Positions 1 to 64,000 of a stretch of 64,000 nt of DNA are shown piece after piece (positions within the stretch are counted from its first letter, which is position 1; the number at the start of each line of letters is the position of its first letter). The notes under the pieces were generated by a model, which did not search any database, was not told where the DNA came from, and saw nothing but the letters and a program-made list of their open reading frames with translations. This stretch comes from Longimicrobiales bacterium (GTDB taxonomy: Bacteria > Gemmatimonadota > Gemmatimonadetes > Longimicrobiales > Gaopeijiaceae): assembly GCA_028278645.1 (NCBI GenBank), contig JANQDZ010000002.1, positions 62,001 through 126,000 on the forward strand, in the 5' to 3' direction. The position numbers and the translations under genes are program-made.

Positions 1-1
1 A

Positions 2-106
2 GAGCGAGTCACGAACCTCACTCCCAAAGGCCGGGTCATCGCCGGAACAGCCCTTCTGGGGGCAGCTGCCGGCTTGGTCCTCGGCGCGTACCTCCGGAGG
101 CGGTAA
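2..106 (+). CDS. C-terminal end of a truncated gene, probable membrane anchor
   Basis: These are the last 34 codons of a gene that starts outside the window. The readable tail is one hydrophobic stretch rich in Ala, Gly, Leu and Val, followed by three Arg residues before TAA. It looks like a single membrane-spanning segment with a short positively charged end. No family can be recognised from so little sequence, so the function is unknown. The frame was chosen because it is open from the window edge and gives the only hydrophobic, protein-like translation. Confidence 0.5.
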   Translation, partial: ERVTNLTPKGRVIAGTALLGAAAGLVLGAYLRRR

Positions 107-169
107 CCGCAGGCGGCAGTGATCTGCACTCCGTCTGGATAACATCTGCACCCCTACTGACCTGAACCC

Positions 170-1417
170 ATGGACCGTCGTCTAGACCCACGATCCATCG
201 TCACGCCCTATGCCTTTGCGGTCCACCCGGATCTTCTGGGCAGACCCCTGGCCACTCCAGGCCAGCGCTTGGGGGCCATACTCGTCGATCTGATCGTTAT
301 CGGGTTTGTGGCCCAGATCGGGGCGGCACCGTTGGCAATCGGGACAGTAGCCCTCCTGTTCTGGCTCGCCTTCCGAAAACAGGGGCGGGACATCTTCGGT
401 AAGGTGTTCCGGATCGCTGTGGGATGCCTGGGATTCCTCATTCTGACGGTCACCATTTTGGTGGTCATCTGGATCCGGTACGGGCCCACCATCCAGGAGT
501 TCCTGGACGAAACCGACAGCGGAATCAACATCCAAGGGACGGGGGCCCTCTCCCCCGAGGCTTTGGCCGGAGGAGAAGAGGACAGCCCCTTCATCGACCT
601 CATCCAGGGGATCGGTGGGTTCATGGCTCTTCAGCAGGCCACGGACCAGGAAGAAGCCCAGGTCCTGTTGAACGAGTTGGTGGGAGACGCGTATGACGCA
701 GGGTTGAGCCGGAGTGAGGTTCGGGGGGTGGTCGTGGGGCTCCTTCCGGAAGGCGCGCCTTGGTACTCCTTCGGCGAGGAGATGGTCGATGTAGCCATTG
801 AGAACCTCTCCCAACCCCAAGAGGTCACCCCCGAGGAGGAAGAAGGCGTGGTTGGAGCGGAAATGGGCGTGGTGGAGGAAGACACGATCGTCGCCTTCAG
901 CGAGGCGGCGGCGGACAGTATCGACCGGTTGAATCTGGCTCTTCGATTCTCGGAGGAAGACCGTGAAGACGCCGAGTCGGAACTGGCCCAGGCAAGGGAG
1001 GAACTGGAGGTAGAAAGGAACAAGGGATTCCTCGCATGGCTCCTGGGTCTCATCGACGATCTGGGTATCGGATTCGGATGGGCAGCTCTCTATATGACCG
1101 TCACCCACGCATGGTGGAAAGGCACCAGCGTCGGGAAGAGAATCTTCCGGATCCGGGTGGTCATGATTGACAAACGACCGCTAAACTGGTGGCTTTCATT
1201 TGAGCGTGCTGGTGGATACGCCGCCGGATTCGCCACTGGACTGCTGGGTTTTGCCCAGATTTTCTGGGACCCGAATCGGCAGGCCATTCACGACAAGGTC
1301 TCTGAGACCATCGTGGTAAAAGTAGGAAAAGACCCCGTTCCGGGCCCATGGATGGAAGAGGGAAAAGCCATGTGGATGGGTGGACGCCACGGGGCTCGGG
1401 AAACTCCGCGGAGTTGA
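170..1417 (+). CDS. RDD family membrane protein with a long central insertion
   Basis: A 415-residue integral membrane protein of the RDD family, whose members are small inner-membrane proteins of mostly unknown, possibly transport-related, role. The first RDD signature lies near residues 31-60 (GQRLGAILVDLIVIGF followed by further hydrophobic segments). The second half lies near residues 310-385 (KGTSVGKRIFRIRVV, then a hydrophobic pair and a polar HDKVSETIVVK end). Ordinary RDD domains are about 150 residues. Here roughly 200 residues separate the two halves, including an acidic region (residues 215-240) and a coiled-coil-like stretch near 250-285. Signature matches are seen; the insertion's role is unknown. 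The gene precedes a DsbA-like lipoprotein by about 40 bases. Confidence 0.8.
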   Translation: MDRRLDPRSIVTPYAFAVHPDLLGRPLATPGQRLGAILVDLIVIGFVAQIGAAPLAIGTVALLFWLAFRKQGRDIFGKVFRIAVGCLGFLILTVTILVVIWIRYGPTIQEFLDETDSGINIQGTGALSPEALAGGEEDSPFIDLIQGIGGFMALQQATDQEEAQVLLNELVGDAYDAGLSRSEVRGVVVGLLPEGAPWYSFGEEMVDVAIENLSQPQEVTPEEEEGVVGAEMGVVEEDTIVAFSEAAADSIDRLNLALRFSEEDREDAESELAQAREELEVERNKGFLAWLLGLIDDLGIGFGWAALYMTVTHAWWKGTSVGKRIFRIRVVMIDKRPLNWWLSFERAGGYAAGFATGLLGFAQIFWDPNRQAIHDKVSETIVVKVGKDPVPGPWMEEGKAMWMGGRHGARETPRS

Positions 1418-1459
1418 TGCGGATTAAAGAATGAGAACAACAAAACTGAGGACTTCTCT

Positions 1460-2203
1460 TTGAAGAAATTGTCTCTCTGCCTCCTACTCCTTCCTCTTCT
1501 GGCGTGCGGAGGGGAACGGGACGAGGCTCAGGTATCAGGAACCGACGACGCCACCGCGGACGTCCTGGAATCCGCTACTCAACAGCCCACGACCCCCCGT
1601 TCCACCAGCCCTCGTCTCGCCGACCAAGAACAGGTGGCAGGACCCCCGAGGATATCCGACATGGGTTACAACCAGGGAGTGGCCGAAGCCCCGGTTAAGG
1701 TCCTGGAATTCAGTGATTTCGGCTGTGGATACTGCAGGCGCTTCCACGAAGAGACCTTCCCCGTCCTCAAAGAGATCTACGTCGACGGCGAATACGTGGA
1801 ATGGAAGTTCATCCCCTACGTAATCGGCATGTTCCCCAACGGCCTGGAAGCGTCAATCTCTTCGGAGTGTGCCGGAGAGCAGGACAAGTTCTTTCCCATG
1901 CAGGGCCGCCTCTTCGCGACCCAGAGCGGATGGAAGAACAGCGATGATCCCTATGCGTTCTTCGCCAATCTGGCCGCAGAGGCTGAGCTGGACGTCGAGC
2001 GGTTCAACGCCTGCGTGGAGGGCGGCTGGAGGGACACCGCCCTGAGGGCGAACATCAGCCTCGGTCAGCAGGCCGGAGCCCGGGGTACGCCGTTTTTCAT
2101 CGTAGACGGCCGGGCAATCCCTGGCGCTTTGCCCCTTGAAGAGTTCAGGAGAGTCTTGGACACCGCCCTCACCCAACACGGAGTGACTCCGCCTCCCAGA
2201 TGA
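1460..2203 (+). CDS. DsbA-like thioredoxin-fold lipoprotein
   Basis: A 247-residue exported disulfide oxidoreductase. The N-terminus has Lys-Lys, a hydrophobic run and a lipobox ending LLAC, so the mature protein should be lipid-anchored at Cys16. A linker rich in Thr, Pro and Ser leads to a DsbA/thioredoxin-4 fold. The active site is CGYC at residues 89-92 after FSDFG, and a GTP cis-proline motif occurs near residue 212 in the segment ending FFIVDG. These proteins form or reshuffle disulfides in the periplasm. The start is TTG; a GAGGA ribosome site at 1448-1452 sits 7 bases ahead and no better start gives a complete signal peptide. The stop overlaps the next gene's ATG (ATGA), implying co-translation. 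Confidence 0.88.
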   Translation: MKKLSLCLLLLPLLACGGERDEAQVSGTDDATADVLESATQQPTTPRSTSPRLADQEQVAGPPRISDMGYNQGVAEAPVKVLEFSDFGCGYCRRFHEETFPVLKEIYVDGEYVEWKFIPYVIGMFPNGLEASISSECAGEQDKFFPMQGRLFATQSGWKNSDDPYAFFANLAAEAELDVERFNACVEGGWRDTALRANISLGQQAGARGTPFFIVDGRAIPGALPLEEFRRVLDTALTQHGVTPPPR

Positions 2204-3075
2204 GGGCCTCCACCCTCCTCCTCCCCCTCTTCGCTGTCTCCTGCGGATGGAATGCCGCAGGGACCACGGCGTGTGTCGCCACTGGGCCGGCCCGTGCCCT
2301 ACCGGACAACCTCCGGGAAAGCTCAGGCGTGGCTTGGAGCAGGTCTCGGGACGGTATCCTCTTCAGCCACAACGATGGCGGCCACCCTGCCAGCATCTAT
2401 GCCCTCGATGCAAACGGCGGACTGGTGGGAGAAATCCCTTTGGAAGGGGCCTCAAATCGGGACTGGGAGGATATCGCCACCGCCGACTGTGACGCAGGAT
2501 CGTGCATCTACATCGCGGACGTGGGAGACAACCAGGAAGTCCGGGACCGGATCACCCTCTATCGAATAACCGACCCGGGGACTTACGACGGAACGCCGCA
2601 GCCGGCCGACGCCTTCCCCATGGTCCTCCCTGAGGGGCCACGGGACATGGAGGCCCTCTTTGTCCTTCCGGGAGAGAGAGTCTTCCTTGTGAGCAAGGGG
2701 CGGAATCACGCCGTGACGTTATACCGCTACCCCCCTCCCTTGAGGAGTGGTGAAGAGGTTGTGCTGGAGGCTGTGCAAACGTTCTCCGACGGACCGCTTC
2801 CCATTCCCCGGCAGGTCACCGGCGCAGACGCCTCCCAGGACGGGACGGTGGTGGCCATTCGGACCTACGATGCCCTCACCTTCTTCAGCGTCGACCAGGA
2901 TAAGCTCACGCCCATCCCAGGGAACCGTGCTTTGTTGCGGACCATCCAGGAGGCCCAGGGAGAAGCGGTGGGGCTGGGACCTGACGGTCGGGTCGTCCTG
3001 ACCTCGGAGAGCCTCATGGGCCGAGGAGCTTCCCTGGCCATGCTCCGGTGCGGAGCCCTGACGGGAGGGGGTTGA
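2200..3075 (+). CDS. Secreted lipoprotein, probable beta-propeller
   Basis: A 291-residue exported protein with a lipobox-like signal peptide (FAVSC, Cys15) and a second N-terminal Cys. It contains repeating short strands with Gly-Asp-Asn and Asp-Val-Gly-Asp-Asn turns (for example SHNDGGHPASIYALD and YIADVGDNQEVRD), as in propeller proteins related to NHL or SdiA-regulated repeats. No catalytic motif is visible. The ATG overlaps the stop of the DsbA-like gene by four bases, so the two are probably made together. The pairing may mean that the disulfide oxidoreductase serves this Cys-containing partner, which is inference. The exact function is unknown. Confidence 0.65.
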   Translation: MRASTLLLPLFAVSCGWNAAGTTACVATGPARALPDNLRESSGVAWSRSRDGILFSHNDGGHPASIYALDANGGLVGEIPLEGASNRDWEDIATADCDAGSCIYIADVGDNQEVRDRITLYRITDPGTYDGTPQPADAFPMVLPEGPRDMEALFVLPGERVFLVSKGRNHAVTLYRYPPPLRSGEEVVLEAVQTFSDGPLPIPRQVTGADASQDGTVVAIRTYDALTFFSVDQDKLTPIPGNRALLRTIQEAQGEAVGLGPDGRVVLTSESLMGRGASLAMLRCGALTGGG

Positions 3076-3202
3076 TGGCACGTTCCGGAAACGACCCTGT
3101 GATCGATGGGTCCGCTCCCGGAGCAAGAATCGGGTCGTTCGGCGTCGGGCTCTCCCCGAGATTGGTACTCGAAACAACGAACCGCTTCAGAAGTCGAGTG
3201 CC

Positions 3203-4069
3203 ATGAAAGCCTCAGCAGACTACCACACTGTCGCCCGAGCCCTGCGGTACCTGGACGAGAACTATCTCGATCAACCGTCCCTGGACGAGCTCGCCGAGGC
3301 CCTGGGCCTGAGCAAGTTCCACCTCCAAAGGCTGTTCACCCGCTGGGCCGGAGTGAGTCCGAAGCGATTCCTTCAGTTCCTCACCCTGGACCACGCGAAG
3401 CGCCTTTTGTTGGATTCGGAGCCCGTTCTGGCCACCGCTTTCGCCTCCGGGCTCTCCGGCCCCGCGAGGCTACACGACCTGTTCATCAACACCGAAGGGG
3501 TGACCCCTGGGGAATACAAGAGTGGCGGATTCTCCCTGAGCATCGGATACGGGTTCCACGCAACGCCCTTCGGAGAGGCCCTTCTGGCCACCACTGAGAG
3601 AGGCCTTTGCCATCTCTCCTTCCTGGCAGGCGACGCCCCGGGGGATAGGGAAGCCTATTTGGGTGTCTTGGAGGAGGAGTGGCCCGGTGCGACCCTTTCC
3701 GAGGCGTCGAAGCCCACGGCAGAGCTAGCCCGAGCCATCTTCTACCCCGGCGACGGCTCGCTGCCGAAAGCACCTTTGTCGGTCTTCTTGAAGGGTACCA
3801 ACTACCAACTCAAGGTCTGGAACGCCCTGCTACGGATCCCGGCCGGATCGGTCACGACCTACGGACGGTTGGCCGGGGCCATGGGTTCCCCTGGGTCGGC
3901 CAGGGCTGTGGGCACAGCCGTGGGCAGGAATGCCGTCGCCTACCTCATTCCCTGTCACCGGGTCATCAGGGAAATGGGCGGGTTCGGGCAATACCGATGG
4001 GGTTCAGTGAGAAAAAGCGCCATGCTGGCTTGGGAATCGGCCCAGAAGGCTACGCGGCAAGCCTCGTAA
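3203..4069 (+). CDS. Ada-type fusion: AraC regulator + methylated-DNA--protein-cysteine methyltransferase
   Basis: A 288-residue DNA-repair regulator. Residues 8-107 form an AraC-type DNA-binding domain (LDENYLDQPSLDELAEALG, then KFHLQRLFTRWAGVSPKRF). Residues 115-280 form an Ogt-type methyltransferase that moves the methyl group of O6-methylguanine onto its own Cys. The active site is PCHRV with Cys251, preceded by the RIPAGSVTTYG wing and the RAVG-x-A helix. Compared with E. coli Ada (about 354 residues), the N-terminal zinc domain that senses methylphosphotriesters is missing. It may therefore be autoregulated through the C-terminal Cys, or act mainly as a repair enzyme. The gene converges on the selenoprotein candidate. 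Confidence 0.92.
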   Translation: MKASADYHTVARALRYLDENYLDQPSLDELAEALGLSKFHLQRLFTRWAGVSPKRFLQFLTLDHAKRLLLDSEPVLATAFASGLSGPARLHDLFINTEGVTPGEYKSGGFSLSIGYGFHATPFGEALLATTERGLCHLSFLAGDAPGDREAYLGVLEEEWPGATLSEASKPTAELARAIFYPGDGSLPKAPLSVFLKGTNYQLKVWNALLRIPAGSVTTYGRLAGAMGSPGSARAVGTAVGRNAVAYLIPCHRVIREMGGFGQYRWGSVRKSAMLAWESAQKATRQAS

Positions 4070-4114
4070 ACTTCGGCTCTCGGGCGCCCTCTTCCCTGCC
4101 GTGTCTCGTGGGGC

Positions 4115-5356
4115 TCAGCCTCCCTTCATCTTTTCCAGAAGACGATCGACTACTTCGTCCATCCGTTCGTCGCGCTTGTTCTTGTCCCGGATGATCCCTT
4201 CGTGGTCGATGATGTAGATGGTCGGCCATCCCGTCACGCCCCATTTTGTCGCGATGGGTCCGCTGGTGTCCCCACCGTCCCAGAACGACGGCCAGGTGAT
4301 GTTCTCTCTTGCGATTGCTTCGAAGTAGTCCTCTTTGGGGTCACTGTTGATGCCAATGAGGGCGAATGGTTCGTCTTCCAGTCTGCTTACGAGCGACCGC
4401 TCGTGCGGGTACATGGCCCGGCAAGGGCCTCACCAATCTCCCCAGAAGTCGATGACCACCACCTTTCCGAGGAATTGGCTCAACCGGATCTCATCTCCAT
4501 CGGCCGTAACTCCCACGATTTCTGGTGCCGGTTGCCCGATGGCCAGATCCTCGTCGGTATAGGCGTTCAGGACCGCATCGGCCATCACGCCATAGGTGAC
4601 GCCGCCTTTCGGGACATCGGCATACTCCTCCATCAGTAGCCGGAGGTCCGAGTCTGCCTTCTCCCTGTTTTCAGGCGAATCCTCCACCATCCCGTACCGC
4701 ATGAACCGCTTGATGTAGCGGGCCAGGTCATAGATTGCGGCTGCCCTCACCTCCGGGTGGGGAGAGTTCTCACGGAGCTCTCCGAAGTATTCTTCGCGCT
4801 GCTCCTCGGAGAAGTTCGTAATCAACTCCCCGAGCCGCTTAATGTGAAGAGACTGGCCGTACCGCTCGAAGATGGCATCGGTGTCTTCACCGATCGTGGC
4901 CGATCTCTCATCCCGGGGAGCCCGGCGCATTACCCAGAACTTGGCCTCCAGAGCGGCGTCGGTACCCCAATAGTCCTCCGCAAGCGTCTGGTACTTGGGA
5001 GTGAACTCCTCATTCTTCTCCGTTCTCCCAAGGTCGCTTTCCGAGTAGGCTTCCTTCAATGCGGCGAGCTCAGCCGAGGCAGCCTCCTCCTCGGCAGCGG
5101 AGGTCCCCGTCATCAACCACTTCTCCGCATCCATCGCGGCCTGGGTGCCGGAATATCTCTCTGTCAGTTCCTGATACCGGGCCGTGAATTCGGTGAACTT
5201 ATCCACCGATCCCAACTCGCTGGCCGTGTATGCTTCCCCAAGCTCGGCGAGGGCCGAGGCCGCCCTTTCCTCCTTGGAGCAACCGCTGGAAACCAACGAC
5301 AGGAGCAGGGCTCCCAGGGGAAACCTGATCCTCGACGTACGTCTCACCCATCTCAT
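4115..5356 (-). CDS. TlpA-like thioredoxin lipoprotein, candidate selenoprotein (UGA at residue 309)
   Basis: A 413-residue exported redox protein if the in-frame UGA at 4430-4432 is read as selenocysteine. The ATG at 5356 gives a signal peptide with lipobox VSSGC (lipid Cys26). Residues 35-84 and 96-144 are a tandem repeat of about 50 residues (EAYTASELG / EAYSESDLG; AAMDAEKWLM / AALEAKFWVM). A TlpA/thioredoxin domain follows from about residue 272: VVVIDFWGDW, then UGA, then GPCRAMYPHERS in the same frame, with GWPT cis-proline at 378. Family members normally have WCGPC here, so UGA replaces the nucleophilic Cys and Cys312 is kept. A hairpin with a GGUC loop follows the UGA. Alternatives are a nonsense mutation or a sequencing error, but the intact frame and the exact position argue against both. 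Confidence 0.8.
4385..4432 (-). promoter_or_regulatory. Candidate bacterial SECIS element next to the UGA codon
   Basis: Reading the minus strand, the UGA (4432-4430) is followed after 31 bases by a hairpin. The arms are ACGAGC (4404-4399) and GCUCGU (4394-4389), closed by the four-base loop GGUC (4398-4395). Two more G-C pairs can stack below it across a two-A bulge. Known bacterial SECIS hairpins lie inside the coding region just after the UGA, with the apical loop about 16-37 bases downstream and one or more G in the loop. The E. coli fdhF loop also carries GGUC. A second small stem (GGCCC/GGGCC) lies directly after the UGA. The match is by eye, without a folding calculation. Confidence 0.55.
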
Positions 5357-5543
5357 GGTCACAAGACCTTTCTCCGCATGGAGACTGGAAGGCACCTCGG
5401 CTTTCCGGGCACCGACGAGCACTGAGGGGGGGCCTCATATGGAGTTATTGAGCGATGTTAACCAACCCCCGAATACCCCCACAAGGAAGGGTTTGTAAGA
5501 GAAAGGGAAGAACTGGGCGCCTCCCCTGCCCTTCTTTGAACCC

Positions 5544-5601
5544 TTGACGCCAACCTTTGTTCTTATTAGTTGTATCTAACAACAGTTGGTAGTTACAACT
5601 A
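5544..5601 (+). promoter_or_regulatory. Promoter and double MarR-type operator of the marR-arsM pair
   Basis: A -35-like TTGACG (5544-5549) stands 17 bases before a weak -10 (TAGTTG, 5567-5572). The -10 is buried in a 35-bp near-palindrome (5567-5601). Its outer arms are TAGTTGTA and TACAACTA, and its centre is CAACAGTTG. Fifteen of seventeen base pairs match. It can also be read as two adjacent GTTG-N7-CAAC sites (5569-5583 and 5585-5599), centres 16 bp apart, the size expected for MarR dimers. Binding here would block RNA polymerase. The regulator encoded 34 bases downstream is the obvious ligand-sensing partner (inference). Confidence 0.6.
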
Positions 5602-5634
5602 TTTTTCATCAGTAGTCTCAGGTCGATACGCACC

Positions 5635-6126
5635 ATGGACCATCCCACAGGCACCATCCACCGCCCGTCGCTCCTCAGGGACGCCGCCCGGCTTCAGGAC
5701 GCCTTGGGGGAGCTGATTCGGGTCCTCCAATTCCGGGACCGAGACCGGGCGTGCTGCTACGACCTCTCGGTCAGCCAATGTCATGCCCTTCAGGCCCTCA
5801 TCCAGAACGGACCCATGACCGTCACTGAGTTGGGAGCACAACTCTACCTGGAAAAGAGCACCGCCAGCCGCATCGCCAAGGCCCTCCTGGAGAAGGAGCT
5901 GGTGCGAAAACGGGCCCCAAAGGCCGACGGGAGGGTGGTGATCCTCCAAGTAACCGAGGCCGGCCACCGCCTGGCGAGAAAGATCATGAACGACTTATCG
6001 GAGGAGTACATGGACCTCCTGGAAGGGTTCGAGCCGGAGGTCCGGGCCGCCCTTCCCCTCCTCCTGGATCGATTGACGCATACCATATCCACCAGAATGG
6101 ACCCCCAGGATCCAACCTGCTGTTGA
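5635..6126 (+). CDS. MarR-family regulator with clustered cysteines, probable arsenic-responsive repressor
   Basis: A 163-residue winged-helix regulator. The DNA-binding region covers about residues 50-115 (PMTVTELGAQLYLEKSTASRIAKALLEK, then a wing with DGRVVILQVTEAG). Cysteines are unusual: Cys-Cys near residue 38 (RDRACCYDL), another in SQCHAL near 47, and a terminal Cys-Cys at the very C-terminus. Such vicinal thiols can bind trivalent arsenic. Twelve bases separate its stop from the ATG of an arsenite methyltransferase, and a double inverted repeat lies upstream, so it probably represses its own operon and is released by As(III). The family is clear; the ligand is inferred from context and Cys placement. 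Confidence 0.85.
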   Translation: MDHPTGTIHRPSLLRDAARLQDALGELIRVLQFRDRDRACCYDLSVSQCHALQALIQNGPMTVTELGAQLYLEKSTASRIAKALLEKELVRKRAPKADGRVVILQVTEAGHRLARKIMNDLSEEYMDLLEGFEPEVRAALPLLLDRLTHTISTRMDPQDPTCC

Positions 6127-6137
6127 AGGAGACAACC

Positions 6138-6968
6138 ATGAAAGAAGACGACATTCGCCGCGCAGTCAGGGACCGCTACGGCTCCATCGCCCGGGAAGGG
6201 TCGGTGGGCTGCGGCTGCGGCTGTAGCACCGACGGGGAAGCACTGACGGATCTCGCAACTATCGGTCAGACTGTAGGTTACTCGAAAGACCAGCTGAACA
6301 TCCTTCCTGAAGGAACCAACCTCGGGCTCGGGTGCGGCAACCCCACGGCACTGGCAAGCCTGAAAGCGGGGGAAACGGTTCTGGACCTGGGATCGGGAGG
6401 AGGAATCGACTGCTTCCTGGCCTCGAAAGAGGTGGGGCCGGAAGGGCGCGTCATCGGCGTAGACATGACGCCGGACATGATCGAAAGGGCCCGAAAGGCA
6501 GGCAGGGCAGGCGGTTACGACAACGTGGAGTTCCGCCTGGGAGAGATCGAGGCCCTCCCGGTGCCGGACAACAGCATGGACGCCGTCATCTCCAACTGCG
6601 TCGTGAACCTTTCCCCGGCCAGGGATCGGGTGTTTGCCGAGGTGATGAGGGTACTGAAACCCGGTGGACGCATCATGATTTCGGACCTCATCTCCGAACA
6701 GCCGACGCCCGAGTTCCTTCTGGAAAACACCGACGCCCTGGTGGGATGTCTTCCGGTCCAGGAGGACGAGTATCTGGGGGCGCTAAGGGCTTCAGGGCTG
6801 GAACAGGTGGAAATCGTGGAGGAAAAGGCCTATCCCAACGACCTGTTGACGGCGGATCCGGCCGTGAGGGACTATCTGGCGGCTCATCCGGCCCAAGAGG
6901 AGATCATCCTGAACTTCATCGGGTCCATCCGGAGTGGGATGATCCAGGGGGTAAAACCAACGGCCTGA
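6138..6968 (+). CDS. arsM: Arsenite methyltransferase ArsM
   Basis: A 276-residue SAM-dependent methyltransferase that converts As(III) to methylated, more volatile arsenicals. The SAM-binding site is VLDLGSGGGIDCFLA, followed by GVDMTPDMIERARKA and later VLKPGGRIMISDL. The Cys residues needed for As(III) binding are all present: an N-terminal GCGCGC cluster, LGLGCGNP, SNCVVNLS and LVGCLP. The ATG at 6138 was chosen because AAGGAGA ends 5 bases ahead of it; a TTG 15 bases upstream has no such site. It is the second gene behind the MarR regulator and shares its operator. Its stop nearly abuts the convergent DUF5916 gene (5 bases). Confidence 0.93.
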   Translation: MKEDDIRRAVRDRYGSIAREGSVGCGCGCSTDGEALTDLATIGQTVGYSKDQLNILPEGTNLGLGCGNPTALASLKAGETVLDLGSGGGIDCFLASKEVGPEGRVIGVDMTPDMIERARKAGRAGGYDNVEFRLGEIEALPVPDNSMDAVISNCVVNLSPARDRVFAEVMRVLKPGGRIMISDLISEQPTPEFLLENTDALVGCLPVQEDEYLGALRASGLEQVEIVEEKAYPNDLLTADPAVRDYLAAHPAQEEIILNFIGSIRSGMIQGVKPTA

Positions 6969-6973
6969 CGGAT

Positions 6974-9220
6974 TTAGAACCGTTTTAAATACGTAAGCTT
7001 CACCACCGACGCCCGGTCGGAGATCTTCCAGAGGTCGTCGTCCACGCCTCTTTCCTCGGTGAACACCAGGAAAAGGTCGCTGCCGGGCCGGTGGATGAAG
7101 TTCACCCGCAGATTGCTGGAAAAGACGTCGTCCAGGGAGTTGTACTGGACCAGCAGGTTGGCGCTGAGGCGGGTGGAGAAAGAGTAAGTCCCCCTTAGAT
7201 TTATGAGGTTCGAGGTGAATTCCCCGCTGGGGAGCTCCACCCTGCTCCGCTCAAGACCCATGGAAAGGGCAACCTGGGGAATTGGGGCCACACCGACGTT
7301 ACCCCCGACCGCCCGGAGGGTCCCGCCGTAGAAGTTCGCCGCGTTGGCGTTAGCCCTGACAACCACCGGCTTCGACGGATCGGTTGAGAACATCACCAGT
7401 CCGGACGTCGCATCGTATTCCCCCACAGGGACATAGAGGGAATCGGCCAGGTCAAAATCCTCGTCGGGGCGATTTTCCCCCGGCTGGAAGAATAGGGTGA
7501 GCTCGCCGCCCGATTCGAACTGGGTGGACAACACCGGACCTCCGGACCAGTCCTGGAGCGTGCCGTCCACTGAGGTGAACACGTTCCCCCCGAACCAAAG
7601 GTCCACCCTCCGAATATTCAGGAAATCCGGGCGGAAACTCCTTCTGGCGAAGACTTCCGAGCGCCTCACGTCGTCACGCTGAATAAACCCCGATTTCGCC
7701 TCGACTTTGGGTCCGACCTGGATGACTCGGCCAAAAAGCTCCCAAAGGTCCGAACGCCAGGTTCCGGAGATCCCGAAGGCCAGGTCGTCGCCCCCCTCCC
7801 CCTGGGTGAAGGTGTGGGCAAACCAGGCTTGGACGTTGGTGGCTGGGGTCAGATAGAAAGAACCGTCGGCTCCGACCACTGTATTCTGGCCCTCGGAGCT
7901 TCGCCGATCGGTAGCCATGACCCCGATGTAGTTGTTGGCTCCAATGTCCCTTTTCATCCGAGCCACGGAAAACACCTCCCGTGGGACGATGTCCTCCACC
8001 TCGTTGGTCACAACGGTCAGGAGGCCCACGGTCTGGCCGCCTTGGCGGCCGGTAAGGCGCACGCCACCCATGATGGGCACTACCTCATCCTCGTCCTCCT
8101 CGATCCCGATCCTCCGAGAGAAGAACATCTGGAATTGGGGCGGTTCGAAGGGGTTTCCCTGGACCCCGAAGTCGAAGATCCCGGAGTTTTCCAGGAAAAA
8201 GTCCCTCTTCTCCGGGAAGAAGAGGCTGAACCGTGTCAGGTTCACTCGCTCGTCGTCCACTTCCACTTGAGCGAAGTCGGTATTGAGAGTCAGATCGAGC
8301 ACAAGTCCTGGTCTGACTTCGGTTTTCATGTCCAGGCCCACCGACGTCTCAGACGACCGAGACAGGGTGCCATCATCCCATCGGGCCTCTTCCAGGCCCC
8401 CCAGGACGTAGGGCTTGGTCTCCAGGTTCCGGCCGGTGGCGGGTAAGCCGGTGATCCCTTCCAGGTCCCCGGCCTGGCTCACCCGATGGAACCCACCATC
8501 GTCTCTAGACCAGGCCCGCCAGAGGACTTTTTCGTTTTTTCGCCTGATGATCCGGTAGACGTTCAGTCCCCAGGGTCGCTCGGAATCGTTGGGATATCTG
8601 AGGGTCCGGAGGGGAATCCGGAATTCCGCCGACCACCCGTCGGCGGTTTTGGTCCCTGAAACCTCCCAAACGCCCCGCCAATCTACGTTGAACTCCTTAC
8701 CCTCGTCCGAAAGGAGGGCATCGAACTCGGCCCCATTGGGATTGGTGCCAAATACGTAGGCGTTTCTGTTGTCGTCGAAGGGATCCAGGAGAATGGCCAC
8801 GGCGTCATCCCCGGCGAATACAGGCCTGCCGAAGAACGGATCCTTCTGCATGATCTTGTCCCGCTGGAGAATCCGGCTTACGACCCGATCCGGCTCCGAA
8901 TCCAGCGCATGGATGCCGATGTAGAGGCTCACATCGTCATACGCGACGCGGACTTCCGTGGCCTCTGTGGCTGCCTCCCCCTCCGACGGCTCGTTCTGCC
9001 GGAAGTGGGAGATGGCAGGGGCATCGGCCCAGAAAGCTTCGGTCAGAAGGCCGTCCAACCGAAATGCGGCGTTGGCCTCCGGGGAAATGCGCACAGCGGC
9101 CAGGCTGGAAGACGGATCTTGCCCTTGAAAACCAGCTGCCTGGGCGTTGGCCGCAGAGGTCCAGAGCCCCAGGGCCAGGGCGAGGAGGGAAGAGGACCGA
9201 AGCGCAAAAAAGGGCTTCAA
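6974..9220 (-). CDS. DUF5916-type outer-membrane protein with N-terminal CBM9-like domain
   Basis: A 748-residue exported protein. A signal peptide (hydrophobic core, cleavage near NAQA) is followed by a carbohydrate-binding family 9-like beta-sandwich at about residues 40-250 (RLDGLLTEAFWADAP, VRVAYDDVSLYIGI, GWSAEFRIPLRTLRY). A long beta-rich C-terminal part with alternating residues and an aromatic end (YLKRF) fits an outer-membrane barrel. FFPEKRDFFLENSGIFDFG is a hallmark of the DUF5916 family. Substrate and role are unknown; glycan binding or uptake is suggested by the first domain only. The start is TTG, with no strong ribosome site but an otherwise complete signal peptide. A TetR regulator lies immediately upstream on the same strand. 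Confidence 0.88.
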   Translation of the reverse strand: MKPFFALRSSSLLALALGLWTSAANAQAAGFQGQDPSSSLAAVRISPEANAAFRLDGLLTEAFWADAPAISHFRQNEPSEGEAATEATEVRVAYDDVSLYIGIHALDSEPDRVVSRILQRDKIMQKDPFFGRPVFAGDDAVAILLDPFDDNRNAYVFGTNPNGAEFDALLSDEGKEFNVDWRGVWEVSGTKTADGWSAEFRIPLRTLRYPNDSERPWGLNVYRIIRRKNEKVLWRAWSRDDGGFHRVSQAGDLEGITGLPATGRNLETKPYVLGGLEEARWDDGTLSRSSETSVGLDMKTEVRPGLVLDLTLNTDFAQVEVDDERVNLTRFSLFFPEKRDFFLENSGIFDFGVQGNPFEPPQFQMFFSRRIGIEEDEDEVVPIMGGVRLTGRQGGQTVGLLTVVTNEVEDIVPREVFSVARMKRDIGANNYIGVMATDRRSSEGQNTVVGADGSFYLTPATNVQAWFAHTFTQGEGGDDLAFGISGTWRSDLWELFGRVIQVGPKVEAKSGFIQRDDVRRSEVFARRSFRPDFLNIRRVDLWFGGNVFTSVDGTLQDWSGGPVLSTQFESGGELTLFFQPGENRPDEDFDLADSLYVPVGEYDATSGLVMFSTDPSKPVVVRANANAANFYGGTLRAVGGNVGVAPIPQVALSMGLERSRVELPSGEFTSNLINLRGTYSFSTRLSANLLVQYNSLDDVFSSNLRVNFIHRPGSDLFLVFTEERGVDDDLWKISDRASVVKLTYLKRF

Positions 9221-9310
9221 AGGGGGTTTTGTCCCCTGAGGGGGATTCGGGTACCCTCTATAACAGGAATGGGCAGGATAGGGCCTTTCAGGTGCTTCAG
9301 AAAGGCCTCT

Positions 9311-10033
9311 CTAGCCCCAAGGATCGAAGAAATCCACCTCTCGAGGTCCTTCGGCAAACTCTTCCTGCCCGCCCACGCCCAGATACGCCACCCAGGCCCG
9401 GGCCAATTCCGGGGTCAGAGCCTCCGCAGTGGCGGCTCCATCCACGATCCCCACAGCACCTTCCAACTCCAGGAGTTCCCGGATCGATCCCACGGCGAAT
9501 CGATATCCCAGGCGGATCGCCCATTCGGGATCGGGATGCGTGATTTCCTCTCTATGGGTCAGGAAAAGCGGCGTTACGGTGGCGAGAATATGCTGGTGAA
9601 AGGCAAAAACCCGGCGGGCACCCTCGTCATCCTGACGCCTCTCCCGGCCCAGAATCTCCCGCTGGTGGTAATCGGCCCGGAAGGACCTGAAGAGGAGCCC
9701 TACAACTCCTTCCACCACCGCTTCCAGAGATAGAGCCTCCCAGTCATGGGTTTCCAGCGCTTCGTCCCACCTATCCCGGGCTTCCGCCCAGATCCGATCC
9801 TGGAGATACAGGATCAGGTCGTCCTTCCCCGCGAACCTGGCATAAAAGGATCCCACCGAAGCCCCGGCCCGCTTCACGATGGCCGCCACGGTGGCGTTCT
9901 CCACGCCACCCTCTTCCATGAGCTCCAATGCGGCCAGAGCGATACTGTCCAGGGTCCTTCGGCTACGGTCCTGCTTGGGGGGCTTGAGGGGAGAGGCGAT
10001 GAAGCCTGGCCGTGGGGAGGACTCAGCTGTCAT
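9311..10033 (-). CDS. TetR-family transcriptional regulator
   Basis: A 240-residue repressor. The N-terminal TetR helix-turn-helix spans about residues 20-70 (RRTLDSIALAALELMEEGG, then NATVAAIVKRAGASVGSFYARFAGKDDLI). The rest is an all-helical ligand-binding domain with no recognisable ligand signature. It stands 90 bases upstream of the DUF5916 gene on the same strand. An 8-bp perfect hairpin (GGCCTTTC / GAAAGGCC, 9282-9307) lies between them and could be an operator or weak terminator. Regulation of the downstream outer-membrane gene is plausible but is inference. Family assignment is secure. Confidence 0.92.
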   Translation of the reverse strand: MTAESSPRPGFIASPLKPPKQDRSRRTLDSIALAALELMEEGGVENATVAAIVKRAGASVGSFYARFAGKDDLILYLQDRIWAEARDRWDEALETHDWEALSLEAVVEGVVGLLFRSFRADYHQREILGRERRQDDEGARRVFAFHQHILATVTPLFLTHREEITHPDPEWAIRLGYRFAVGSIRELLELEGAVGIVDGAATAEALTPELARAWVAYLGVGGQEEFAEGPREVDFFDPWG

Positions 10034-10146
10034 GGGTACCCATAAACTAGAAGCAGAATTCTTGTTCTGAAAATAAAAGCAAGAAAAATGGAGTCAAGTA
10101 GGGGAGGGAATGGGGTCCGAGCCTCCGTTCGGGGTTCGGGTTCCTC

Positions 10147-11457
10147 CTACTCGGAGGAAGGGTACACACCGGTGAGGGGCGGCGCCTCCTCCATGACCAT
10201 GAGGCGACTCAGGACCCGGACAGCCACCGTACCGACCTTCACCATGCCCGGGAAGTTGATGGTCTCGATGTCGTCACCGGGTGCATGGTACTCCTCGTGA
10301 AGCCCCGTGAAGAACCCTAAGAACGGAACCCCCTCCCGCCAGAAGCAGACGTGGTCGGTGCAACCCGTACAGCTGGAAGTGGAAAGGGGCGCTGAAAGAT
10401 CCACGGCGTTTGAATTCGCAGCCACCGGCATCCAAGCGGTCGATGTCTCGCCACCGGACAAATAGAGCGTGTTACTCCGGACCCTCCCCACCATGTCGAA
10501 GTTCATCAGGGCCTTGGTCTGAGTTATGGGAATGGCGGGAATCTCATAGACGTAGGCACAGGAACCCAAAAGCCCGTCCTCCTCGGCACCCCACCCGGCA
10601 AAGAGCACGGATCGCCGGTCCCGGGAGGCCATTCCACCCGAATCCACGTAATCCCGGAGGATCCTGGCCATTTCCAGGACCAGGACAGTGCCGGATCCGT
10701 TGTCGTCGGAACCGTTGTTGGGCCCTTGGCTCTCATCGTCCAATCCACGGTATCCGATATGGTCGTAGTGACCGCCGACCACGATCCATTCGTCCGCCAG
10801 GGCACCAGACCCCTCCAGGGCCGCTAGGACGTTTCTGGAGTCCAGAACCCGGCTCTGCCTATTGGAGTAGGCTTGAAAGCTCTGAATCACACCTCCAGGC
10901 GGTTCCTGGAGGCCGTAAGCCAGGTATCGGTCCCTCAAGTATTCGGCAGCACGCAGCTCGTCCACCGACCCGGACCACCGGCCCCTCATGCTGTCGTGTG
11001 AAATGGCTTCCAGGTTCAAGAACAGGCTATCCGAGTCTGGAACCGGTGGGGGAAGCCCCTCCGTCGTGAAATCGAAGTCAAACGGGGTTTCCAGGGTCCC
11101 TCCCCCCTTAAACCTCAGGAGCTCGTTCACTTCCACCCGGTATGTGCTGCCAAAATCCAGGGGATCCACCGGATCCAGAAGAATCGTTTTGCCATCGGAC
11201 GCCAAATCCGGAGTCACAACAACAGCCCGATTTTCGTTCCAGAGGTACACCGCCGCGGGCAGAGACGCTGGCTTCACTTTTTTGTCAAAGACCAGTTGGA
11301 TCGGAGAGAGGACCGAGACGGCATTTTCTCCCTGGGCCGGGACGGTGGTTTCCAGGGCACCCGGCTTCGAGTCTCCGGAACCAAAGAGGTCGTCGCAGGC
11401 GGTGACTGCGAGGGGAGTCAGAAGGGCCAGAAAAGCCGCGAATCTATTGAATCTCAC
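10147..11457 (-). CDS. M28-family zinc aminopeptidase lipoprotein with N-terminal Ig-like domain
   Basis: An exported metallopeptidase of about 436 residues. The GTG at 11457 was chosen because GGAGG lies four bases ahead and it yields a compact signal peptide with lipobox VTAC; a TTG 42 bases upstream lacks both. An SbsA/Big_5-like Ig domain (AVSVLSPIQLVFDKKVKP, FDFDFTTE) precedes the peptidase. The M28 two-zinc ligands are visible: GGHYDHIG (His and bridging Asp), SDDNGSGT, GAEEDGLLGS (catalytic Glu pair), NFDMVGR and EEYHAPGDD. Such enzymes remove N-terminal residues from peptides outside the cytoplasm. No operon partner is evident. Confidence 0.92.
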   Translation of the reverse strand: MRFNRFAAFLALLTPLAVTACDDLFGSGDSKPGALETTVPAQGENAVSVLSPIQLVFDKKVKPASLPAAVYLWNENRAVVVTPDLASDGKTILLDPVDPLDFGSTYRVEVNELLRFKGGGTLETPFDFDFTTEGLPPPVPDSDSLFLNLEAISHDSMRGRWSGSVDELRAAEYLRDRYLAYGLQEPPGGVIQSFQAYSNRQSRVLDSRNVLAALEGSGALADEWIVVGGHYDHIGYRGLDDESQGPNNGSDDNGSGTVLVLEMARILRDYVDSGGMASRDRRSVLFAGWGAEEDGLLGSCAYVYEIPAIPITQTKALMNFDMVGRVRSNTLYLSGGETSTAWMPVAANSNAVDLSAPLSTSSCTGCTDHVCFWREGVPFLGFFTGLHEEYHAPGDDIETINFPGMVKVGTVAVRVLSRLMVMEEAPPLTGVYPSSE

Positions 11458-11595
11458 ATACCCTCCAAGCCCCGAAGCCGGTGCGGTCTTGTTACTCAAT
11501 CGTACGAATCTTAGGGCACCGGCTTTCGTAATACTTGGTAGAAGACCACGTATTCAAACGTGAACTAAATAGAACAAACCTCAACCCGGAGTCAC

Positions 11596-11823
11596 ATGCG
11601 ACACTCTTCCTGGACGCTCTTCCTGGTCCCACTGGTTCTGGCCCTGGTGGTGCTTCTACTCCCAGGGACCACAACCTCGCCGGATTCCCCCGATCCAATG
11701 GGCGGCGCGGTGTATAGCCAGGTTCTGGAAGAGGGCTTCTCCAGAACGGAGACTCCAGTCCCCGCCTCCGGGTCGGCCGAAGAAACGACCCAATCGGACT
11801 CGGAGGCCCTCTACAAGGATTGA
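11596..11823 (+). CDS. Small membrane-anchored protein of unknown function
   Basis: A 75-residue protein with one strongly hydrophobic N-terminal segment (FLVPLVLALVVLLLPG), followed by a polar, Ser/Thr/Pro/Glu-rich tail. GGAG lies four bases before the ATG. It lies alone, with its start near the divergent M28 peptidase gene. No family is recognised. The hydrophobic segment could be a signal anchor or signal peptide. Codon usage resembles the neighbours, which supports coding, but this remains a hypothetical gene. Confidence 0.5.
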   Translation: MRHSSWTLFLVPLVLALVVLLLPGTTTSPDSPDPMGGAVYSQVLEEGFSRTETPVPASGSAEETTQSDSEALYKD

Positions 11824-11948
11824 AGAGGCCCTGCCGCCGCCCCTTCTGCTGCTCCCGCGGATGCTACCGCCCGGATTCACCAGCCGGGATTCACCAGCCC
11901 AGGTCCTCCAACCTCCCAGTTTCCCACAACTCCCAGTCGAACCTTAGC

Positions 11949-12689
11949 TTAGCCAACATCGACGCCAACCGGATCCCCCAGCTCGATCCCGTCCGTACTG
12001 ACCTTGCACCTTCGCCCCAAAACCCGAACGCCGGCCTGTATTGCCCCACTCAGAGCATCGGCGAATTTCGAATCGATACTCCGGGCGGCGCGGATTTCCC
12101 TGGCGTCGGAACGCTGCAGGACGAAGAGGACGGCTGCTTCCCACTCGGGACGGGCAACGATCTCCGTGAGTTCCCGAACGTGACGGGCGCCCCTTTCGGT
12201 CACGGCATCGGGAAACAGGCCGATTCCGTCCTCGACCAGGGTCACGCTCTTCACCTCCACCACCATCTGCCGAACGTCGGGTCCCTTTCTGTCGGCCGAC
12301 GAGAGGAGAAAGTCGAAGCGGGACCGGCCCATGGGGAATTCCGCCCGGACCAGCTCCCAATCATCGAATTCCTCCATAACGCCTTCCGCCAGTGCATTCC
12401 GGATGAGCCTGTTCGGTAGGGTCGAGTCCAGGGAGACCAGCTCCCGGCCGTCGGGGCTTTCCACAAGGACAGCAGTCCACCGGGTCTTCCGCTCCGGGTT
12501 GGACGCCGGCCTGAGCCAGAGCTTTTTCTCAGGAAGCAAGAGCTCCCGAAGACGTCCCGGGTCAGCCATGTGTGCCTCGACCACTTCACCCGTATCTTCA
12601 AGTCGTACTTGAACTAAGAATCGATTGGGCCGGTCGACGAACCGAGCCTGGGAAAGGGGGCCGGGAATTGGTGTGGAGGTTGAGGGCAT
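11949..12689 (-). CDS. sfsA: SfsA family DNA/RNA nuclease
   Basis: A 246-residue protein matching the SfsA family in length and motifs. These are RFVDRPNRFLVQVRLEDTGE near the start, HMADPGRLRELLLP, a central SRFDFLL, the VEVKSVTLVEDGIGLFPDA block and RGARHVRELTEI. SfsA was named for maltose regulation in E. coli; the conserved Asp/Glu-Val-Lys motif is that of PD-(D/E)XK nucleases. The ATG at 12689 was chosen because homology starts just after it, although the frame stays open for another 246 bases and no ribosome site is obvious. The 13-bp direct repeat downstream (11873-11899) does not touch the gene. Confidence 0.9.
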   Translation of the reverse strand: MPSTSTPIPGPLSQARFVDRPNRFLVQVRLEDTGEVVEAHMADPGRLRELLLPEKKLWLRPASNPERKTRWTAVLVESPDGRELVSLDSTLPNRLIRNALAEGVMEEFDDWELVRAEFPMGRSRFDFLLSSADRKGPDVRQMVVEVKSVTLVEDGIGLFPDAVTERGARHVRELTEIVARPEWEAAVLFVLQRSDAREIRAARSIDSKFADALSGAIQAGVRVLGRRCKVSTDGIELGDPVGVDVG

Positions 12690-12759
12690 GGGGGCTCTGG
12701 TTTGGTTCCCGTTGTTTTTTCGCCCAAGGGTTTGGGTCAGGCCTGGGGCTGCGCTTGAT

Positions 12760-12987
12760 TCAAGGCCACCGCAGAAGTGCATCCAGTTCCACAGTTCGGA
12801 CATGGCCTTTGTCCTTGGTGACCCGGACCCATACCGTCGGATCCATAACCGGTCCCGCCGCAGCGGAATCCACGACTGTGATCTCAAAAGAATGCACGGC
12901 CAAGGTTGTACAGAGGAAGGGGTCCGAGAACTCACATCCAGCCGCTACGGCGAGAATACCCAGAAATAAAAAGGCTATCGACCGCAT
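12760..12987 (-). CDS. Short lipoprotein of unknown function
   Basis: A 75-residue protein whose first 18 residues form a clear lipoprotein signal (hydrophobic core, lipobox VAAGC). The mature part is only about 57 residues and starts like an extracellular beta-sandwich (HSFEITVVDSAAAGPVMDPTVWVRV), then ends abruptly. It could be a complete small lipoprotein or a remnant of a longer carboxypeptidase-regulatory-like protein. The frame after its TGA shows no continuing homology. It lies just upstream of sfsA on the same strand. Function is unknown. Confidence 0.5.
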   Translation of the reverse strand: MRSIAFLFLGILAVAAGCEFSDPFLCTTLAVHSFEITVVDSAAAGPVMDPTVWVRVTKDKGHVRTVELDALLRWP

Positions 12988-13139
12988 GTCGCCCCCGGAG
13001 GACAGAGCCGTTCTTAGGCTGCTTGTACGTTCTGGGGGCCCGGGCGTTCCTTGGGCAGGCCGCGGTGGGACGCTGATATGGCGCTGAGACGTTACCCGCA
13101 TGTTGAAGCTCGACCAACGCACTCCCCCTAGGAGGCAAC

Positions 13140-14027
13140 ATGCGCGTCCCCCTTGAGGGTCATCGGTTCTTGGGTCTTTTCCCCCCTTACAGAAAGCTCG
13201 AGGTACTGGACCACCCTCAACAGATTCCCCGGAGTCCCTCGCCAAACCGTGGGTTCGCCGTTCTCTGGAACACGGGCCTTGGGAACCTGGCCTCCGGTAT
13301 TCGTTCCGTCCGGGCCCGTCCACCAGGGGTGGCTCTGATCATCCTCCTCCCACCGACTTCGGAAATGGTAGACCAGGACTTCCTCCTGGAACTCATGAGA
13401 GCCTGCCGCCCCCACAGTGTCCTTCCTTTCCTCCCGGAGATCGACACCGATGAACTCGTGGCTATCCTCCGACGGTTCCCGGGCCAGTTCGACGTCGAGG
13501 TTACCGACTACCTGGCTTGGAGGGGAATGGAGGTGGACTTGGACACCCGCCGATTGCTGAGAAAAACCTTGGAGTTATCAGCAGACATCCGAACTGTGAG
13601 CGGTCTTGCGAGAGGCCTTTATATGTCACGCAGGGCCCTCGGTCGAAGGTTCATGAGTCGCGGACTGCCTGTGCCTTCTCACTGGCTTCACTTCGGTCGT
13701 GTGTTGAGAGGCTCGATCCAACTCCAGGACCCTCGCGCCAACCTTTTTCGGATCGGCTGTGACCTGGGGTACCCAGACGGATTCGCCTTCAGCAATCAAC
13801 TCAATCGGCTGACCGGTCTCCGACCATCCATGATGAAGTCATGCTTCGGTTGGGAATGGATCGTCGAGTCCTGGCTGCTCAAGGAAGCTCTCAACGGGCA
13901 CCTATCCCCCACCCTTCGAAACATGCTGTACCCCACCCTCCCCACGCGAGGCCAAGAGCAACCGGGAGCCGGAGCCCTGCGGGTAGCGGAGGGATCCAAC
14001 GACCCGGTCAGGAAAAATCAGCCGTGA
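13140..14027 (+). CDS. AraC-like transcriptional regulator
   Basis: A 295-residue regulator. The C-terminal half (about residues 140-240) contains an AraC-type double helix-turn-helix: SGLARGLYMSRRALGRRF, then RIGCDLGYPDGFAFSNQLNRLTG. The N-terminal 130 residues are not a cupin sensor. Their alternating strand/helix pattern (VALIILLPP, HSVLPFLPEID) resembles a receiver-like fold without phosphorylation signatures, which is only a suggestion. GGAGG at 13131-13135 supports the start. It stands 115 bases upstream of a large ATPase regulator in the same direction, so the two may form one regulatory unit. Confidence 0.78.
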   Translation: MRVPLEGHRFLGLFPPYRKLEVLDHPQQIPRSPSPNRGFAVLWNTGLGNLASGIRSVRARPPGVALIILLPPTSEMVDQDFLLELMRACRPHSVLPFLPEIDTDELVAILRRFPGQFDVEVTDYLAWRGMEVDLDTRRLLRKTLELSADIRTVSGLARGLYMSRRALGRRFMSRGLPVPSHWLHFGRVLRGSIQLQDPRANLFRIGCDLGYPDGFAFSNQLNRLTGLRPSMMKSCFGWEWIVESWLLKEALNGHLSPTLRNMLYPTLPTRGQEQPGAGALRVAEGSNDPVRKNQP

Positions 14028-14142
14028 TTCGTGCCGACGGAATTCCACTCGGGAGTTGCCTCTTCTCGGGCGGGAGGCTCTTATTCTCCGTGCCCCCCAG
14101 TTTGCAGCACTCTGTCTCATTGAAGCCCAGGGTAAAGGATTC

Positions 14143-17100
14143 ATGACACAGACCACTCACCCTGCGGGGGTTTTCTACGTCCAACTTTTTGGGGGACCTC
14201 GGATCTTCTCCGATGGTGAAGAGAGTTCCATATCTCCGAGCCATGCAGCAATCCTGGCTCTCCTTTTCGGGAACGATGAGTTGGGGATGGACCGCGGCCT
14301 TGCCCTTTCCCTGCTCTGGCCGGGCATCGAGAAGGAGACCTCCGGGCCCCGGTTGAGCCAACTCTTATACAGTCTTAAGAAGCGGGTGGGAAGTTCCGAC
14401 CTGATCCGGTCCTCTGGAGGAGAGATTCGGCCGTCTCCCTCGATCGTCTCCTGCGATCTGGAGGAGTTCAGAAAGGCACTCCGGAGTCGGCAATTCCAGG
14501 CCGTTTCCGACCTCTTAGCGAGAGGGTTCTGCCCGAAGGTCGACGACTTCCATGGGCGGACTCTAATCGACTGGATCGAAAGCAGGGAAGGGGAGTTCCG
14601 AAGAGAGGTTCGCAAGAACGCCGAGCGGGAATGGCAGGCTTGTGTACAAGAGGAAGACTGGGAGGGAGCTTGCGGACCCATTGAGGCTCTGTTCAGCCTC
14701 GCGCCGGAGAATGAAGCTCTCTTACGTCGCTTGATGGAGACCAAAGCCAAGGCCGGACGAAGGTTGGAAGCCCGCGAGGCATTCGAGGACTTCTCGACCA
14801 ACCATGTCGGCGGCACTTGGACTCCTCAAATGGAGACAGAGGAGTTGTTCGCAGCGGTCAGTTCACCTCCGACCTGGGCTCGGGAGTCAGGGGTTTTAGA
14901 GGTCAGGGAGGGGCCCCCGGAACCTCCGCTCCTTGGGCGAAACGAGGAGAGGACCCGCCTGAGAAGGCAGATGAGGACCCCTCCGAAAGAGGAACTGCGC
15001 GGAATCCTCATTTCGGGGGAAGCCGGAATCGGAAAGACCCGGCTTATAAGAGAATCCCTCCACGGGGTGGTAGTAGATCGCCAGCGGATATTCTCGGCCG
15101 AGGCGGCAGAACTGGAGCAACTGATCCCGCTCAATCCTCTCATCGATGCCTTCCGGAGCAACGCTGTTGGGGAGGTCCTCCGAGAACTCGAGGAACCCTG
15201 GAGAACGGTCCTTTTCGGCGTGATGCCGGGCCACTACCCGGGAACAGGGCCCATCCCGGAAGCTCCCCACATCCAGCCCGGAAGTGTTCCGCGACGCCTT
15301 TTCGAGGCTTTCTACCAACTCCTCCTTTCGATCGTTAGTGACGGGCCGGTGATCCTTGTCCTGGAGGACATCCACTGGGCCGACGACACCACCCTGGCCG
15401 TCCTCGATTTCCTGGTCCGTAGGTGGGATCATGGGGACCTCCAACTCCTGGTTTCCGTCCGAACGGAGGAGATGAGGAAGAACAAAGCCCTCGGGCGGTT
15501 CCTCGAGAACTTCCGTGTGCATAAAGACTTCCAGGACGTTCCCCTCGCCGATCTGGATGAAGAAGCCAGCGAGTCGCTAATCAAGCACATGGCCCAAACG
15601 CCCATGGACGATGTGCACGTCTCACAGCTCCGATCCCTCTCAGGGGGAAACCCATACTTCCTGATCGAACTCACTCTGGAGTTCCTGGCCGATCGGTTGG
15701 GAACGATGGCCACCCCCCAGGACATCGTTCCAATTCCCGTCTCGATTCGCCAAGTCCTCGAGCGTCGCCTGGCCCAGCTTTCCCCGGCGGCAGACCTGGT
15801 CCTGGGATCCCTTGCCGTATTCAGCCGGGCACTCCAGGTGAAAGCCCTGGCCAGAATCGCACAACTGTCCAGTCGAGACTGCCTATCCGGGCTAGACCAG
15901 CTCGAGGACTTCCGCTTGATCACCATCGGAGGGGGGGAGGCTTCGGTCAGTCATGAGCTGGTCCGTCAGACGGTCTACCAAGGGCTCAAAGAAAGCCGGA
16001 AGGCGTGGCTTCACCAGAGGATAGCCGAGCACATTCTTCGGACCAGGAAACCGGTCCCTCCGGACGACCTGGCTCTTCACTTTCACCGGGCCGGAGTAAG
16101 CAGCGAAGCCCAGCGGTATGGGAAAGAAGCGGCCGACCGGGCTGAAGCCTCCGGCGCGGTGCCGGAAGCCCTCCGATTCCTCAGGATCACCCGTGAACAC
16201 TCCACCGACCCAGCCGTCGTCGCCGACCTGATCGGACGAATGGGGCACCTCAACTACAAGCACCAGAAATTGGAAGAAGCAGCCCCCTTGCTGGAACTCG
16301 CGGCACAACGATTCAGAAGACAAGGGAACCAAGCCAGGGCGCTTCGGGCGGAGGTGGAGCGGATCGATTGTCTGGCGCAGAGGGGGGTCCTTCCGGAGGC
16401 GGAATGCTTGGACGAAATCCGACGCCTAAAGGAGGAGGCCCGCGAGTCAGAGGAGTGGGGCACCTTCACCAAGGCGTTGGACGTTGAGGTCCACCGATGG
16501 GACCACAAAGGAAATCATGAAGCCGTAGAACAAGTACTCAGGGAGGCTCAAGAATGCGCAAACCTGGGTGGTGAAGAAGCCAGATGCCGCGCTCGAGCCA
16601 TCCTTGCATTGAAAGTTTATTACGGATTCCCGCGGGAAGGTCTTGCAGCCGCACGAGAGGCGGTGTCCATCGCCCTCACCACGGACGACACCGACCTTCA
16701 GTTGCACGCACTCAATCGACTCATCGTCGTCCTCTTGTACCAAGGAATGCTTCACACAGAGGAGGGAGTAAGAGCTTTTGATTTAGCGGGGGGCAGGCTA
16801 GCCAGGAGTGGAGACCTGATCCTTAAGTTTTTCATCCGCCTTAACCGAGCGGTCTGGCACCTTGAGGTCGGGGAATTTGATCAAGCTAAAACAGCATTTC
16901 TGGATGTTGCTCCTGTGATAAAAGGGACCGATGCCAGGGAGGCTCACGCAATCTTCCACCTGAATGAAGGCGAGCTCCACCTTGCGCTCTTCGACCTCCC
17001 CGCAGCTAAGGAGAGCTTCACCAAAGCACTGAGCTTCCTCCGACCCTCTTCACCGCAGGCCTTTCGGACCATTATTCACGCCGGCCTGGGGTTGTGTGCA

Positions 17101-17457
17101 TTAAAAGCAGGCGACCTGACCGAGGCCCGTCTCAGGGAGGGAGAACTCCCGCCCCTCGGTGACTATTGGACTTTCGACCCAAGTGTCGTTGTTTCTTTCA
17201 AGGCTGGAATGCTGAGAAGGCGAGGGGACCACAACGAAGCCGACCGTCTCCTTCGCGATGTCAGTCGGGATGTGCGGGGTCGATTGGTCACCGCCTGGAT
17301 AAAGTTATCAACCGACCGCGCGAAGGCTCTGATGAGAACTGACCCAGACGAAGCCCGCAGGATCCTCGACGAGGTCCTCCACCTAACGAAGAGACTCGGT
17401 TTAGAGGAGAGGAGTCGAATTGTTGAGAGGCTGCTCGAAGCCCCGAAGGGCCGTTAA
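14143..17457 (+). CDS. Large SARP-like regulator with AAA/NACHT-type ATPase and TPR region
   Basis: A protein of about 1104 residues. Residues 1-240 resemble the winged-helix plus BTAD arrangement of SARP activators (VQLFGGPRIFSD, RLSQLLYSLKKRVG, then helical repeats). An ATPase module follows with Walker A SGEAGIGKTRLI and Walker B VILVLEDIHWADD, typical of MalT/LuxR-like signal-transduction ATPases. The last 500 residues are helical TPR-like repeats rich in EAAPLLELAAQRF-type patterns. No C-terminal LuxR helix-turn-helix is seen, so DNA binding should come from the N-terminus. Such proteins switch transcription when a ligand is sensed by the repeat domain. The ATG at 14143 has AAAGGA ahead; the upstream TTG lacks support. 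Confidence 0.8.
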   Translation: MTQTTHPAGVFYVQLFGGPRIFSDGEESSISPSHAAILALLFGNDELGMDRGLALSLLWPGIEKETSGPRLSQLLYSLKKRVGSSDLIRSSGGEIRPSPSIVSCDLEEFRKALRSRQFQAVSDLLARGFCPKVDDFHGRTLIDWIESREGEFRREVRKNAEREWQACVQEEDWEGACGPIEALFSLAPENEALLRRLMETKAKAGRRLEAREAFEDFSTNHVGGTWTPQMETEELFAAVSSPPTWARESGVLEVREGPPEPPLLGRNEERTRLRRQMRTPPKEELRGILISGEAGIGKTRLIRESLHGVVVDRQRIFSAEAAELEQLIPLNPLIDAFRSNAVGEVLRELEEPWRTVLFGVMPGHYPGTGPIPEAPHIQPGSVPRRLFEAFYQLLLSIVSDGPVILVLEDIHWADDTTLAVLDFLVRRWDHGDLQLLVSVRTEEMRKNKALGRFLENFRVHKDFQDVPLADLDEEASESLIKHMAQTPMDDVHVSQLRSLSGGNPYFLIELTLEFLADRLGTMATPQDIVPIPVSIRQVLERRLAQLSPAADLVLGSLAVFSRALQVKALARIAQLSSRDCLSGLDQLEDFRLITIGGGEASVSHELVRQTVYQGLKESRKAWLHQRIAEHILRTRKPVPPDDLALHFHRAGVSSEAQRYGKEAADRAEASGAVPEALRFLRITREHSTDPAVVADLIGRMGHLNYKHQKLEEAAPLLELAAQRFRRQGNQARALRAEVERIDCLAQRGVLPEAECLDEIRRLKEEARESEEWGTFTKALDVEVHRWDHKGNHEAVEQVLREAQECANLGGEEARCRARAILALKVYYGFPREGLAAAREAVSIALTTDDTDLQLHALNRLIVVLLYQGMLHTEEGVRAFDLAGGRLARSGDLILKFFIRLNRAVWHLEVGEFDQAKTAFLDVAPVIKGTDAREAHAIFHLNEGELHLALFDLPAAKESFTKALSFLRPSSPQAFRTIIHAGLGLCALKAGDLTEARLREGELPPLGDYWTFDPSVVVSFKAGMLRRRGDHNEADRLLRDVSRDVRGRLVTAWIKLSTDRAKALMRTDPDEARRILDEVLHLTKRLGLEERSRIVERLLEAPKGR

Positions 17458-17464
17458 GGGTTTC

Positions 17465-18853
17465 TCAGTAAGCCTTGGCCCTCGCCTTTTCCTTGGTGGC
17501 GGCGGCGTGTGGGGCAGGCTCGTGCGGGAGGTCGTCACTCTTCTGAAGCATGATCTCGGCTTGGTGGGCCTCGAGAACATCTCCTTCAATCGCTGCTTTC
17601 ACTACTTCCAGATCAAACTGGCGACCTGAGTAGATGATGAGCTGTTCGCGGACCTGCTCAAGAGTGAGAGCCCTTCGATAGGGCCGATCCGAGAGCATGG
17701 CGTCAACAGCATCGCAAACCTTGATGATCCTGGCTGCCAGAGGGATCTCATCCCCCTTGAGTTTGTCCGGATATCCCTTTCCGTCGACCCGCTCGTGGTG
17801 ACCCCTCACTGCAGCTATCACGTCTGGGGAGAACGATGACAGTTGCTCCAGAACCTCGACTCCCTTTAGAACGTGTGATTGAATGACCTCACGCTCTTCA
17901 TCAGTGAGCCCCGAGGGTTTGGCAAGGATCTCGGTATAGGTCGACTCGATCTTTCCAATGTCATGAAGCTTCGCCGCAATCTCGGTTTCCCTTTGTTTCT
18001 TTAAGGAGAAACCCATCGCGTCAGCAATTCGGACAGCGAGTGAAGCAACTCTCAGGGAGTGGCCTGAGGTGTAGGGGTCGCGGGTTTCTATCGCCTTCAC
18101 CAAGGCCGTCAGGAGATCTCGGTTGGCTTGTTGTAGCTCAACGATTGCTGAGTATGCATACCGGATAAACAACAGTGGTAGGACCACCAGGAACAGGCCA
18201 ACAAACTGCAGTTCCTGGTAAAGCAACGCGACTGCGATTGCAATGGGGCTTACAAGGATGTCGTAGAAGAGGTTGGTGCCCGATCTACCTACAATCTTCA
18301 GCCAGACCTTCCGGATCTGGGACCCTTCGCTAAGAGCGACTGCCAAGGCAACAGCCGAGTTGTTGATCACCACGAAGACCAGACCGAACCCGACGAAGGC
18401 GATGGTCTCTGGCAACAACATCTCGCCGAACGGGGGACCGTTCGGAACCAAGGCTTGCCCACCTAGCTGGGTGAACAGCAAGCCCCCGACTGCGGTGGCT
18501 ATTACGTACTGCGATGTGTTGAAAGAAGCCCGAAGAGGCTCCTTCCTTCTGATCAAAAACTCCCCGAAGAACCCCGTCAGGGCCATGAAGAGGACCGTGG
18601 GAACCGGCCCAAAGATCAGGACGGAGGAGAGTAGGGGCAGGAATATGATAGAAGAAGTGCTACCAGCCTGCTTTCCTACGGAAATTGAGAGGGTGGCGGC
18701 CTCTGAAAGGAGGCCAAGTACCAACAAAACAGAGAAGCCGAGCCAATCGTAGGGCCTTAGGTCTGCGAGGGTAGCCCAGTCTTGGATAGAAAAGATCCCT
18801 ATCGCAAGGACCACCGTAAACCCGACGTAGACCCTTATCGCTCGCTGCTTCAT
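17465..18853 (-). CDS. Membrane-bound HD-GYP domain protein (cyclic-di-GMP phosphodiesterase)
   Basis: A 462-residue signalling protein. Residues 1-225 contain about seven or eight hydrophobic segments forming a membrane sensor module. An HD-GYP domain follows: HSLRVASLAVRIADAMG, the metal-binding KLHDIGKIE, HVLKGVEVLEQL, and RGHHERVDGKGYPDKLKG with the GYP signature. HD-GYP enzymes hydrolyse cyclic di-GMP in the cytoplasm and control motility or biofilm. All key His, Asp and GYP residues are present, so it should be active. The sensor ligand is unknown. The neighbouring minus-strand gene upstream is a conserved unknown 261 bases away. Confidence 0.92.
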   Translation of the reverse strand: MKQRAIRVYVGFTVVLAIGIFSIQDWATLADLRPYDWLGFSVLLVLGLLSEAATLSISVGKQAGSTSSIIFLPLLSSVLIFGPVPTVLFMALTGFFGEFLIRRKEPLRASFNTSQYVIATAVGGLLFTQLGGQALVPNGPPFGEMLLPETIAFVGFGLVFVVINNSAVALAVALSEGSQIRKVWLKIVGRSGTNLFYDILVSPIAIAVALLYQELQFVGLFLVVLPLLFIRYAYSAIVELQQANRDLLTALVKAIETRDPYTSGHSLRVASLAVRIADAMGFSLKKQRETEIAAKLHDIGKIESTYTEILAKPSGLTDEEREVIQSHVLKGVEVLEQLSSFSPDVIAAVRGHHERVDGKGYPDKLKGDEIPLAARIIKVCDAVDAMLSDRPYRRALTLEQVREQLIIYSGRQFDLEVVKAAIEGDVLEAHQAEIMLQKSDDLPHEPAPHAAATKEKARAKAY

Positions 18854-19114
18854 CAAAGGATTCCCCCCAACCCACCACCTCAGGTTCTACCAGCCGGTCA
18901 CACCGCGTGTCAAAACGAACAGTGCGCCGAAAAACTCAAACAGATTCGCGAACATGCGCAGTCCCCCTTTCTTGTTCGGAGTCAGCTTCAGGTAACTGCA
19001 GGAAGCTGCTGCGCTCCGCTCATCCGCTTACGCTTCGCTCTGGTGGGCCGAGGGGGTTTCTCCTTGGTAGAAGGTTCTACAGCCTATTTAATGGGGAGGC
19101 TTTCGGGTCCAGGC

Positions 19115-19855
19115 CTAAAGTCGGCCTCGGACCCACCGATCGGTGGCCTGGAGGGTGGCCAGGATTACAGCTCGGTCGGACGTGTCATCTACCGCCGAGG
19201 CTCCGGCCAGGTGTGCGATCTCTCTGTCGCAGATCGCATTCACGCCCACCAGGACGTAACTACGGTCGAAGGCCTCCACCACTCTTACTCCGTCGAGCGT
19301 AAGGGTGACTTCCGGTTTCGAAGTACCCTCTCGCAACATGCTAACGATCTTCATCGTGGCAGAAATCGTAGCTCTCGCTACGGTCTCGAACCGGGAGCGG
19401 GTGAGGTCGGTACCAACAGCGTCACCGACAAACTCGGTCCCTTCCCACTCGAGACTCACTGCCACTCTGACCGTCCGGGCCCTCTCCATCTCGACCTGGT
19501 GCCGTCGGAAGAGGATCCGGGCCCCGAGGCTAGGTGTGATTTTTTCGATCAGCACGGGCTTTCTAGCCTCAGGTTCTGCCTTCGGCGGGGGTGGATCGGA
19601 GGTTTGGGCCACCGAGATCTTCCGGTGATCCACCTCCAGGTGGAACTTGGCCTTCAGAGCCGATTCCACGTTTCGAACCGTTTGCTTCGCAGCCACTTCA
19701 GTGGTCGTGAGGAGGTGAATCTCCTCGATTTCCCCTCCCGGCCGGGCAACGATGCGCACCGATAGGATGCCCGGTAGGGAACTCAACAGGTCCTCGGCTC
19801 GCTGGATTGTCCAGCCACCCTGCTCAGGTTGTAGTCCTTCTGTTTGAAGAGCCAC
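19115..19855 (-). CDS. Conserved two-domain protein of unknown function
   Basis: A 246-residue soluble protein starting with GTG. The N-terminal part (residues 18-85) has an alternating beta-alpha pattern (LPGILSVRIVARPGGEIEEIHLL, AKQTVRNVESALKAKF, VDHRKISVAQ) like an ACT-type small domain. A Pro/Glu-rich linker near residues 85-105 leads to a second domain (VRVAVSLEWEGTEFVGDA, RFETVARATISATMKIV, RSYVLVGVNAI). No catalytic motif stands out. It lies upstream of the HD-GYP gene on the same strand, which may mean a shared pathway, but the 261-base gap weakens an operon claim. Confidence 0.6.
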   Translation of the reverse strand: MALQTEGLQPEQGGWTIQRAEDLLSSLPGILSVRIVARPGGEIEEIHLLTTTEVAAKQTVRNVESALKAKFHLEVDHRKISVAQTSDPPPPKAEPEARKPVLIEKITPSLGARILFRRHQVEMERARTVRVAVSLEWEGTEFVGDAVGTDLTRSRFETVARATISATMKIVSMLREGTSKPEVTLTLDGVRVVEAFDRSYVLVGVNAICDREIAHLAGASAVDDTSDRAVILATLQATDRWVRGRL

Positions 19856-20139
19856 TAGCGAGCCTGCCGCCGCTCGGCGGCGATCAATGGGGACCTGTGG
19901 TCCCGTGAGTGCGAAAGCGAACCCCGCGTTTTTTTCAATTCCCCCTTCGAAGATCCCCTTAAAACAAAGGATCAGGGAAAAGGAATCAAATGTTTACCAC
20001 ACGCCGAATTACTATTGCCACAGAGGGGGTCCGCTGTCAAGAAACAGATTCAGAACGAATTCGGGACTTTCCTCGACCAAACGGAGCGAACGGGCGCTCG
20101 GTCCGGGAAGGGGATCCCGACTGGCTGTACCAGGACCAA

Positions 20140-21741
20140 TTATCTAAGGAGGGGCTGTCCGTCAAGATCGCTCGGCACCGGAATCCCGGCAAGTTCAGCC
20201 AGAGTCGGCGCAACGTCCACGGTTCGAACAGGATCGCCCGAGCGCCCAGCCTCCACCCGGGTCCCGAAAAAGATCAGGGGCACGTGCCTGTCATAGTAGT
20301 ACGGTGTGCCATGCCCGGTCCCGCGGGGAGAGGTATCGGGGTAGTAGCCCTCGACAAATCGGAACACGACTCCGGAGCCTTGGCTGCCATACCCGCTGAT
20401 CCATCGGTCAGGATGGTAGGAATTCTTCATCAGCGTCACAAAAGAGTCCGCGGCCGGTGGGGTCGTGAGTTCCAGAATGCTCAAGGCATCTCCGATAAAA
20501 GGAAGCTCTTCCAGAGCCAGAACCAAAGAATCGGCGATCTCCTGAGGATCACCCTCCAAATCACGGAAGGCCCGGAACGTACTCCGTAGTTGGGTTATAT
20601 CCTCTCGTGTAGCACGGCTCCCTACCTCGCCGGCTTCCACCAAGTGTTCGGGTATGGTGACCGCACCGTGGTCTCCAGCTACGGCCATTACCCACCGACC
20701 CTCGCCAACCTCATCGTCCAGAAAAGCCATCAGATCACCCAACACCCGGTCCAGATGCAGGAGGTTTTGGAGTTGCTCCCTTCCCAGCGGTCCATACTCG
20801 TGGCCGACGGCATCCACCTGGGAAAAGGACAAACCGAGGTAGTCTACCACAGGATCCTGCCCCAACCCGAGGGCCCGCACAGCTTCTTTCGCAAACTCCC
20901 CCAGGGCAGCGTCGGGAGCAGTGAGTCCGTAGGCCCATCGGTTCAGGGCTCCGTGCCGGTCGGTGTTGCGCACCTCATCGTGGAATCGGTGGGGGAAGAA
21001 GGTGTTCTCCCCGTCCCCTTCGTATTCCGAGGTATCCGGGCGACTAGCCTCCCGGGCCGCCACCGGCATCGTCTGTTCCCAGATCGAGTCGCCAAACAAA
21101 TCTGGCATCGTGAGTTGATTGAGCCTCTCAACCCAACCCGGATAGTCTTCGGCATAAAAGTTCGATGTGATCCAACGCCCCTCGGTCTCGGAGATCCAGT
21201 AGGTATGGCCCTGAGTCTTCCCAGCCATCGTGATTGCGGCTCGGTCCTTCCTGGACGCCGAGACAATGATGGCCCCTGTGTCAGCCGCTGCGATCCAGTC
21301 GGCCAGCCCCCCGCGGAGGAGATTCCCCGGGGAGCGGCCTTCCATGGCCGGTAGCCCTAGGATGTGGGTCAGTGTGTCCTCGACAGAGTATACGGACCGC
21401 CATCCGTCGGGCCCTTCTTCCATCCACTCGTTCCCAACGATCCCGCTCTTGGACGGGAACACCCCCGTGGATAGGGTCGCATGCCCCGGCGCCGTAGCGG
21501 TTTTGGCGTGATCGTGGGTGGCGGACAAGAACCGATACCCTCCGTCATGAAGGCGCCGAACGCCGCCGGTGAAGAGAGAGTCATAGCGTTCCAGCATATC
21601 CCCTCGGAGCTGGTCCACAGCCACGTATACCACCAGGGTTGGCCTCTCCTGGAGATCGCTTCCGCATGCCCACATGCTCACGAAGAGGACCGCCGAGAAA
21701 AGGGGAAAAAGGACTCTCTTTATCAATCTCAGGGGACTCAT
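20140..21741 (-). CDS. PafA-like alkaline phosphatase lipoprotein
   Basis: A 533-residue exported phosphomonoesterase of the alkaline phosphatase superfamily. A lipoprotein signal ends in SMWAC. Metal and catalytic motifs are VAVDQLRGDMLERYD, the Thr nucleophile in KTATAPGHATLSTG, SFSQVDAVGHEYGP, AGDHGAV and a C-terminal GTGHGTP. SASRKDRAAI matches the Lys-x-Arg pair that marks PafA-type monoesterases rather than phosphodiesterases of the same fold. It would release phosphate from organic esters in the periplasm. The gene is divergent from thymidine kinase, 223 bases apart. No pho box was identified. Confidence 0.9.
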   Translation of the reverse strand: MSPLRLIKRVLFPLFSAVLFVSMWACGSDLQERPTLVVYVAVDQLRGDMLERYDSLFTGGVRRLHDGGYRFLSATHDHAKTATAPGHATLSTGVFPSKSGIVGNEWMEEGPDGWRSVYSVEDTLTHILGLPAMEGRSPGNLLRGGLADWIAAADTGAIIVSASRKDRAAITMAGKTQGHTYWISETEGRWITSNFYAEDYPGWVERLNQLTMPDLFGDSIWEQTMPVAAREASRPDTSEYEGDGENTFFPHRFHDEVRNTDRHGALNRWAYGLTAPDAALGEFAKEAVRALGLGQDPVVDYLGLSFSQVDAVGHEYGPLGREQLQNLLHLDRVLGDLMAFLDDEVGEGRWVMAVAGDHGAVTIPEHLVEAGEVGSRATREDITQLRSTFRAFRDLEGDPQEIADSLVLALEELPFIGDALSILELTTPPAADSFVTLMKNSYHPDRWISGYGSQGSGVVFRFVEGYYPDTSPRGTGHGTPYYYDRHVPLIFFGTRVEAGRSGDPVRTVDVAPTLAELAGIPVPSDLDGQPLLR

Positions 21742-21964
21742 CGTCGGCTCAATCCGCTAGTGAGGCGTCGGTTCCTTTTTCGGTCAAACTCTCCGAGAAC
21801 ACGAATCCCCAGGGAACCTGAAGGCCCCGGGGACGGGAAGAAGGTAAAGGGGTCAATTCGTGCTGGACACCCCTAATGGGTAAAGGTATGATTGCCTCGA
21901 CGTAACCAAGCTTCAGCTCCTCGCAGATTTCTTCATTCTGGCTCACAGCCGAGTTTGTTGGCCT

Positions 21965-22597
21965 ATGTATCACGGCGCCCAGGACGGTTGGATCGAAGTT
22001 GTGTCGGGGGTGATGTTCAGCGGAAAGTCGGAGGAGCTCCTACGACGAGTCCGCCGGGCTCTCATCGCCAAAAAGAAAGTGCAGGTTTTTAAATCCCACC
22101 TAGATGACCGGTACGGGGGCGTCTACACGGTGAGTTCCCACGACGGCCATGAAGCGGAGGCCATACCCGTCTCGAATTCGGTCCAAATCGCGGGAGCGGT
22201 GGGGCCGACCGTCGAGGTCGTGGCCATCGACGAAGCTCAGTTCCTCGATGGAGGCGTGGTAAGGGTTGCCAACGCACTGGCGAACAACGGTGTCCGGGTG
22301 ATCATCGCAGGCACGGACATGGACTTCAGAGGGGAGCCGTTCGGCCCCATTCCCGATCTCCTCGCCATCGCTGAGAAGATTGACAAGCTCCACGCCATCT
22401 GCGTCCAGTGCGGAGATCTCGCCACTCGGAACCAGAGACTGATCGACGGCGAGCCGGCGCCTGCCGAAGGCCCAACGATCCAGGTAGGTGGGGCCGAAAG
22501 CTACGAAGCCAGATGCCGCCGATGCCATGAGGTCCCGCCGAGGGATCGGGCGCAGGTAGAGATGAAGATGAGAGGGCGGAAATCTGAGGATCAGTAG
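21965..22597 (+). CDS. tdk: Thymidine kinase
   Basis: A 210-residue type II thymidine kinase that phosphorylates thymidine with ATP for nucleotide salvage. The P-loop is [14 protein letters not shown], and the Walker B-like DEAQFLDGG follows. [16 protein letters not shown] is the family signature, and the structural zinc is held by CVQCGD and CRRC. The C-terminal segment between the two Cys pairs is about 40 residues and includes ESYEARCR, where the substrate lasso closes. The start is ATG with a weak ribosome site; homology begins at once after it. Neighbouring genes are unrelated. Confidence 0.95.
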
Positions 22598-22802
22598 CCA
22601 GCGAACGGTCGGTGGCTCCACCGTTCCCCCTTCTTATACTGTAACCCCACTTCCTTCCCCCCACCCATCCGGAACCCCAGCCTCGAGAGATCCGACCCTC
22701 TGGAGATCCCAACGTCTCATTCCAGCGCCCCCGAACCAGGTGATCTTCTCCGGTATGGCCCGGCCGGACTCTCGTCTCCAATCTCCACCCCTCCCGATTC
22801 TC

Positions 22803-23360
22803 ATGGATGAACGGAGCACCCCAAACTTCCGCGGCTTCTTCGGCATGCTCCTTTCCGACAGCTCCGTGGTCGAGGTCGCCATCCTTCGTATCAGACTGGC
22901 TGCCGTGGATTTGACCAGCCGGGAGCTGGGGAGCATCACGCGATTCAGGGTGCTAGTGGCAGAGGCCAACGCCCAGACGGTTGAGGAAGAAGCTTACGCC
23001 CTGATTATGGATCCGGAGAAGCGAGAGAACCTCCGCCGGGTTTTGAACCTTCTACGGGCCGGAATCCTGGAAATTCGATCTGCGCCCCTCGGCGGATGGT
23101 CCCCGGATTTCTCGGTCTTTTCAGACAATGATGGTCCCACGAACCTCCTCATGGGGCTCCACTGGTTCCACCGTCCTTTCCCACATCGGGGACCGGCCTG
23201 GGCAGCCCGGTTTGGACCCGAGGAAGCCAAGCGTGCTCAGAGACGGTTTCGGAGATTGTGGGACGGTGCGCATGAGATTGGGCCGGCGGTTCAGGAACTC
23301 ATGGAACGAACCGCCCTCAGGGGGAGCCACCGGAAAAGGGGGCCGTCATCGCTGGCCTGA
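22803..23360 (+). CDS. Conserved protein of unknown function
   Basis: A protein of about 185 residues with a well-formed core: NFRGFFGMLLSDSSVVEVAI, RIRLAAVDLTSRELG, FRVLVAEANA, then a helical part and IEIRSAPLGGWSPDFSVFSD. The pattern suggests a mixed alpha/beta fold with a conserved Trp-Ser-Pro-Asp segment. It contains no signal peptide or membrane segment, so it should be cytoplasmic. No family name can be given. The start is uncertain: GTG 22740 and ATG 22755 are in frame, none has a clear ribosome site, and recognisable protein begins after the ATG chosen here. Confidence 0.6.
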   Translation: MDERSTPNFRGFFGMLLSDSSVVEVAILRIRLAAVDLTSRELGSITRFRVLVAEANAQTVEEEAYALIMDPEKRENLRRVLNLLRAGILEIRSAPLGGWSPDFSVFSDNDGPTNLLMGLHWFHRPFPHRGPAWAARFGPEEAKRAQRRFRRLWDGAHEIGPAVQELMERTALRGSHRKRGPSSLA

Positions 23361-23583
23361 GTTGGGACAAAAGGAGGGGAAGCCCGCTCCTCTAGTCTGA
23401 ATCCAATGCCTCCCACACCCGCGCCTCGACGGAATAGGGGATGGCCGAATCCCGCTTCCACCTCGGGGCCCCCAGGGGCGCGGCCTCCACCTTGGGCAGC
23501 GGGAAATGGTCCCTCGGAAGAGTGGGACGGTCCCCTGGCAGGGATGACGGATCTAGGGGGACCTGATCCGATCTTCGCGACTC

Positions 23584-23944
23584 CCGAATCACAAGCCAAG
23601 CGCCGAGACGTTTCCGCGGAAACGCGAGTCCCGTCTTCGAGCTCGGATCGTCCGACCTTTCCGTCCTCATTCAGAGTCGCGACGTCTACATGGAGCACCA
23701 CCTGGTATCTTTCGGCTCGGGACCCGCTCACTGTTCCATCGGCATGACCACGCCGGTTGCCGCCGTCTTTGTCTCTCCCGGCAGGGTAATCGGCCGAACC
23801 ATGGCCCACGGAGTCCGACCCACCAAATCCCGCCGCAAGTGCCCGCTCGGCCAGGAGGCCCACCGCGTCGGCCCGGCGTTGTTCCGGGGTGGTTTCATCC
23901 GCGATCTCAACGGAGTCGGCCGCCAGCCAGCCGACACCCACCAA
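23584..23944 (-). pseudogene. Remnant of a DUF222/HNH endonuclease gene
   Basis: The minus-strand translation contains several family signatures of DUF222-type HNH endonucleases in order: ETTPEQRRADAVGLLAERALA, ERYQVVLHVD, then ELEDGTRVSAETSRRLACD. After this last block the expected HNH half, with its Cys and His metal ligands, is absent in every minus-strand frame. The upstream two-thirds of the N-terminal domain is also missing, as the similarity fades before the adjacent tRNA gene. The gene is therefore truncated at both ends and probably non-functional. A tRNA neighbour is a common integration site, which may explain how it arrived and decayed (inference). Confidence 0.65.
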
Positions 23945-24003
23945 AAGCCGTTGACACTCAAAACGGCCCTGGGTAGCTTTTTTTTCGCCCTTCTAAGGGC
24001 CAA

Positions 24004-24077
24004 TCCCGCGTAGCTCAGTTGGTTAGAGCACCTGACTGTTAATCAGGGTGTCGCTGGTTCGAGTCCAGCCGCGGGAG
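24004..24077 (+). tRNA. tRNA-Asn (anticodon GTT)
   Basis: A full cloverleaf is present. The acceptor stem is TCCCGCG paired with CGCGGGA, the D-arm is AGCTCAGTTGGTTAGAGC, and the anticodon arm is CCTGA-CTGTTAA-TCAGG with GTT as anticodon. The T-arm is GCTGG-TTCGAGT-CCAGC, with discriminator G. The 3' CCA is not encoded and must be added after transcription. It is followed 12 bases later by a strong terminator, so it is transcribed alone. Confidence 0.98.
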
Positions 24078-24088
24078 CTCGCACGGAG

Positions 24089-24122
24089 AAGCCCCACAGC
24101 CATCCCCGGCTGTGGGGCTTTT
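24089..24122 (+). terminator. Intrinsic terminator of tRNA-Asn
   Basis: An 11-bp perfect stem, GCCCCACAGCC with GGCTGTGGGGC, has a six-base loop ATCCCC. It is flanked by AA on the left and TTTT on the right. This is a classic Rho-independent terminator 12 bases after the tRNA. Confidence 0.93.
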
Positions 24123-24389
24123 CGCCTCCCTGCCCAACTCTTATCCACAATAATCCCTCATTTGGTGGGTAGGGAGGTCGAAGCGAACAGCATCGAGCTC
24201 CGAACCGAAAAAACCCTCGAGGAATCAGGGGATAGCCTGGCCCCAAGAGGCGCCTTTGTTGGCTGCCGATTGCCTGCCATCGGGAAAAGTTTCCTGGCGA
24301 AAAGGCGTCCGAGCGGTTAAGGAAATCAACCAGGGATGACGAATCGCCCCGGGAGGTGACCCAGTCCACACACTCGGATCATCGGGGTC

Positions 24390-24809
24390 CTATCCTGTCT
24401 TTCCTTTGACCTGGAGATCCTCGTCAAACCAGCTCCCGTTCTCCTCTTCCAACCACCCTTCGGCAGCGTCGAAGTCCCAAAAGCTTCTGAACCGGACCGG
24501 CAATTCCATGGCCTCGGCAATGGCCTCGATCATTCGACCAACACCAAAATCCACCTTTCGGGAAAAGACCATCGCCGTCTTCCCCCCCCGGCGCCGCTCG
24601 GTCATAGGTCCAAGCGTATAGAACAGAGTCCTGATGTCTTGTTCGTACAGCTCTGCGAGGTCGGCCTGGGTAAAATCCCAAAGGGCAAATCTGGTGAGGT
24701 TCCCTCCCCCGATCTCCTTCAAGTAGGCAACAAGGAGGGGCAACGTGACCCTCCCCTTTGCCGTATGGACCGTGTGGTCTCGATCTCGGTGGATAACTGA
24801 AGTGAACAT
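24390..24809 (-). CDS. SpoIIAA/STAS-like protein of unknown function
   Basis: A 139-residue soluble protein with a pattern like the SpoIIAA-like (STAS-related) family found as single-domain proteins. It has GRVTLPLLVAYLKEI near the start, FALWDFTQADLAEL in the middle, a GKTAMVFS strand, GVGRMIEAIAEAMELP, and a C-terminal AEGWLEEE. These proteins are thought to bind lipids or act in regulation, but their role is poorly known. No membrane segment is seen. The gene stands alone between tRNA-Asn and an unassigned stretch. Confidence 0.65.
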   Translation of the reverse strand: MFTSVIHRDRDHTVHTAKGRVTLPLLVAYLKEIGGGNLTRFALWDFTQADLAELYEQDIRTLFYTLGPMTERRRGGKTAMVFSRKVDFGVGRMIEAIAEAMELPVRFRSFWDFDAAEGWLEEENGSWFDEDLQVKGKTG

Positions 24810-25223
24810 GACCCCTGGACTCTCGTTTTTGGCCCTGCTTTTGCAAGTCTCGGCCCCTCGTGACTCGGGCAGTAGTCACCAAGAAACCCGGCCGCTTCCG
24901 GGGAAGCGCCGACGATCAGAGGACCCTCCGCCATAGCGATCCCCAAAACCAGCATTGTTGGGGGGGAGGTTTTGATACTCTAAATATAAACTCCGTTACG
25001 GGAGCGTTCCACCGGACCGGGCAAACTCACGTCTGTCGTATGGACCGGTGACCGACACGGGTTTGTGGAATTTTCCCAGGCAAAGGTGTCATTATTGAAC
25101 GAGAGGACCAAGGCCGGTCCAGGTAGTGTAGGAACTCCGTAACGCGTTCGGTCAGGTAACAGGGCCGCAACTTCGGCCGCCCCTCCAAAAGGGGAATCGG
25201 TAAGGGACACGGGAGCACCCATC
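24810..25223 (+). other. 414-base stretch without a supported gene
   Basis: No reading frame here has both a plausible start and a protein-like translation. A minus-strand frame running 25474-24980 is open, but it shows no recognisable motif, no ribosome site and no consistent codon pattern. A short AT-rich island (TAAATATAAA near 24980) could be part of a promoter for the plus-strand genes that follow. No RNA gene, repeat or hairpin of note was seen. Confidence 0.4.
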
Positions 25224-25625
25224 ATGAGCGGGCACGACCTAAAGACCCTTGCGATCATCGGCGTCAGCGCCCTCGTCGGTCTGACCCTGACCCCTTTGGT
25301 AGGCACCACCTGTGACTCGGGACTCCACTCCGGGTCAGCCATCGTTTTCCGGTCCCCCCCAGGACCTCCCTCGCCCGTGACTCGGCTCCGGTTCCAACGA
25401 AGGTCCAGGGTTGAGGCATACTTCCATTTTGTCCCGTTCGGCACCCGGCATCCGGTATCGGAGCACCTATACACCCCGCCACGTCACAGTGGTGAGGCGG
25501 AGGTGAAGGGCCGGGAGACTCCGAGGGCGCGCGATCTCAAAAAAGCACCCCGACCTGCCAGCTTCCCTCTCTTCAAAGGCGGCGAGCTGGATGAGTCCAG
25601 GTTCCAGTTTCTCCCCACCAAGTAG
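25224..25625 (+). CDS. Possible small membrane-anchored protein
   Basis: A 133-residue frame with an ATG, a loosely spaced GGGAG ahead, and one hydrophobic N-terminal segment (LAIIGVSALVGLTLTPLVG). Third codon positions in the first third are mostly G or C, like the real genes nearby. It ends three bases before the ATG of a lipoprotein gene, so the two could be co-transcribed. The rest of the sequence is basic and polar with no recognised domain. It could also be a chance frame in a GC-rich region. Confidence 0.35.
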   Translation: MSGHDLKTLAIIGVSALVGLTLTPLVGTTCDSGLHSGSAIVFRSPPGPPSPVTRLRFQRRSRVEAYFHFVPFGTRHPVSEHLYTPPRHSGEAEVKGRETPRARDLKKAPRPASFPLFKGGELDESRFQFLPTK

Positions 25626-25628
25626 GCC

Positions 25629-26045
25629 ATGGCCATGAGACTCACCCTTCTCTCGACGGCCCTCATCGTCACTTTCCTGTCGTCCTGCTCCGCCCCACCG
25701 AAAAACCCGTTCCAACCGGATAGAGGCAGGAGGGAAGGGGGCAACCGACGGATTGTCCAGCTCGAGGTCCGGTGCCAAGAGTGCCTGATCTCATGGCGAG
25801 TCGGGATGGACCAAGGCACGGCGTCGGACCGGGGGACTTGGTCGAAGCGGGTCATTGCTCACACCGACCTGGGCGACACTTTTGCCTCCCTCTCCGCCAC
25901 ACCCACTGAAACCTCCGGGCCGGTGTACTGGATACGAATCCGGGTGGACGGGAAGACCGTGGCGGAGGCGGGAGGCGGCGACGACAGAGGGATCCCGGAT
26001 CAGAGTGGCAGACGGACTCTTTCGGTCGAGGCGGTGATCTCATAG
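25629..26045 (+). CDS. Lipoprotein of unknown function
   Basis: A 138-residue exported protein with a good lipoprotein signal (basic start, hydrophobic core, lipobox LSSC). The mature part has a CQEC pair near residue 52 and a beta-strand-rich domain (IVQLEVRCQ, WSKRVIAHTDLGD, VYWIRIRVDGKTVAE), suggesting a small beta-sandwich. Two ATG codons lie 6 bases apart; the first is used here. Its partner could be the small hydrophobic gene immediately upstream. No known family is recognised. Confidence 0.6.
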   Translation: MAMRLTLLSTALIVTFLSSCSAPPKNPFQPDRGRREGGNRRIVQLEVRCQECLISWRVGMDQGTASDRGTWSKRVIAHTDLGDTFASLSATPTETSGPVYWIRIRVDGKTVAEAGGGDDRGIPDQSGRRTLSVEAVIS

Positions 26046-26217
26046 GCGGAGCGGTGGCGGCCTCTCCGGCCACGCCAAAACACCAACAACATGCTTGAAA
26101 TCGTTGGGAATCGTGCGAGATTAGGTTCGCTTCGCCGGGTCGAGTCCTACCGTCGGAGCTTCTCTTTTTCCGACCGAGTAGTGGATTTGAGACCGGGCGG
26201 CATCCTGCTGCCCAGGA

Positions 26218-26278
26218 GAGACTCCCGACCTCTTGATCGATTCGGGGGTCTCAGTTGTTTCGGACTCCCCTAGAGACC
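26218..26278 (+). promoter_or_regulatory. Possible switching leader RNA ahead of the alpha-glucan operon
   Basis: Two mutually exclusive hairpins can form 40-100 bases before the glgP start. In the first, GAGACTCCCGA (26218-26228) pairs with TCGGGGGTCTC (26242-26252), 11 pairs with one G-U, around a 13-base loop. In the second, GGTCTC (26247-26252) pairs instead with GAGACC (26273-26278). No U-run follows either stem, so it is not a standard terminator; it could control translation or be chance. No known riboswitch class is recognised. Confidence 0.3.
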
Positions 26279-26318
26279 GCCCTTGACCAAAGGGCCCAGC
26301 TTCAAAAACCGGTCAAAG

Positions 26319-28550
26319 ATGACATCGAACTCGTCGAAGATTCCCTATCTACCCGAGCCCCTTCAGGGCCTGGGAGCCATCGCCTTGAACTTCTCCTGGC
26401 GATGGAACCGGTTTGCCCGAGAGCTGTTCTGGGAGATCGATCCGACCCTCTATTTGCTCTCCGGTCGGAATCCCATCGAGCTCCTCCGGCGAGCCGATCC
26501 TGCTCGCCTGGCTGCACTGGCCCGGGACCCGGATTTCCTCGAGAAGTACCAGCGCGTCATGGACGTGGCTGCTCTGGAGGAAACCACCAGCGGTACCTGG
26601 TTCGCCCAGAACTTCGGAGAGGTGGCCGAAGTGGAAGGAGCTCCCGACAAGGAAGAGAAGGCCGGCATCAGCCCAGCTCCCCGGGAGAACGGCATCCCCG
26701 CCAACCCCATCGCCTATTTCTGTGCCGAGTTCGGGATCCACAAATCCGTCCCCATCTACTCCGGGGGCCTTGGGGTCCTGGCAGGAGACCACTGCAAAGC
26801 AGCCTCCGACCTTGGGGTGCCCCTGGTGGGCGTGGGCCTCCTCTATCTAAAAGGTTATTTCGACCAAACCCTCTCCCCCGACGGTTGGCAGGTCGATAAT
26901 GAGGAACAGTTCGATCCTCTCCTGACGCCGTTGGAGCCCATCCTCACGCCCGACGGCAATAGGTCCCTCGCCACCGTGAAACTGTTCGGTCGCACGATCC
27001 ACGTGGGTGCGTGGAAAATGGTGGTGGGGCGGACGTCCATCATTCTCCTGGACTCCAACCTCAAAGAAAACCAACCCGAGGATCGGGACCTCACCCAGAA
27101 GCTATATCAGGGCGGCGATGAGAATCGCCTCTGCCAAGAGTGGATCCTGGGTGTGGGTGGCGTCCGGGTGCTGAGGGCGATGGGGGTTCATCCCTCAGCC
27201 TGGCATGCTAACGAGGGGCACGCGGCGTTCATGATGGTGGAGCGGGTCAAGGAGTACCTGGAGAAGGGAGTGGACCTCCAGGAGGCGGTGACCAAAGTCA
27301 GGGCGAACGGTGTCTTTACCACCCACACGCCGGTCCCGGCGGGTCACGACACGTTCACCATCGAACAGATCGACCCGGCTCTGAACCATTACTGGGAGAG
27401 CACCGGGATCGATCGGGACACCTTCCTGTCGTTCGGGACCCCGCCTGAGAACACTCCGGACACGTTTCACATGACCGCCTGTGCCATGCGCCTCTCCAGG
27501 TACGTAAACGGCGTGGCGGAGAAACACGGGCGAGTCACCAGGGAGAACTGGGCAGAGCTCTGGCCGGGCCGGGAGGTGGACGAGGTACCCATTTTCCACA
27601 TCACCAACGGGGTACATCTCTCCTCGTGGATGGCCTGGAGAATGATGGACCTGCTGGACGGCCACCTGGGCCCAGGTTGGGCGGCCAAGATGCAGAACGA
27701 AGAACTGTGGAAAGCGGTCCTGGAAATAGACGACCACGCTCTTTGCGTCGCTCACCGCCGACTGAAGAGGAACCTCCTGAGTTTCATCCGGGAGCAGGCC
27801 CGGAAACGTTTCCGGGACGAATGGGATGAGGCGATGCACTTGGTGGGTGCAGGGACCTTGATGGACCCATCCGCCCTGACCATCGGTTTCGCCCGACGCT
27901 TCGCCACGTACAAACGAGCCGACCTCATCTTCCGAAATGAGGAGCGGCTGCTGAAACTCCTGACCAACCCTTGGCGTCCGGTACAGATCATCTTCGCAGG
28001 GAAGGCTCACCCGGCCGACGACGCCGGGAAGCAGATGCTCCAGCGTGTGTACTCCTACTCCAGGGATCCTCGCTTCGAGGGCCGCATCGCCTTCCTTCAG
28101 GACTATGACCTGAACTCGGCAGACCGGTTCGTTCAGGGCGTAGACCTCTGGTTGAACCTTCCGGTGGTGCCCATGGAGGCTTCGGGTACAAGCGGAATGA
28201 AAGCAGCTCTTAACGCCGTGCCCCAGGTGAGCACCCTGGACGGCTGGTGGGCGGAAGGATTCACCGGCTTGAACGGATGGGCGGTACCGGTCAGCACGGG
28301 TTATCCCGACCCCGATGCCGCCGACGCGGAGAACCTCTACTCCCTCCTGGAGAGGGAAGTGGTCCCGCTCTTTTACGGCGGGGAAAAGGAGGGCCAGTCG
28401 AAGGGGTGGGTCCTCCGGATGAAGCACGCCCTCTACACGGCCGGCGCTCACTTCACCGCGTCCAGAATGCTACGGGAATACACGAAGGACTGTTACATCC
28501 CCTCCATGAAAAGAAGCATGGAGGGAGACGATCCTCCCATCACGGGATAA
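26319..28550 (+). CDS. glgP: Alpha-glucan phosphorylase (GlgP family, short type)
   Basis: A protein of about 743 residues that splits glycogen or maltodextrin with phosphate to give glucose-1-phosphate. The DUF3417 N-terminus (LGAIALNFSWRWNRFARELFWEIDP) marks the short prokaryotic/archaeal GT35 type. Further signatures are YFCAEFGIHKSVPIYSGGLG, HANEGHAAF, FTTHTPVPAGHDTF, ITNGVHLSSW, GFARRFATYKRAD and the PLP lysine in EASGTSGMKAALN. It is the first gene of a five-gene alpha-glucan operon (phosphorylase, synthase, three GH57 enzymes). The ATG at 26319 was preferred to a TTG 36 bases upstream because homology starts after it; neither has a strong ribosome site. Confidence 0.93.
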   Translation: MTSNSSKIPYLPEPLQGLGAIALNFSWRWNRFARELFWEIDPTLYLLSGRNPIELLRRADPARLAALARDPDFLEKYQRVMDVAALEETTSGTWFAQNFGEVAEVEGAPDKEEKAGISPAPRENGIPANPIAYFCAEFGIHKSVPIYSGGLGVLAGDHCKAASDLGVPLVGVGLLYLKGYFDQTLSPDGWQVDNEEQFDPLLTPLEPILTPDGNRSLATVKLFGRTIHVGAWKMVVGRTSIILLDSNLKENQPEDRDLTQKLYQGGDENRLCQEWILGVGGVRVLRAMGVHPSAWHANEGHAAFMMVERVKEYLEKGVDLQEAVTKVRANGVFTTHTPVPAGHDTFTIEQIDPALNHYWESTGIDRDTFLSFGTPPENTPDTFHMTACAMRLSRYVNGVAEKHGRVTRENWAELWPGREVDEVPIFHITNGVHLSSWMAWRMMDLLDGHLGPGWAAKMQNEELWKAVLEIDDHALCVAHRRLKRNLLSFIREQARKRFRDEWDEAMHLVGAGTLMDPSALTIGFARRFATYKRADLIFRNEERLLKLLTNPWRPVQIIFAGKAHPADDAGKQMLQRVYSYSRDPRFEGRIAFLQDYDLNSADRFVQGVDLWLNLPVVPMEASGTSGMKAALNAVPQVSTLDGWWAEGFTGLNGWAVPVSTGYPDPDAADAENLYSLLEREVVPLFYGGEKEGQSKGWVLRMKHALYTAGAHFTASRMLREYTKDCYIPSMKRSMEGDDPPITG

Positions 28551-28597
28551 CCTCGACGACCCGATACGGCCATCACTGACACAAGGAATCACCACTC

Positions 28598-30142
28598 ATG
28601 GCTCGAGGCACCGGGGCCGCCCGGAAGAAGCGGGTTTCTGAAACGAAACCGCGGCAGGCCGGCCCTTCTCGTGAAACGAGAATCGTTCATTTATCAGCCG
28701 AATACTGGCCTTACATCCGAACTGGGGGATTGGGAGAAGCCGTCCGAGGGATGGCGACCTTCCAGAGCGCCTCTGGATCGGACGTGACGGTCCTTTTGCC
28801 CCTCTTTCAGCCGATTCTGGATTCCGACTACGGGGTGAAGCCTGTCGGCGAACCCTTCACCGTCCAGGTCGGCCACCGGGTGGAAACCGGTCGGCTCTGG
28901 GAAGCCGAGGACAACACCGACGGCCCCCGCGTCCTTTTCCTGGAGAATGAGGCCTACTTCGGTCGCCCGGGCGTTTACGGCGAGGGCGGAGAAGACTATC
29001 ACGACAACCACCTTCGGTTCTCCTACTTGGCCGCCGCCGCGGCCCAGGTCCTCCCTGAGATCTGCCCAGGCCAGGAGCCCGTCCTTCTCCATATGCATGA
29101 CTGGCACACGGCCCTGGCCGTAGTCTACCTCAGGACGCTTGGGAGAGGAGACCCGTTCGCGGATCGCACTGCCGCGGTGCTCTCCGTCCACAACGGAGGG
29201 TTTCAGGGACACTTTCCCAAGGAAGTCCTGGCCGACATGGGGCTGCCATCCGAGCTCTACCACATGGACGTGATGGAGTGGTACGGCAGGGCAAACATCT
29301 TGAAGGCCGGACTGGTGTTTACGGACATGGCCACCACCGTCAGCCCAAGTCACTCCTTCGAGCTGAGAACGGAAGCCGGAGGGTTCGGCCTTCACCACAC
29401 CTTCTTGGGCCTTCACGACCGGCTGGTAGGTGTCCTAAACGGGATCGACAACGAGATATGGGATCCGGCTGCTGACCCGTACATCCCGGCCCCCTACTCG
29501 GCCGAGGACCTGTCCGGCAAAGCCGTGTGTAAAGCCGCTCTACAGCGGGAGTACGGTCTCACGGAGGACTCCGGCGCACTGCTCGTCGGCATGGTGGCTC
29601 GCATGGTATCCCAAAAAGGCATGGACCTGATCTTGGGCGGCCGGGCCATCAGGGAATCGGACGCCCAGTTCATCTTCCTGGGAAGCGGCGAAGCCAAATT
29701 TGAGGAAGGCCTCCAGAATCTGGCCAAGGCCCATCCCGACCGGATTGCCGTCCAGGTCCAGTTCACCGAAGAGCGGGAACACCGGGTGGTGGCGGGAGCC
29801 GACGCACTCCTCATGCCGTCCCTCTACGAACCGTGCGGGCTCACCCAGATGCGGGCCATGCGTTACGGGACGGTTCCTCTGGCCCGGAGGGTCGGAGGCT
29901 TGGACGACACGGTGGAGGACGGGCGCACCGGCCTTCTCTTCGACGACTACAAACCGGAGCGGTTGGATTGGCTCATCGAGAGAGCCCTCGCCCGGTACCA
30001 GAAACCGGCCACCTGGCGCGACACCGTGGAACACGGCATGGCCGAAGATTTTTCTTGGGAGGGGGTCGTGGATCGATATTATGAGGTCTACGATCAGGCC
30101 TTCGAGGCCCGGTTCGATTCCTTGAACGGCTCGGCGCCTTAA
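28598..30142 (+). CDS. glgA: Glycogen synthase (GT5)
   Basis: A 514-residue enzyme that extends alpha-1,4-glucan from a sugar nucleotide. The N-terminal Rossmann domain contains HLSAEYWPYIRTGGLGEAV and LHMHDWHTALAVVYL. The C-terminal domain has VGMVARMVSQKGMDLI, LLMPSLYEPCGLTQMRAMRYGTVP with the catalytic Glu of the E-x7-E motif, and GRTGLLFDDY. The usual Lys-x-Gly-Gly-Leu near the start is RTGGL (Arg41), an unusual change at the nucleotide-binding position. It follows glgP by 47 bases and precedes the GH57 genes, so it makes the polymer that glgP degrades. Confidence 0.93.
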   Translation: MARGTGAARKKRVSETKPRQAGPSRETRIVHLSAEYWPYIRTGGLGEAVRGMATFQSASGSDVTVLLPLFQPILDSDYGVKPVGEPFTVQVGHRVETGRLWEAEDNTDGPRVLFLENEAYFGRPGVYGEGGEDYHDNHLRFSYLAAAAAQVLPEICPGQEPVLLHMHDWHTALAVVYLRTLGRGDPFADRTAAVLSVHNGGFQGHFPKEVLADMGLPSELYHMDVMEWYGRANILKAGLVFTDMATTVSPSHSFELRTEAGGFGLHHTFLGLHDRLVGVLNGIDNEIWDPAADPYIPAPYSAEDLSGKAVCKAALQREYGLTEDSGALLVGMVARMVSQKGMDLILGGRAIRESDAQFIFLGSGEAKFEEGLQNLAKAHPDRIAVQVQFTEEREHRVVAGADALLMPSLYEPCGLTQMRAMRYGTVPLARRVGGLDDTVEDGRTGLLFDDYKPERLDWLIERALARYQKPATWRDTVEHGMAEDFSWEGVVDRYYEVYDQAFEARFDSLNGSAP

Positions 30143-30166
30143 ACCCAGATCACCGAAGGAGCAAAG

Positions 30167-31855
30167 ATGCACTTCGTCCTGACCCTTCATAGCCACCTCC
30201 CTTACGTGCTGAACCACGGCCGCTGGCCCCATGGGAGCGACTGGCTGTGCGAGGCCGCCGTGGACACCTACCTCCCCCTCCTGGAAGCTCTCTTGGAGCT
30301 GAAAAAAGGAGAGACAGTTTCTCCTGTCACCCTGGGCATCACACCGGTGTTGGCGAACCAGCTCTCGGACCCGCGGTTTCGGGAGGAGCTGGATGCGTTC
30401 TTCCAGCAGCGGCTGAAGGCCTGCGAGGAGGCCCCGGCTTCACTCGTCGAAACCGATGACCAAGAACTGCTTCCTTTGGTTGACTACTGGCGGGACCGCT
30501 TCCTTCGCCTCAAGACCCTTTTCGATGAAATCGAAGGTGATCTCCTGGGAGCGTTCAGTCGGCTGCAGGAGGAGTCCAGGCTGGAGATCATCAGTTCGGC
30601 CGCCACCCACGGATTCCTCCCTCTGCTGGGACGAGAGGAAAGCGTCCGCTTGCAGCTTGCCGTGGGGTTCTCCGAACACCAAAGACTCTTCGGTCGGGAC
30701 CCGCAGGGGTGTTGGGCACCGGAATGTGCCTATCGTCCGAGTGGGACATGGGACCCCATCCCGGGAGTCTCTCGGGGTCGGCATCGGGCCGGGCTGGAAG
30801 ACTTCCTGTCGGAAGCCGGGTTCCGATACTTCTTCATCGACACCCACATGGCCGAGGCTGGGGAAGCGTTGGGGTGGTCTGGAGACGTACCCCACCGGAC
30901 GGACCGAGTCGGCGCCACGTTGGAAAGAGAGTCCCTGGAACAGACAGAATCGCCAGCCCGCTCCCCCTATCAATCCTATTTCGTGGGGGACCCGGGAAGC
31001 GGAAAAGGGTTGGCCGCTTTTGTCCGGGAACCGGAAGCTTCCATGCAGGTTTGGAGCCGGCAACTCGGGTACCCGGGAGACGGTGCCTATCTGGAGTTCC
31101 ACAAGATCCGCTGGCCCAGCGGCCTCAAGTACTGGAGCGTGACGGGCCCGGAGGTGGATCTGGGCGACAAGACCCCCTACCAACCGACCGACGCTCGCTA
31201 CCGAGCCAGCGACCATGCCACCCACTTCGCCGGCCTCTTGGGGCACATTCAACGGAAGACCCGAACCGGCCCCTCGGGAGTGGCCATGGCGCCTTTCGAC
31301 ACGGAGCTCTTCGGCCATTGGTGGTTCGAGGGTGTGGATTTCTTGAAGGAGCTCTTCGTCAGACTGCCCTTCCGGGAGGGCGTGATCCCCGTGACGGCAT
31401 CCGAACACCTCGAATCTTTCCCGGCCCAAGCCGCCATCCGGCCTTTGGAAGGATCGTGGGGCGCAGATGGCAATTTCAGTATGTGGTTGAACGACGGAAC
31501 CCGTTGGACCTGGGAGAGCCTGTGGCCCCTGGAAGATCGGTTCTGGGAGGCAGCGCCCAGGGCTTTGCAGTCGGAGAAGACAAAACCCATTCTGGCCCAG
31601 GCCGCCCGGCAGCTTCTCCTGGCCCAGTCCTCGGACTGGCAGTTCATGATCTCCACGGGCGCCGTGCCCGACTACGCCGAGAAACGACTGAAGCTGCACT
31701 GTGACGACGCAGGGCTTCTTCTCGACGCACTGGCCCCAACCGCGACTGAAGAGGAGCTGGCCAAAGCCTTGGAGCACGTGAATGAACTTCAGGAGCGGGA
31801 CAACCTGTTCCCCAACATCCTCGAGTCGGTTGGGGAGGTCCTGAATCAGGGCTGA
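30167..31855 (+). CDS. GH57 1,4-alpha-glucan branching enzyme (DUF1957 type)
   Basis: A 562-residue glycoside hydrolase family 57 enzyme resembling the TK1436-type branching enzyme. It begins FVLTLHSHLPYVLNHGRWPHG, a family hallmark. The nucleophile Glu lies in CWAPECAYRP and the acid/base Asp in APFDTELFGHWWFEGVDF. A C-terminal helical domain (residues 430-550) matches DUF1957. It would create alpha-1,6 branches in glycogen, filling the role of the absent GH13 GlgB. The start has AAGGAG ahead. It is separated by 24 bases from glgA and by 3 bases from the next GH57 gene. Confidence 0.9.
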   Translation: MHFVLTLHSHLPYVLNHGRWPHGSDWLCEAAVDTYLPLLEALLELKKGETVSPVTLGITPVLANQLSDPRFREELDAFFQQRLKACEEAPASLVETDDQELLPLVDYWRDRFLRLKTLFDEIEGDLLGAFSRLQEESRLEIISSAATHGFLPLLGREESVRLQLAVGFSEHQRLFGRDPQGCWAPECAYRPSGTWDPIPGVSRGRHRAGLEDFLSEAGFRYFFIDTHMAEAGEALGWSGDVPHRTDRVGATLERESLEQTESPARSPYQSYFVGDPGSGKGLAAFVREPEASMQVWSRQLGYPGDGAYLEFHKIRWPSGLKYWSVTGPEVDLGDKTPYQPTDARYRASDHATHFAGLLGHIQRKTRTGPSGVAMAPFDTELFGHWWFEGVDFLKELFVRLPFREGVIPVTASEHLESFPAQAAIRPLEGSWGADGNFSMWLNDGTRWTWESLWPLEDRFWEAAPRALQSEKTKPILAQAARQLLLAQSSDWQFMISTGAVPDYAEKRLKLHCDDAGLLLDALAPTATEEELAKALEHVNELQERDNLFPNILESVGEVLNQG

Positions 31856-31858
31856 GAC

Positions 31859-33820
31859 ATGACGACTTCTTCTCGTTCCGTGGTCATCCACGGTCACTTC
31901 TATCAGCCGCCACGGGAGGACCCGTGGCTGGAGACAGTGGAGGCACAACCCTCGGCCGCGCCTTACCACGACTGGAACCATCGGGTAGAGGATGAGTGTT
32001 ACCGGGCCGTGGTAGCGGCCCGGGTACCCGGCTCGGGCGGGCGGATCGCCAAGATCATCAACGCCCTTGAGCACATGAGTTTCAACTTCGGACCCACCCT
32101 CCTGGAATGGATGGAGGCGGAGGCTCCAGGGACATATCGGTCCATCCTGGACGCCGACGCCGCTAGCGCCGAAGCTCATGGCGGCCACGGAAACGCCATC
32201 GCCCAGGCTTACCATCACTCCATTCTCCCCCTGGCCTCTCGAAGGGATAAGGTCTCGGAGGTCCGGTGGGGTATCGCGGATTTCCGGCACCGGTTCGGAC
32301 GTGATCCTGCAGGGATGTGGCTACCCGAGACGGCGATAGACGGAGTCACCCTGGATGTCTTGGCCCAGGAAGGAATCGCCTTCACCATCGTCGCTCCCCA
32401 CCAGGTCGAAAACCCTCCGCCCCACGGCCTTCCCGGACTGTTCAAAACCCCCGGGGGCCGATCCGTTGCCATCTTCGTTTACAACGGACCCCTCTCCCAC
32501 GGCGTCGCCTTCGGGGCCCTCTTGAAGGACTCCCAGAAGTGGGCTGAAGACATGGTTGGCTCGGGTGGAGGAGATCAACTGATCTCCATCGCTACCGACG
32601 GCGAGACCTACGGACACCACCACCGGTTTGGAGAGATGGCCCTTGCCGCCGTTCTCGAGCGGCTTCAAGCGGACCCCCGCGCCAAGGTGGAGAACTTCGC
32701 GTCCTTCTTGGCCAGGCAGCCGGCCGAGCACGAGGTGACGCTGGTGGAACCCTCCTCATGGAGCTGTTCCCACGGAGTGGACCGCTGGAAGTCCGATTGC
32801 GGCTGCAAGATGGCGCCGGAAGTGGATACCCAGCAGCGGTGGAGGAGCAGCCTGCGGGATGCAATGGAATGGCTGGCCACCCAGATCCATCAACTTTATG
32901 AAACCGAGGCTCCGGCCTTCCTCGGAGACCCGTGGGCCGCCCGGGACCGGTATGGGCCATCCAGTGAGGCCGACACCACCGATGTCCGGGCCCGGGAACT
33001 GCTGGAGCTGGAGCGCCAGGCCCTCCTGCTCTTCACGTCGTGTGGGTGGTTCTTCGATGATTTGGCGGGCATCGAACCCCTCCAGGTCCTGCGGTATGCC
33101 GCCAGGGCACTGGACCTGGCTCAGAACATCGAAGGTTATGAGGGCTCCCTGGTGGAGGGATTCCTCTCTCGGTTGGACGAAGCGGTTTCCAATGAGGACC
33201 CGCCACGACGTGGGCGGGAGATTTTTCTTGCCGAAGTGCTGCCCAAAACCCCTGCCCATCTGAGAATGGCTGGGGGAGCGGCCTTGCTTCAGGCCATGGG
33301 AGGGGTGGAGGGATACTCCTTCAACCAGGTCCCTGGCTACGAGGTGTTTCGGTCTCCTTCCGGTACCTTCCACGTCATCCACAACCGGACCGGGCGAGAC
33401 TGGGAGATCGAAGCGAAGATCTTCCGGCCCTCATCCGGCCGGGGGGCTGTGGCCGTCCGGGAGGTGGAGACGGGGGCCGACTTCCTACCCCTCCACCTCG
33501 CCGACCTGCCGGAGAGCTTACGAGATCCCATCACCCGACAGGTCGGCCGGATCGTTCCGGACACAGCCAAAGCCCTCGTCGAGGCCGTGGAGGCGTTGGG
33601 TGACGCCGTAGAGCCGTCAGGAGACGGTGATGGCCTGCCCCCCCCACAAGACCAGGTCGACCGCGTCAGGGATTTGGCGGACCTTCACATATTGCTGGGG
33701 GAAGGCATCCCCTTTGACGCCCAGACGACGTTCTTCAGATTCTTGAAGCGAGCCAGCCCGGAAGTCCAGCGGAATCTGGATGTTCTGCGGAAGCCCCTGG
33801 GTTTCACGACCGCTTCGTAA
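31859..33820 (+). CDS. GH57 glycoside hydrolase with DUF3536 domain
   Basis: A 653-residue GH57 protein of the DUF3536-containing subtype. The family start is VVIHGHFYQPPREDPWLE. The nucleophile Glu lies in MWLPETAID and the acid Asp in ATDGETYGHHHRFGEMAL. SWSCSHGVDRWKSDCGC is a subtype signature, probably a metal or disulfide site. The C-terminal half is helical and typical of DUF3536. Its substrate is not established; alpha-glucan trimming or transfer is suggested by the operon. It begins 3 bases after the branching enzyme stop, so translation is probably coupled. Confidence 0.88.
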   Translation: MTTSSRSVVIHGHFYQPPREDPWLETVEAQPSAAPYHDWNHRVEDECYRAVVAARVPGSGGRIAKIINALEHMSFNFGPTLLEWMEAEAPGTYRSILDADAASAEAHGGHGNAIAQAYHHSILPLASRRDKVSEVRWGIADFRHRFGRDPAGMWLPETAIDGVTLDVLAQEGIAFTIVAPHQVENPPPHGLPGLFKTPGGRSVAIFVYNGPLSHGVAFGALLKDSQKWAEDMVGSGGGDQLISIATDGETYGHHHRFGEMALAAVLERLQADPRAKVENFASFLARQPAEHEVTLVEPSSWSCSHGVDRWKSDCGCKMAPEVDTQQRWRSSLRDAMEWLATQIHQLYETEAPAFLGDPWAARDRYGPSSEADTTDVRARELLELERQALLLFTSCGWFFDDLAGIEPLQVLRYAARALDLAQNIEGYEGSLVEGFLSRLDEAVSNEDPPRRGREIFLAEVLPKTPAHLRMAGGAALLQAMGGVEGYSFNQVPGYEVFRSPSGTFHVIHNRTGRDWEIEAKIFRPSSGRGAVAVREVETGADFLPLHLADLPESLRDPITRQVGRIVPDTAKALVEAVEALGDAVEPSGDGDGLPPPQDQVDRVRDLADLHILLGEGIPFDAQTTFFRFLKRASPEVQRNLDVLRKPLGFTTAS

Positions 33821-33848
33821 GAGAAACCGAGTTTCACCCGGCCCAGCC

Positions 33849-35894
33849 ATGTCTGAACCTGTGTATTTCGCCTTCGGGCTCCACGCCCATCAACCGGTGG
33901 GAAACTTCGATCACGTCTTCGAGGAGCACCTGCGAGACGTGTACGAACCGTTCCTCACCCGGGCCGTTGAGGGTGACCTCTTCCCCCTCACCTTGCACCT
34001 CTCCGGTCCCCTCCTGGACTGGCTGGAGGCTAACGGATCCGGGTACCTGGACCTGGTGGGGCACCTGGCTTCCGAGGGAAAGCTGGAACTGCTTCTAGCC
34101 GGATACTACGAGCCCATCCTTCCTTCACTCCTACGAGAAGACCGGCTGGACCAGATCCGGTGGATGCGAGAAGCCATTCGAAGCCGGTTCGGTGTGGAGG
34201 CCAGGGGACTCTGGCTGACAGAGCGGGTTTGGGAGCCTGACCTGGCCGGAGACCTGGCGGAGGCCGGGGTGGAGTACGTCCTGGTGGACGACCGTCATTT
34301 CGTGGCCGCCGGATTCTCCCGAGACCAACTCCATCTTCCGTTCCGTACGGAAGCCGGCGGAAAGAGCCTCGGTGTTTTTGCCATCGATGAACAACTCCGG
34401 TACTTCCTACCCTTCCATTCCCCTGCGGACACGGTGGAGTACGTACGTCAGCTCCAGGGAAAGGGCCAGCGCCTGGCGGTGGCAGCCGACGACATCGAGA
34501 AGTTCGGAGGGTGGCCCGGGACCCGGGAGTGGGTCTACGAAAAAGGCTGGATCGACGAGTTCATCCGGGCCATGAAGGAGCTGGAGGAAGAGGGCGGCAT
34601 CCGGATGGCCACGTTTTCCCAGGCTCTCCACGACCTTCCCAGCGGAGGCCCGGCCTACCTGCCGTCCTCGTCCTATCGGGAGATGGAGGAGTGGGCCCTC
34701 CCCTCCGAGGCCTTCCATCGGATGGAGGAGATGAAGGCCACCTTGGGCGAAGAGCGGTTCTCCAAAGGCGAAAGCCCCCTGATCAGGGGGTCTCACTGGC
34801 GGAACTTCCTGGTGAAATACCCGGAATCGAATCGGATGCACAAAAAGGCCATGGCCCTCTCCACGCTCTGCCGGGAAAAGGGAGATCCAGAGAGACCCCG
34901 CCGGGCTTTGGGCGCCGCCCAGTGTAACGACGTGTACTGGCACGGCGTCTTCGGCGGGCTCTACCTGAGGCACCTGAGGGACGCGGTTTGGCAACAGCTA
35001 GCGGAGGCGGAAGGCCAACTCCGCAAAGGTGAGGACCTGGCGGTGGAAAAGGTGGACCTGGACCTGGACGGACACGAAGAGCTGTGGGTCCATTCGGCCG
35101 ACTTCTCCGCCCTGGTCAGCCCAAGCCGAGGGGGGTCGGTGGAGGAGCTCACCCTTTTCGAAGGTGGCGAGAACCTGGCCAACGTCCTCACACGGCGGCG
35201 GGAAGCCTACCACCAGAACTCGGTCGAAAACTCGAAAGGCGCCGACAGGGAAGAGCCCGGCACCGATCCGGACGGGGACAACGGCTCTACCGCACCGTCC
35301 ATCCACGACCTGGAAGATGAGCTCCGGTTCGCCGAACTACCTCCCGTGGACCCAGAGGACCGGGCCCTCTTCCAGGAGCGAGTGCTCCCCGGCGACCTGG
35401 ATCTGGAAGCCTACCGAGCTGGGCGGTACGAGCCCCTCCAGTCCTGGGCCAAAGAAACGCTGCGGCTGGTCTCATTGGAGGAGGGAAATTCGGCCCATGG
35501 AGCCGACGCCGAAGGCGCCCCCATTTGGGGGGACGAGAACGGCGCTGCCAATGGGGCCACCGACGACCAACCATGGGCCGAGCTCGTCTTCGAGACCGCC
35601 GAAGGCGCCCCACGGTTCGAGAAGCGCCTGAGGTTCAGCGAAGACGGATCCTTGGTCGTTCATCTTTCCTGGGACCCCTCTGCGTATCCCCCGGACAGTT
35701 TCTTCTCGACGGAGCTTTCCCTTGGCGCTCAAGGCCAGGTCCTACCCACTCCCGATTCGAAGACCTGGAGATTCCTCATCTCCACCTTTTCCAAGTCGGA
35801 ACGCGGCTTCGACGAGACCGTTCAGGGGGAGTCAGTCACCGTCCGATGGCCCATCCGAACCGGCCAGGGTCGGGTCAGGCTTACAAGAGGGTAG
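33849..35894 (+). CDS. GH57 4-alpha-glucanotransferase / alpha-amylase type enzyme
   Basis: A 681-residue GH57 enzyme of the 4-alpha-glucanotransferase type. It has YFAFGLHAHQPVGNFDHVF at the start, the nucleophile Glu in GLWLTERVWEPDL and the acid Asp in AVAADDIEKFGGWPGT. A DUF1925-like helical segment follows (NRMHKKAMALSTLC, AAQCNDVYWHGVFGGLYL). The C-terminus has the DUF1926-like beta domain (DGHEELWVHSADFSALVSP), which contains two acidic, Gly-rich loops (around residues 460-480 and 560-580) that look inserted. It would rearrange or shorten alpha-glucan chains. The ATG at 33849 was chosen by homology over an earlier in-frame start. Confidence 0.88.
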   Translation: MSEPVYFAFGLHAHQPVGNFDHVFEEHLRDVYEPFLTRAVEGDLFPLTLHLSGPLLDWLEANGSGYLDLVGHLASEGKLELLLAGYYEPILPSLLREDRLDQIRWMREAIRSRFGVEARGLWLTERVWEPDLAGDLAEAGVEYVLVDDRHFVAAGFSRDQLHLPFRTEAGGKSLGVFAIDEQLRYFLPFHSPADTVEYVRQLQGKGQRLAVAADDIEKFGGWPGTREWVYEKGWIDEFIRAMKELEEEGGIRMATFSQALHDLPSGGPAYLPSSSYREMEEWALPSEAFHRMEEMKATLGEERFSKGESPLIRGSHWRNFLVKYPESNRMHKKAMALSTLCREKGDPERPRRALGAAQCNDVYWHGVFGGLYLRHLRDAVWQQLAEAEGQLRKGEDLAVEKVDLDLDGHEELWVHSADFSALVSPSRGGSVEELTLFEGGENLANVLTRRREAYHQNSVENSKGADREEPGTDPDGDNGSTAPSIHDLEDELRFAELPPVDPEDRALFQERVLPGDLDLEAYRAGRYEPLQSWAKETLRLVSLEEGNSAHGADAEGAPIWGDENGAANGATDDQPWAELVFETAEGAPRFEKRLRFSEDGSLVVHLSWDPSAYPPDSFFSTELSLGAQGQVLPTPDSKTWRFLISTFSKSERGFDETVQGESVTVRWPIRTGQGRVRLTRG

Positions 35895-35997
35895 CCCACG
35901 CCGATAACGAGTGGGATCCCATCTCGACGCTCACCCGTCCATCTACCTACATTGAGGCCGTTCTGTAGGACAAAAACAACGCGTTGAAAGGGAACCC

Positions 35998-36945
35998 ATG
36001 AAACGGATTCTCGTTACGGGCGCATCGGGACAGGTGGGGTCCGATCTGATAGTAGCTCTCAGGGAACGGTACGGAGGGGAGAACATCCTGGCCTCGGACA
36101 TCCGGGAGCCTGACGAAGTGGTGGGGAAGGGGGGACCCTTCGAGATCGTGGATTGCACCGACCACGGGGTCATGGACCAGGCGGTCACCAGGTTCAAGGC
36201 CGACACCATCTTCCACCTGGCCGCCATCCTGTCGGCCGTGGGTGAAGCCGATCCCCATCGGGCATACGAGGTGAATCTTGGCGGCCTGGAGAACACCCTC
36301 GAGGTAGCAAGGGTGAGGGAATGTGCCGTCTTCATTCCCAGCTCAATCGCCGCCTTCGGGCCATCCACACCCCCGGATCCCACACCCCAGGTCACCATCC
36401 AACGGCCCACCACGATTTACGGGGTCACCAAGGTGGCCGGCGAGCTCCTAGCCGACTACTTCCACCTTCGATTCGGGGTGGATACGCGGGGGGTTCGTTA
36501 CCCGGGCCTCATCTCGTGGGTCACGGAACCTGGCGGAGGCACCACCGATTACGCGGTGGAGATTTTCTACGAGGCCATTAGGAAAGGAAGCTATACCTGC
36601 TTCCTGAAGCCCGATGCCCAGTTGGACATGATGTACATGCCCGACGCCATCAAGGCTTCCATCGACGTGATGGTGGCCGATCCTAGCCGACTCATCAACC
36701 GAAACGCTTACAACATCGCAGCCATGCAGTTCACACCCGAGCAGCTGGCTGACGCCATCCAAAAGCACATTCCCGACTTCACAATCGACTATGACGTGGA
36801 TCCCCTAAGGCAGAGGATCGCCGACTCCTGGCCCAAGCGGCTGGACGATACCGCCGCCCGGGAAGAGTGGGATTGGCAGCCAGACTATGACCTGGAGGCC
36901 ATGGTGGAAGACATGCTGGTGAACCTCAGGAATAAGCTGGCCTGA
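35998..36945 (+). CDS. L-threonine 3-dehydrogenase (SDR/epimerase type)
   Basis: A 315-residue NAD-dependent dehydrogenase that oxidises L-threonine to 2-amino-3-ketobutyrate. The NAD-binding motif is TGASGQVGSDL, and the extended-SDR catalytic set is present: VFIPSSIAAFGP (Ser) and TIYGVTKVAGELLADYF (Tyr-x3-Lys). VRYPGLISW and GTTDYAVEIFYEAI match the SDR-type threonine dehydrogenase rather than sugar epimerases. The next gene is glycine C-acetyltransferase, the second step of this pathway. AAGGGAACCC lies directly before the ATG. Confidence 0.92.
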   Translation: MKRILVTGASGQVGSDLIVALRERYGGENILASDIREPDEVVGKGGPFEIVDCTDHGVMDQAVTRFKADTIFHLAAILSAVGEADPHRAYEVNLGGLENTLEVARVRECAVFIPSSIAAFGPSTPPDPTPQVTIQRPTTIYGVTKVAGELLADYFHLRFGVDTRGVRYPGLISWVTEPGGGTTDYAVEIFYEAIRKGSYTCFLKPDAQLDMMYMPDAIKASIDVMVADPSRLINRNAYNIAAMQFTPEQLADAIQKHIPDFTIDYDVDPLRQRIADSWPKRLDDTAAREEWDWQPDYDLEAMVEDMLVNLRNKLA

Positions 36946-36977
36946 AAGCCGACTTCAAAGAGACAGGACCATAAACA

Positions 36978-38198
36978 ATGCCGCTGAATCGACTGACAGA
37001 CGTCCTCAAAAACCACGTAACCGACCTGGAAGAAAAAGGAACAGCTAAAGGCGCCGAGTCGGTGGTGACGAAGGCCGTTCCGCCTTCGGGAGATCGGGGT
37101 CCCCGCTTCCACCTGGCGGGTGAAGGCGATAAGGAGTTCTTGAGGATGAACTCCAACTCGTACCTGGGTATGTCCCTGAGGCCAGAGATCATGAAGGCCG
37201 AAGAAGAGGGAACGGCCCAGTACGGCGCCGGCCCCGGGGCGGTCCGGTTCATCAGCGGCACCTACGACGTGCACACTGGCCTCGAAGCTGCTCTGGCCAG
37301 GTTCCACGGACGGGAAGACGCCATGATCTTCTCGTCGGCCTATGCAACCATCATGGGCACCATCAGCCCGTTGGTGACAAGGGAAACGGCCGTAATCAGC
37401 GACGAGCTCAACCACAACTGCATCATCAACGCCGTCCGTCTCTCCCGGCCTCACTCCAAAGTTGTCTACCCCCACCTCGACATGGAGGCCTTGGAAAAAT
37501 CTCTAGAGGAATTCAAAGGCCAAGCGACCCGGGCGGTTGTGATCACCGATGGAATCTTCAGCATGCGCGGCGATCACGCCCCCATGGACGAGATCATGGC
37601 CTTGGCGGAGAAACACGACGACGGGTACCCGGAGAACGTGGTCGTGGTCATGGACGACTCCCATGGCGTGGGGGCGTTCGGTGAGACCGGCCGCGGTACG
37701 GAGGAGTACACCAACTCGCCCCAGATCGACATCCTGGTGGGGACCCTCGGGAAAGCCTTCGGTGTAAATGGCGGCTACGTCTCGTCCAACGCCACGCTCA
37801 CCAGGTTCCTGCGCGAGTCGGCTCCCTTCTACATCTACTCCAACCCCATCACCCCCGGTGAAGCCAAAGCGGCGCTGGCGTCATTGGCTCTACTGGACTC
37901 GGCCAGGGGTCGGGAGCTCCTGGTTCACCTGAGGGCCCTGACAAAGCGGTTTGAGGAAGGGCTGGGGAACCTCGGCATGGAGACCATCCCTGGGGAGCAC
38001 CCGGTCGTTCCCCTCATGGTGAGAGACACGGCCAAAACCAACGCGCTCGTGGAACACCTATATGCCAACGGGGTCCTGGCCACCGGTCTGGCCTTCCCCG
38101 TGGTGCCGAGGGGTGACGAAGAGATCCGTTTCCAGATCAACGCCGACCACACCGAACAGGACGTTGATCGGGTTTTGGAGGTCCTGGGAAGCTTCTAA
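36978..38198 (+). CDS. kbl: Glycine C-acetyltransferase (2-amino-3-ketobutyrate CoA ligase)
   Basis: A 406-residue PLP enzyme of the alpha-oxoamine synthase family. It splits 2-amino-3-ketobutyrate with CoA into glycine and acetyl-CoA. Seen motifs are NSNSYLGMS, GAGPGAVRFISGTYDVH, SDELNHNCII, VVITDGIFSMRGDHAP, MDDSHGVGAFGETGRG and the PLP lysine in VGTLGKAFGVNGGY. Together with the dehydrogenase 32 bases upstream it makes a complete threonine-to-glycine route. Related synthases (KAPS, ALAS) are less likely given the partner gene. Confidence 0.92.
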   Translation: MPLNRLTDVLKNHVTDLEEKGTAKGAESVVTKAVPPSGDRGPRFHLAGEGDKEFLRMNSNSYLGMSLRPEIMKAEEEGTAQYGAGPGAVRFISGTYDVHTGLEAALARFHGREDAMIFSSAYATIMGTISPLVTRETAVISDELNHNCIINAVRLSRPHSKVVYPHLDMEALEKSLEEFKGQATRAVVITDGIFSMRGDHAPMDEIMALAEKHDDGYPENVVVVMDDSHGVGAFGETGRGTEEYTNSPQIDILVGTLGKAFGVNGGYVSSNATLTRFLRESAPFYIYSNPITPGEAKAALASLALLDSARGRELLVHLRALTKRFEEGLGNLGMETIPGEHPVVPLMVRDTAKTNALVEHLYANGVLATGLAFPVVPRGDEEIRFQINADHTEQDVDRVLEVLGSF

Positions 38199-38244
38199 GG
38201 AGGGGAGGGGCGGCACGGAGGAAACTCCCAACAGGAGCAACCAA

Positions 38245-38991
38245 ATGCTCAGCAAAAAAACCGCCCTCATTACCGGCGGATCAAAACGCCTTGGCCGAGA
38301 AGCGGCCCTGACGTTGGGCCAAGCCGGCGTCCGTCTGGTCATTCACTACAACTCCTCCGGGGTGCCTGCCGAGGCCTTGTGCGCGGAGCTGAAAGGCATG
38401 GGCACCGATGCCTTCCCCTTGCAAGCGGATCTCGGTTCCACCGAGGGGACCGACGCTCTCTTCGATGAAGCCTGGGCCCGCATGGGCCCCTTGGATTTTC
38501 TGGTCAACAACGCATCCATCTTCCCAACTGGCCGGCTCGAGGAGATGGAGCTCGGAGATCTCCACCGGAACCTCCAGGTGAACGCTTGGGCTCCCTTTGT
38601 TTTGACCCGGGCTTTCTGGCGTCGGATCAGGGGAACCGAGCGGCGGGGATCGGTGGTCAATCTTCTGGACACACGCCTGGTGGGCGGGGACCTGGCCCAT
38701 GCGGCCTATCACCTGAGCAAAGCCACACTGAAAGAGCTGACAAAGCTGACGGCCCTGGAATTTTCGCCGGAGCTCCGAGTCAACGGGGTAGCACCGGGAG
38801 CGGTTTTGCCCCCCGAGGGCTTGAACGATGCCTACTTGGACGACCTCACGGCGGACCTCCCTCTGAAGACCCGGGGGTACCCACAGGATATCGCCGATGC
38901 CGTTACCTACCTCCTGGGGGCGCCTTTCGTGACGGGGCAGGTGATCTTCGTGGACGGTGGCCGTCATCTCCGTCTGGGAGGAAACCCATGA
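38245..38991 (+). CDS. SDR oxidoreductase, probable pteridine reductase
   Basis: A 248-residue short-chain dehydrogenase. It has the NAD(P) motif TGGSKRLGRE with Lys-Arg typical of NADPH use, LVNNASIFPTG, and the catalytic YHLSKATLKEL (Tyr-x3-Lys). The usual Ser is replaced by VVNLLDTRLVGG, and that Asp-for-Ser variant occurs in FolM/pteridine reductases. It stands immediately before folB (4-base ATGA overlap) and folK, so reduction of dihydrobiopterin, dihydromonapterin or dihydrofolate is the likely job. AGGAG at 38233-38237 sets the start; the longer open frame overlaps kbl. Confidence 0.85.
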   Translation: MLSKKTALITGGSKRLGREAALTLGQAGVRLVIHYNSSGVPAEALCAELKGMGTDAFPLQADLGSTEGTDALFDEAWARMGPLDFLVNNASIFPTGRLEEMELGDLHRNLQVNAWAPFVLTRAFWRRIRGTERRGSVVNLLDTRLVGGDLAHAAYHLSKATLKELTKLTALEFSPELRVNGVAPGAVLPPEGLNDAYLDDLTADLPLKTRGYPQDIADAVTYLLGAPFVTGQVIFVDGGRHLRLGGNP

Positions 38992-39344
38992 GCGACAAAG
39001 TCCTCATCAAAGACCTCCTGATACGGGGAATCATCGGGATCCACGATTGGGAGCGGGAAAAGAAGCAGGACATCCTGATCAACGTTGAGATGGAGGCCGA
39101 TCTCCGGCCGGCCGGGATTAGCGACGACTTCAACGACGCCGTGGATTACCGCGCCGTGAGCAAGGCCATCATCAGCCTGGTGGAGTCATCGGAGTTTTTC
39201 CTCGTCGAAAAGATGGCCGAGGAGATCGCATCGATCTGCCTGGAGAACCCCGAAGTGGAGGTGGCCAGAGTCCGAGTGGAGAAGCCGGGGGCCGTCAGGT
39301 TCTCGAGAAGTGTCGGTGTGGAGGTGGAGCGCCGCCGTGGATAA
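38988..39344 (+). CDS. folB: Dihydroneopterin aldolase
   Basis: A 118-residue enzyme of folate synthesis that splits dihydroneopterin into 6-hydroxymethyl-dihydropterin and glycolaldehyde. It has the short FolB fold: VLIKDLLIRGIIGIHDWEREKKQDILINVEME, with the conserved Gly-Ile-His-Asp-x-Glu region, then DAVDYRAVSKAI and FFLVEKMAEEIA, and ends ARVRVEKPGAVRFSRSVGVEVERR. The ATG overlaps the SDR stop by four bases. It also overlaps the folK start, so the three genes are translationally coupled. Confidence 0.93.
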   Translation: MSDKVLIKDLLIRGIIGIHDWEREKKQDILINVEMEADLRPAGISDDFNDAVDYRAVSKAIISLVESSEFFLVEKMAEEIASICLENPEVEVARVRVEKPGAVRFSRSVGVEVERRRG

Positions 39345-39936
39345 AGCCCCTGCGCTGGGATACATCGGGGTAGGGTCGAACATCCGGCCGGAGGAGAATG
39401 TCACCAAGGCCTTGGGCCTCCTGGTGGACACACCGGGGATCACCCTGACAGCCATTTCGACTTTTTACCGGACCGCTCCCCTGTCCGATCCGGCCGGCAC
39501 CATGTTCACAACAGGCGAGACTTCAAGCGGGCCAGACCCGGACTTTCTCAACGGAGTCCTGGAAATCCGTACACACCTTACCGCCCCGGAGCTCTTGGAA
39601 CGATTCGCCCAAATCGAGGAAGCCCTGGGGCGCGAGCGCGCTGACAACAGGTTCGCCCCCAGAACCATTGACCTGGACCTCCTATTGTACGGAGTGGACG
39701 AGGGGACCGGCACCAGCCCTGAATGGCAGGAGATCGCCTCAGGCGGAATCATGGTTCACAGGGACATCCAAAAGCGGGGGTTTGTCGCTCTTCCACTCTT
39801 TGAACTGGCTCCGGATTTGGTCCTTCCCCCATACAGCATCCCTCTCCGGGCCCTGGCCCTGAGTTTCGACACCCCCGGGGGAAAAGCGGAATCCGCCCTC
39901 TCCGGTGGACTCCGATCCCGCTTTCTTCTCACCTGA
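39337..39936 (+). CDS. folK: Hydroxymethyldihydropterin pyrophosphokinase (HPPK)
   Basis: A 199-residue kinase that transfers pyrophosphate from ATP to 6-hydroxymethyl-dihydropterin, the step after FolB. Motifs are YIGVGSNIRPEENV, TFYRTAPL, and the ATP/Mg site RFAPRTIDLDLLLYG. Between TFYRTAPLS and DFLNGVLEI there is an insertion of about 14 residues (PAGTMFTTGETSSG) in the flexible loop that closes over the active site. The GTG at 39337 was chosen because GGAG lies 7 bases ahead; it overlaps the folB stop by 8 bases. Confidence 0.92.
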   Translation: MDKAPALGYIGVGSNIRPEENVTKALGLLVDTPGITLTAISTFYRTAPLSDPAGTMFTTGETSSGPDPDFLNGVLEIRTHLTAPELLERFAQIEEALGRERADNRFAPRTIDLDLLLYGVDEGTGTSPEWQEIASGGIMVHRDIQKRGFVALPLFELAPDLVLPPYSIPLRALALSFDTPGGKAESALSGGLRSRFLLT

Positions 39937-40036
39937 CCGGACCAAGGGAACCGGCCGTCCAGGGAACTCCACATCACCTCAGGCATACTGAGTCGGGTCC
40001 CCTTGGGCGCCTGATTTGAAACAGGAACGGAAGCAC

Positions 40037-40369
40037 ATGTCCGAGCTGAGAAGAAAAAAGTGTAAACCCTGCGAGGGTGGTATTCCTCCGATGACGCTGG
40101 AGGAAGCGGAGAAATTGCAGAACGAAGTTCCCGGGTGGGAGATCCTGGACGAAGGACAGAGCATCCGAAGAATCTTCACCTTCCAGAATCACTATGAGGT
40201 GATGGCCTTCGTGAATGCCGTGGCGTGGATCTCCCACACCGAAGACCACCACCCCCACCAGGCCGTCGGCTATAGCCGCTGCGAGCTATCCTATACGACC
40301 CACGCCGTGGAGGGCCTCACGGAAAACGACTTCATCTGCGCGGCGAAGGTGGACGCCCTCCTGGATTAG
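40037..40369 (+). CDS. Pterin-4a-carbinolamine dehydratase
   Basis: A 110-residue protein of the PCD/DCoH family that dehydrates 4a-hydroxytetrahydropterin. Conserved features are RIFTFQNHYEVMAFVNAVAWISHTEDHHPH with the catalytic His cluster, and ELSYTTHAVEGLTENDF. An unusual N-terminal CKPCEGG (a Cys-x2-Cys) precedes the domain and could hold a metal. No aromatic amino-acid hydroxylase is in the window, so a role in pterin recycling or folate metabolism near folB/folK is inferred. The ATG at 40037 has GGAAGC ahead. Confidence 0.9.
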   Translation: MSELRRKKCKPCEGGIPPMTLEEAEKLQNEVPGWEILDEGQSIRRIFTFQNHYEVMAFVNAVAWISHTEDHHPHQAVGYSRCELSYTTHAVEGLTENDFICAAKVDALLD

Positions 40370-40431
40370 GGTGGCAAGGAGGCCGGATGTCCGGCAGGGG
40401 CAGCATCCAATACCCCGGGGGGAGCCGCGGG

Positions 40432-41385
40432 TCAGCCGGTCTCAGCCAACGACCAAACCGCGCCGGCGATAGCCGCATCTTGAGCTCCCACACCCGTCAG
40501 GTCACAGACGATGAGCTCATCACCCTCTCGGCCCGGGCAGGCCCCCACCAAGACCTCCCCTAGCTCCGCGTGAATGTCGTCTGGGCCTAACACACCGGCC
40601 GAGACGGCGTGATGGGTCTCACCGAGCCGGACGCACTGGTCCCGGGAATCCACTACAACCTTCTCGGCTGCTCCCAGGATCGCCGGATCCAGCTCCTGCT
40701 TCTCGGGCCCGTCGGAGCCTACAGCGATGACGGTGGCGTCGGCCCTGATCCATTCACGCACCAGGATGGGCTCCCGCGCCGGAGTCACGGTCACGATCAA
40801 GTCCGCTTCGTCCACCGCAGCCTCAGGTTGATCCGCCCCCGACACGGACACGTTAAGCTCGGCGGCCATCTCATCGACGTACGTGGCGACTTCGTGGGGA
40901 ACCGGGCTCCACGCCCTGAGATCCTGGATGATCCGGATCTTTGAGATGGCCCGCAGCTGGTAGCGTGCTTGGGAGCCTGCGCCCAAGACGGCCACATTCA
41001 GCGATTTTTCTGGCGTCAGGAGGCGGGCGGCCAGGGCCCCGGCGGCCCCGGTCCTGAGCTCCGTCAGATACCCGTTGTCACGAAGCAGGGCCAGCGGGAA
41101 TCCGGAAGTGGAGTCAAAAACGAGGACCAGGCCCGAGCCCGTAGGCAGACCCCGCTCGGGGTTTTGATAAAAGCCCGATGCAACCTTCATGGCAAACACC
41201 GGCTCCCCCCGAAGAAAAGCTCCTTTCACGTGGACCTCCCCTCGGACGTCCTCCAGGTCCATTCCCAGGGGTGGTGGCTGAACTGCCCTTCCTTCCGCCA
41301 AGGCACGAAAGGCTGTTTCCACCGCCTTCAGCGCTTCGTCCTCTTTCACCAACCCTCTGATGTTTTGTTCGTCGATGACGATCAT
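40432..41385 (-). CDS. Ornithine cyclodeaminase / alanine dehydrogenase family protein
   Basis: A 317-residue NAD-dependent enzyme of the OCD/mu-crystallin family. Seen motifs are GEVHVKGA, FAMKVASGFYQNPERGLPTGSG (substrate Lys), ELRTGAAGALAARL, the NAD site VAVLGAGSQARYQLRAI and VGSDGPEKQELD (catalytic Asp). Members deaminate ornithine to proline, act as alanine dehydrogenases or reduce imines; the substrate cannot be decided from sequence. The ATG at 41385 was chosen because the family begins about there; the frame is open another 141 bases upstream. It converges on the pterin dehydratase. Confidence 0.88.
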   Translation of the reverse strand: MIVIDEQNIRGLVKEDEALKAVETAFRALAEGRAVQPPPLGMDLEDVRGEVHVKGAFLRGEPVFAMKVASGFYQNPERGLPTGSGLVLVFDSTSGFPLALLRDNGYLTELRTGAAGALAARLLTPEKSLNVAVLGAGSQARYQLRAISKIRIIQDLRAWSPVPHEVATYVDEMAAELNVSVSGADQPEAAVDEADLIVTVTPAREPILVREWIRADATVIAVGSDGPEKQELDPAILGAAEKVVVDSRDQCVRLGETHHAVSAGVLGPDDIHAELGEVLVGACPGREGDELIVCDLTGVGAQDAAIAGAVWSLAETG

Positions 41386-41549
41386 GGGCAACTCTCTTCG
41401 GTTCGGGCGGAGGTCGGTTCCCCAACCCCCATTCTCACACCCCACTGCTTTTCGAGAAAGTAACGGCGGTTGCGCCCCCAGCTTCTCCGGATACGTTCCA
41501 CTCCAAGAGTCCCCTAAAACGCCCACCTTTCCTTTTCGAGGCCACCCCC

Positions 41550-42911
41550 ATGAACGGTTGGAGCTCCCGGGCCAACTCTCGCTGGATACTCACCTGCTTG
41601 GCGGTGTTGTCACCCGTCCTCCTGGTTCCCCAGGCTCAAGTGGCCGGCCAAACGCTCAGCTCCGAGGAGCAGGCCATGGTCCGGTTTCTGGACGCAACAG
41701 AGGACGAGGCCATCGACCTGCTGGAAAGGGTGGTGAACATCAATTCGGGCACCATGAACCACGAAGGTGTCCGGGAAGTCGGCGCCATCTTCCGGGAGGA
41801 GCTGGACGCCCTGGGTTTTGAAACCCGGTGGGTGGACTTCCCTCCCGAGACCAACCGGGCCGGCCAACTCTTCGGGGAACGGATGGGAACCGGTAGGGGG
41901 CCGAAGATTCTCATGATCGGGCACCTGGACACGGTCTTCGAGGCAGACAGTCCTTTCCAGAAATTTCAGCGAACCGGGGATATGGCATCCGGCCCCGGCG
42001 TTGCCGACATGAAGAGTGGCTGCGTCGTGATCCTCTACGCCCTGAAGGCCCTGGGTCACGCCGGGCTGTTGGACGACCTCTCCATTGTCGTAGCCCTCAC
42101 TGGAGAGGAGGAATCGCCTGGGCGCCCACTCTCCATTACCCGGAAGGACTTGGTGGAGGCGGGGCAGTGGTCGGACCTGGCCCTTGGCTTCGAAGGCGGT
42201 GTGAGGGAGGGCGACACTGAATACGCCACGGTGGCCCGGCGGGGGTCCACGGGTTGGACCCTGACCGTGGAGGGGGTCATGGGCCACTCCTCAAGGATTT
42301 TTAACGAAACCTATGGAGCCGGGGCCATCTTCGAGGCAGCCAGGATCCTGAACGAGTTCTACGAAGAGGTCCGGGGAGAGGAGTACCTCACCTTCAACGC
42401 CGGGGTAATCCTCGGGGGGACCGACGTGACGTTTGACGACGAGGCCAAAGCCGGAACCGCCTTTGGCAAGACCAACGTGATCCCACAAAACGTGATCGTA
42501 CGGGGCGGAATTCGCACGATCTCACCGGAACAACTGGAAAGGGCCCGGGAAAGTATGAGAGCCGTGGTGGCCAAGCACCAACCCAGGACCTCCGCCAACA
42601 TCACCTTCAGCGACGGGTATCCGCCCATGGCTCCCGGGCCGGAAAACTACGAGTTGCTGTTGAGGTTGAGCCGCGTCAGCCAGGACCTGGGTTTCGGGCC
42701 GATGGAAGCCCTCGACGCCGGCCGTCGGGGTGCCGCGGACATCTCCTTCGTCGCCCCGTACACCCCGGGGCTGGCCGGGATGGGCCCCCATGGTTCCGGG
42801 GCACACAGCCCTGACGAGATGCTGGACCTGACGTCTGTCAGTCGGGCCGCAAAACGGGCGGCGGTTTTGATTACCCGGTTGGCTCAAGACCGAGAAGATA
42901 ATCCGAGATGA
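41550..42911 (+). CDS. M20-family zinc peptidase, exported
   Basis: A 453-residue exported peptidase with an N-terminal signal (VLSPVLLVPQAQVAGQ). Two-zinc site residues are visible: IGHLDTVFE (His-x-Asp), GPGVADMKSG (bridging Asp), LTGEEESPG (catalytic Glu-Glu) and a C-terminal HGSGAHSPDEM His. The dimerisation domain shows GHSSRIFNETYGAGAIFE. It resembles glutamate carboxypeptidase/CPG2-type enzymes that remove C-terminal residues or cleave pterin-glutamate bonds; the exact substrate is unknown. The stop overlaps an ATG four bases back, so the following lipoprotein is probably co-expressed. Confidence 0.9.
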   Translation: MNGWSSRANSRWILTCLAVLSPVLLVPQAQVAGQTLSSEEQAMVRFLDATEDEAIDLLERVVNINSGTMNHEGVREVGAIFREELDALGFETRWVDFPPETNRAGQLFGERMGTGRGPKILMIGHLDTVFEADSPFQKFQRTGDMASGPGVADMKSGCVVILYALKALGHAGLLDDLSIVVALTGEEESPGRPLSITRKDLVEAGQWSDLALGFEGGVREGDTEYATVARRGSTGWTLTVEGVMGHSSRIFNETYGAGAIFEAARILNEFYEEVRGEEYLTFNAGVILGGTDVTFDDEAKAGTAFGKTNVIPQNVIVRGGIRTISPEQLERARESMRAVVAKHQPRTSANITFSDGYPPMAPGPENYELLLRLSRVSQDLGFGPMEALDAGRRGAADISFVAPYTPGLAGMGPHGSGAHSPDEMLDLTSVSRAAKRAAVLITRLAQDREDNPR

Positions 42912-42925
42912 CGGGAAGACAGGTT

Positions 42926-43462
42926 ATGAAAAAACGCGTTATCGCCCTGGCCTTGCTCGCCTTCGCGGCAGGCTGTGGCGGCGGCCCCGGATCCGATGCT
43001 TCGGACCGGGAAGCTCTGATGGAGCGGTGGAGGGCCGAGCTCATCCAGGCCGACCAGGACTTTTCCGACGCCATCGGCCAGGGAGGGTTGTCACTCTGGA
43101 CCTCCTTCTTCACAGAAGACGGGGCCATGGTCCAGGAAGGTGTGGGTGAAATCCGTGGCACCGCGTCCATGCAGGAAGCCATGGACGCAGCAGCCGGAGC
43201 TGTGGTCAGCTTCTCCTGGACACCAGACCGGGCGGAGGTCTCGGAGGGTGGAGACCTCGGGTACACCGTCGGGCAGTTCCGGACCGTGGCGGCGGGAGCC
43301 GACGGAGTCGAAATGCTCACCACAGGGTTGTACGTGAGTATCTGGCGCCGCCAGGAGGATGGTAGCTGGAAGGTGGAAATGGACCTCGGGAATCCGCTTA
43401 CCGACCCAACGCCCGTCTCTGATCAGGAAACCGACTCGGGAATCGGAGGGACCCCCGCATGA
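42926..43462 (+). CDS. SnoaL/DUF4440-like lipoprotein
   Basis: A 178-residue exported protein with a lipoprotein signal (KKRVIALALLAFAAGC). The mature part is a cystatin-like fold of the SnoaL/DUF4440 type: helical start (LIQADQDFSDAIGQGG), TSFFTEDGAMVQEGVGEIRG, then strands ending GLYVSIWRRQEDGSWKVEMDLGN. Proteins of this fold bind small hydrophobic ligands or act as isomerases; no catalytic residues are obvious. The ATG at 42926 was preferred to an ATG 18 bases upstream because it gives the compact signal. The stop overlaps the phosphoesterase start (ATGA). Confidence 0.82.
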   Translation: MKKRVIALALLAFAAGCGGGPGSDASDREALMERWRAELIQADQDFSDAIGQGGLSLWTSFFTEDGAMVQEGVGEIRGTASMQEAMDAAAGAVVSFSWTPDRAEVSEGGDLGYTVGQFRTVAAGADGVEMLTTGLYVSIWRRQEDGSWKVEMDLGNPLTDPTPVSDQETDSGIGGTPA

Positions 43463-44229
43463 GGACCCTCGCCGTCCTTTCCGACATCCACGCCAACGTT
43501 CCGGCCCTCGAAGGCGTCCTGGCGGCACTGGCCAATAGAGACGACATCCTGGGTACGTACCATCTGGGAGATCTGGTGGGATATGCTCCCTGGCCCAACG
43601 AGGTCCCGGCCCTCCTGAAAGCCCGGGGCATCCAGGGCATCGCCGGAAACTACGACTCCACGGTCGCCACGGGTTACGACCATTGTGGGTGCAACTACGA
43701 AGACCCGAGAGACATCGAGCTCGCCCACCTCAGCTACTCCTGGACCCTTGAACACGTCTCGGAAGAAACCCGGGCCTATCTAGGCGCTCTCCCCTTCCGG
43801 ATCGACCTCCGGCCATGGGGGGGTCATGTGGCCGGGCCAAAGGTCACACTGATCCACGGTAACCCCGTCCTGAACACGGTTTACTGGACCGAAGACAGGC
43901 CCGATTCCTTCTGTCTCCAGATGGCCCAAAAGCTCGGTTCCCGGCCCGGGGACACCGTGGTTTTTGGACACACCCACAAGCCGTGGCATCGCACCGTAGA
44001 CGGCATCCAGTTTGTGAACGCCGGGTCCGTGGGACGGCCCAAGGACGGGGACTGGAGGGCATGCTGCCTCCTCCTTCATTTGGAGGACGGCGAAGAGGGG
44101 AAAAAGGGCACGATCCGACCGGCCATCCTTCGGGTTGAATACGACCTGGCCCGGGCTCAAACCGCCATCCGGGAATCGGGTTTGCCGGAGGACTTCGCCA
44201 AGGTTCTGGAGAGCGGCGGCGGGAAATAG
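43459..44229 (+). CDS. Calcineurin-like metallophosphoesterase
   Basis: A 256-residue dimetal phosphoesterase. The motif set is complete: VLSDIHANVPALEGVL, HLGDLVGYAPWP, IAGNYDSTV, LIHGNP and VFGHTHKPW, followed by FVNAGSVGRPKDGD. The subfamily resembles YfcE-like/bacterial diadenosine or phosphodiester hydrolases. No signal peptide is present, so it acts in the cytoplasm although its upstream partner is a lipoprotein. The four-base overlap with the preceding gene argues for one transcript. Confidence 0.9.
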   Translation: MRTLAVLSDIHANVPALEGVLAALANRDDILGTYHLGDLVGYAPWPNEVPALLKARGIQGIAGNYDSTVATGYDHCGCNYEDPRDIELAHLSYSWTLEHVSEETRAYLGALPFRIDLRPWGGHVAGPKVTLIHGNPVLNTVYWTEDRPDSFCLQMAQKLGSRPGDTVVFGHTHKPWHRTVDGIQFVNAGSVGRPKDGDWRACCLLLHLEDGEEGKKGTIRPAILRVEYDLARAQTAIRESGLPEDFAKVLESGGGK

Positions 44230-44324
44230 AGTTCTTCAAGCACCACTGGACTCTTGACCGTCTCGATTCTTCCGTCGATTCTTGAAGCTTCAAACCTCCA
44301 GCTTACTCCAAGAAAGGTCGTTCT

Positions 44325-45632
44325 ATGAACCGGCAGCCTCGGCGGCTGATCCGCCCTTTTGGCCTCTCTCTCCTTTTGGCCGCCGCACTCACCGGATGTC
44401 AGCCCGAGTTCCTTCCTGCTGCTCAGACCGGGTGTGATCCTGACAACGGCGGCATCACCCTCCCCGAGGGGTTTTGTGCCGTGGTGGTGTCCGACTCCGT
44501 GGGCCGGGCCCGGCACATCGAAGTAGCTGCCAACGGTGACGTGCTCCTGGCGATGAACAACGACCGGGGCCCCGACCGGTCGGTCATCCCAGGGGGGGTT
44601 GCGGTCCTTCGGGATACGGATGGGGACGGGCGGGCTGACGAGGTTTTCCGGTTTGGAGACAACGGCGGAAACGAAGTTCTGCTGTCGGGAGAGTATCTCT
44701 ACTTCGCCACCGACGACGCTGTGTTCCGTTATCCCTTCCCGGTGGGCTCCACAGCTCCGGCCGGTCCGCCCGACACCATCGTGAGCGAGTTGCCCGACGA
44801 ATCCAGCCACCGGGCCAAGAGCGTCGCCATCGGGCCGGACAACGCCCTTTTCGTGAACATCGGATCACCCTCCAATGCGTGTCAGACCGAATCCAGGACC
44901 GCCGGCGCCCCGGGAATGGACCCGTGCCCTCAACTTGAAACCCGAGCCGGCATCTGGAGATTCGACGCCGGGGTGAGCGGCCAAACACAGGAGGACGGCC
45001 GGCGTTTTGGAATTGGGCTCAGGAACACGGTGGCTCTCACGATCCACCCCTCAGGGTCCCTCTTTGGGGTCATCCACGGGCGGGATCAGTTGGGGAGCCT
45101 CTGGGGTGATTTCTTCACCGACGAGGACAACGCGGAGAAACCGGCGGAGGAGTTCGTCCAGATCAACGACGGAGATGATTTCGGGTGGCCTTACTGTTAC
45201 TACGATCCTGCCACCGACACCAAAGTGCTGGCCCCTGAGTACGGCGGGGATGGGACCATCACCGGCCGTTGCGCCGAGATGAAAGACCCACTCATCGACT
45301 TCCCTGCCCACTGGGCTCCCAACGATTTGGCCTTTTACACAGGAACCCAGTTTCCGGAAGAGTACAGGGGTGGAGCTTTTGTGGCTTTCCACGGATCCTG
45401 GAACCGGGCCCCGGCCCCGCAGGCCGGTTACAACGTCGTCTTCGCACCTTTCGAGGGTGACTCGCCAACGGGGGAATGGGAGGTTTTTGCCGACGGGTTC
45501 GCGGGACGTGACGTCAGTCCCCGAGGCGCCGACCACCGGCCGGTGGGGCTGGCCGTCGGGCCTGACGGATCGCTCTTCATCTCGGACAGCCGTGTGGGGA
45601 AGGTCTGGAAGGTGATGTACAAAGGGCAGTAG
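44325..45632 (+). CDS. PQQ-dependent sugar dehydrogenase-like (sorbosone dehydrogenase family) lipoprotein
   Basis: A 435-residue exported beta-propeller. The signal carries a lipobox (LTGC). The body matches soluble glucose/sorbosone dehydrogenase-type propellers: ARHIEVAANGDVLLAMNNDRG, RDTDGDGRADEVFRFGDNG (Ca-binding-like DTDGDGRAD), RRFGIGLRNTVALTIHP, INDGDDFGWPYCYYDP, FVAFHGSWNRAPAPQAGYNVVFAPF and RPVGLAVGPDGSLFISD. Such proteins oxidise sugars with PQQ in the periplasm, or in many cases have unknown activity. No PQQ synthesis gene is nearby. AGAAAGG precedes the ATG. Confidence 0.85.
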   Translation: MNRQPRRLIRPFGLSLLLAAALTGCQPEFLPAAQTGCDPDNGGITLPEGFCAVVVSDSVGRARHIEVAANGDVLLAMNNDRGPDRSVIPGGVAVLRDTDGDGRADEVFRFGDNGGNEVLLSGEYLYFATDDAVFRYPFPVGSTAPAGPPDTIVSELPDESSHRAKSVAIGPDNALFVNIGSPSNACQTESRTAGAPGMDPCPQLETRAGIWRFDAGVSGQTQEDGRRFGIGLRNTVALTIHPSGSLFGVIHGRDQLGSLWGDFFTDEDNAEKPAEEFVQINDGDDFGWPYCYYDPATDTKVLAPEYGGDGTITGRCAEMKDPLIDFPAHWAPNDLAFYTGTQFPEEYRGGAFVAFHGSWNRAPAPQAGYNVVFAPFEGDSPTGEWEVFADGFAGRDVSPRGADHRPVGLAVGPDGSLFISDSRVGKVWKVMYKGQ

Positions 45633-45672
45633 CGTTGCGCCCTTATCCCGGTAGAGTCATGATTGCCTGATC

Positions 45673-46392
45673 ATGCCAAATCGCTGGTACCTCGGGAACG
45701 ACATCGTCGACCTCAACGACAGCAGGCACACCGGGAAGGCGGGGGACGACCGCTTTCTCCAGCGCGTTTTTTCGCCCCGGGAGCGGAAGGAGATCCAGGC
45801 GGCCCCGAACCCGGACCGGGCCCTATGGATACGGTGGGCAGCCAAGGAAGCGGCTTTCAAAACCATCAGCAAAGCCCGGGGCACGCCTCCGACGTTCGTT
45901 CACCCCACCTTCCGGGTGACGGTCTTTGCCAAAGAACAGGACAAACCCGATCCTCCCGTCACTCGCTTCGGCCAGGTCAGGTTCGAGGACTTCACCCTCC
46001 CTCTCCGCATCGAAGCCGTGGGGACAAACCTCCACGCGGTGACGTGGATGCCCGATCCGGGTCACGACGTGCCGCCGTTCATCTGGGGATATCAGGAGAC
46101 CGAGGGACCCGAGGCCGACTGGAAGGAATCCCTGAAGCCCCACTTCTCGGCGTTGGAGTGGGAGTGTGTGTCCCACCGGCTTTCGGCTCTGGCTCGCCTG
46201 GTAGCCCGGTCGTCTCTGGCCTCATCCCTGGAGGTAAACGAAAGCGAATTGGAGATCGGGTGCGGCCCGGGAAGACCCGGGCGCAAGATTCCCTTGGTTT
46301 TCCTCAGGGGGAAAGAACTACCGGTAGACCTTACCCTTTCCCACCACGGCCGGTTGTTGGCTTGGGCCTATCTGATTCCGCCCGTCAGTTGA
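45673..46392 (+). CDS. 4'-phosphopantetheinyl transferase superfamily protein
   Basis: A 239-residue protein. The Mg-binding signature LGNDIVDLND near the start and WAAKEAAFKTISKA near residue 55 identify a phosphopantetheinyl transferase, which attaches the CoA-derived arm to acyl or peptidyl carrier proteins. The middle (residues 85-190) is longer than in AcpS and lacks a clear Sfp-type pattern, while the end shows LTLSHHGRLLAWAYL as in the AcpS/Sfp core. No carrier-protein gene is in the window. The stop overlaps the convergent barrel gene by 8 bases. Confidence 0.85.
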   Translation: MPNRWYLGNDIVDLNDSRHTGKAGDDRFLQRVFSPRERKEIQAAPNPDRALWIRWAAKEAAFKTISKARGTPPTFVHPTFRVTVFAKEQDKPDPPVTRFGQVRFEDFTLPLRIEAVGTNLHAVTWMPDPGHDVPPFIWGYQETEGPEADWKESLKPHFSALEWECVSHRLSALARLVARSSLASSLEVNESELEIGCGPGRPGRKIPLVFLRGKELPVDLTLSHHGRLLAWAYLIPPVS

Positions 46393-47509
46393 ACGGCCGA
46401 TAGCGGAAGAGGAGGCTGGCTCCAAAGCGCTCGTAGTACTCGTTCCCCGCTTCCGCCTCCGCCCGGGTCCAACCAAACCGAACCGCACCGTCCAAGTTGA
46501 GGAAGAGAGGGCGGATGGCCTCTAGGTAAACCACCGACGCGTTGTCCGCCTCCTCCCCCGGCACCAGCAAGACATCTTTCGTCTCGGTCAGATAGCTCTT
46601 CGTCGTTAGATCAGCCGAAAAGTTCAGAATGAACTCCTCTGGAAGGGGGACCGAAAGAACCGTCCGAAGTGTCAGAGCGTTGTATTCCGGACGTCTGGAG
46701 TTGGAGCGGTTGACGAACCCTTCCAACCCTACCTCGGCCAGGAAGTTGGATTGGAGGGACCAGGTGGCGCCCAGATTGAAGGTCTTATCGCGTCGGAGGG
46801 GATCCTCGGGATCGAACGTTCCCTGGTTTTTATACTCGGAATACCGAAATCCGGCATGACCCCGGATGGTCCAATCCGACCCCCATGTGGCCCCTACCTC
46901 CGAGCCCAACACCATTCGATCCAGAAGGGCAAGCTGTGGGGTGACGGCCGTGGTTCCATAGTCGGCCAGCTCACCGAAAAGCTGGGCGTCATAGGACACC
47001 TCATTGATAGGACGCAAGCGGAGCTGCACCCTTCCGTCGATGGTATGGTGGCCCGGCTGGACGTAAAGGGGCATGGGTGGCCGATCGTCCACGTTTCGTC
47101 CACTTACCCCACCAAACAACCCTACCTCCCCCCAGGACCCAGCGGTTTCCCAGTACTCGAGATCCACCCTTCCCACCAGCTCTCGGGGGGCATAATCCCG
47201 GAAGACGAACCCCCCCGCGGCAAACTGGCGGAGTCCTGAATCAAACCGGAGATCCAAGGAACGCTTCTCGTCTTGGACCAGGGTCACCCTGCCCCTGAGG
47301 CCGAACTCTCCTACGGCCGCGGAAGCCTCTGTGGCGGGATCGGGGGGAGCCGTCACCGCAGTGAGGTTCCCGTCATACCACTCAGCCGACATACCGCCGG
47401 TGAAGACCAGATCTTGCCACGTCACCTGGCCATGAAGGTGGCCGGGTGTGGCAACGACGCCAGCCGGCAGGGTGAGGAAAAAGGGGAGAAGGAGTCGGCG
47501 GAGGATCAC
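46385..47509 (-). CDS. Putative outer-membrane beta-barrel protein
   Basis: A 374-residue exported protein with a signal peptide and an N-terminal strand beginning VTWQDLVFTGGMSAEWYDGN. The rest shows regularly alternating polar/hydrophobic strands with aromatic belts and an aromatic C-terminal region (RYRPFN), typical of a porin-like barrel. No named family is recognised. It is the last gene of a five-gene overlapping operon with a coiled-coil periplasmic protein, an NtrC-type regulator, a histidine kinase and a lipoprotein. It may be the output or a component of that envelope system. Confidence 0.7.
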   Translation of the reverse strand: MILRRLLLPFFLTLPAGVVATPGHLHGQVTWQDLVFTGGMSAEWYDGNLTAVTAPPDPATEASAAVGEFGLRGRVTLVQDEKRSLDLRFDSGLRQFAAGGFVFRDYAPRELVGRVDLEYWETAGSWGEVGLFGGVSGRNVDDRPPMPLYVQPGHHTIDGRVQLRLRPINEVSYDAQLFGELADYGTTAVTPQLALLDRMVLGSEVGATWGSDWTIRGHAGFRYSEYKNQGTFDPEDPLRRDKTFNLGATWSLQSNFLAEVGLEGFVNRSNSRRPEYNALTLRTVLSVPLPEEFILNFSADLTTKSYLTETKDVLLVPGEEADNASVVYLEAIRPLFLNLDGAVRFGWTRAEAEAGNEYYERFGASLLFRYRPFN

Positions 47510-48387
47510 TGGGCGAACACCCCTCCGCCCGCTCTACGCCGAAAGTCGGCGGCTCGGGTTTTAATGATCTCGATCCGCCTGGTGAGCTCTTCCTGGAACG
47601 CCTCCAATTCCCGGATCTGTTGATCGAGCTGCTCCGGACGCGGAGCGTTCTGGCCCGCCTGGGCTCCCACCGGAGGACGGTCTCCGAACCTGGACCGGTC
47701 CGCCCGGAAATCGCTGCTCCGTCGAAAGAGGTCCTGTTCACTCCGAAGGTCGTCCAGCTGTTGTTGGAAATAGTCCAGTTGCTCCTGGTATCGGTTGGCT
47801 TGGAAGTCCAGAACCCCCGCCTTCTGCCGAAGCTCCACCGGGCCATCCGTTGTCTCAAACTCTAATCCAGGCAACGGCTCCAGGGTGATCTCGGGCTCGG
47901 GGAGCAACCGGATCCGCGCTATCTCCTGATTGTTGTTGTCCAGATAAACCGAGATGGCACGCAGTTCGACCGGATCGGTTTCCAGCTCTGCCCGGGCTAA
48001 GAGGTCACGCGTGTAGATCCGTTTAGCCTCAAGCAGGTTCCTCCTGGCCTCCCTCAACTCCTCGGCACGCTGTTCCAGCTCACGGTCGGCCTGGACCCGA
48101 AGGTTCAGGGCCCGCTGAACCTCCACAAAAGCCTGGTTTAATGCCTCTTCGTCACCGGCATTTTGTGCTTCCACAAAAATCCTGGAGGCCTCTTCATAGT
48201 CAACCTCTCGACCCCTAGCCGCCAATTCGGCCGCTTCATAATTGGCCACTGCCTGGTCATGGGCGATCCCGAGCTGGACCAGTCTGTCTTCTTGAGCAAA
48301 CGCTGGGGGTGCGCAGAATGCGGTGAGGATGGAAAAGCACCCCGTCAGGAGGAGGGAGGTCCGCAGGCGTCCGGACGGAGAGATCAC
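47506..48387 (-). CDS. Periplasmic coiled-coil protein of unknown function
   Basis: A 293-residue exported protein (signal ending AFAQ) that is almost entirely helical with heptad-like repeats: residues 35-150 (VQRALNLRVQADRELEQRAEELREA) and 185-290 (RYQEQLDYFQQQLDDLRSEQ). These suggest a long coiled coil spanning the periplasm. A short beta-type island (RIRLLPEPEITLEPLPGLEFE) interrupts it. No catalytic motif is seen. It overlaps the downstream barrel by four bases and the upstream regulator by four bases, so a stable partnership is likely. Confidence 0.65.
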   Translation of the reverse strand: MISPSGRLRTSLLLTGCFSILTAFCAPPAFAQEDRLVQLGIAHDQAVANYEAAELAARGREVDYEEASRIFVEAQNAGDEEALNQAFVEVQRALNLRVQADRELEQRAEELREARRNLLEAKRIYTRDLLARAELETDPVELRAISVYLDNNNQEIARIRLLPEPEITLEPLPGLEFETTDGPVELRQKAGVLDFQANRYQEQLDYFQQQLDDLRSEQDLFRRSSDFRADRSRFGDRPPVGAQAGQNAPRPEQLDQQIRELEAFQEELTRRIEIIKTRAADFRRRAGGGVFAQ

Positions 48388-49781
48388 ACTTCGATCCCGT
48401 ATTTCTCGAGCTTGTAGTAAAGCGCGCTGGTCTTGAGGCCTAGAAGGCGGGCCGCTTCGGCCTTCACGCCCTTTGCCTGTTCGAGAGCCTTCCGCAGCAG
48501 GCGCTCTTCCAACCCCTCCACTGCCTGGTTCAGATCCACACCGGTCCCAGGCAGGGCAGCATCGATAAGGGAGGTGTCCAGTGCGTCCCCCGCCGGAAGG
48601 AACGGGAGGTCCTCCTCGGCTAGAATGTCATCTTCTGCCAGCACCAGGGCCCGCTCCATGACGTTCTCCAGCTCTCGAACGTTCCCGGGCCAGTCGTATT
48701 CCTCCAACCTTGATAGGGCCATTTCGCTCAGGTCATGGACCCTGTGATTGGTCCTTTCCCGGAGCTTGTCCAGGAAATGCCGGGCCAGGACCGGGACGTC
48801 CGCCTTCCTCTCCCGTAGCGGAGGAATTGTGACCGGCACCACATGGAGGCGATAGAAGAGATCCTCCCTGAACTGTTCTCCTTTTTGGAGCTCGTCGGCG
48901 GGGGTATTGGTAGCCGCTATGATTCGCACGTCCACCGGGATGGTCTCCTCACCCCCAACCCTTTCCAGCTCCCTTTCCTGAAGGACGCGGAGTAAGCGGA
49001 TCTGGGTCGTTTGACTGATGGTGGCGATCTCGTCCAGGAACAGGGTTCCTCCGTCCGCAAGCTCAAATCGCCCCCGGCGTTGCCTTTCTGCGCCGGTGAA
49101 GGCCCCCTTTTCGTGGCCGAACAACTCCGAGTCCAAAAGGCCTTCGGTAAGGGCTCCACAGTTCACCCGAATGAACGGGCCGTTCTTTCGTGGCGACCCA
49201 GCATGGATGGCCCGGGCCACAAGCTCCTTCCCCGTGCCCGACTCTCCGTAGATCATGACCGTGGAGTCACTCTTGGCCACCCTGCCGATCCACTGAAAGA
49301 CCTGATCCATCTGCTTCGATTCGCCGACGATCTCGCCGTATCGGGCTTCCGCTTCCTCCCTCAGGTAGGTGTTCTCCACGCGGAGAGCCACGTTCTCCTT
49401 CCTCAAGCGCAGCCGCTCCTCCCGGTCGGCCAGGAGCCGGTCCACCTTCACGCCAAACTCTTCGGAAGAGAACGGTTTGGTGAGGAAGTCGGCGGCACCA
49501 AGCTTCATGGCTTCCACGGCCTTCTCGATGGTCCCATAGGCCGTGATGACCAACACCTCAACGTCCGGGTGTTTTTCCCTCACCTTCCGGAGTACCTGGA
49601 TCCCGTCCATCTTTGCCATCTTCAGGTCGGTGATGACCAGGTCAGCCCCCATCTCCTCCAGGAGAGCCAGACCCCGTTCTCCGGCTTCCGCCGAATAGGT
49701 TTTATGGCCACGGCGACGGAGGAGGAGCTCCAGCCCTTCTCTCATGGAGTCGTGGTCGTCGATGATCAGAACCTGCGCCAT
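48384..49781 (-). CDS. Sigma-54-dependent response regulator (NtrC family)
   Basis: A 465-residue transcription activator. An N-terminal receiver has LIIDDHDSMREGLELL, phospho-acceptor Asp in LVITDLKMAKMDGI and conserved Lys in ADFLTKPF. A sigma-54 ATPase follows with YGESGTGKELVARAI (Walker A), GHEKGAFTGA (GAFTGA loop that touches sigma-54), GTLFLDEI (Walker B) and WPGNVRELENV. The C-terminus is a Fis-type helix-turn-helix (KGVKAEAARLLGLKTSALYYKLEKYGI). The kinase gene ends 3 bases upstream, so this pair forms a two-component system. Targets are unknown; a sigma-54 promoter was not found by eye nearby. Confidence 0.94.
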   Translation of the reverse strand: MAQVLIIDDHDSMREGLELLLRRRGHKTYSAEAGERGLALLEEMGADLVITDLKMAKMDGIQVLRKVREKHPDVEVLVITAYGTIEKAVEAMKLGAADFLTKPFSSEEFGVKVDRLLADREERLRLRKENVALRVENTYLREEAEARYGEIVGESKQMDQVFQWIGRVAKSDSTVMIYGESGTGKELVARAIHAGSPRKNGPFIRVNCGALTEGLLDSELFGHEKGAFTGAERQRRGRFELADGGTLFLDEIATISQTTQIRLLRVLQERELERVGGEETIPVDVRIIAATNTPADELQKGEQFREDLFYRLHVVPVTIPPLRERKADVPVLARHFLDKLRERTNHRVHDLSEMALSRLEEYDWPGNVRELENVMERALVLAEDDILAEEDLPFLPAGDALDTSLIDAALPGTGVDLNQAVEGLEERLLRKALEQAKGVKAEAARLLGLKTSALYYKLEKYGIEV

Positions 49782-49784
49782 TTC

Positions 49785-51242
49785 CTAGTCTTCTTCTCCT
49801 TCGGGAGGGAGGTCTTCCCCACCGCGGAAATATACCCTGAACTCAGCGCCTACCCCACTCGCCTCACTCCCCGTCGTCAACTCGACCCGGCCCCCGTTGG
49901 CTTCCACCACGCTCTTCACGATGGCCAGCCCCAGGCCGGCGCCCTGTTCCTTGTCCGTCACGAACGGTTCGAAGATCCGGTCCTCCAGATCCGGCGGTAT
50001 TCCCGGACCGTTGTCCCGTACGAGTACTACGGCTTCTCCCCGAATCCCCTCACCCCCCACCAAAACCTCCTGCCCTGCCTGGGCCGCATTTCTGACCAGG
50101 TTCAAAACGACCCGTTTCACATGCTCGCTGTCGGCCTTGGCCAGGAGCGGCTGGGCCGGGAGTTCCAGTGTTAGCCTTCCCCCCGAGTCCCGCATCTCCA
50201 TCTCCACCAAGTCCACCGCTTCCTGGATCGGGACCCGGATATCGTGAAGCTCTCCCTGGGGCCTGAGTGGGCGGGCAAAGGTCAGAAAGTCGTCGATGAT
50301 CCGGTTGAGGGCCGTTATCTCATCCCGGACCTTCCCGATGAACTGCAACCTTTCCCTAGGATCCTCCGATTCAGAGGCGGCCGACGCAAACAACTCCAAC
50401 CCACCCAATGGATTCCGGATCTCGTGAGCAACCTGAGCCAACATGAGCCTCAGCTGTTCGTCCCGATGGAGAATCCCGACCCGCATCCGCTCCATGGCCC
50501 GGGAAAGGCGCCCCAGCTCCCCACCCCATTCCCGTCGGACGGGTTCGTCCATCCTTCCCCGCTGAATCCGAAGCGCCACCCGGCCCAGTCGATTCAAGGG
50601 TCCGGTGATGGTCGTGGCCATGAACCAGGCAATCAAAGCGGCAATCACGGCTGCGACGACCGACCCGGCGATGGCGGTTTGCCGGAAATCCGTCAGCGGT
50701 TGCCTATACTCGGCCGGCATCCGGACAACCAGGACCGCGTTACGACTTGGGTCATCGGGATCGTAGCTCTGGTCTACTCGAACGAACCCGTACTTGAAAT
50801 ACCGTCCGTCCTCGAATGGCCCGTAAAGTGGGGAGACTGCAGTCCCCTCAATTACCGCGCGGTCGATTTCCCCAGTCAGCATGAAAGGAGCAAGGTCCGG
50901 GGGAAACTCATCGATCCTGACGGAATCGGTGTCCAGGGTTGTAAGCAGGGCCCTGTGGTCCTGGCTCACCACATAGGCTTCCTCCACAAACCGTTTGAGC
51001 CTCCGGAGTTTGGCCTGTTCACTGGCAAAACCCGGCTCGGCCTCCATCCCTGGCCGGAAGTTCAATAGGTAATTGGCGCTCAGCCCCACGTCCGCCGCAG
51101 CACCTGCCACCTGCACCAAGCGTCGGTCCAGCTCCCTCTCCAGGGCGTTGGAGGTGCTGAGGTACGCAGCGGTTCCCCCCAAGGCCGTAACCAGGACGGA
51201 GAACGCTACAAAGACGAGGACGTATTGGCGCCGGAGGGACAA
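49785..51242 (-). CDS. Sensor histidine kinase
   Basis: A 485-residue inner-membrane kinase. One transmembrane segment (VLVFVAFSVLVTALGGTAAY) is followed by a periplasmic loop of about 170 residues and a second segment (AGSVVAAVIAALIAWFMATT). A HAMP domain (LNRLGRVALRIQRGRMDEP), the phospho-accepting His in LAQVAHEIRNPLGGLELF, and HATPase motifs NLVRNAAQAG, VRDNGPGIP and GAGLGLAIVKSVVEANGG follow. The TTG at 51242 was chosen because GGGAG sits 7 bases ahead; it begins 4 bases after the lipoprotein stop, while the longer frame would overlap that gene. It should phosphorylate the NtrC-type regulator encoded next. Confidence 0.9.
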   Translation of the reverse strand: MSLRRQYVLVFVAFSVLVTALGGTAAYLSTSNALERELDRRLVQVAGAAADVGLSANYLLNFRPGMEAEPGFASEQAKLRRLKRFVEEAYVVSQDHRALLTTLDTDSVRIDEFPPDLAPFMLTGEIDRAVIEGTAVSPLYGPFEDGRYFKYGFVRVDQSYDPDDPSRNAVLVVRMPAEYRQPLTDFRQTAIAGSVVAAVIAALIAWFMATTITGPLNRLGRVALRIQRGRMDEPVRREWGGELGRLSRAMERMRVGILHRDEQLRLMLAQVAHEIRNPLGGLELFASAASESEDPRERLQFIGKVRDEITALNRIIDDFLTFARPLRPQGELHDIRVPIQEAVDLVEMEMRDSGGRLTLELPAQPLLAKADSEHVKRVVLNLVRNAAQAGQEVLVGGEGIRGEAVVLVRDNGPGIPPDLEDRIFEPFVTDKEQGAGLGLAIVKSVVEANGGRVELTTGSEASGVGAEFRVYFRGGEDLPPEGEED

Positions 51243-51246
51243 AGCT

Positions 51247-52251
51247 CTACTCCCCGCAGGGGACGCGCTCCTGTACCAGGTCCGCGAAGCTTGTGGGTTG
51301 GGGGGTCCGAGGGGCGACGACGATGTGGAAGGGGTGGGAGGTCCGGGCCGCCGGAGAACAGAAGTCCCCCGGAATCCTCTCATGCAGGAATACCTCTGTG
51401 GTCCCATTTCCGATCCGAAGAATCCTTCTCACCTCCACGCTGTCCCCGGCTTCCGTCCGAGTCCCCACGGCAGCCACCACCACCATCTCCTCTGACCAAT
51501 CCACGAAGGGAATTCCAGCAGGCAGCGTTTTGTTATGGTCGGCCCAGAAACTCAGCCAATTGGTGGGAGGGTTGGGATTCCCTTCGGGAACCGAGAAGAA
51601 CACTTTCGACTTTTCCAAGCCGGCACCGGAAACTTCACCTCTGTCCAGCGTCCCGAAAGGCACGCTTCCGACATACGTCGAGACGAACTCAGAGCCCTGG
51701 GTAAAGTCCCGGACCAGGATGGCCGCCTGGATCACTTTCAGGGCGTCAAGGTCAGGTCCTGCTTCGGAGGTTTTGAGGGTGCCCAAGCTCCCCGACGCAC
51801 ACCTGACCCAGCTGGCCTCCTCTTTTCGGAGCTCGTCCCAGATGGTCACCGTGACACGAGCCTTGGTGGGCGCGCAGGGTATTGGGGGTTCTGGGGAGAT
51901 GGAAAAGAGCTCCACCGATTCCTTGTCGTTTAGCTGGGTAATGAGAGAAGCGTAGGCCGAAGCGTAAGCCACCGGGTCGCCAGTGCTTCTTATTATGGTC
52001 TCGTCACCTTCCAGGCCGCGGTAGGAGATCACCTCCCGCAACACCCACGCTCCCGAGGAGCCCCAGGTGAGAATCTGCTGGAGCTCTCCAGACCCGGATT
52101 CTTCCACTAATGGAGCAACGATTCCCACCTCGACTTCACCCAACTGACCGAACCGAATGGTATCGATGGGAGGCGTCCCGTTATCGTCCCCACATCCCGC
52201 GGTGAGGAGACCCAGGAGAATCACCACATATGCTGCGATTCGAGCGTTCAC
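51247..52251 (-). CDS. Lipoprotein with PrcB-like C-terminal domain
   Basis: A 334-residue exported lipoprotein (lipobox LLTAGC). Residues 30-220 are a beta-rich domain without a family name. The C-terminal portion (FVDWSEEMVVVAAVGTR, SVEVRRILRIGNGTTEVFL, SHPFHIVVAPR) resembles the PrcB/protease-complex domain found in envelope proteins. Two Cys in PCAPT and VRCASG could form a disulfide. It is the first gene of the operon with the histidine kinase 4 bases downstream, so it may bind a ligand or damaged protein and feed the kinase. The last part is inference. Confidence 0.72.
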   Translation of the reverse strand: MNARIAAYVVILLGLLTAGCGDDNGTPPIDTIRFGQLGEVEVGIVAPLVEESGSGELQQILTWGSSGAWVLREVISYRGLEGDETIIRSTGDPVAYASAYASLITQLNDKESVELFSISPEPPIPCAPTKARVTVTIWDELRKEEASWVRCASGSLGTLKTSEAGPDLDALKVIQAAILVRDFTQGSEFVSTYVGSVPFGTLDRGEVSGAGLEKSKVFFSVPEGNPNPPTNWLSFWADHNKTLPAGIPFVDWSEEMVVVAAVGTRTEAGDSVEVRRILRIGNGTTEVFLHERIPGDFCSPAARTSHPFHIVVAPRTPQPTSFADLVQERVPCGE

Positions 52252-52342
52252 TGTTCCACTCTGTCGGCCAGTTCCTCGTCCATCTTCCTTCTACACATTG
52301 AACGATAGGCCGTTCGCCTTGGAAGTTGAAGGAGAATAAGAA

Positions 52343-52363
52343 GGGCCAGCCCCAGGCTGACCC
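52343..52363 (-). terminator. Intrinsic terminator of dnaN
   Basis: On the minus strand a 9-bp stem (GGGTCAGCC with GGCTGGCCC, one T-G pair) with a 3-base loop is followed by a pyrimidine-rich tail (CTTCTTATTCT). It lies 28 bases after the dnaN stop and before the next minus-strand gene. Confidence 0.7.
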
Positions 52364-52390
52364 CTCATTTCCTTCGTGTTCTTGCTTGTT

Positions 52391-53506
52391 CTAGTCCAGT
52401 AGTCGCAAAGGCATCACCAGACAGAGGTAGTCTAATTGATCTTCACCCTCGGGAGCCACCGGTTGGAGGGTCGCAGCACGCTCTGGGGCTTTGAAGGTCA
52501 GCTTCACGTCGTCGGTGGGCATGTACCGAAGAACCTCCAACAGGTAGTTGGCGTTGAAGCCGATCTCCATTTCCTCACCCGCATAGTCCAGTTCGAGTTC
52601 GTCCTCAGCCTCGCCCAGATCGGGCGTGAGAACGTTGAGGTGCACCCTACCTTCATCGAAAACCAAGCGAATCCGATGAGTCTGGTCGCTGGCAACAACA
52701 GCCATCCTGCGGACAGCCGACTCAAGGGCACTCTTTTCGACAGTGGCCTCTTTGTCGTTGTCTTTCGGGATGACCTGTTCATAGTTCGGATAGGTACCCT
52801 CGATGAGCCGGGTGTACACTTCTGTTCCCGCTGACCGGAAGCCCAAGTGGTTCCCGTCCCGGGCCACCTCCAACTCGTCCTCCGCCTTGAACAGCCGCTG
52901 GACTTGCTGCAGTGCAGCCGGGGGAACGATAAAGTCGGCGCTGGTCGTCGTGGCTGGGCCGGCCGGAACCGCCATGCGGGCCAACCGATGACCGTTGGTG
53001 GCCACCATCTGCATCCGCCCGTCCCTCAACTCCCACAGGACCCCATTGAGTATGGGCCGGCTTTCCTCGGTAGACACCGCAAAGGAGGTGTGATGAATGA
53101 GTTTCTGAAGCTCGCTCCCCAGAATGCTCCACCCTTTTGCGAAATCCACTCCAGGAAGACTCGGAAACTCTTCGCTGGGAAGACCGTTCAGCTTGAACGA
53201 ACTTCTCCCGCACTTGAGCTCCAGTTGATCCCCCCGAGCCACAACCTCCACGGGTTGATCGGGGAGTTCCCTGGCGATCTCCTGAAGTTTCTTTCCAGGG
53301 GCGGTAAGGCTACCGGTTCCTTCCACGTCGGCTGGGACCTGTACCCGAACGGCCACATCCAAATCCGTTCCACTCATCCACACGCCCCCGTCCCTGGCCT
53401 CCAAAAGAATGTTCGAGAGAACCGGAAGGGTAGTCTTCGTGGGAATGCTGGCAGATACGGCGGCAAGACCTTGATGAAGGTTTTGTCGGGTGATCGTGAA
53501 GTTCAT
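52391..53506 (-). CDS. dnaN: DNA polymerase III sliding clamp
   Basis: A 371-residue beta clamp that tethers DNA polymerase III. It contains the standard three-fold repeats: MNFTITRQNLHQGLAAV start, LPVLSNILLEA, GLPSEEFPSLP, SRPILNGVLWE, TNGHRLARM, the TYPNYEQVIP loop and the terminal LDYLCLVMPLRL. The ATG at 53506 has GGAGG four bases ahead, and homology begins there; a longer frame exists. dnaA lies upstream on the same strand across a 285-base spacer that contains the proposed origin. Confidence 0.97.
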   Translation of the reverse strand: MNFTITRQNLHQGLAAVSASIPTKTTLPVLSNILLEARDGGVWMSGTDLDVAVRVQVPADVEGTGSLTAPGKKLQEIARELPDQPVEVVARGDQLELKCGRSSFKLNGLPSEEFPSLPGVDFAKGWSILGSELQKLIHHTSFAVSTEESRPILNGVLWELRDGRMQMVATNGHRLARMAVPAGPATTTSADFIVPPAALQQVQRLFKAEDELEVARDGNHLGFRSAGTEVYTRLIEGTYPNYEQVIPKDNDKEATVEKSALESAVRRMAVVASDQTHRIRLVFDEGRVHLNVLTPDLGEAEDELELDYAGEEMEIGFNANYLLEVLRYMPTDDVKLTFKAPERAATLQPVAPEGEDQLDYLCLVMPLRLLD

Positions 53507-53791
53507 GAATCCTCCGCTACGCCGGGGTTCGGCCTGCGCCCTTTCCACAAAACAACGTGAATCGGGTGCTTTATATTCTTCTCTATAAGAAAAAACTAGT
53601 AGTAGTAGTGCCTGTGGAAGTGTGGAGAACCGGAGCCCGGTTGTCCAATCGACCGCCGTCTACTGCTTTTTTTCTTCTCTACTCCTGTTGGTACGATTGT
53701 GGAGATCTGGACAGTTCTCTCCATGAACATCTGTTCTCCACCACTTAGTGGAAACCCCGGGGAGTTTTCCGGGGGTTTTCCCCAGACTTGT
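53507..53791 (-). other. Candidate replication origin (oriC) in the dnaA-dnaN spacer
   Basis: Read on the minus strand, an order typical of a basal unwinding system appears. First come DnaA-box-like words TTCTCCACA (53629-53621) and ACTTCCACA (53621-53613). A short GC-rich gap and a trinucleotide tract follow; the tract is (TAG)4 on the plus strand (53597-53608), like a DnaA-trio. An AT-rich block with TATAAG and TTATATT lies at 53570-53596. Further one-mismatch boxes are CTTTCCACA near 53540 and TTGTTCACA near 53788. dnaA/dnaN run left and rpmH-mnmG right, as around many origins. No GC-skew calculation was possible. Confidence 0.6.
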
Positions 53792-55180
53792 TCACACTCG
53801 CCTGGTCAGCTCCTCCTTCAGCGCCACCACCTTCCGTTGAAAGGCTGGCTCACTGGCCATGGTTTCCTCGACCTTCCGGATCGAGTGGATGACGGTGGAA
53901 TGGTCTCTCCCTCCAAAATGGGAGCCGATTTTGACGAGGGGGAGATCCAGAAGCTCTCTGATGAGGTACATGGCCACCTGGCGTGGCACCGTCAAGTCCT
54001 TTGTTCGGCGCTTCGACGCCAGGTCTTCCGGATCCACTCCCCACTGATGGGCCACGGCCGACTGGATGCTCTCCGGAGTCACTCGGGACACGCTCTCTGG
54101 AGCCTTTGACCCCAAGACCCCTTGTAGGGCGGCCTTGGCCAAAGACACTGTGATTTCCAGGTTTTTCAGGGATGAGTAGGCCAGGAGCTTGATGACTGCT
54201 CCCTCCAGCTCCCGGACGGAAGAAGTGCAGGACTGGGCGATGAAGTCGATGACCTCCGTGTCCAGAGTGAGGTTGTCGTCAGCAGCTTTTTTCCTGAGGA
54301 TGGCGACCCGGGTTTCGTAGTCCGGCACCTTGATGTCCGCCACCAGGCCCCACTCGAATCTGGAGACTAAACGTTCCTCCAAACCGGGTATCTCCTTGGG
54401 AGGCCGGTCGCTGGTCAGAACGATTTGTTTGTGAGCATCGTAGAGAGCATTGAAGGTGTGGAAGAATTCCTCTTGGGTTCTCTCCTTCCCTTCCAAGAAA
54501 TGCACATCGTCCACGAGGAGGAGATCCATTTGGCGATACCGCCGCCGGAACTCGGGCATGGTCCCCTGCTGAATGGAGGTGACGAGCTCGTTCGTGAACT
54601 GTTCCGACGGGACGTAGGCCACTCTTTTTGACGGCGATTTGTCCGAGATGGCGTTCCCTATGGCGTGCATGAGATGGGTTTTTCCCAAACCGACGCCGCC
54701 GTACAGGAACAGGGGGTTGTACATACGAGCTGGTTTCTCGGCCACAGCGGAGCAGGCTGCAGCCGCCAGTTGGTTGTCTCCTCCGACCACGAATCGGTCG
54801 AAGGTGTAGCGACGGTTCAGGCCGGGGTCAGGAAGTCCCGCGGCCTCCAGCGCGTCGTGACCAGGGGTGGCCCGGTCGGTTGACGCCGGACTTGTGAGCT
54901 CGACGGTAGGAACCGGAGGAAAGGAGGGGGAGTCTCCAGCAGAGAACGAGATCGAGAGGTGACGCCCTGCAATCTTCGATGCGGCCTCTTCCAGGATGGT
55001 TCCGTACTTGTCCTCCAGCCATTCGACGTGGAACTGGCTCGGGGCCTCCACGAGTAGGCCTTGGTCGGAAAGGGCAACCGGATGTGTCCTCGCAAGCCAG
55101 GTGGTGAAGGCCTGCTCCGGAAGCCCGGCCTGGACCACCTGAAGGATTCGGGACCAGAGTTCGGAAGCCGTGAGCTCCAT
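53792..55180 (-). CDS. dnaA: Chromosomal replication initiator protein
   Basis: A 462-residue AAA+ initiator. It shows the N-terminal helix-loading domain (ELWSRILQVVQAGLPEQAFTTWL), Walker A LYGGVGLGKTHLMHAIGN, Walker B LLLVDDVHFLEGKERTQEEFFHTFN, sensor LTSDRPPKEIPGLEERLVSRFEWG, and the DnaA-box-binding signature FGGRDHSTVIHSIRKVEE in domain IV. A Pro/Ser-rich linker near residues 80-110 is domain II. Ten residues before the stop are basic as usual. The start at 55180 has GTC-rich surroundings and no strong ribosome site, but homology begins there. Confidence 0.97.
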   Translation of the reverse strand: MELTASELWSRILQVVQAGLPEQAFTTWLARTHPVALSDQGLLVEAPSQFHVEWLEDKYGTILEEAASKIAGRHLSISFSAGDSPSFPPVPTVELTSPASTDRATPGHDALEAAGLPDPGLNRRYTFDRFVVGGDNQLAAAACSAVAEKPARMYNPLFLYGGVGLGKTHLMHAIGNAISDKSPSKRVAYVPSEQFTNELVTSIQQGTMPEFRRRYRQMDLLLVDDVHFLEGKERTQEEFFHTFNALYDAHKQIVLTSDRPPKEIPGLEERLVSRFEWGLVADIKVPDYETRVAILRKKAADDNLTLDTEVIDFIAQSCTSSVRELEGAVIKLLAYSSLKNLEITVSLAKAALQGVLGSKAPESVSRVTPESIQSAVAHQWGVDPEDLASKRRTKDLTVPRQVAMYLIRELLDLPLVKIGSHFGGRDHSTVIHSIRKVEETMASEPAFQRKVVALKEELTRRV

Positions 55181-55305
55181 TGACGTCGGTGCTGGGTGAA
55201 AGAGGTCTTAAATTGGGGGCTGGCAAGCTATTCGGCGAATGTGGAAAAGTCAATTTCAGCCAGATTATCCGGGCGCAAGCCCATGGAAAAACAGGAGTTT
55301 CGGGG

Positions 55306-55335
55306 TTGACCCTCACCCGGGCTTTTGGGTACCTT
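55306..55335 (+). promoter_or_regulatory. Probable promoter of the rpmH operon
   Basis: TTGACC (55306-55311) and TACCTT (55330-55335) are spaced by 18 bases, about 50 bases before rpmH. A DnaA-box-like TTTTCCACA lies on the opposite strand at 55248-55240 in the same spacer, so dnaA and rpmH expression may be linked to DnaA level (inference). Confidence 0.4.
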
Positions 55336-55383
55336 TAAAAGCTGTTTTTCCAACGCAACTATGGACGAAGTGGGTGAATTCTC

Positions 55384-55533
55384 ATGATGCCGACGTACAA
55401 ACCCCGGAACCGGAAGAGAAAGAACAAACATGGGTTCCGGGCCCGCATGCAGACCAAAGGGGGCCGGAAGACCCTCAACCGGCGGCGCCAGAGAGGGCGG
55501 CGGCGTCTGGTGGTGAGCGTCGGCTCGAAATAG
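55384..55533 (+). CDS. rpmH: Ribosomal protein L34
   Basis: A 49-residue, very basic protein of the large ribosomal subunit. The translation shows [20 protein letters not shown], then [19 protein letters not shown], the typical L34 pattern. Two adjacent ATG codons (55384 and 55387) are possible starts; the first is used. No clear ribosome site is visible. It stands head-to-head with dnaA and just before rnpA, the usual order near an origin. Confidence 0.96.
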
Positions 55534-55538
55534 GGCCT

Positions 55539-55943
55539 GTGGGGAAGGCGCGCCCAGTAGAGGGGGCGCCGGGTGGGTTTGGCCTGCCCCCCTCGAGTCG
55601 AGTCACCCAGACCAGGGATATCCGGCGGCTCCTACGCCGGGGAAGGAAAAAGAAGACGTCTAGCCTGGACGTCTTCTTTTTGTCTTCTAGTGAAGCAGGT
55701 CCGAGAGTTGGTATAATAGTCCCGAAATACCACCGACGGGTGGTGGACAGGAACAGGGTGAAGCGCCGGCTTCGAGAGGTGGCCCGGCGGGAGCTTCTGC
55801 CCCGGTTCAAGGAAAAGGGCATTCTGCTGGACCTATTGGTGAGGGCCCGGCGGGAGGCTTACGAAGTCAGCTACCGGCAGCTTCGACGAGAACTGCTGGA
55901 AGTCACAGAGGAGCTATGTTCAGGGCGGCTTTCCTGGCGGTAA
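55539..55943 (+). CDS. rnpA: Ribonuclease P protein component
   Basis: A protein of about 134 residues that helps the RNase P RNA remove tRNA 5' leaders. The core is [41 protein letters not shown] (the RNR motif) and [14 protein letters not shown]. The frame is open far upstream, but the only credible start close to L34 is GTG 55539, which adds a short Gly/Pro-rich N-terminal tail; the exact start is uncertain. Its end overlaps yidD by 28 bases. The upstream AGGG is a weak ribosome site. Confidence 0.9.
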
Positions 55944-56128
55944 TTCGGTTTTATCGCCTGGCCATTTCTCCGATTACCCCGCCAGCATGTCGGTATCAAC
56001 CGACATGTTCGGCCTATGCCCAGGAGGCGGTGGAGAGATACGGTGCGGGAAAGGGAGGCTGGCTAGCCCTGCGCCGCATATTCCGCTGCCACCCCTTCGG
56101 GGGTAAAGGGTACGACCCGGTCCCATGA
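55916..56128 (+). CDS. yidD: Membrane protein insertion efficiency factor YidD
   Basis: A 70-residue protein assisting YidC-dependent membrane insertion. It has [20 protein letters not shown] at the start, [15 protein letters not shown] with the conserved Cys, and [13 protein letters not shown] at the end. It overlaps rnpA by 28 bases and yidC by four bases (ATGA), the standard arrangement, so the three are translated from one message. Confidence 0.95.
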
Positions 56129-57876
56129 GAACCGAGATCCGCTTTCTCCTAGCAGTGGTCCTGATGATCGGTGTCCTGGTCATCACCAATGTGATGTTCC
56201 CCCCGGTCCCTGTGGAAGAACGTCCTGGGTATGTGCCGCCCGACACAACCCAGGTGGTGGAGGGAGCTCAGGAGACTGGAGTACCGGGGGACCCGTCGGC
56301 TCCCGCCGAACAGCCCGCGACAGGTGCTCAGGCGCCGGATCCCCTGGCGGGTGTCCTGGGACAAGAGGAGCCGGAGCTCCCGGTGGATCCCGTGGAGTCG
56401 GGGTCCCACGTTACCGTCCAGGGCCCCCTTTATGAATTCACCTTCTCCACCCAGGGTGCTCGTTTGGTGGCGGCCCAGCTCCCGGACTTTCCCTCTTTTG
56501 CGATGGACGGTCCCGTTCAGCTGATCCACGGCGGAGACGGGGCAGCCTTGGGCACCCGGATCCCCTTAGGGGCGGACACTGCCGACCTCTCAACCCTGCT
56601 TTTTGATGTGGAGCCGTCCGACGGGTTGCGGCTGACTGAGGGAGGCGGCCCCCGGGACCTGGCCTTTGTATACCAACACCCCACGAGCTCATTCCGGTAT
56701 GAGGTCGTCTACACATTCCGGCCTGACGGTTACGTCATCGACGTGACCAACCGGATCACGGGTGTGGACGTGAATGTGGACTGGGTGCTGACGGACCTGG
56801 GGAACGGGATCCCCTTTAATGAGCAGAAAGAGCGGGATGAGGTCCGGGCGGCGGCCTACGTCATCAATCACCAGCAGGAAGGGATCAGCTCGGAGCTTTT
56901 GAGTCGGGTGGACACGCCCACCATCGAGGAAGGCCCCCTTCTCTGGGCCGTGTTCAAGAGCAAGTACTTTATGATCGCCCTTTTGGCTGGGGAGAACGAA
57001 GCAGAGGGGGCGTTCCTGGGTGGGGCGGTCGTTCGCCCAACCCTGGCCGAGAATCAGGCATCCGTTGCCGTCTCACAGTCGGTATCCAACAGCGGCACAG
57101 TGCAGTACCGGCTTTATGTGGGCCCCCAGGATTTCTCTCGCCTCGAGGCGCTGGGCTCCGACATGCAGAACGCCAACCCCTACGGTTGGAAGTTCATGCG
57201 TCCCATCGTTCGGCCTTTCGCAGGCCTCATCATCAAAATCCTGAAATTCCTCCACGACAACCTGAGCATCGGATACGGCTGGGTCCTCATTCTGTTCGGG
57301 GTGATGATGCGCATCGTCCTCTTCCCGCTGAACCAGAAGGGGATGAAGGCACAGATGCGAAACATGGCCGTCCAGCCTCTCATGCAGGAGGTCCAGGCCA
57401 AGTACAAGGACAACCCGGAGAAGCTTCAGAAGGAGATGATGAAGCTGTACAAGGAGCACGGATTCAACCCCCTGGCGGGGTGTCTGCCCATGCTCCTCCC
57501 GTGGCCCGTTCTCATCGCTCTTTTCTTCGTGTTCCAGAACACCATCGAGCTTCGCGGGGTGTCGTTCCTCTGGCTACCGGATCTTTCGGCTCCCGACCCA
57601 TACTTCATTCTGCCTGTGTTCTTGGGCATCTCCATGTTCCTGCTCCAGTGGGTGAGCATGCGGTCGATGCCTACCCAGAATCCCCAGATGAAGATGATGA
57701 TGTACCTGATGCCCATCATGATGGTCGTCATCTTCTTCCAGCTGGCCTCGGGCCTGAATTTGTACTACGCCACCGCGAACATCGCGACGCTGCCGCAGCA
57801 GATTTACATCGCCAACGAGAGGAAGAAACAAGCGGCGAAACCGCCCTTATCCATGCCTGACAAGGGGACCGAGTAG
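56125..57876 (+). CDS. yidC: Membrane protein insertase YidC
   Basis: A 583-residue inner-membrane insertase. The N-terminal signal anchor ([19 protein letters not shown]) is followed by a linker and the large periplasmic domain of Gram-negative YidC ([37 protein letters not shown]). The conserved membrane core follows: [48 protein letters not shown] and [20 protein letters not shown], ending with a basic tail. It places proteins in the inner membrane with or without SecYEG. The periplasmic domain confirms a diderm host. Confidence 0.96.
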
Positions 57877-57891
57877 GTCCCCCAGGGCTCC

Positions 57892-57938
57892 GCTCCCGGG
57901 CTCCCGATTCCCGGGAGCCACCTGAAGCCGTCTCAGGT
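57892..57938 (+). repeat. Two consecutive hairpins in the yidC-mnmE spacer
   Basis: GCTCCCGGG (57892-57900) pairs perfectly with CCCGGGAGC (57910-57918) around a nine-base loop, and ACCTGA (57920-57925) pairs with TCAGGT (57933-57938). No U-tract follows, so they are not terminators by the usual rule. They may adjust mRNA stability or mnmE translation. The mnmE ribosome site lies a few bases further on. Confidence 0.4.
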
Positions 57939-57952
57939 CCGCCGGAGTGGAA

Positions 57953-59317
57953 ATGGCTGAACCCGATACCATTGCAGCAGTTGGTACACCGCCGGGCCCC
58001 AGCGCCCTGGCGGTGGTTCGCCTGTCGGGTGTTGATGCCTTTTCCATCGTGTCGCTGCTGTGTCCCGGTCTTCCCGAAAACCCGGAGCCGAGGAAAGCTT
58101 ACCTGACCCGGGCGCGGGACCCCTCCTCCGGTGAGGGGTTGGATCGGGTGTTGGTGACGTTCTTTCCCCGACCGGACAGTTACACCGGGGAGGACATGGC
58201 CGAGGTTTCGAGCCACGGAGGTTGGCTGTCGCCCAACCTGGTCCTGGAGGGGTGCCTGAGAGCCGGCGCCCGGCGGGCCGTGGAGGGGGAATTCACCCGC
58301 CGGGCGTATCTGAACGGGAAGATGGACCTGCTCCAGGTAGAAGCCGTGTTGGACCTCATCGAGGGTCGGAGCAGGGCTCTCCATGAAACCGCCGTCCACC
58401 AATTGGAGCGAGGTCTGTCGGAGCGAATAGGGGGCCTCCGGGAGGGGATCGTCTCCCTGGAAGCCCTCCTGGTCCACCACCTGGACTTTCCGGAGGAGGA
58501 TGACCCCCCGATTCCCCTCGAGAGGATCCGAGGCAAGGCAAGCGAGTTGGCGGAAGCCATGGACGTGCTCCTTAGGACGGCTCCCGAAGGAGAGTTGCTC
58601 CGAGATGGAGCTCTGACGGTTCTGGCGGGTCGCCCTAACTCCGGGAAATCCAGCCTTTTCAACGCACTGATCGGTGAAGAGCGGGCCATCGTGACCGAGA
58701 TTCCGGGTACAACCCGCGACGCCCTGGAAGCCACGGTTTCCCTTGGGGGATACCCGTTTAGGCTGGTGGATACGGCTGGCCTTAGGGAGACCGATGAACG
58801 GGTGGAGAGGATCGGGGTGGAGGTTGCCCGAAGGTACCTGAGCGGAGCGGATCTGATCCTCTTCTGTGTCGAGGACAACCGGACGCTGACCCGGGAGGAA
58901 GAGGACTTTCTGGCCGGGGTGAGGGAGACACCCGTGTTGGTGGCCCGGACCAAGGCCGACCTTACCCCGGATGGCCTGGAAGGGTCGAAGGCGTCCGACG
59001 GCGAGGTCAGGGTCTCTGTGGTGACGGGCGAGGGATTGGACGACCTCCGGAGGAGTGTGGCCGACGTGGTCTTCAGTGGGCTTGTGAGCCTCGGGGGGGA
59101 GGTCCCGGTGCTGACGCGGCGGAGGCACACGGAGGGGATCGACCAGGCCAAACGGGAGTTGGAAGGTTTCCAGAACGCCTTGGATCAGGGCCTCCCGGCG
59201 GAGGTGGCGGCCACGCACCTGCGGCCGGCAGAGACGGCGTTGGAGGAGCTCCTGGGGGTGATCCCCAGGGAAGAGATTCTCGATAGGCTCTTCAGCGAGT
59301 TTTGCATAGGGAAATAA
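57953..59317 (+). CDS. mnmE: tRNA modification GTPase MnmE
   Basis: A 454-residue GTPase that, with MnmG, modifies wobble uridines of tRNAs. It has the folate-binding N-terminus (DTIAAVGTPPGPSALAVVRLSG, SYTGEDMAEVSSHGG, GEFTRRAYLNGKMDL) and the inserted G-domain with AGRPNSGKSSLFNAL (G1), IPGTTRDALEA, VDTAGLRETDE (G3) and RTKADL (G4). The C-terminal FCIGK carries the catalytic Cys. The ATG at 57953 has GGAG five bases ahead and is preferred to a GTG six bases upstream. It stands between yidC and acylphosphatase, close to its partner mnmG. Confidence 0.96.
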   Translation: MAEPDTIAAVGTPPGPSALAVVRLSGVDAFSIVSLLCPGLPENPEPRKAYLTRARDPSSGEGLDRVLVTFFPRPDSYTGEDMAEVSSHGGWLSPNLVLEGCLRAGARRAVEGEFTRRAYLNGKMDLLQVEAVLDLIEGRSRALHETAVHQLERGLSERIGGLREGIVSLEALLVHHLDFPEEDDPPIPLERIRGKASELAEAMDVLLRTAPEGELLRDGALTVLAGRPNSGKSSLFNALIGEERAIVTEIPGTTRDALEATVSLGGYPFRLVDTAGLRETDERVERIGVEVARRYLSGADLILFCVEDNRTLTREEEDFLAGVRETPVLVARTKADLTPDGLEGSKASDGEVRVSVVTGEGLDDLRRSVADVVFSGLVSLGGEVPVLTRRRHTEGIDQAKRELEGFQNALDQGLPAEVAATHLRPAETALEELLGVIPREEILDRLFSEFCIGK

Positions 59318-59337
59318 GAACCAGGAGTTCGTTGTTG

Positions 59338-59625
59338 ATGGATGACTATACGGTGAGAGGCCTTCGAATCACGGGCCGTGTTCAGGGGGTGTTTTTCCGG
59401 GTGTGGACCCAAGAGCTGGGCCGGGAGATGGGGTTGAGCGGAACGGTTCGGAATAGGATCGATGGATCGGTTGAAGCCCACGTGAGGGGGCCGCAAGAGA
59501 TCGTCGACGCCTTTCAGGAAAGGCTCTGGGATGGGCCCCCGTCCTCATCGGTAGAAGGGGTGGAGGTTCTGGAGTCCACCGGACCGATACCCGACGGGTC
59601 ATTCGAAATCCTGTCCACGGTTTGA
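59338..59625 (+). CDS. Acylphosphatase
   Basis: A 95-residue enzyme that hydrolyses acyl phosphates. The catalytic loop is ITGRVQGVFFRVWTQ with the anion-binding Arg, and the second active-site residue is Asn in GTVRNRIDGSVEAHVRG. Its length fits the family. Candidate starts are TTG 59332, TTG 59335 and ATG 59338; AGGAG at 59323-59327 fits any of them, and ATG is used here. Its TGA shares one base with the mnmG ATG. Its location between mnmE and mnmG is uncommon but compact. Confidence 0.9.
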   Translation: MDDYTVRGLRITGRVQGVFFRVWTQELGREMGLSGTVRNRIDGSVEAHVRGPQEIVDAFQERLWDGPPSSSVEGVEVLESTGPIPDGSFEILSTV

Positions 59626-61529
59626 TGAAGAGTCGGTACGACGTTGTTGTCATTGGAGGCGGCCATGCCGGAACGGAGGCGGCTGCTGCCTCTGCACGCT
59701 TAGGGTGTGAGACGCTTCTTCTGACCCCCGACCTGGCGCGCTTGGGCCAGATGAGCTGCAACCCCGCCATAGGGGGGGTTGCGAAAGGGGTGGTTGCCCG
59801 AGAGGTCGACGCCCTCGGGGGCGCCATGGGGCGTGCGACGGACTCCGCCCGGATTCACTTCCGAATGCTGAACCGATCGAAGGGTCCGGCGGTCTGGGGC
59901 CCAAGGGCCCAGTGCGACCGGGGCCTGTACCCCCGGGGGGTCAGGCAGGTGTTGGATGAGCTGGGGAAGCTGGATCTGTTCCAGGAGCTGGTCACGGACC
60001 TGCGGATCGGGGGTGAGGGGGACTTCGAGGTAGTGACCCGGGGCGATCTCCGGTTCAGCGCCCAGGCCGTCGTGGTGACCACAGGAACCTTCCTTCGAGG
60101 GAAGATCCATGTAGGGGGAGGGGGAGGCATAAGCGGAGGTAGGGCCGGGGAGGCGCCTTCGGTGGAGTTGGCTGAAGCCCTCGAGGAGGCCGGACTCGAA
60201 GCGGCTCGTTTCAAGACCGGGACTCCCCCGCGGATCGATGGGCGCACGGTGGACTTCCAGAAGGTGAAGGTCCAGGAAGGCCACGGGGAGGACTTCCGGT
60301 TCAGCCTTTACACCAGGGAAGCGATTCCGGAACAGCGATCCTGCTGGGTTACATGGACGGGTGAAGGCCTAAGGACCGTCGTCAAGGAGAACCTGGAGCG
60401 GAGTGCCCTGTACGGAGGGGAGATCTCCGGGCGGGGGCCCAGGTACTGCCCCTCCATTGAGGACAAGATCGTTCGCTTTCCGGATTCTCCCCGGCACCAG
60501 GTGTTCCTGGAGCCCGAGGGGCTGGAGACCCAGGAGCTGTATGTGAATGGTCTGTCCACGTCCCTACCTGCTGACGTCCAGCTGGATTTCCTCCGAACCA
60601 TTCCGGGGCTGGAGGAGGTCGTCATGACCAAGGTGGGGTACGCAATCGAGTACGATTACTTCCCCCCTCACCAGCTCTCTCGATCGCTGGAGGTCAAGCA
60701 GATTCCCGGGCTCTTCTTCGCCGGGCAGATCAATGGCACGACGGGATACGAAGAAGCGGCGGGACAGGGGGTCATGGCCGGGGCCAACGCCGCTCTACGT
60801 GCCCAAGGTCGGGATCCCTTCGTCCTCGACCGGGATCAGGCCTACATCGGCGTCCTCATCGACGACCTTGTGACCAAGGGCGTTGACGAGCCGTACCGCC
60901 TCTTCACGTCGAGGGCTGAGTTTCGGCTTCTTCTTCGGCAAGACAACGCGGGCCGGAGGCTGGGCCCGGTAGCCAAGGAGGTAGGCCTTCTAACCGACCA
61001 ACAGGAGGAAGCCCTCCAGAACCGGTTGAATCAAGAGGATGGAATCAGGGTGTGGTTCAGTGAGACCGCCCTGGCTCCGGCGGCGGTGAATCCCCTTCTG
61101 GAAGAAGCGGAGGCGGGACCCATCAAGGAGCCCGTTCGGGCTAGGGAGTTGCTCAAACGGCCCGGCGTTCACGCCTCGGCCCTGGCGAAGGCGGGAGAAG
61201 CCCCGTTTTGTACTGAGGAGCTGGAAGACGCCCTGACGGCTGTGGAGGTGGAGGTGAAATACGCCGGGTACGTTACCCGTGAGTCGGATAGGGCGTCCCG
61301 CCTCCGCGAACAGGCGGGTTTCATACTTCCCCCGGGTCTGCCGTTTATGGAGTTCATTACTCTGTCGTATGAGGCTCGAGAGAAGTTGGATCGAATTCAA
61401 CCGGGGACCCTGGCTCAGGCTGGGAGGATTCCTGGGGTTTCTCCCGCCGATCTCCAGAATCTCATGATGGAAGTTCGCCGCTGGCGCGGTAAGGTAGGAG
61501 CTGAGGAGGAATCTGCGGAGGAGGAGTGA
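59625..61529 (+). CDS. mnmG: tRNA uridine 5-carboxymethylaminomethyl modification enzyme MnmG
   Basis: A 634-residue FAD-dependent partner of MnmE in tRNA wobble-uridine modification. Motifs are VVVIGGGHAGTEAAAASARLG (FAD), MSCNPAIGGVAKGV, GPAVWGPRAQCDRGLY, GTFLRGKIHVGG, RFKTGTPPRIDGR, YCPSIEDKIVRFPD, HQVFLEPEGLETQELYVNG and FFAGQINGTTGYEEAAGQG. The C-terminal helical domain (AGYVTRESDRASRLREQ) is present, so the protein looks complete. A TTG three bases upstream is an alternative start. A strong terminator 32 bases after the stop ends the operon; rsmG and parAB, which often follow, are absent here. Confidence 0.96.
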   Translation: MKSRYDVVVIGGGHAGTEAAAASARLGCETLLLTPDLARLGQMSCNPAIGGVAKGVVAREVDALGGAMGRATDSARIHFRMLNRSKGPAVWGPRAQCDRGLYPRGVRQVLDELGKLDLFQELVTDLRIGGEGDFEVVTRGDLRFSAQAVVVTTGTFLRGKIHVGGGGGISGGRAGEAPSVELAEALEEAGLEAARFKTGTPPRIDGRTVDFQKVKVQEGHGEDFRFSLYTREAIPEQRSCWVTWTGEGLRTVVKENLERSALYGGEISGRGPRYCPSIEDKIVRFPDSPRHQVFLEPEGLETQELYVNGLSTSLPADVQLDFLRTIPGLEEVVMTKVGYAIEYDYFPPHQLSRSLEVKQIPGLFFAGQINGTTGYEEAAGQGVMAGANAALRAQGRDPFVLDRDQAYIGVLIDDLVTKGVDEPYRLFTSRAEFRLLLRQDNAGRRLGPVAKEVGLLTDQQEEALQNRLNQEDGIRVWFSETALAPAAVNPLLEEAEAGPIKEPVRARELLKRPGVHASALAKAGEAPFCTEELEDALTAVEVEVKYAGYVTRESDRASRLREQAGFILPPGLPFMEFITLSYEAREKLDRIQPGTLAQAGRIPGVSPADLQNLMMEVRRWRGKVGAEEESAEEE

Positions 61530-61560
61530 GTGAGAGAGAACCTGGGTCCCTTCAATGAGA

Positions 61561-61594
61561 AAGGGGGGCGTCGGTGGACGCCCCCCTTTTCTTT
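61561..61594 (+). terminator. Intrinsic terminator after mnmG
   Basis: AAGGGGGGCGTC (61561-61572) pairs perfectly with GACGCCCCCCTT (61577-61588) around a GGTG loop, followed by T-rich TTCTTTT. It ends the plus-strand origin operon. Its A-rich left side may also let it stop the convergent fasciclin transcript. Confidence 0.93.
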
Positions 61595-61619
61595 TGGCTT
61601 CCTACCAGCGGGATAGAGC

Positions 61620-62534
61620 CTACTGGGGGAAGATCACTCGGTCGATCACATGAATGATCCCGTTCTTTGCGTCGATGTCGGTGGCGATGATGATGGCGTC
61701 ATCGATGCGGGGGTTCCCGTCGCCGTCCAGAGAAATGGTTGCTTCGGCCCCGTTGGCCGTGGGCAGCGTGGCCGAGGCGAGAACGTCAGCGGCAGCAAAC
61801 TCACCGGGGACCACGTGGTAGGTCAACACGGCCGTCAGGGCTTCGGCGTCCGCTAACAGCGCGTTCAGTGCGGCCGGATCGACGGCGGCGAAGGCGTCAT
61901 CGGTAGGCGCGAAGACGGTGAATGGCCCTTCGCCCTTCAGGGTCTCGGTGAGACCAGCGGCCTCCACCGCGGCCAAGAGGGTGTTGAAGATTCCGGCGCC
62001 CCGTGCGGTCTGGATGATATCCGCGATGGCCTCCGGGAGGAGAACCTGGTCGATGACGTGGATGATCCCGTTGGACGCCTCAATGTCGGCAGAGATGACG
62101 GTAGCGCCGTCCACCATGACGTTGGTTCCGTCGAACGAGAGGGCCACTTCTTTCCCGTTGAGCGTCGGAGCGGCGTTCAAGCCAGCGACGTCCGTGGAGG
62201 AAAACGCCCCGGGCACGACGTGATAGGTCAGGACGGCGGTGAGCAGCTCGGAGTCATTGAGGAGGTCGCCCAAGACCTCCGCGTCCACTGCCGCGAACGC
62301 ATCGTCCGTAGGAGCGAAGACGGTGAACGGCCCGATGCCCTCCAGGGCGGAGGTCAGGCCGGCAACATCGAGGGCCGTCAGGAGGGTGGAGAAGGCGCCG
62401 GCATCCTGAGCGGTCTGAACGATGTTCATCTCATCGTCCATCATGATGGGGTCGTCGTCGTCCTCGCAGGCACCCAAGGCCAGTGCGAGGGGAAGGAAAG
62501 CGACGGCGATGTTCCTGCGAATGAGGTTGTTCAT
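61620..62534 (-). CDS. Lipoprotein with two fasciclin (FAS1) domains
   Basis: A 304-residue exported lipoprotein (lipobox LGAC) with a short Asp-rich spacer. Two FAS1 domains follow, at about residues 38-168 and 172-303. Each has the family strings GPFTVFAPTDDAFAAVD, LLTAVLTYHVVPG and NGIIHVID. FAS1 domains mediate cell-surface adhesion or matrix contact. The two domains are alike enough to suggest an internal duplication, and a one-domain paralogue lies upstream on the same strand. It is convergent to mnmG and probably shares its terminator. Confidence 0.93.
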   Translation of the reverse strand: MNNLIRRNIAVAFLPLALALGACEDDDDPIMMDDEMNIVQTAQDAGAFSTLLTALDVAGLTSALEGIGPFTVFAPTDDAFAAVDAEVLGDLLNDSELLTAVLTYHVVPGAFSSTDVAGLNAAPTLNGKEVALSFDGTNVMVDGATVISADIEASNGIIHVIDQVLLPEAIADIIQTARGAGIFNTLLAAVEAAGLTETLKGEGPFTVFAPTDDAFAAVDPAALNALLADAEALTAVLTYHVVPGEFAAADVLASATLPTANGAEATISLDGDGNPRIDDAIIIATDIDAKNGIIHVIDRVIFPQ

Positions 62535-62596
62535 GGTACGTTATTCCTTTCTTGTTCGAGAATCTCTTTTCGGCCTGAATTGGTTCGGCCTCTTCC

Positions 62597-62845
62597 CTAG
62601 TTGGGAATCAGGAGGGTCTTGATCCTCCTGCCCGACCGGGAAACCGACCCGACGGGAGAGATCCAAATCAACTTTGTTGCGGCCATTTCTTTTCCCCGTC
62701 CCGCCGGGACAGTGAGATCGACGCGGATGCCGACCGACAAGGGATCGACCAGAGGGGCTGCGGCCTGGGGTTGGGCACCCGTGTCCCCTCTCCGCCCCTT
62801 CTTGAGCCAGGCTCTCCAGAGCTTTTTGAGCGTTGCGATCCTCAT
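62597..62845 (-). CDS. Small basic protein of unknown function between the fasciclin genes
   Basis: An 82-residue protein with a strong ribosome site (AAAGGGA) a few bases before its ATG. It is rich in Lys and Arg, starts MRIATLKKLWRAWLKKG, and has a Pro/Ala-rich middle. No signal peptide or named domain is seen. It lies 26 bases after one FAS1 gene and 62 bases before the other, all on the minus strand, so it may be part of their operon. Coding is supported by the ribosome site and position only. Confidence 0.5.
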   Translation of the reverse strand: MRIATLKKLWRAWLKKGRRGDTGAQPQAAAPLVDPLSVGIRVDLTVPAGRGKEMAATKLIWISPVGSVSRSGRRIKTLLIPN

Positions 62846-62871
62846 GGTCGTCCCTTTCGGCTGGATCTGGG

Positions 62872-63369
62872 CTACATGTCCGGCAGAAGGACTTTGTTGA
62901 TGACATGGATGACGCCGTTGGTGGCCTCCACATCGGCGCTGATGACCTCAGCGCCGTCGATCATGACCTTCCCGTCCCACACCTCGATGTCCACGCTTTG
63001 GCCGTTGACCGTCTCAGCGGAGCTGAGCTTCATGGCGTCCTTCGCCATGACTTTTCCGGCCACCACGTGGTAGGTCAGAACGGCCGTCAGGGCTTCTTTG
63101 TCAGACAGGAGGGCGTCGAGCTTCTCCTGAGGGATCTCGGAGAAGGCTTCGTCGGTGGGAGCAAAGACCGTAAAAGGACCGGGGCTGGAGAGGGTCTCCA
63201 CCAGGCCGGCGGCTTTCACGGCAGTCACCAGCGTGGTGAAGGATCCCGCGCTTACGGCGGTCTCCACGATGTTCATGGTGGGCTCAGCCTCCGGGGCGTC
63301 TTCGATCCGGGTGCTTCCCACGAAGAGACCAGCGGCAACTACGACGGTGGAAAGGATGTTCAACATCAT
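62872..63369 (-). CDS. Exported protein with one fasciclin (FAS1) domain
   Basis: A 165-residue protein: a signal peptide or anchor (LNILSTVVVAAGLFVGS), a short acidic linker, then one FAS1 domain (MNIVETAVSAGSFTTLVTAVKAAG, GPFTVFAPTDEAFSEIP, LTAVLTYHVVAGKV, NGVIHVINKVLLPDM). It is likely a surface or periplasmic adhesion module. AAAGGAG precedes the ATG pair. It starts a minus-strand cluster and is divergent from the MerR-type regulator, with a shared AT-rich intergenic region of 188 bases. Confidence 0.93.
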   Translation of the reverse strand: MMLNILSTVVVAAGLFVGSTRIEDAPEAEPTMNIVETAVSAGSFTTLVTAVKAAGLVETLSSPGPFTVFAPTDEAFSEIPQEKLDALLSDKEALTAVLTYHVVAGKVMAKDAMKLSSAETVNGQSVDIEVWDGKVMIDGAEVISADVEATNGVIHVINKVLLPDM

Positions 63370-63522
63370 GGCTCGGTTCTCCTTTGAGAGAGTTCTTTTG
63401 ACCGGTGTCCTGTCGGCCGTTCCTTCGTGAAAAATCGTTCGTGTAGAACAACTGTCGATGCGTTGTAAAAGAAATATTTAATAAACGTCCAAGTTTGTCA
63501 AGGATTGAAGTTGAACAAAAGA

Positions 63523-63551
63523 TTGACAGGCGTTGTGCAGGAGGGTATTGT
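63523..63551 (+). promoter_or_regulatory. Consensus promoter directly in front of the MerR-type gene
   Basis: TTGACA (63523-63528) and TATTGT (63546-63551) are spaced by exactly 17 bases. The ATG at 63558 begins 7 bases after the -10, where transcription should start. The message would therefore be leaderless. An AGGAGGG within the spacer is too far from the ATG (12 bases) to be the normal ribosome site. Confidence 0.6.
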
Positions 63552-63557
63552 GAAGTC

Positions 63558-64000
63558 ATGAACGCCGAACGAAGTGACTCGCCCAGACATCCCATACGCG
63601 TGGTGGCTCGCCGGACCGGACTTAACCCGGCGGTGCTAAGGGCATGGGAAAAACGCTATGGCGTGGTGGCCCCTTCCAGGACGGATGGGGGTCAGCGCCT
63701 TTACTCCGACGACGATGTGCTCAGGCTTTCTCTTTTGCACCGAGCGGTGGAAGAGGGGAGGGCCATCAGTCAGGTGGCGTCCCTTACGACGGAAGAGCTA
63801 AAGGGGTTGGTGAGGGAAGATGAGGCCGAGAGGGGAGGGTCTGCCGGGCCCGAGCCAATCGACGGCCCTTCCGCGACCCGAGTACTGGAAAGGGCCCAGC
63901 GGGCTGTGGAAAGGATGGAACCCGGAGAGTTGGAGAAGATTCTCACCCGGGGCGCCATGGCGTTTCCGGTTTCCACCATCATAGACGACATCGTCGTTCC
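63558..64000 (+). CDS. MerR-family regulator with B12-binding-type region (partial)
   Basis: The first 147 codons of a regulator that continues past the window edge. Residues 10-75 form a MerR helix-turn-helix (RVVARRTGLNPAVLRAWEKRYG, then RLYSDDDVLRLSLLHRAV). After an acidic linker, ERAQRAVERMEPGELEKIL opens a region like the B12-binding-2 helical domain of CarH/LitR photoreceptors. In those proteins adenosylcobalamin makes the regulator light-sensitive. The B12-binding motif itself lies outside the window, so that function is inference. The divergent FAS1 gene is its likely target. Confidence 0.85.
   Translation, partial: MNAERSDSPRHPIRVVARRTGLNPAVLRAWEKRYGVVAPSRTDGGQRLYSDDDVLRLSLLHRAVEEGRAISQVASLTTEELKGLVREDEAERGGSAGPEPIDGPSATRVLERAQRAVERMEPGELEKILTRGAMAFPVSTIIDDIVV

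Follow-up and report, generated by a model that had tools for sequence, protein, structure and literature searches.

The intergenic region between dnaA and dnaN is very probably a chromosomal replication origin with the core of a basal unwinding system (BUS), i.e. tandem DnaA boxes, a short spacer, DnaA-trios and an AT-rich block. A BUS-type oriC had already been proposed in a sequence-only reading of this DNA, and the proposal is now supported by three independent lines of evidence: a geometry of the motif that is conserved in relatives, the position of the GC-skew switch, and the domains and residues of the encoded DnaA. The predicted origin is well supported and ordinary in kind; what deserves the attention of specialists is an additional, inverted putative DnaA box beyond the AT-rich block.

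The window, by which we mean the whole analysed stretch of 64,000 bases, corresponds to positions 62001-126000 of contig C18 (130,937 bp) in a 4.9 Mb assembly of 103 contigs. The candidate origin and the two genes next to it are located as follows.

52391-53506, minus strand: dnaN, DNA polymerase III sliding clamp, 371 aa (Pfam DNA_pol3_beta, _2 and _3).
53507-53791, minus strand: candidate oriC, the dnaA-dnaN intergenic region, 285 bases, with the GC-skew minimum 0.33 kb away.
53792-55180, minus strand: dnaA, initiator protein, 462 aa, with domains I, III and IV (Pfam DnaA_N, Bac_DnaA, Bac_DnaA_C).

The placement of the candidate between dnaA and dnaN given in the sequence-only reading was thus exact to the base. 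Its statement on divergent gene directions has to be corrected, as dnaA and dnaN are co-directional. The point of divergence lies at about 55.2 kb, between dnaA on the minus strand and rpmH, rnpA, yidC, mnmE and mnmG, which follow on the plus strand from about 55.4 kb (rpmH and mnmE were identified by reading the sequence). The nearest named records of the DnaA protein are from Gemmatimonadetes MAGs with 70% identity, which assigns the organism to the Gemmatimonadota. ParA-like and ParB-like open reading frames, likewise assigned by reading the sequences, occur on C18 about 10-12 kb beyond dnaA and speak for an origin here; parS-like sites were not found within the window, which speaks against it.

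Within the intergenic region the following elements were assigned.

53734-53742, plus strand: weaker upstream DnaA-box-like word TTCTCCACC in opposite orientation, forming an inverted repeat with box 1.
53698-53706, minus strand: weaker upstream DnaA-box-like word ATCTCCACA, in which the box 1 region is repeated in direct orientation.
53621-53629, minus strand: putative DnaA box 1, TTCTCCACA, the upstream member of the tandem pair, with a position conserved in relatives.
53613-53621, minus strand: putative DnaA box 2, ACTTCCACA, sharing 1 bp with box 1 and with the cores 8 bp apart, in the same register in Gemmatimonadota and Bacillota.
53609-53612, minus strand: spacer GGCA, 4 nt, a length also found in most Bacillota scanned and in almost every relative from the window's family.
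53597-53608, plus strand: four DnaA-trios (5'-TAG-3' four times, i.e. 3'-GAT-5' four times), whose columns are more strongly conserved than any others here.
53551-53596, no strand assigned: AT-rich block, putative DNA unwinding element, with a core at 53564-53596 of 70% A+T.

Along the minus strand TTCTCCACA is followed by ACTTCCACA, GGCA, CTACTACTACTA and the AT-rich block, so that the trios lie on the plus strand as TAGTAGTAGTAG and run 3'-GAT-5' away from the boxes. Boxes, short gap, four trios and AT-rich block are all found where the sequence-only reading had put them. In-frame triplets of the plus strand are, from 3' to 5', GAT GAT GAT GAT CAA AAA, which gives six 3'-NAN-5' triplets in the correct strand and direction, four of them GAT, where a BUS requires at least three. 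According to the search rules described in PMC8287927, the best box may deviate from TTATCCACA by at most two mismatches and its tandem partner by at most four, followed by a spacer of 0-16 bp and at least three NAN triplets. The region agrees with these rules. Compared as 9-mers with TTATCCACA, box 1 has one mismatch and box 2 three, with the TCCACA core kept in box 2; the trios begin 4 bp from box 2 and 12 bp from box 1. The AT-rich element that a BUS carries directly past the trios is represented by 53564-53596, where an A+T content of 70% compares with 39% in the window and only 0.19% of the 33-mers of the window are equally AT-rich.

The boxes had been described as imperfect with one or two mismatches. 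A lineage-specific variant of the DnaA box, also suggested there, is only weakly supported, the CCACA cores being intact and the DnaA helix-turn-helix canonical. Since both boxes fit the consensus of the relatives with its TCCACA cores, an unusual DnaA box is not needed. The single-strand fold of the dnaA-dnaN region (z -2.6) reflects GC-rich dyads and did not enter the evidence.

The box-spacer-trio motif exceeds the expectation by chance. Exactly repeated TAGx4 occurs once in the window, where about 0.33 matches would be expected by chance even with two mismatches allowed. The combined score of boxes, spacer and trios was 26.2, whereas none of 400 dinucleotide-preserving shuffles scored above 19.5, a result to be taken as a check of strength and not as an independent discovery, because the scorer was written after the relatives had been seen. 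In the complete 4.9-Mb assembly the pattern CCACANNTCCACAN{2,6}CTACTAC gave one match and the reversed control none.

The dnaA-dnaN regions of about 75 Gemmatimonadota loci were compared, and the arrangement of boxes, spacer and trios is present in most of those sampled. Among the 55 loci with a 4-base spacer the trio columns hold 1.1-2.0 bits and both box cores 0.9-1.8 bits, compared to 0.0-0.3 bits in the columns 22-40 bases upstream. As the sequence between the motif elements is unconserved, this conservation is not merely due to recent common descent. A search for CCACAN{2,6}CTACTACTA was positive in 62 of 395 Gemmatimonadota genomes, and matches with a known position of dnaA mostly adjoin this gene. 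Literature searches brought up no description of the DnaA boxes or trios of this phylum; PMC11237797 contains predicted ori and skew only.

Several deviations were observed. Loci of family f4 (L150-L158, L187) exhibit strongly diverged boxes, e.g. TCACCCACA-ATTTCCCCG, next to nearly perfect trios, so the predicted boxes and trios differ in evolutionary rate in this family. In L183, L184, L185 and L005 the tract CTATGATGA or CTATGATGACGA replaces CTACTACTACTA; the putative trio tract of this lineage is altered in triplet phase or in sequence. No clear box-trio motif was found between dnaA and dnaN in the f5 loci L163, L164 and L171, the origin of which may be located elsewhere or altered. With these three loci and the four changed tracts, the motif is not universal in the phylum. 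A second dnaA-like gene with 62% identity and a box-trio region of its own was detected in an assembly with 6% contamination (G001:C524:3480-4853, L087), probably on a foreign contig.

The second line of evidence is the GC skew. Because the assembly consists of 103 contigs, skew was drawn on C18 and on a relative of the window's family in a single contig (G006, 4,224,903 bp), from which 60 samples of 20 kb each were taken at intervals of 70 kb. On the 131-kb contig C18 the cumulative skew is lowest at position 54121 of the window, which is 0.33 kb away from the candidate origin. In the relative its sign changes from minus to plus in the interval 3.08-3.15 Mb, which includes the position of dnaA (3.124 Mb); the reverse flip near 1.02 Mb is about 2 Mb, or about half a chromosome, away. 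Both results locate the region at the switch between leading and lagging strand, as is expected of a BUS. A skew minimum elsewhere, named in the sequence-only reading as the finding that would speak against an origin here, was not observed.

The third line is provided by the initiator itself. The best solved match of DnaA is 8btg, the B. subtilis protein (E 2.8e-130), and in the alignment the arginine finger R274 corresponds to R264, whereas V200 takes the ssDNA-binding position of I190, a conservative change that keeps the residue hydrophobic. B. subtilis R264 and I190 act in strand separation (PMC8287927). Together with the intact helix-turn-helix signature GGRDHSTVIHS, the protein has the ssDNA-binding and arginine-finger residues asked of the cognate DnaA of a BUS, and thereby those for binding single strands and for oligomerisation. 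Contig C41 carries the gene for the helicase operator DciA. A further protein, of 684 aa, contains two tandem Bac_DnaA AAA+ domains and lacks both DnaA domain I and the helix-turn-helix (G000:C26:24253-26307, minus strand; L147:2254-4308). Its gene adjoins a DUF4388-TPR protein and a pseudouridine-synthase-like open reading frame, and relatives at E <= 1e-60 occur in 31 of 101 Gemmatimonadota genomes; an Hda-like regulator is one guess for its function.

By analogy to the B. subtilis mechanism (PMC6669920, PMC10721633), DnaA would bind the tandem boxes at 53613-53629 as double-stranded DNA. From there, a DnaA-ATP filament would grow past the 4-nt spacer and reach the four 3'-GAT-5' trios, capturing and stretching the plus strand. 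The AT-rich block would then open towards dnaN, followed by helicase loading, probably aided by DciA. DnaA on the far-side box would most likely cooperate across the bubble.

Two other readings of the region were considered. DnaA also regulates genes, and the tandem boxes with trios are found about 100 bp upstream of dnaN, so they could be read as a DnaA-controlled promoter or leader element of this gene instead of an origin. A promoter would not be expected to conserve trios exactly in strand and spacing; moreover, the distances between boxes and trios are fixed while those to dnaN vary, and the skew switch is located here. We give this reading hardly any credence. Somewhat less remote, though still very improbable, is that unwinding takes place between dnaA and rpmH, with the dnaA-dnaN region as the DnaA-binding regulatory part of a bipartite origin. 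It is based on a further box.

55240-55248, minus strand: perfect DnaA box TTTTCCACA upstream of dnaA, appearing as TGTGGAAAAGTCAAT on the plus strand; a similar TGTGGAAAAGTCAATC word is present upstream of dnaA in L111 and L128.

B. subtilis and C. difficile have origins of the bipartite kind (PMC7561715). In C. difficile, however, it is the half between dnaA and dnaN to which unwinding has been mapped (PMC7561715), and between dnaA and rpmH a trio tract was not found, TAGx4-like words being confined to 53594-53611 in the window. The box at 55240-55248 is possibly the second half of a bipartite origin or an autoregulatory site.

The putative element that goes beyond the described BUS lies past the AT-rich block.

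53541-53549, plus strand: putative far-side DnaA box CTTTCCACA, located between the AT-rich block and dnaN and opposite in orientation to boxes 1 and 2; within the window's order it is conserved, and its distance from the trios is fixed.

Such a box (score of at least 6) was found in 30 of 36 loci of families f1-f3, compared to a mean of 4.0 and a maximum of 10 in shuffles. In 26 of these 30 the box starts at a distance of 46-54 nt from the first base of the trios, compared to 0.6 and never more than 4 in shuffles. One helical turn further away, at 58-60 nt, it is found in the window's genus and in G036. The prediction was fixed beforehand and then tested on a hold-out of 27 further loci from 26 genomes, several of which share a genus; 15 of the 20 newly fetched were picked for the trio motif, which does not include the far-side box. 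Here the box was present in 19 of 27 loci, and in 18 of them its place was the predicted one, compared to 0.6 and never more than 3 in shuffles. Pairwise identity between genera was 0.69 in the box compared to 0.27-0.29 on the flanks; the value for the box is inflated by the choice of the best-scoring 9-mer, for which reason the shuffle controls matter.

Outside these families the box was not clearly enriched in f4, f5, f6 and f9 (3/22; shuffle mean 1.0, maximum 4), and in Bacillota it was not found at a fixed place (6/28; shuffle mean 3.3); at 59-60, however, a perfect TGTGGATAA occurs in the two Bacillota loci L008 and L049. Searching by exact pattern for the trio together with the far-side box matched 5 of 154 genomes of the window's order, mostly at chance places, and was replaced by the scored test as too strict. 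A mirror-image trio tract past the AT-rich block was also considered and dismissed, because it does not adjoin the far-side box and does not occur in the window. Short inverted trio partners, GTAGTA and CAGCAG, were seen past the AT-rich block in families f4 and f5 (e.g. L153, L160-L162), and TAGTA is modestly enriched overall (16/63 compared to 6.5 expected).

In many relatives the far-side box is 38-48 nt from the start of dnaN, which would suit a DnaA-responsive site that controls this gene and is unrelated to unwinding. In the hold-out, however, the box follows the trios, with a distance of 47-52 in 18 of 19 loci, while its distance to dnaN is spread over 38-85. The near-constant first and the variable second distance speak for a box that belongs to the unwinding region, and we regard control of dnaN as rather unlikely. 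Probably the far-side box is a second docking point for DnaA, phased to the filament, and it may bound the bubble, aid assembly on the other strand or serve a second helicase. Only tentatively do we extend this to a two-sided origin throughout the window's order, in which the AT-rich block would have the BUS on one flank and on the other an inverted box at constant helical phase (47-52 nt from the trios, or about 59 nt in the window's genus) that would dock DnaA for the opposite strand, placing a second helicase or limiting the bubble. DnaA boxes flanking the unwinding element on both sides are known at some other origins, so that the far-side box is an elaboration and not a new kind of origin.

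The BUS has been described and tested before (PMC6669920, PMC8287927, PMC10721633), and the predicted core is similar to the one of the B. subtilis oriC, formed by DnaA-boxes 6/7 and trios (PMC6669920, PMC10721633). Both have two co-oriented boxes, a short GC-rich gap, 3'-GAT-5' trios in the same strand and direction and an AT-rich block towards dnaN. The 1-bp overlap of the boxes and the spacer of 4 recur in the Bacillus loci scanned; with a similar script, Bacillota loci gave TTATCCACA-ATATTCACA-GCCC-CTACTACTATTACTAC with an overlap of one and a spacer of four, a geometry identical in most of those scanned. The differences are boxes further from TTATCCACA in the window, four perfect GAT trios where mixed tracts are common among the scanned Bacillota, and the extra inverted box at a fixed distance past the AT-rich block, which was not seen at a fixed place in those Bacillota. 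C. difficile oriC2 (PMC7561715) shares the position between dnaA and dnaN and has a trio tract, CTACTACTATTACTACTA, before its experimentally mapped unwinding region; unwinding was demonstrated there in vitro with purified DnaA, whereas in the present region it is predicted from the sequence. BUS elements were predicted in 1,755 of 2,070 bacterial origins (PMC8287927), and the window adds a case from Gemmatimonadota, a phylum that the main text of that study does not name.

With this assignment an origin is placed for a phylum with few cultured members. An opening machinery of the Bacillus type would be common to Gemmatimonadota and Bacillota down to the exact base spacing, which supports an ancient origin of this machinery. 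The phased inverted box past the unwinding element would add a concrete, testable element and may offer a natural case for the loading of a second, oppositely directed helicase.
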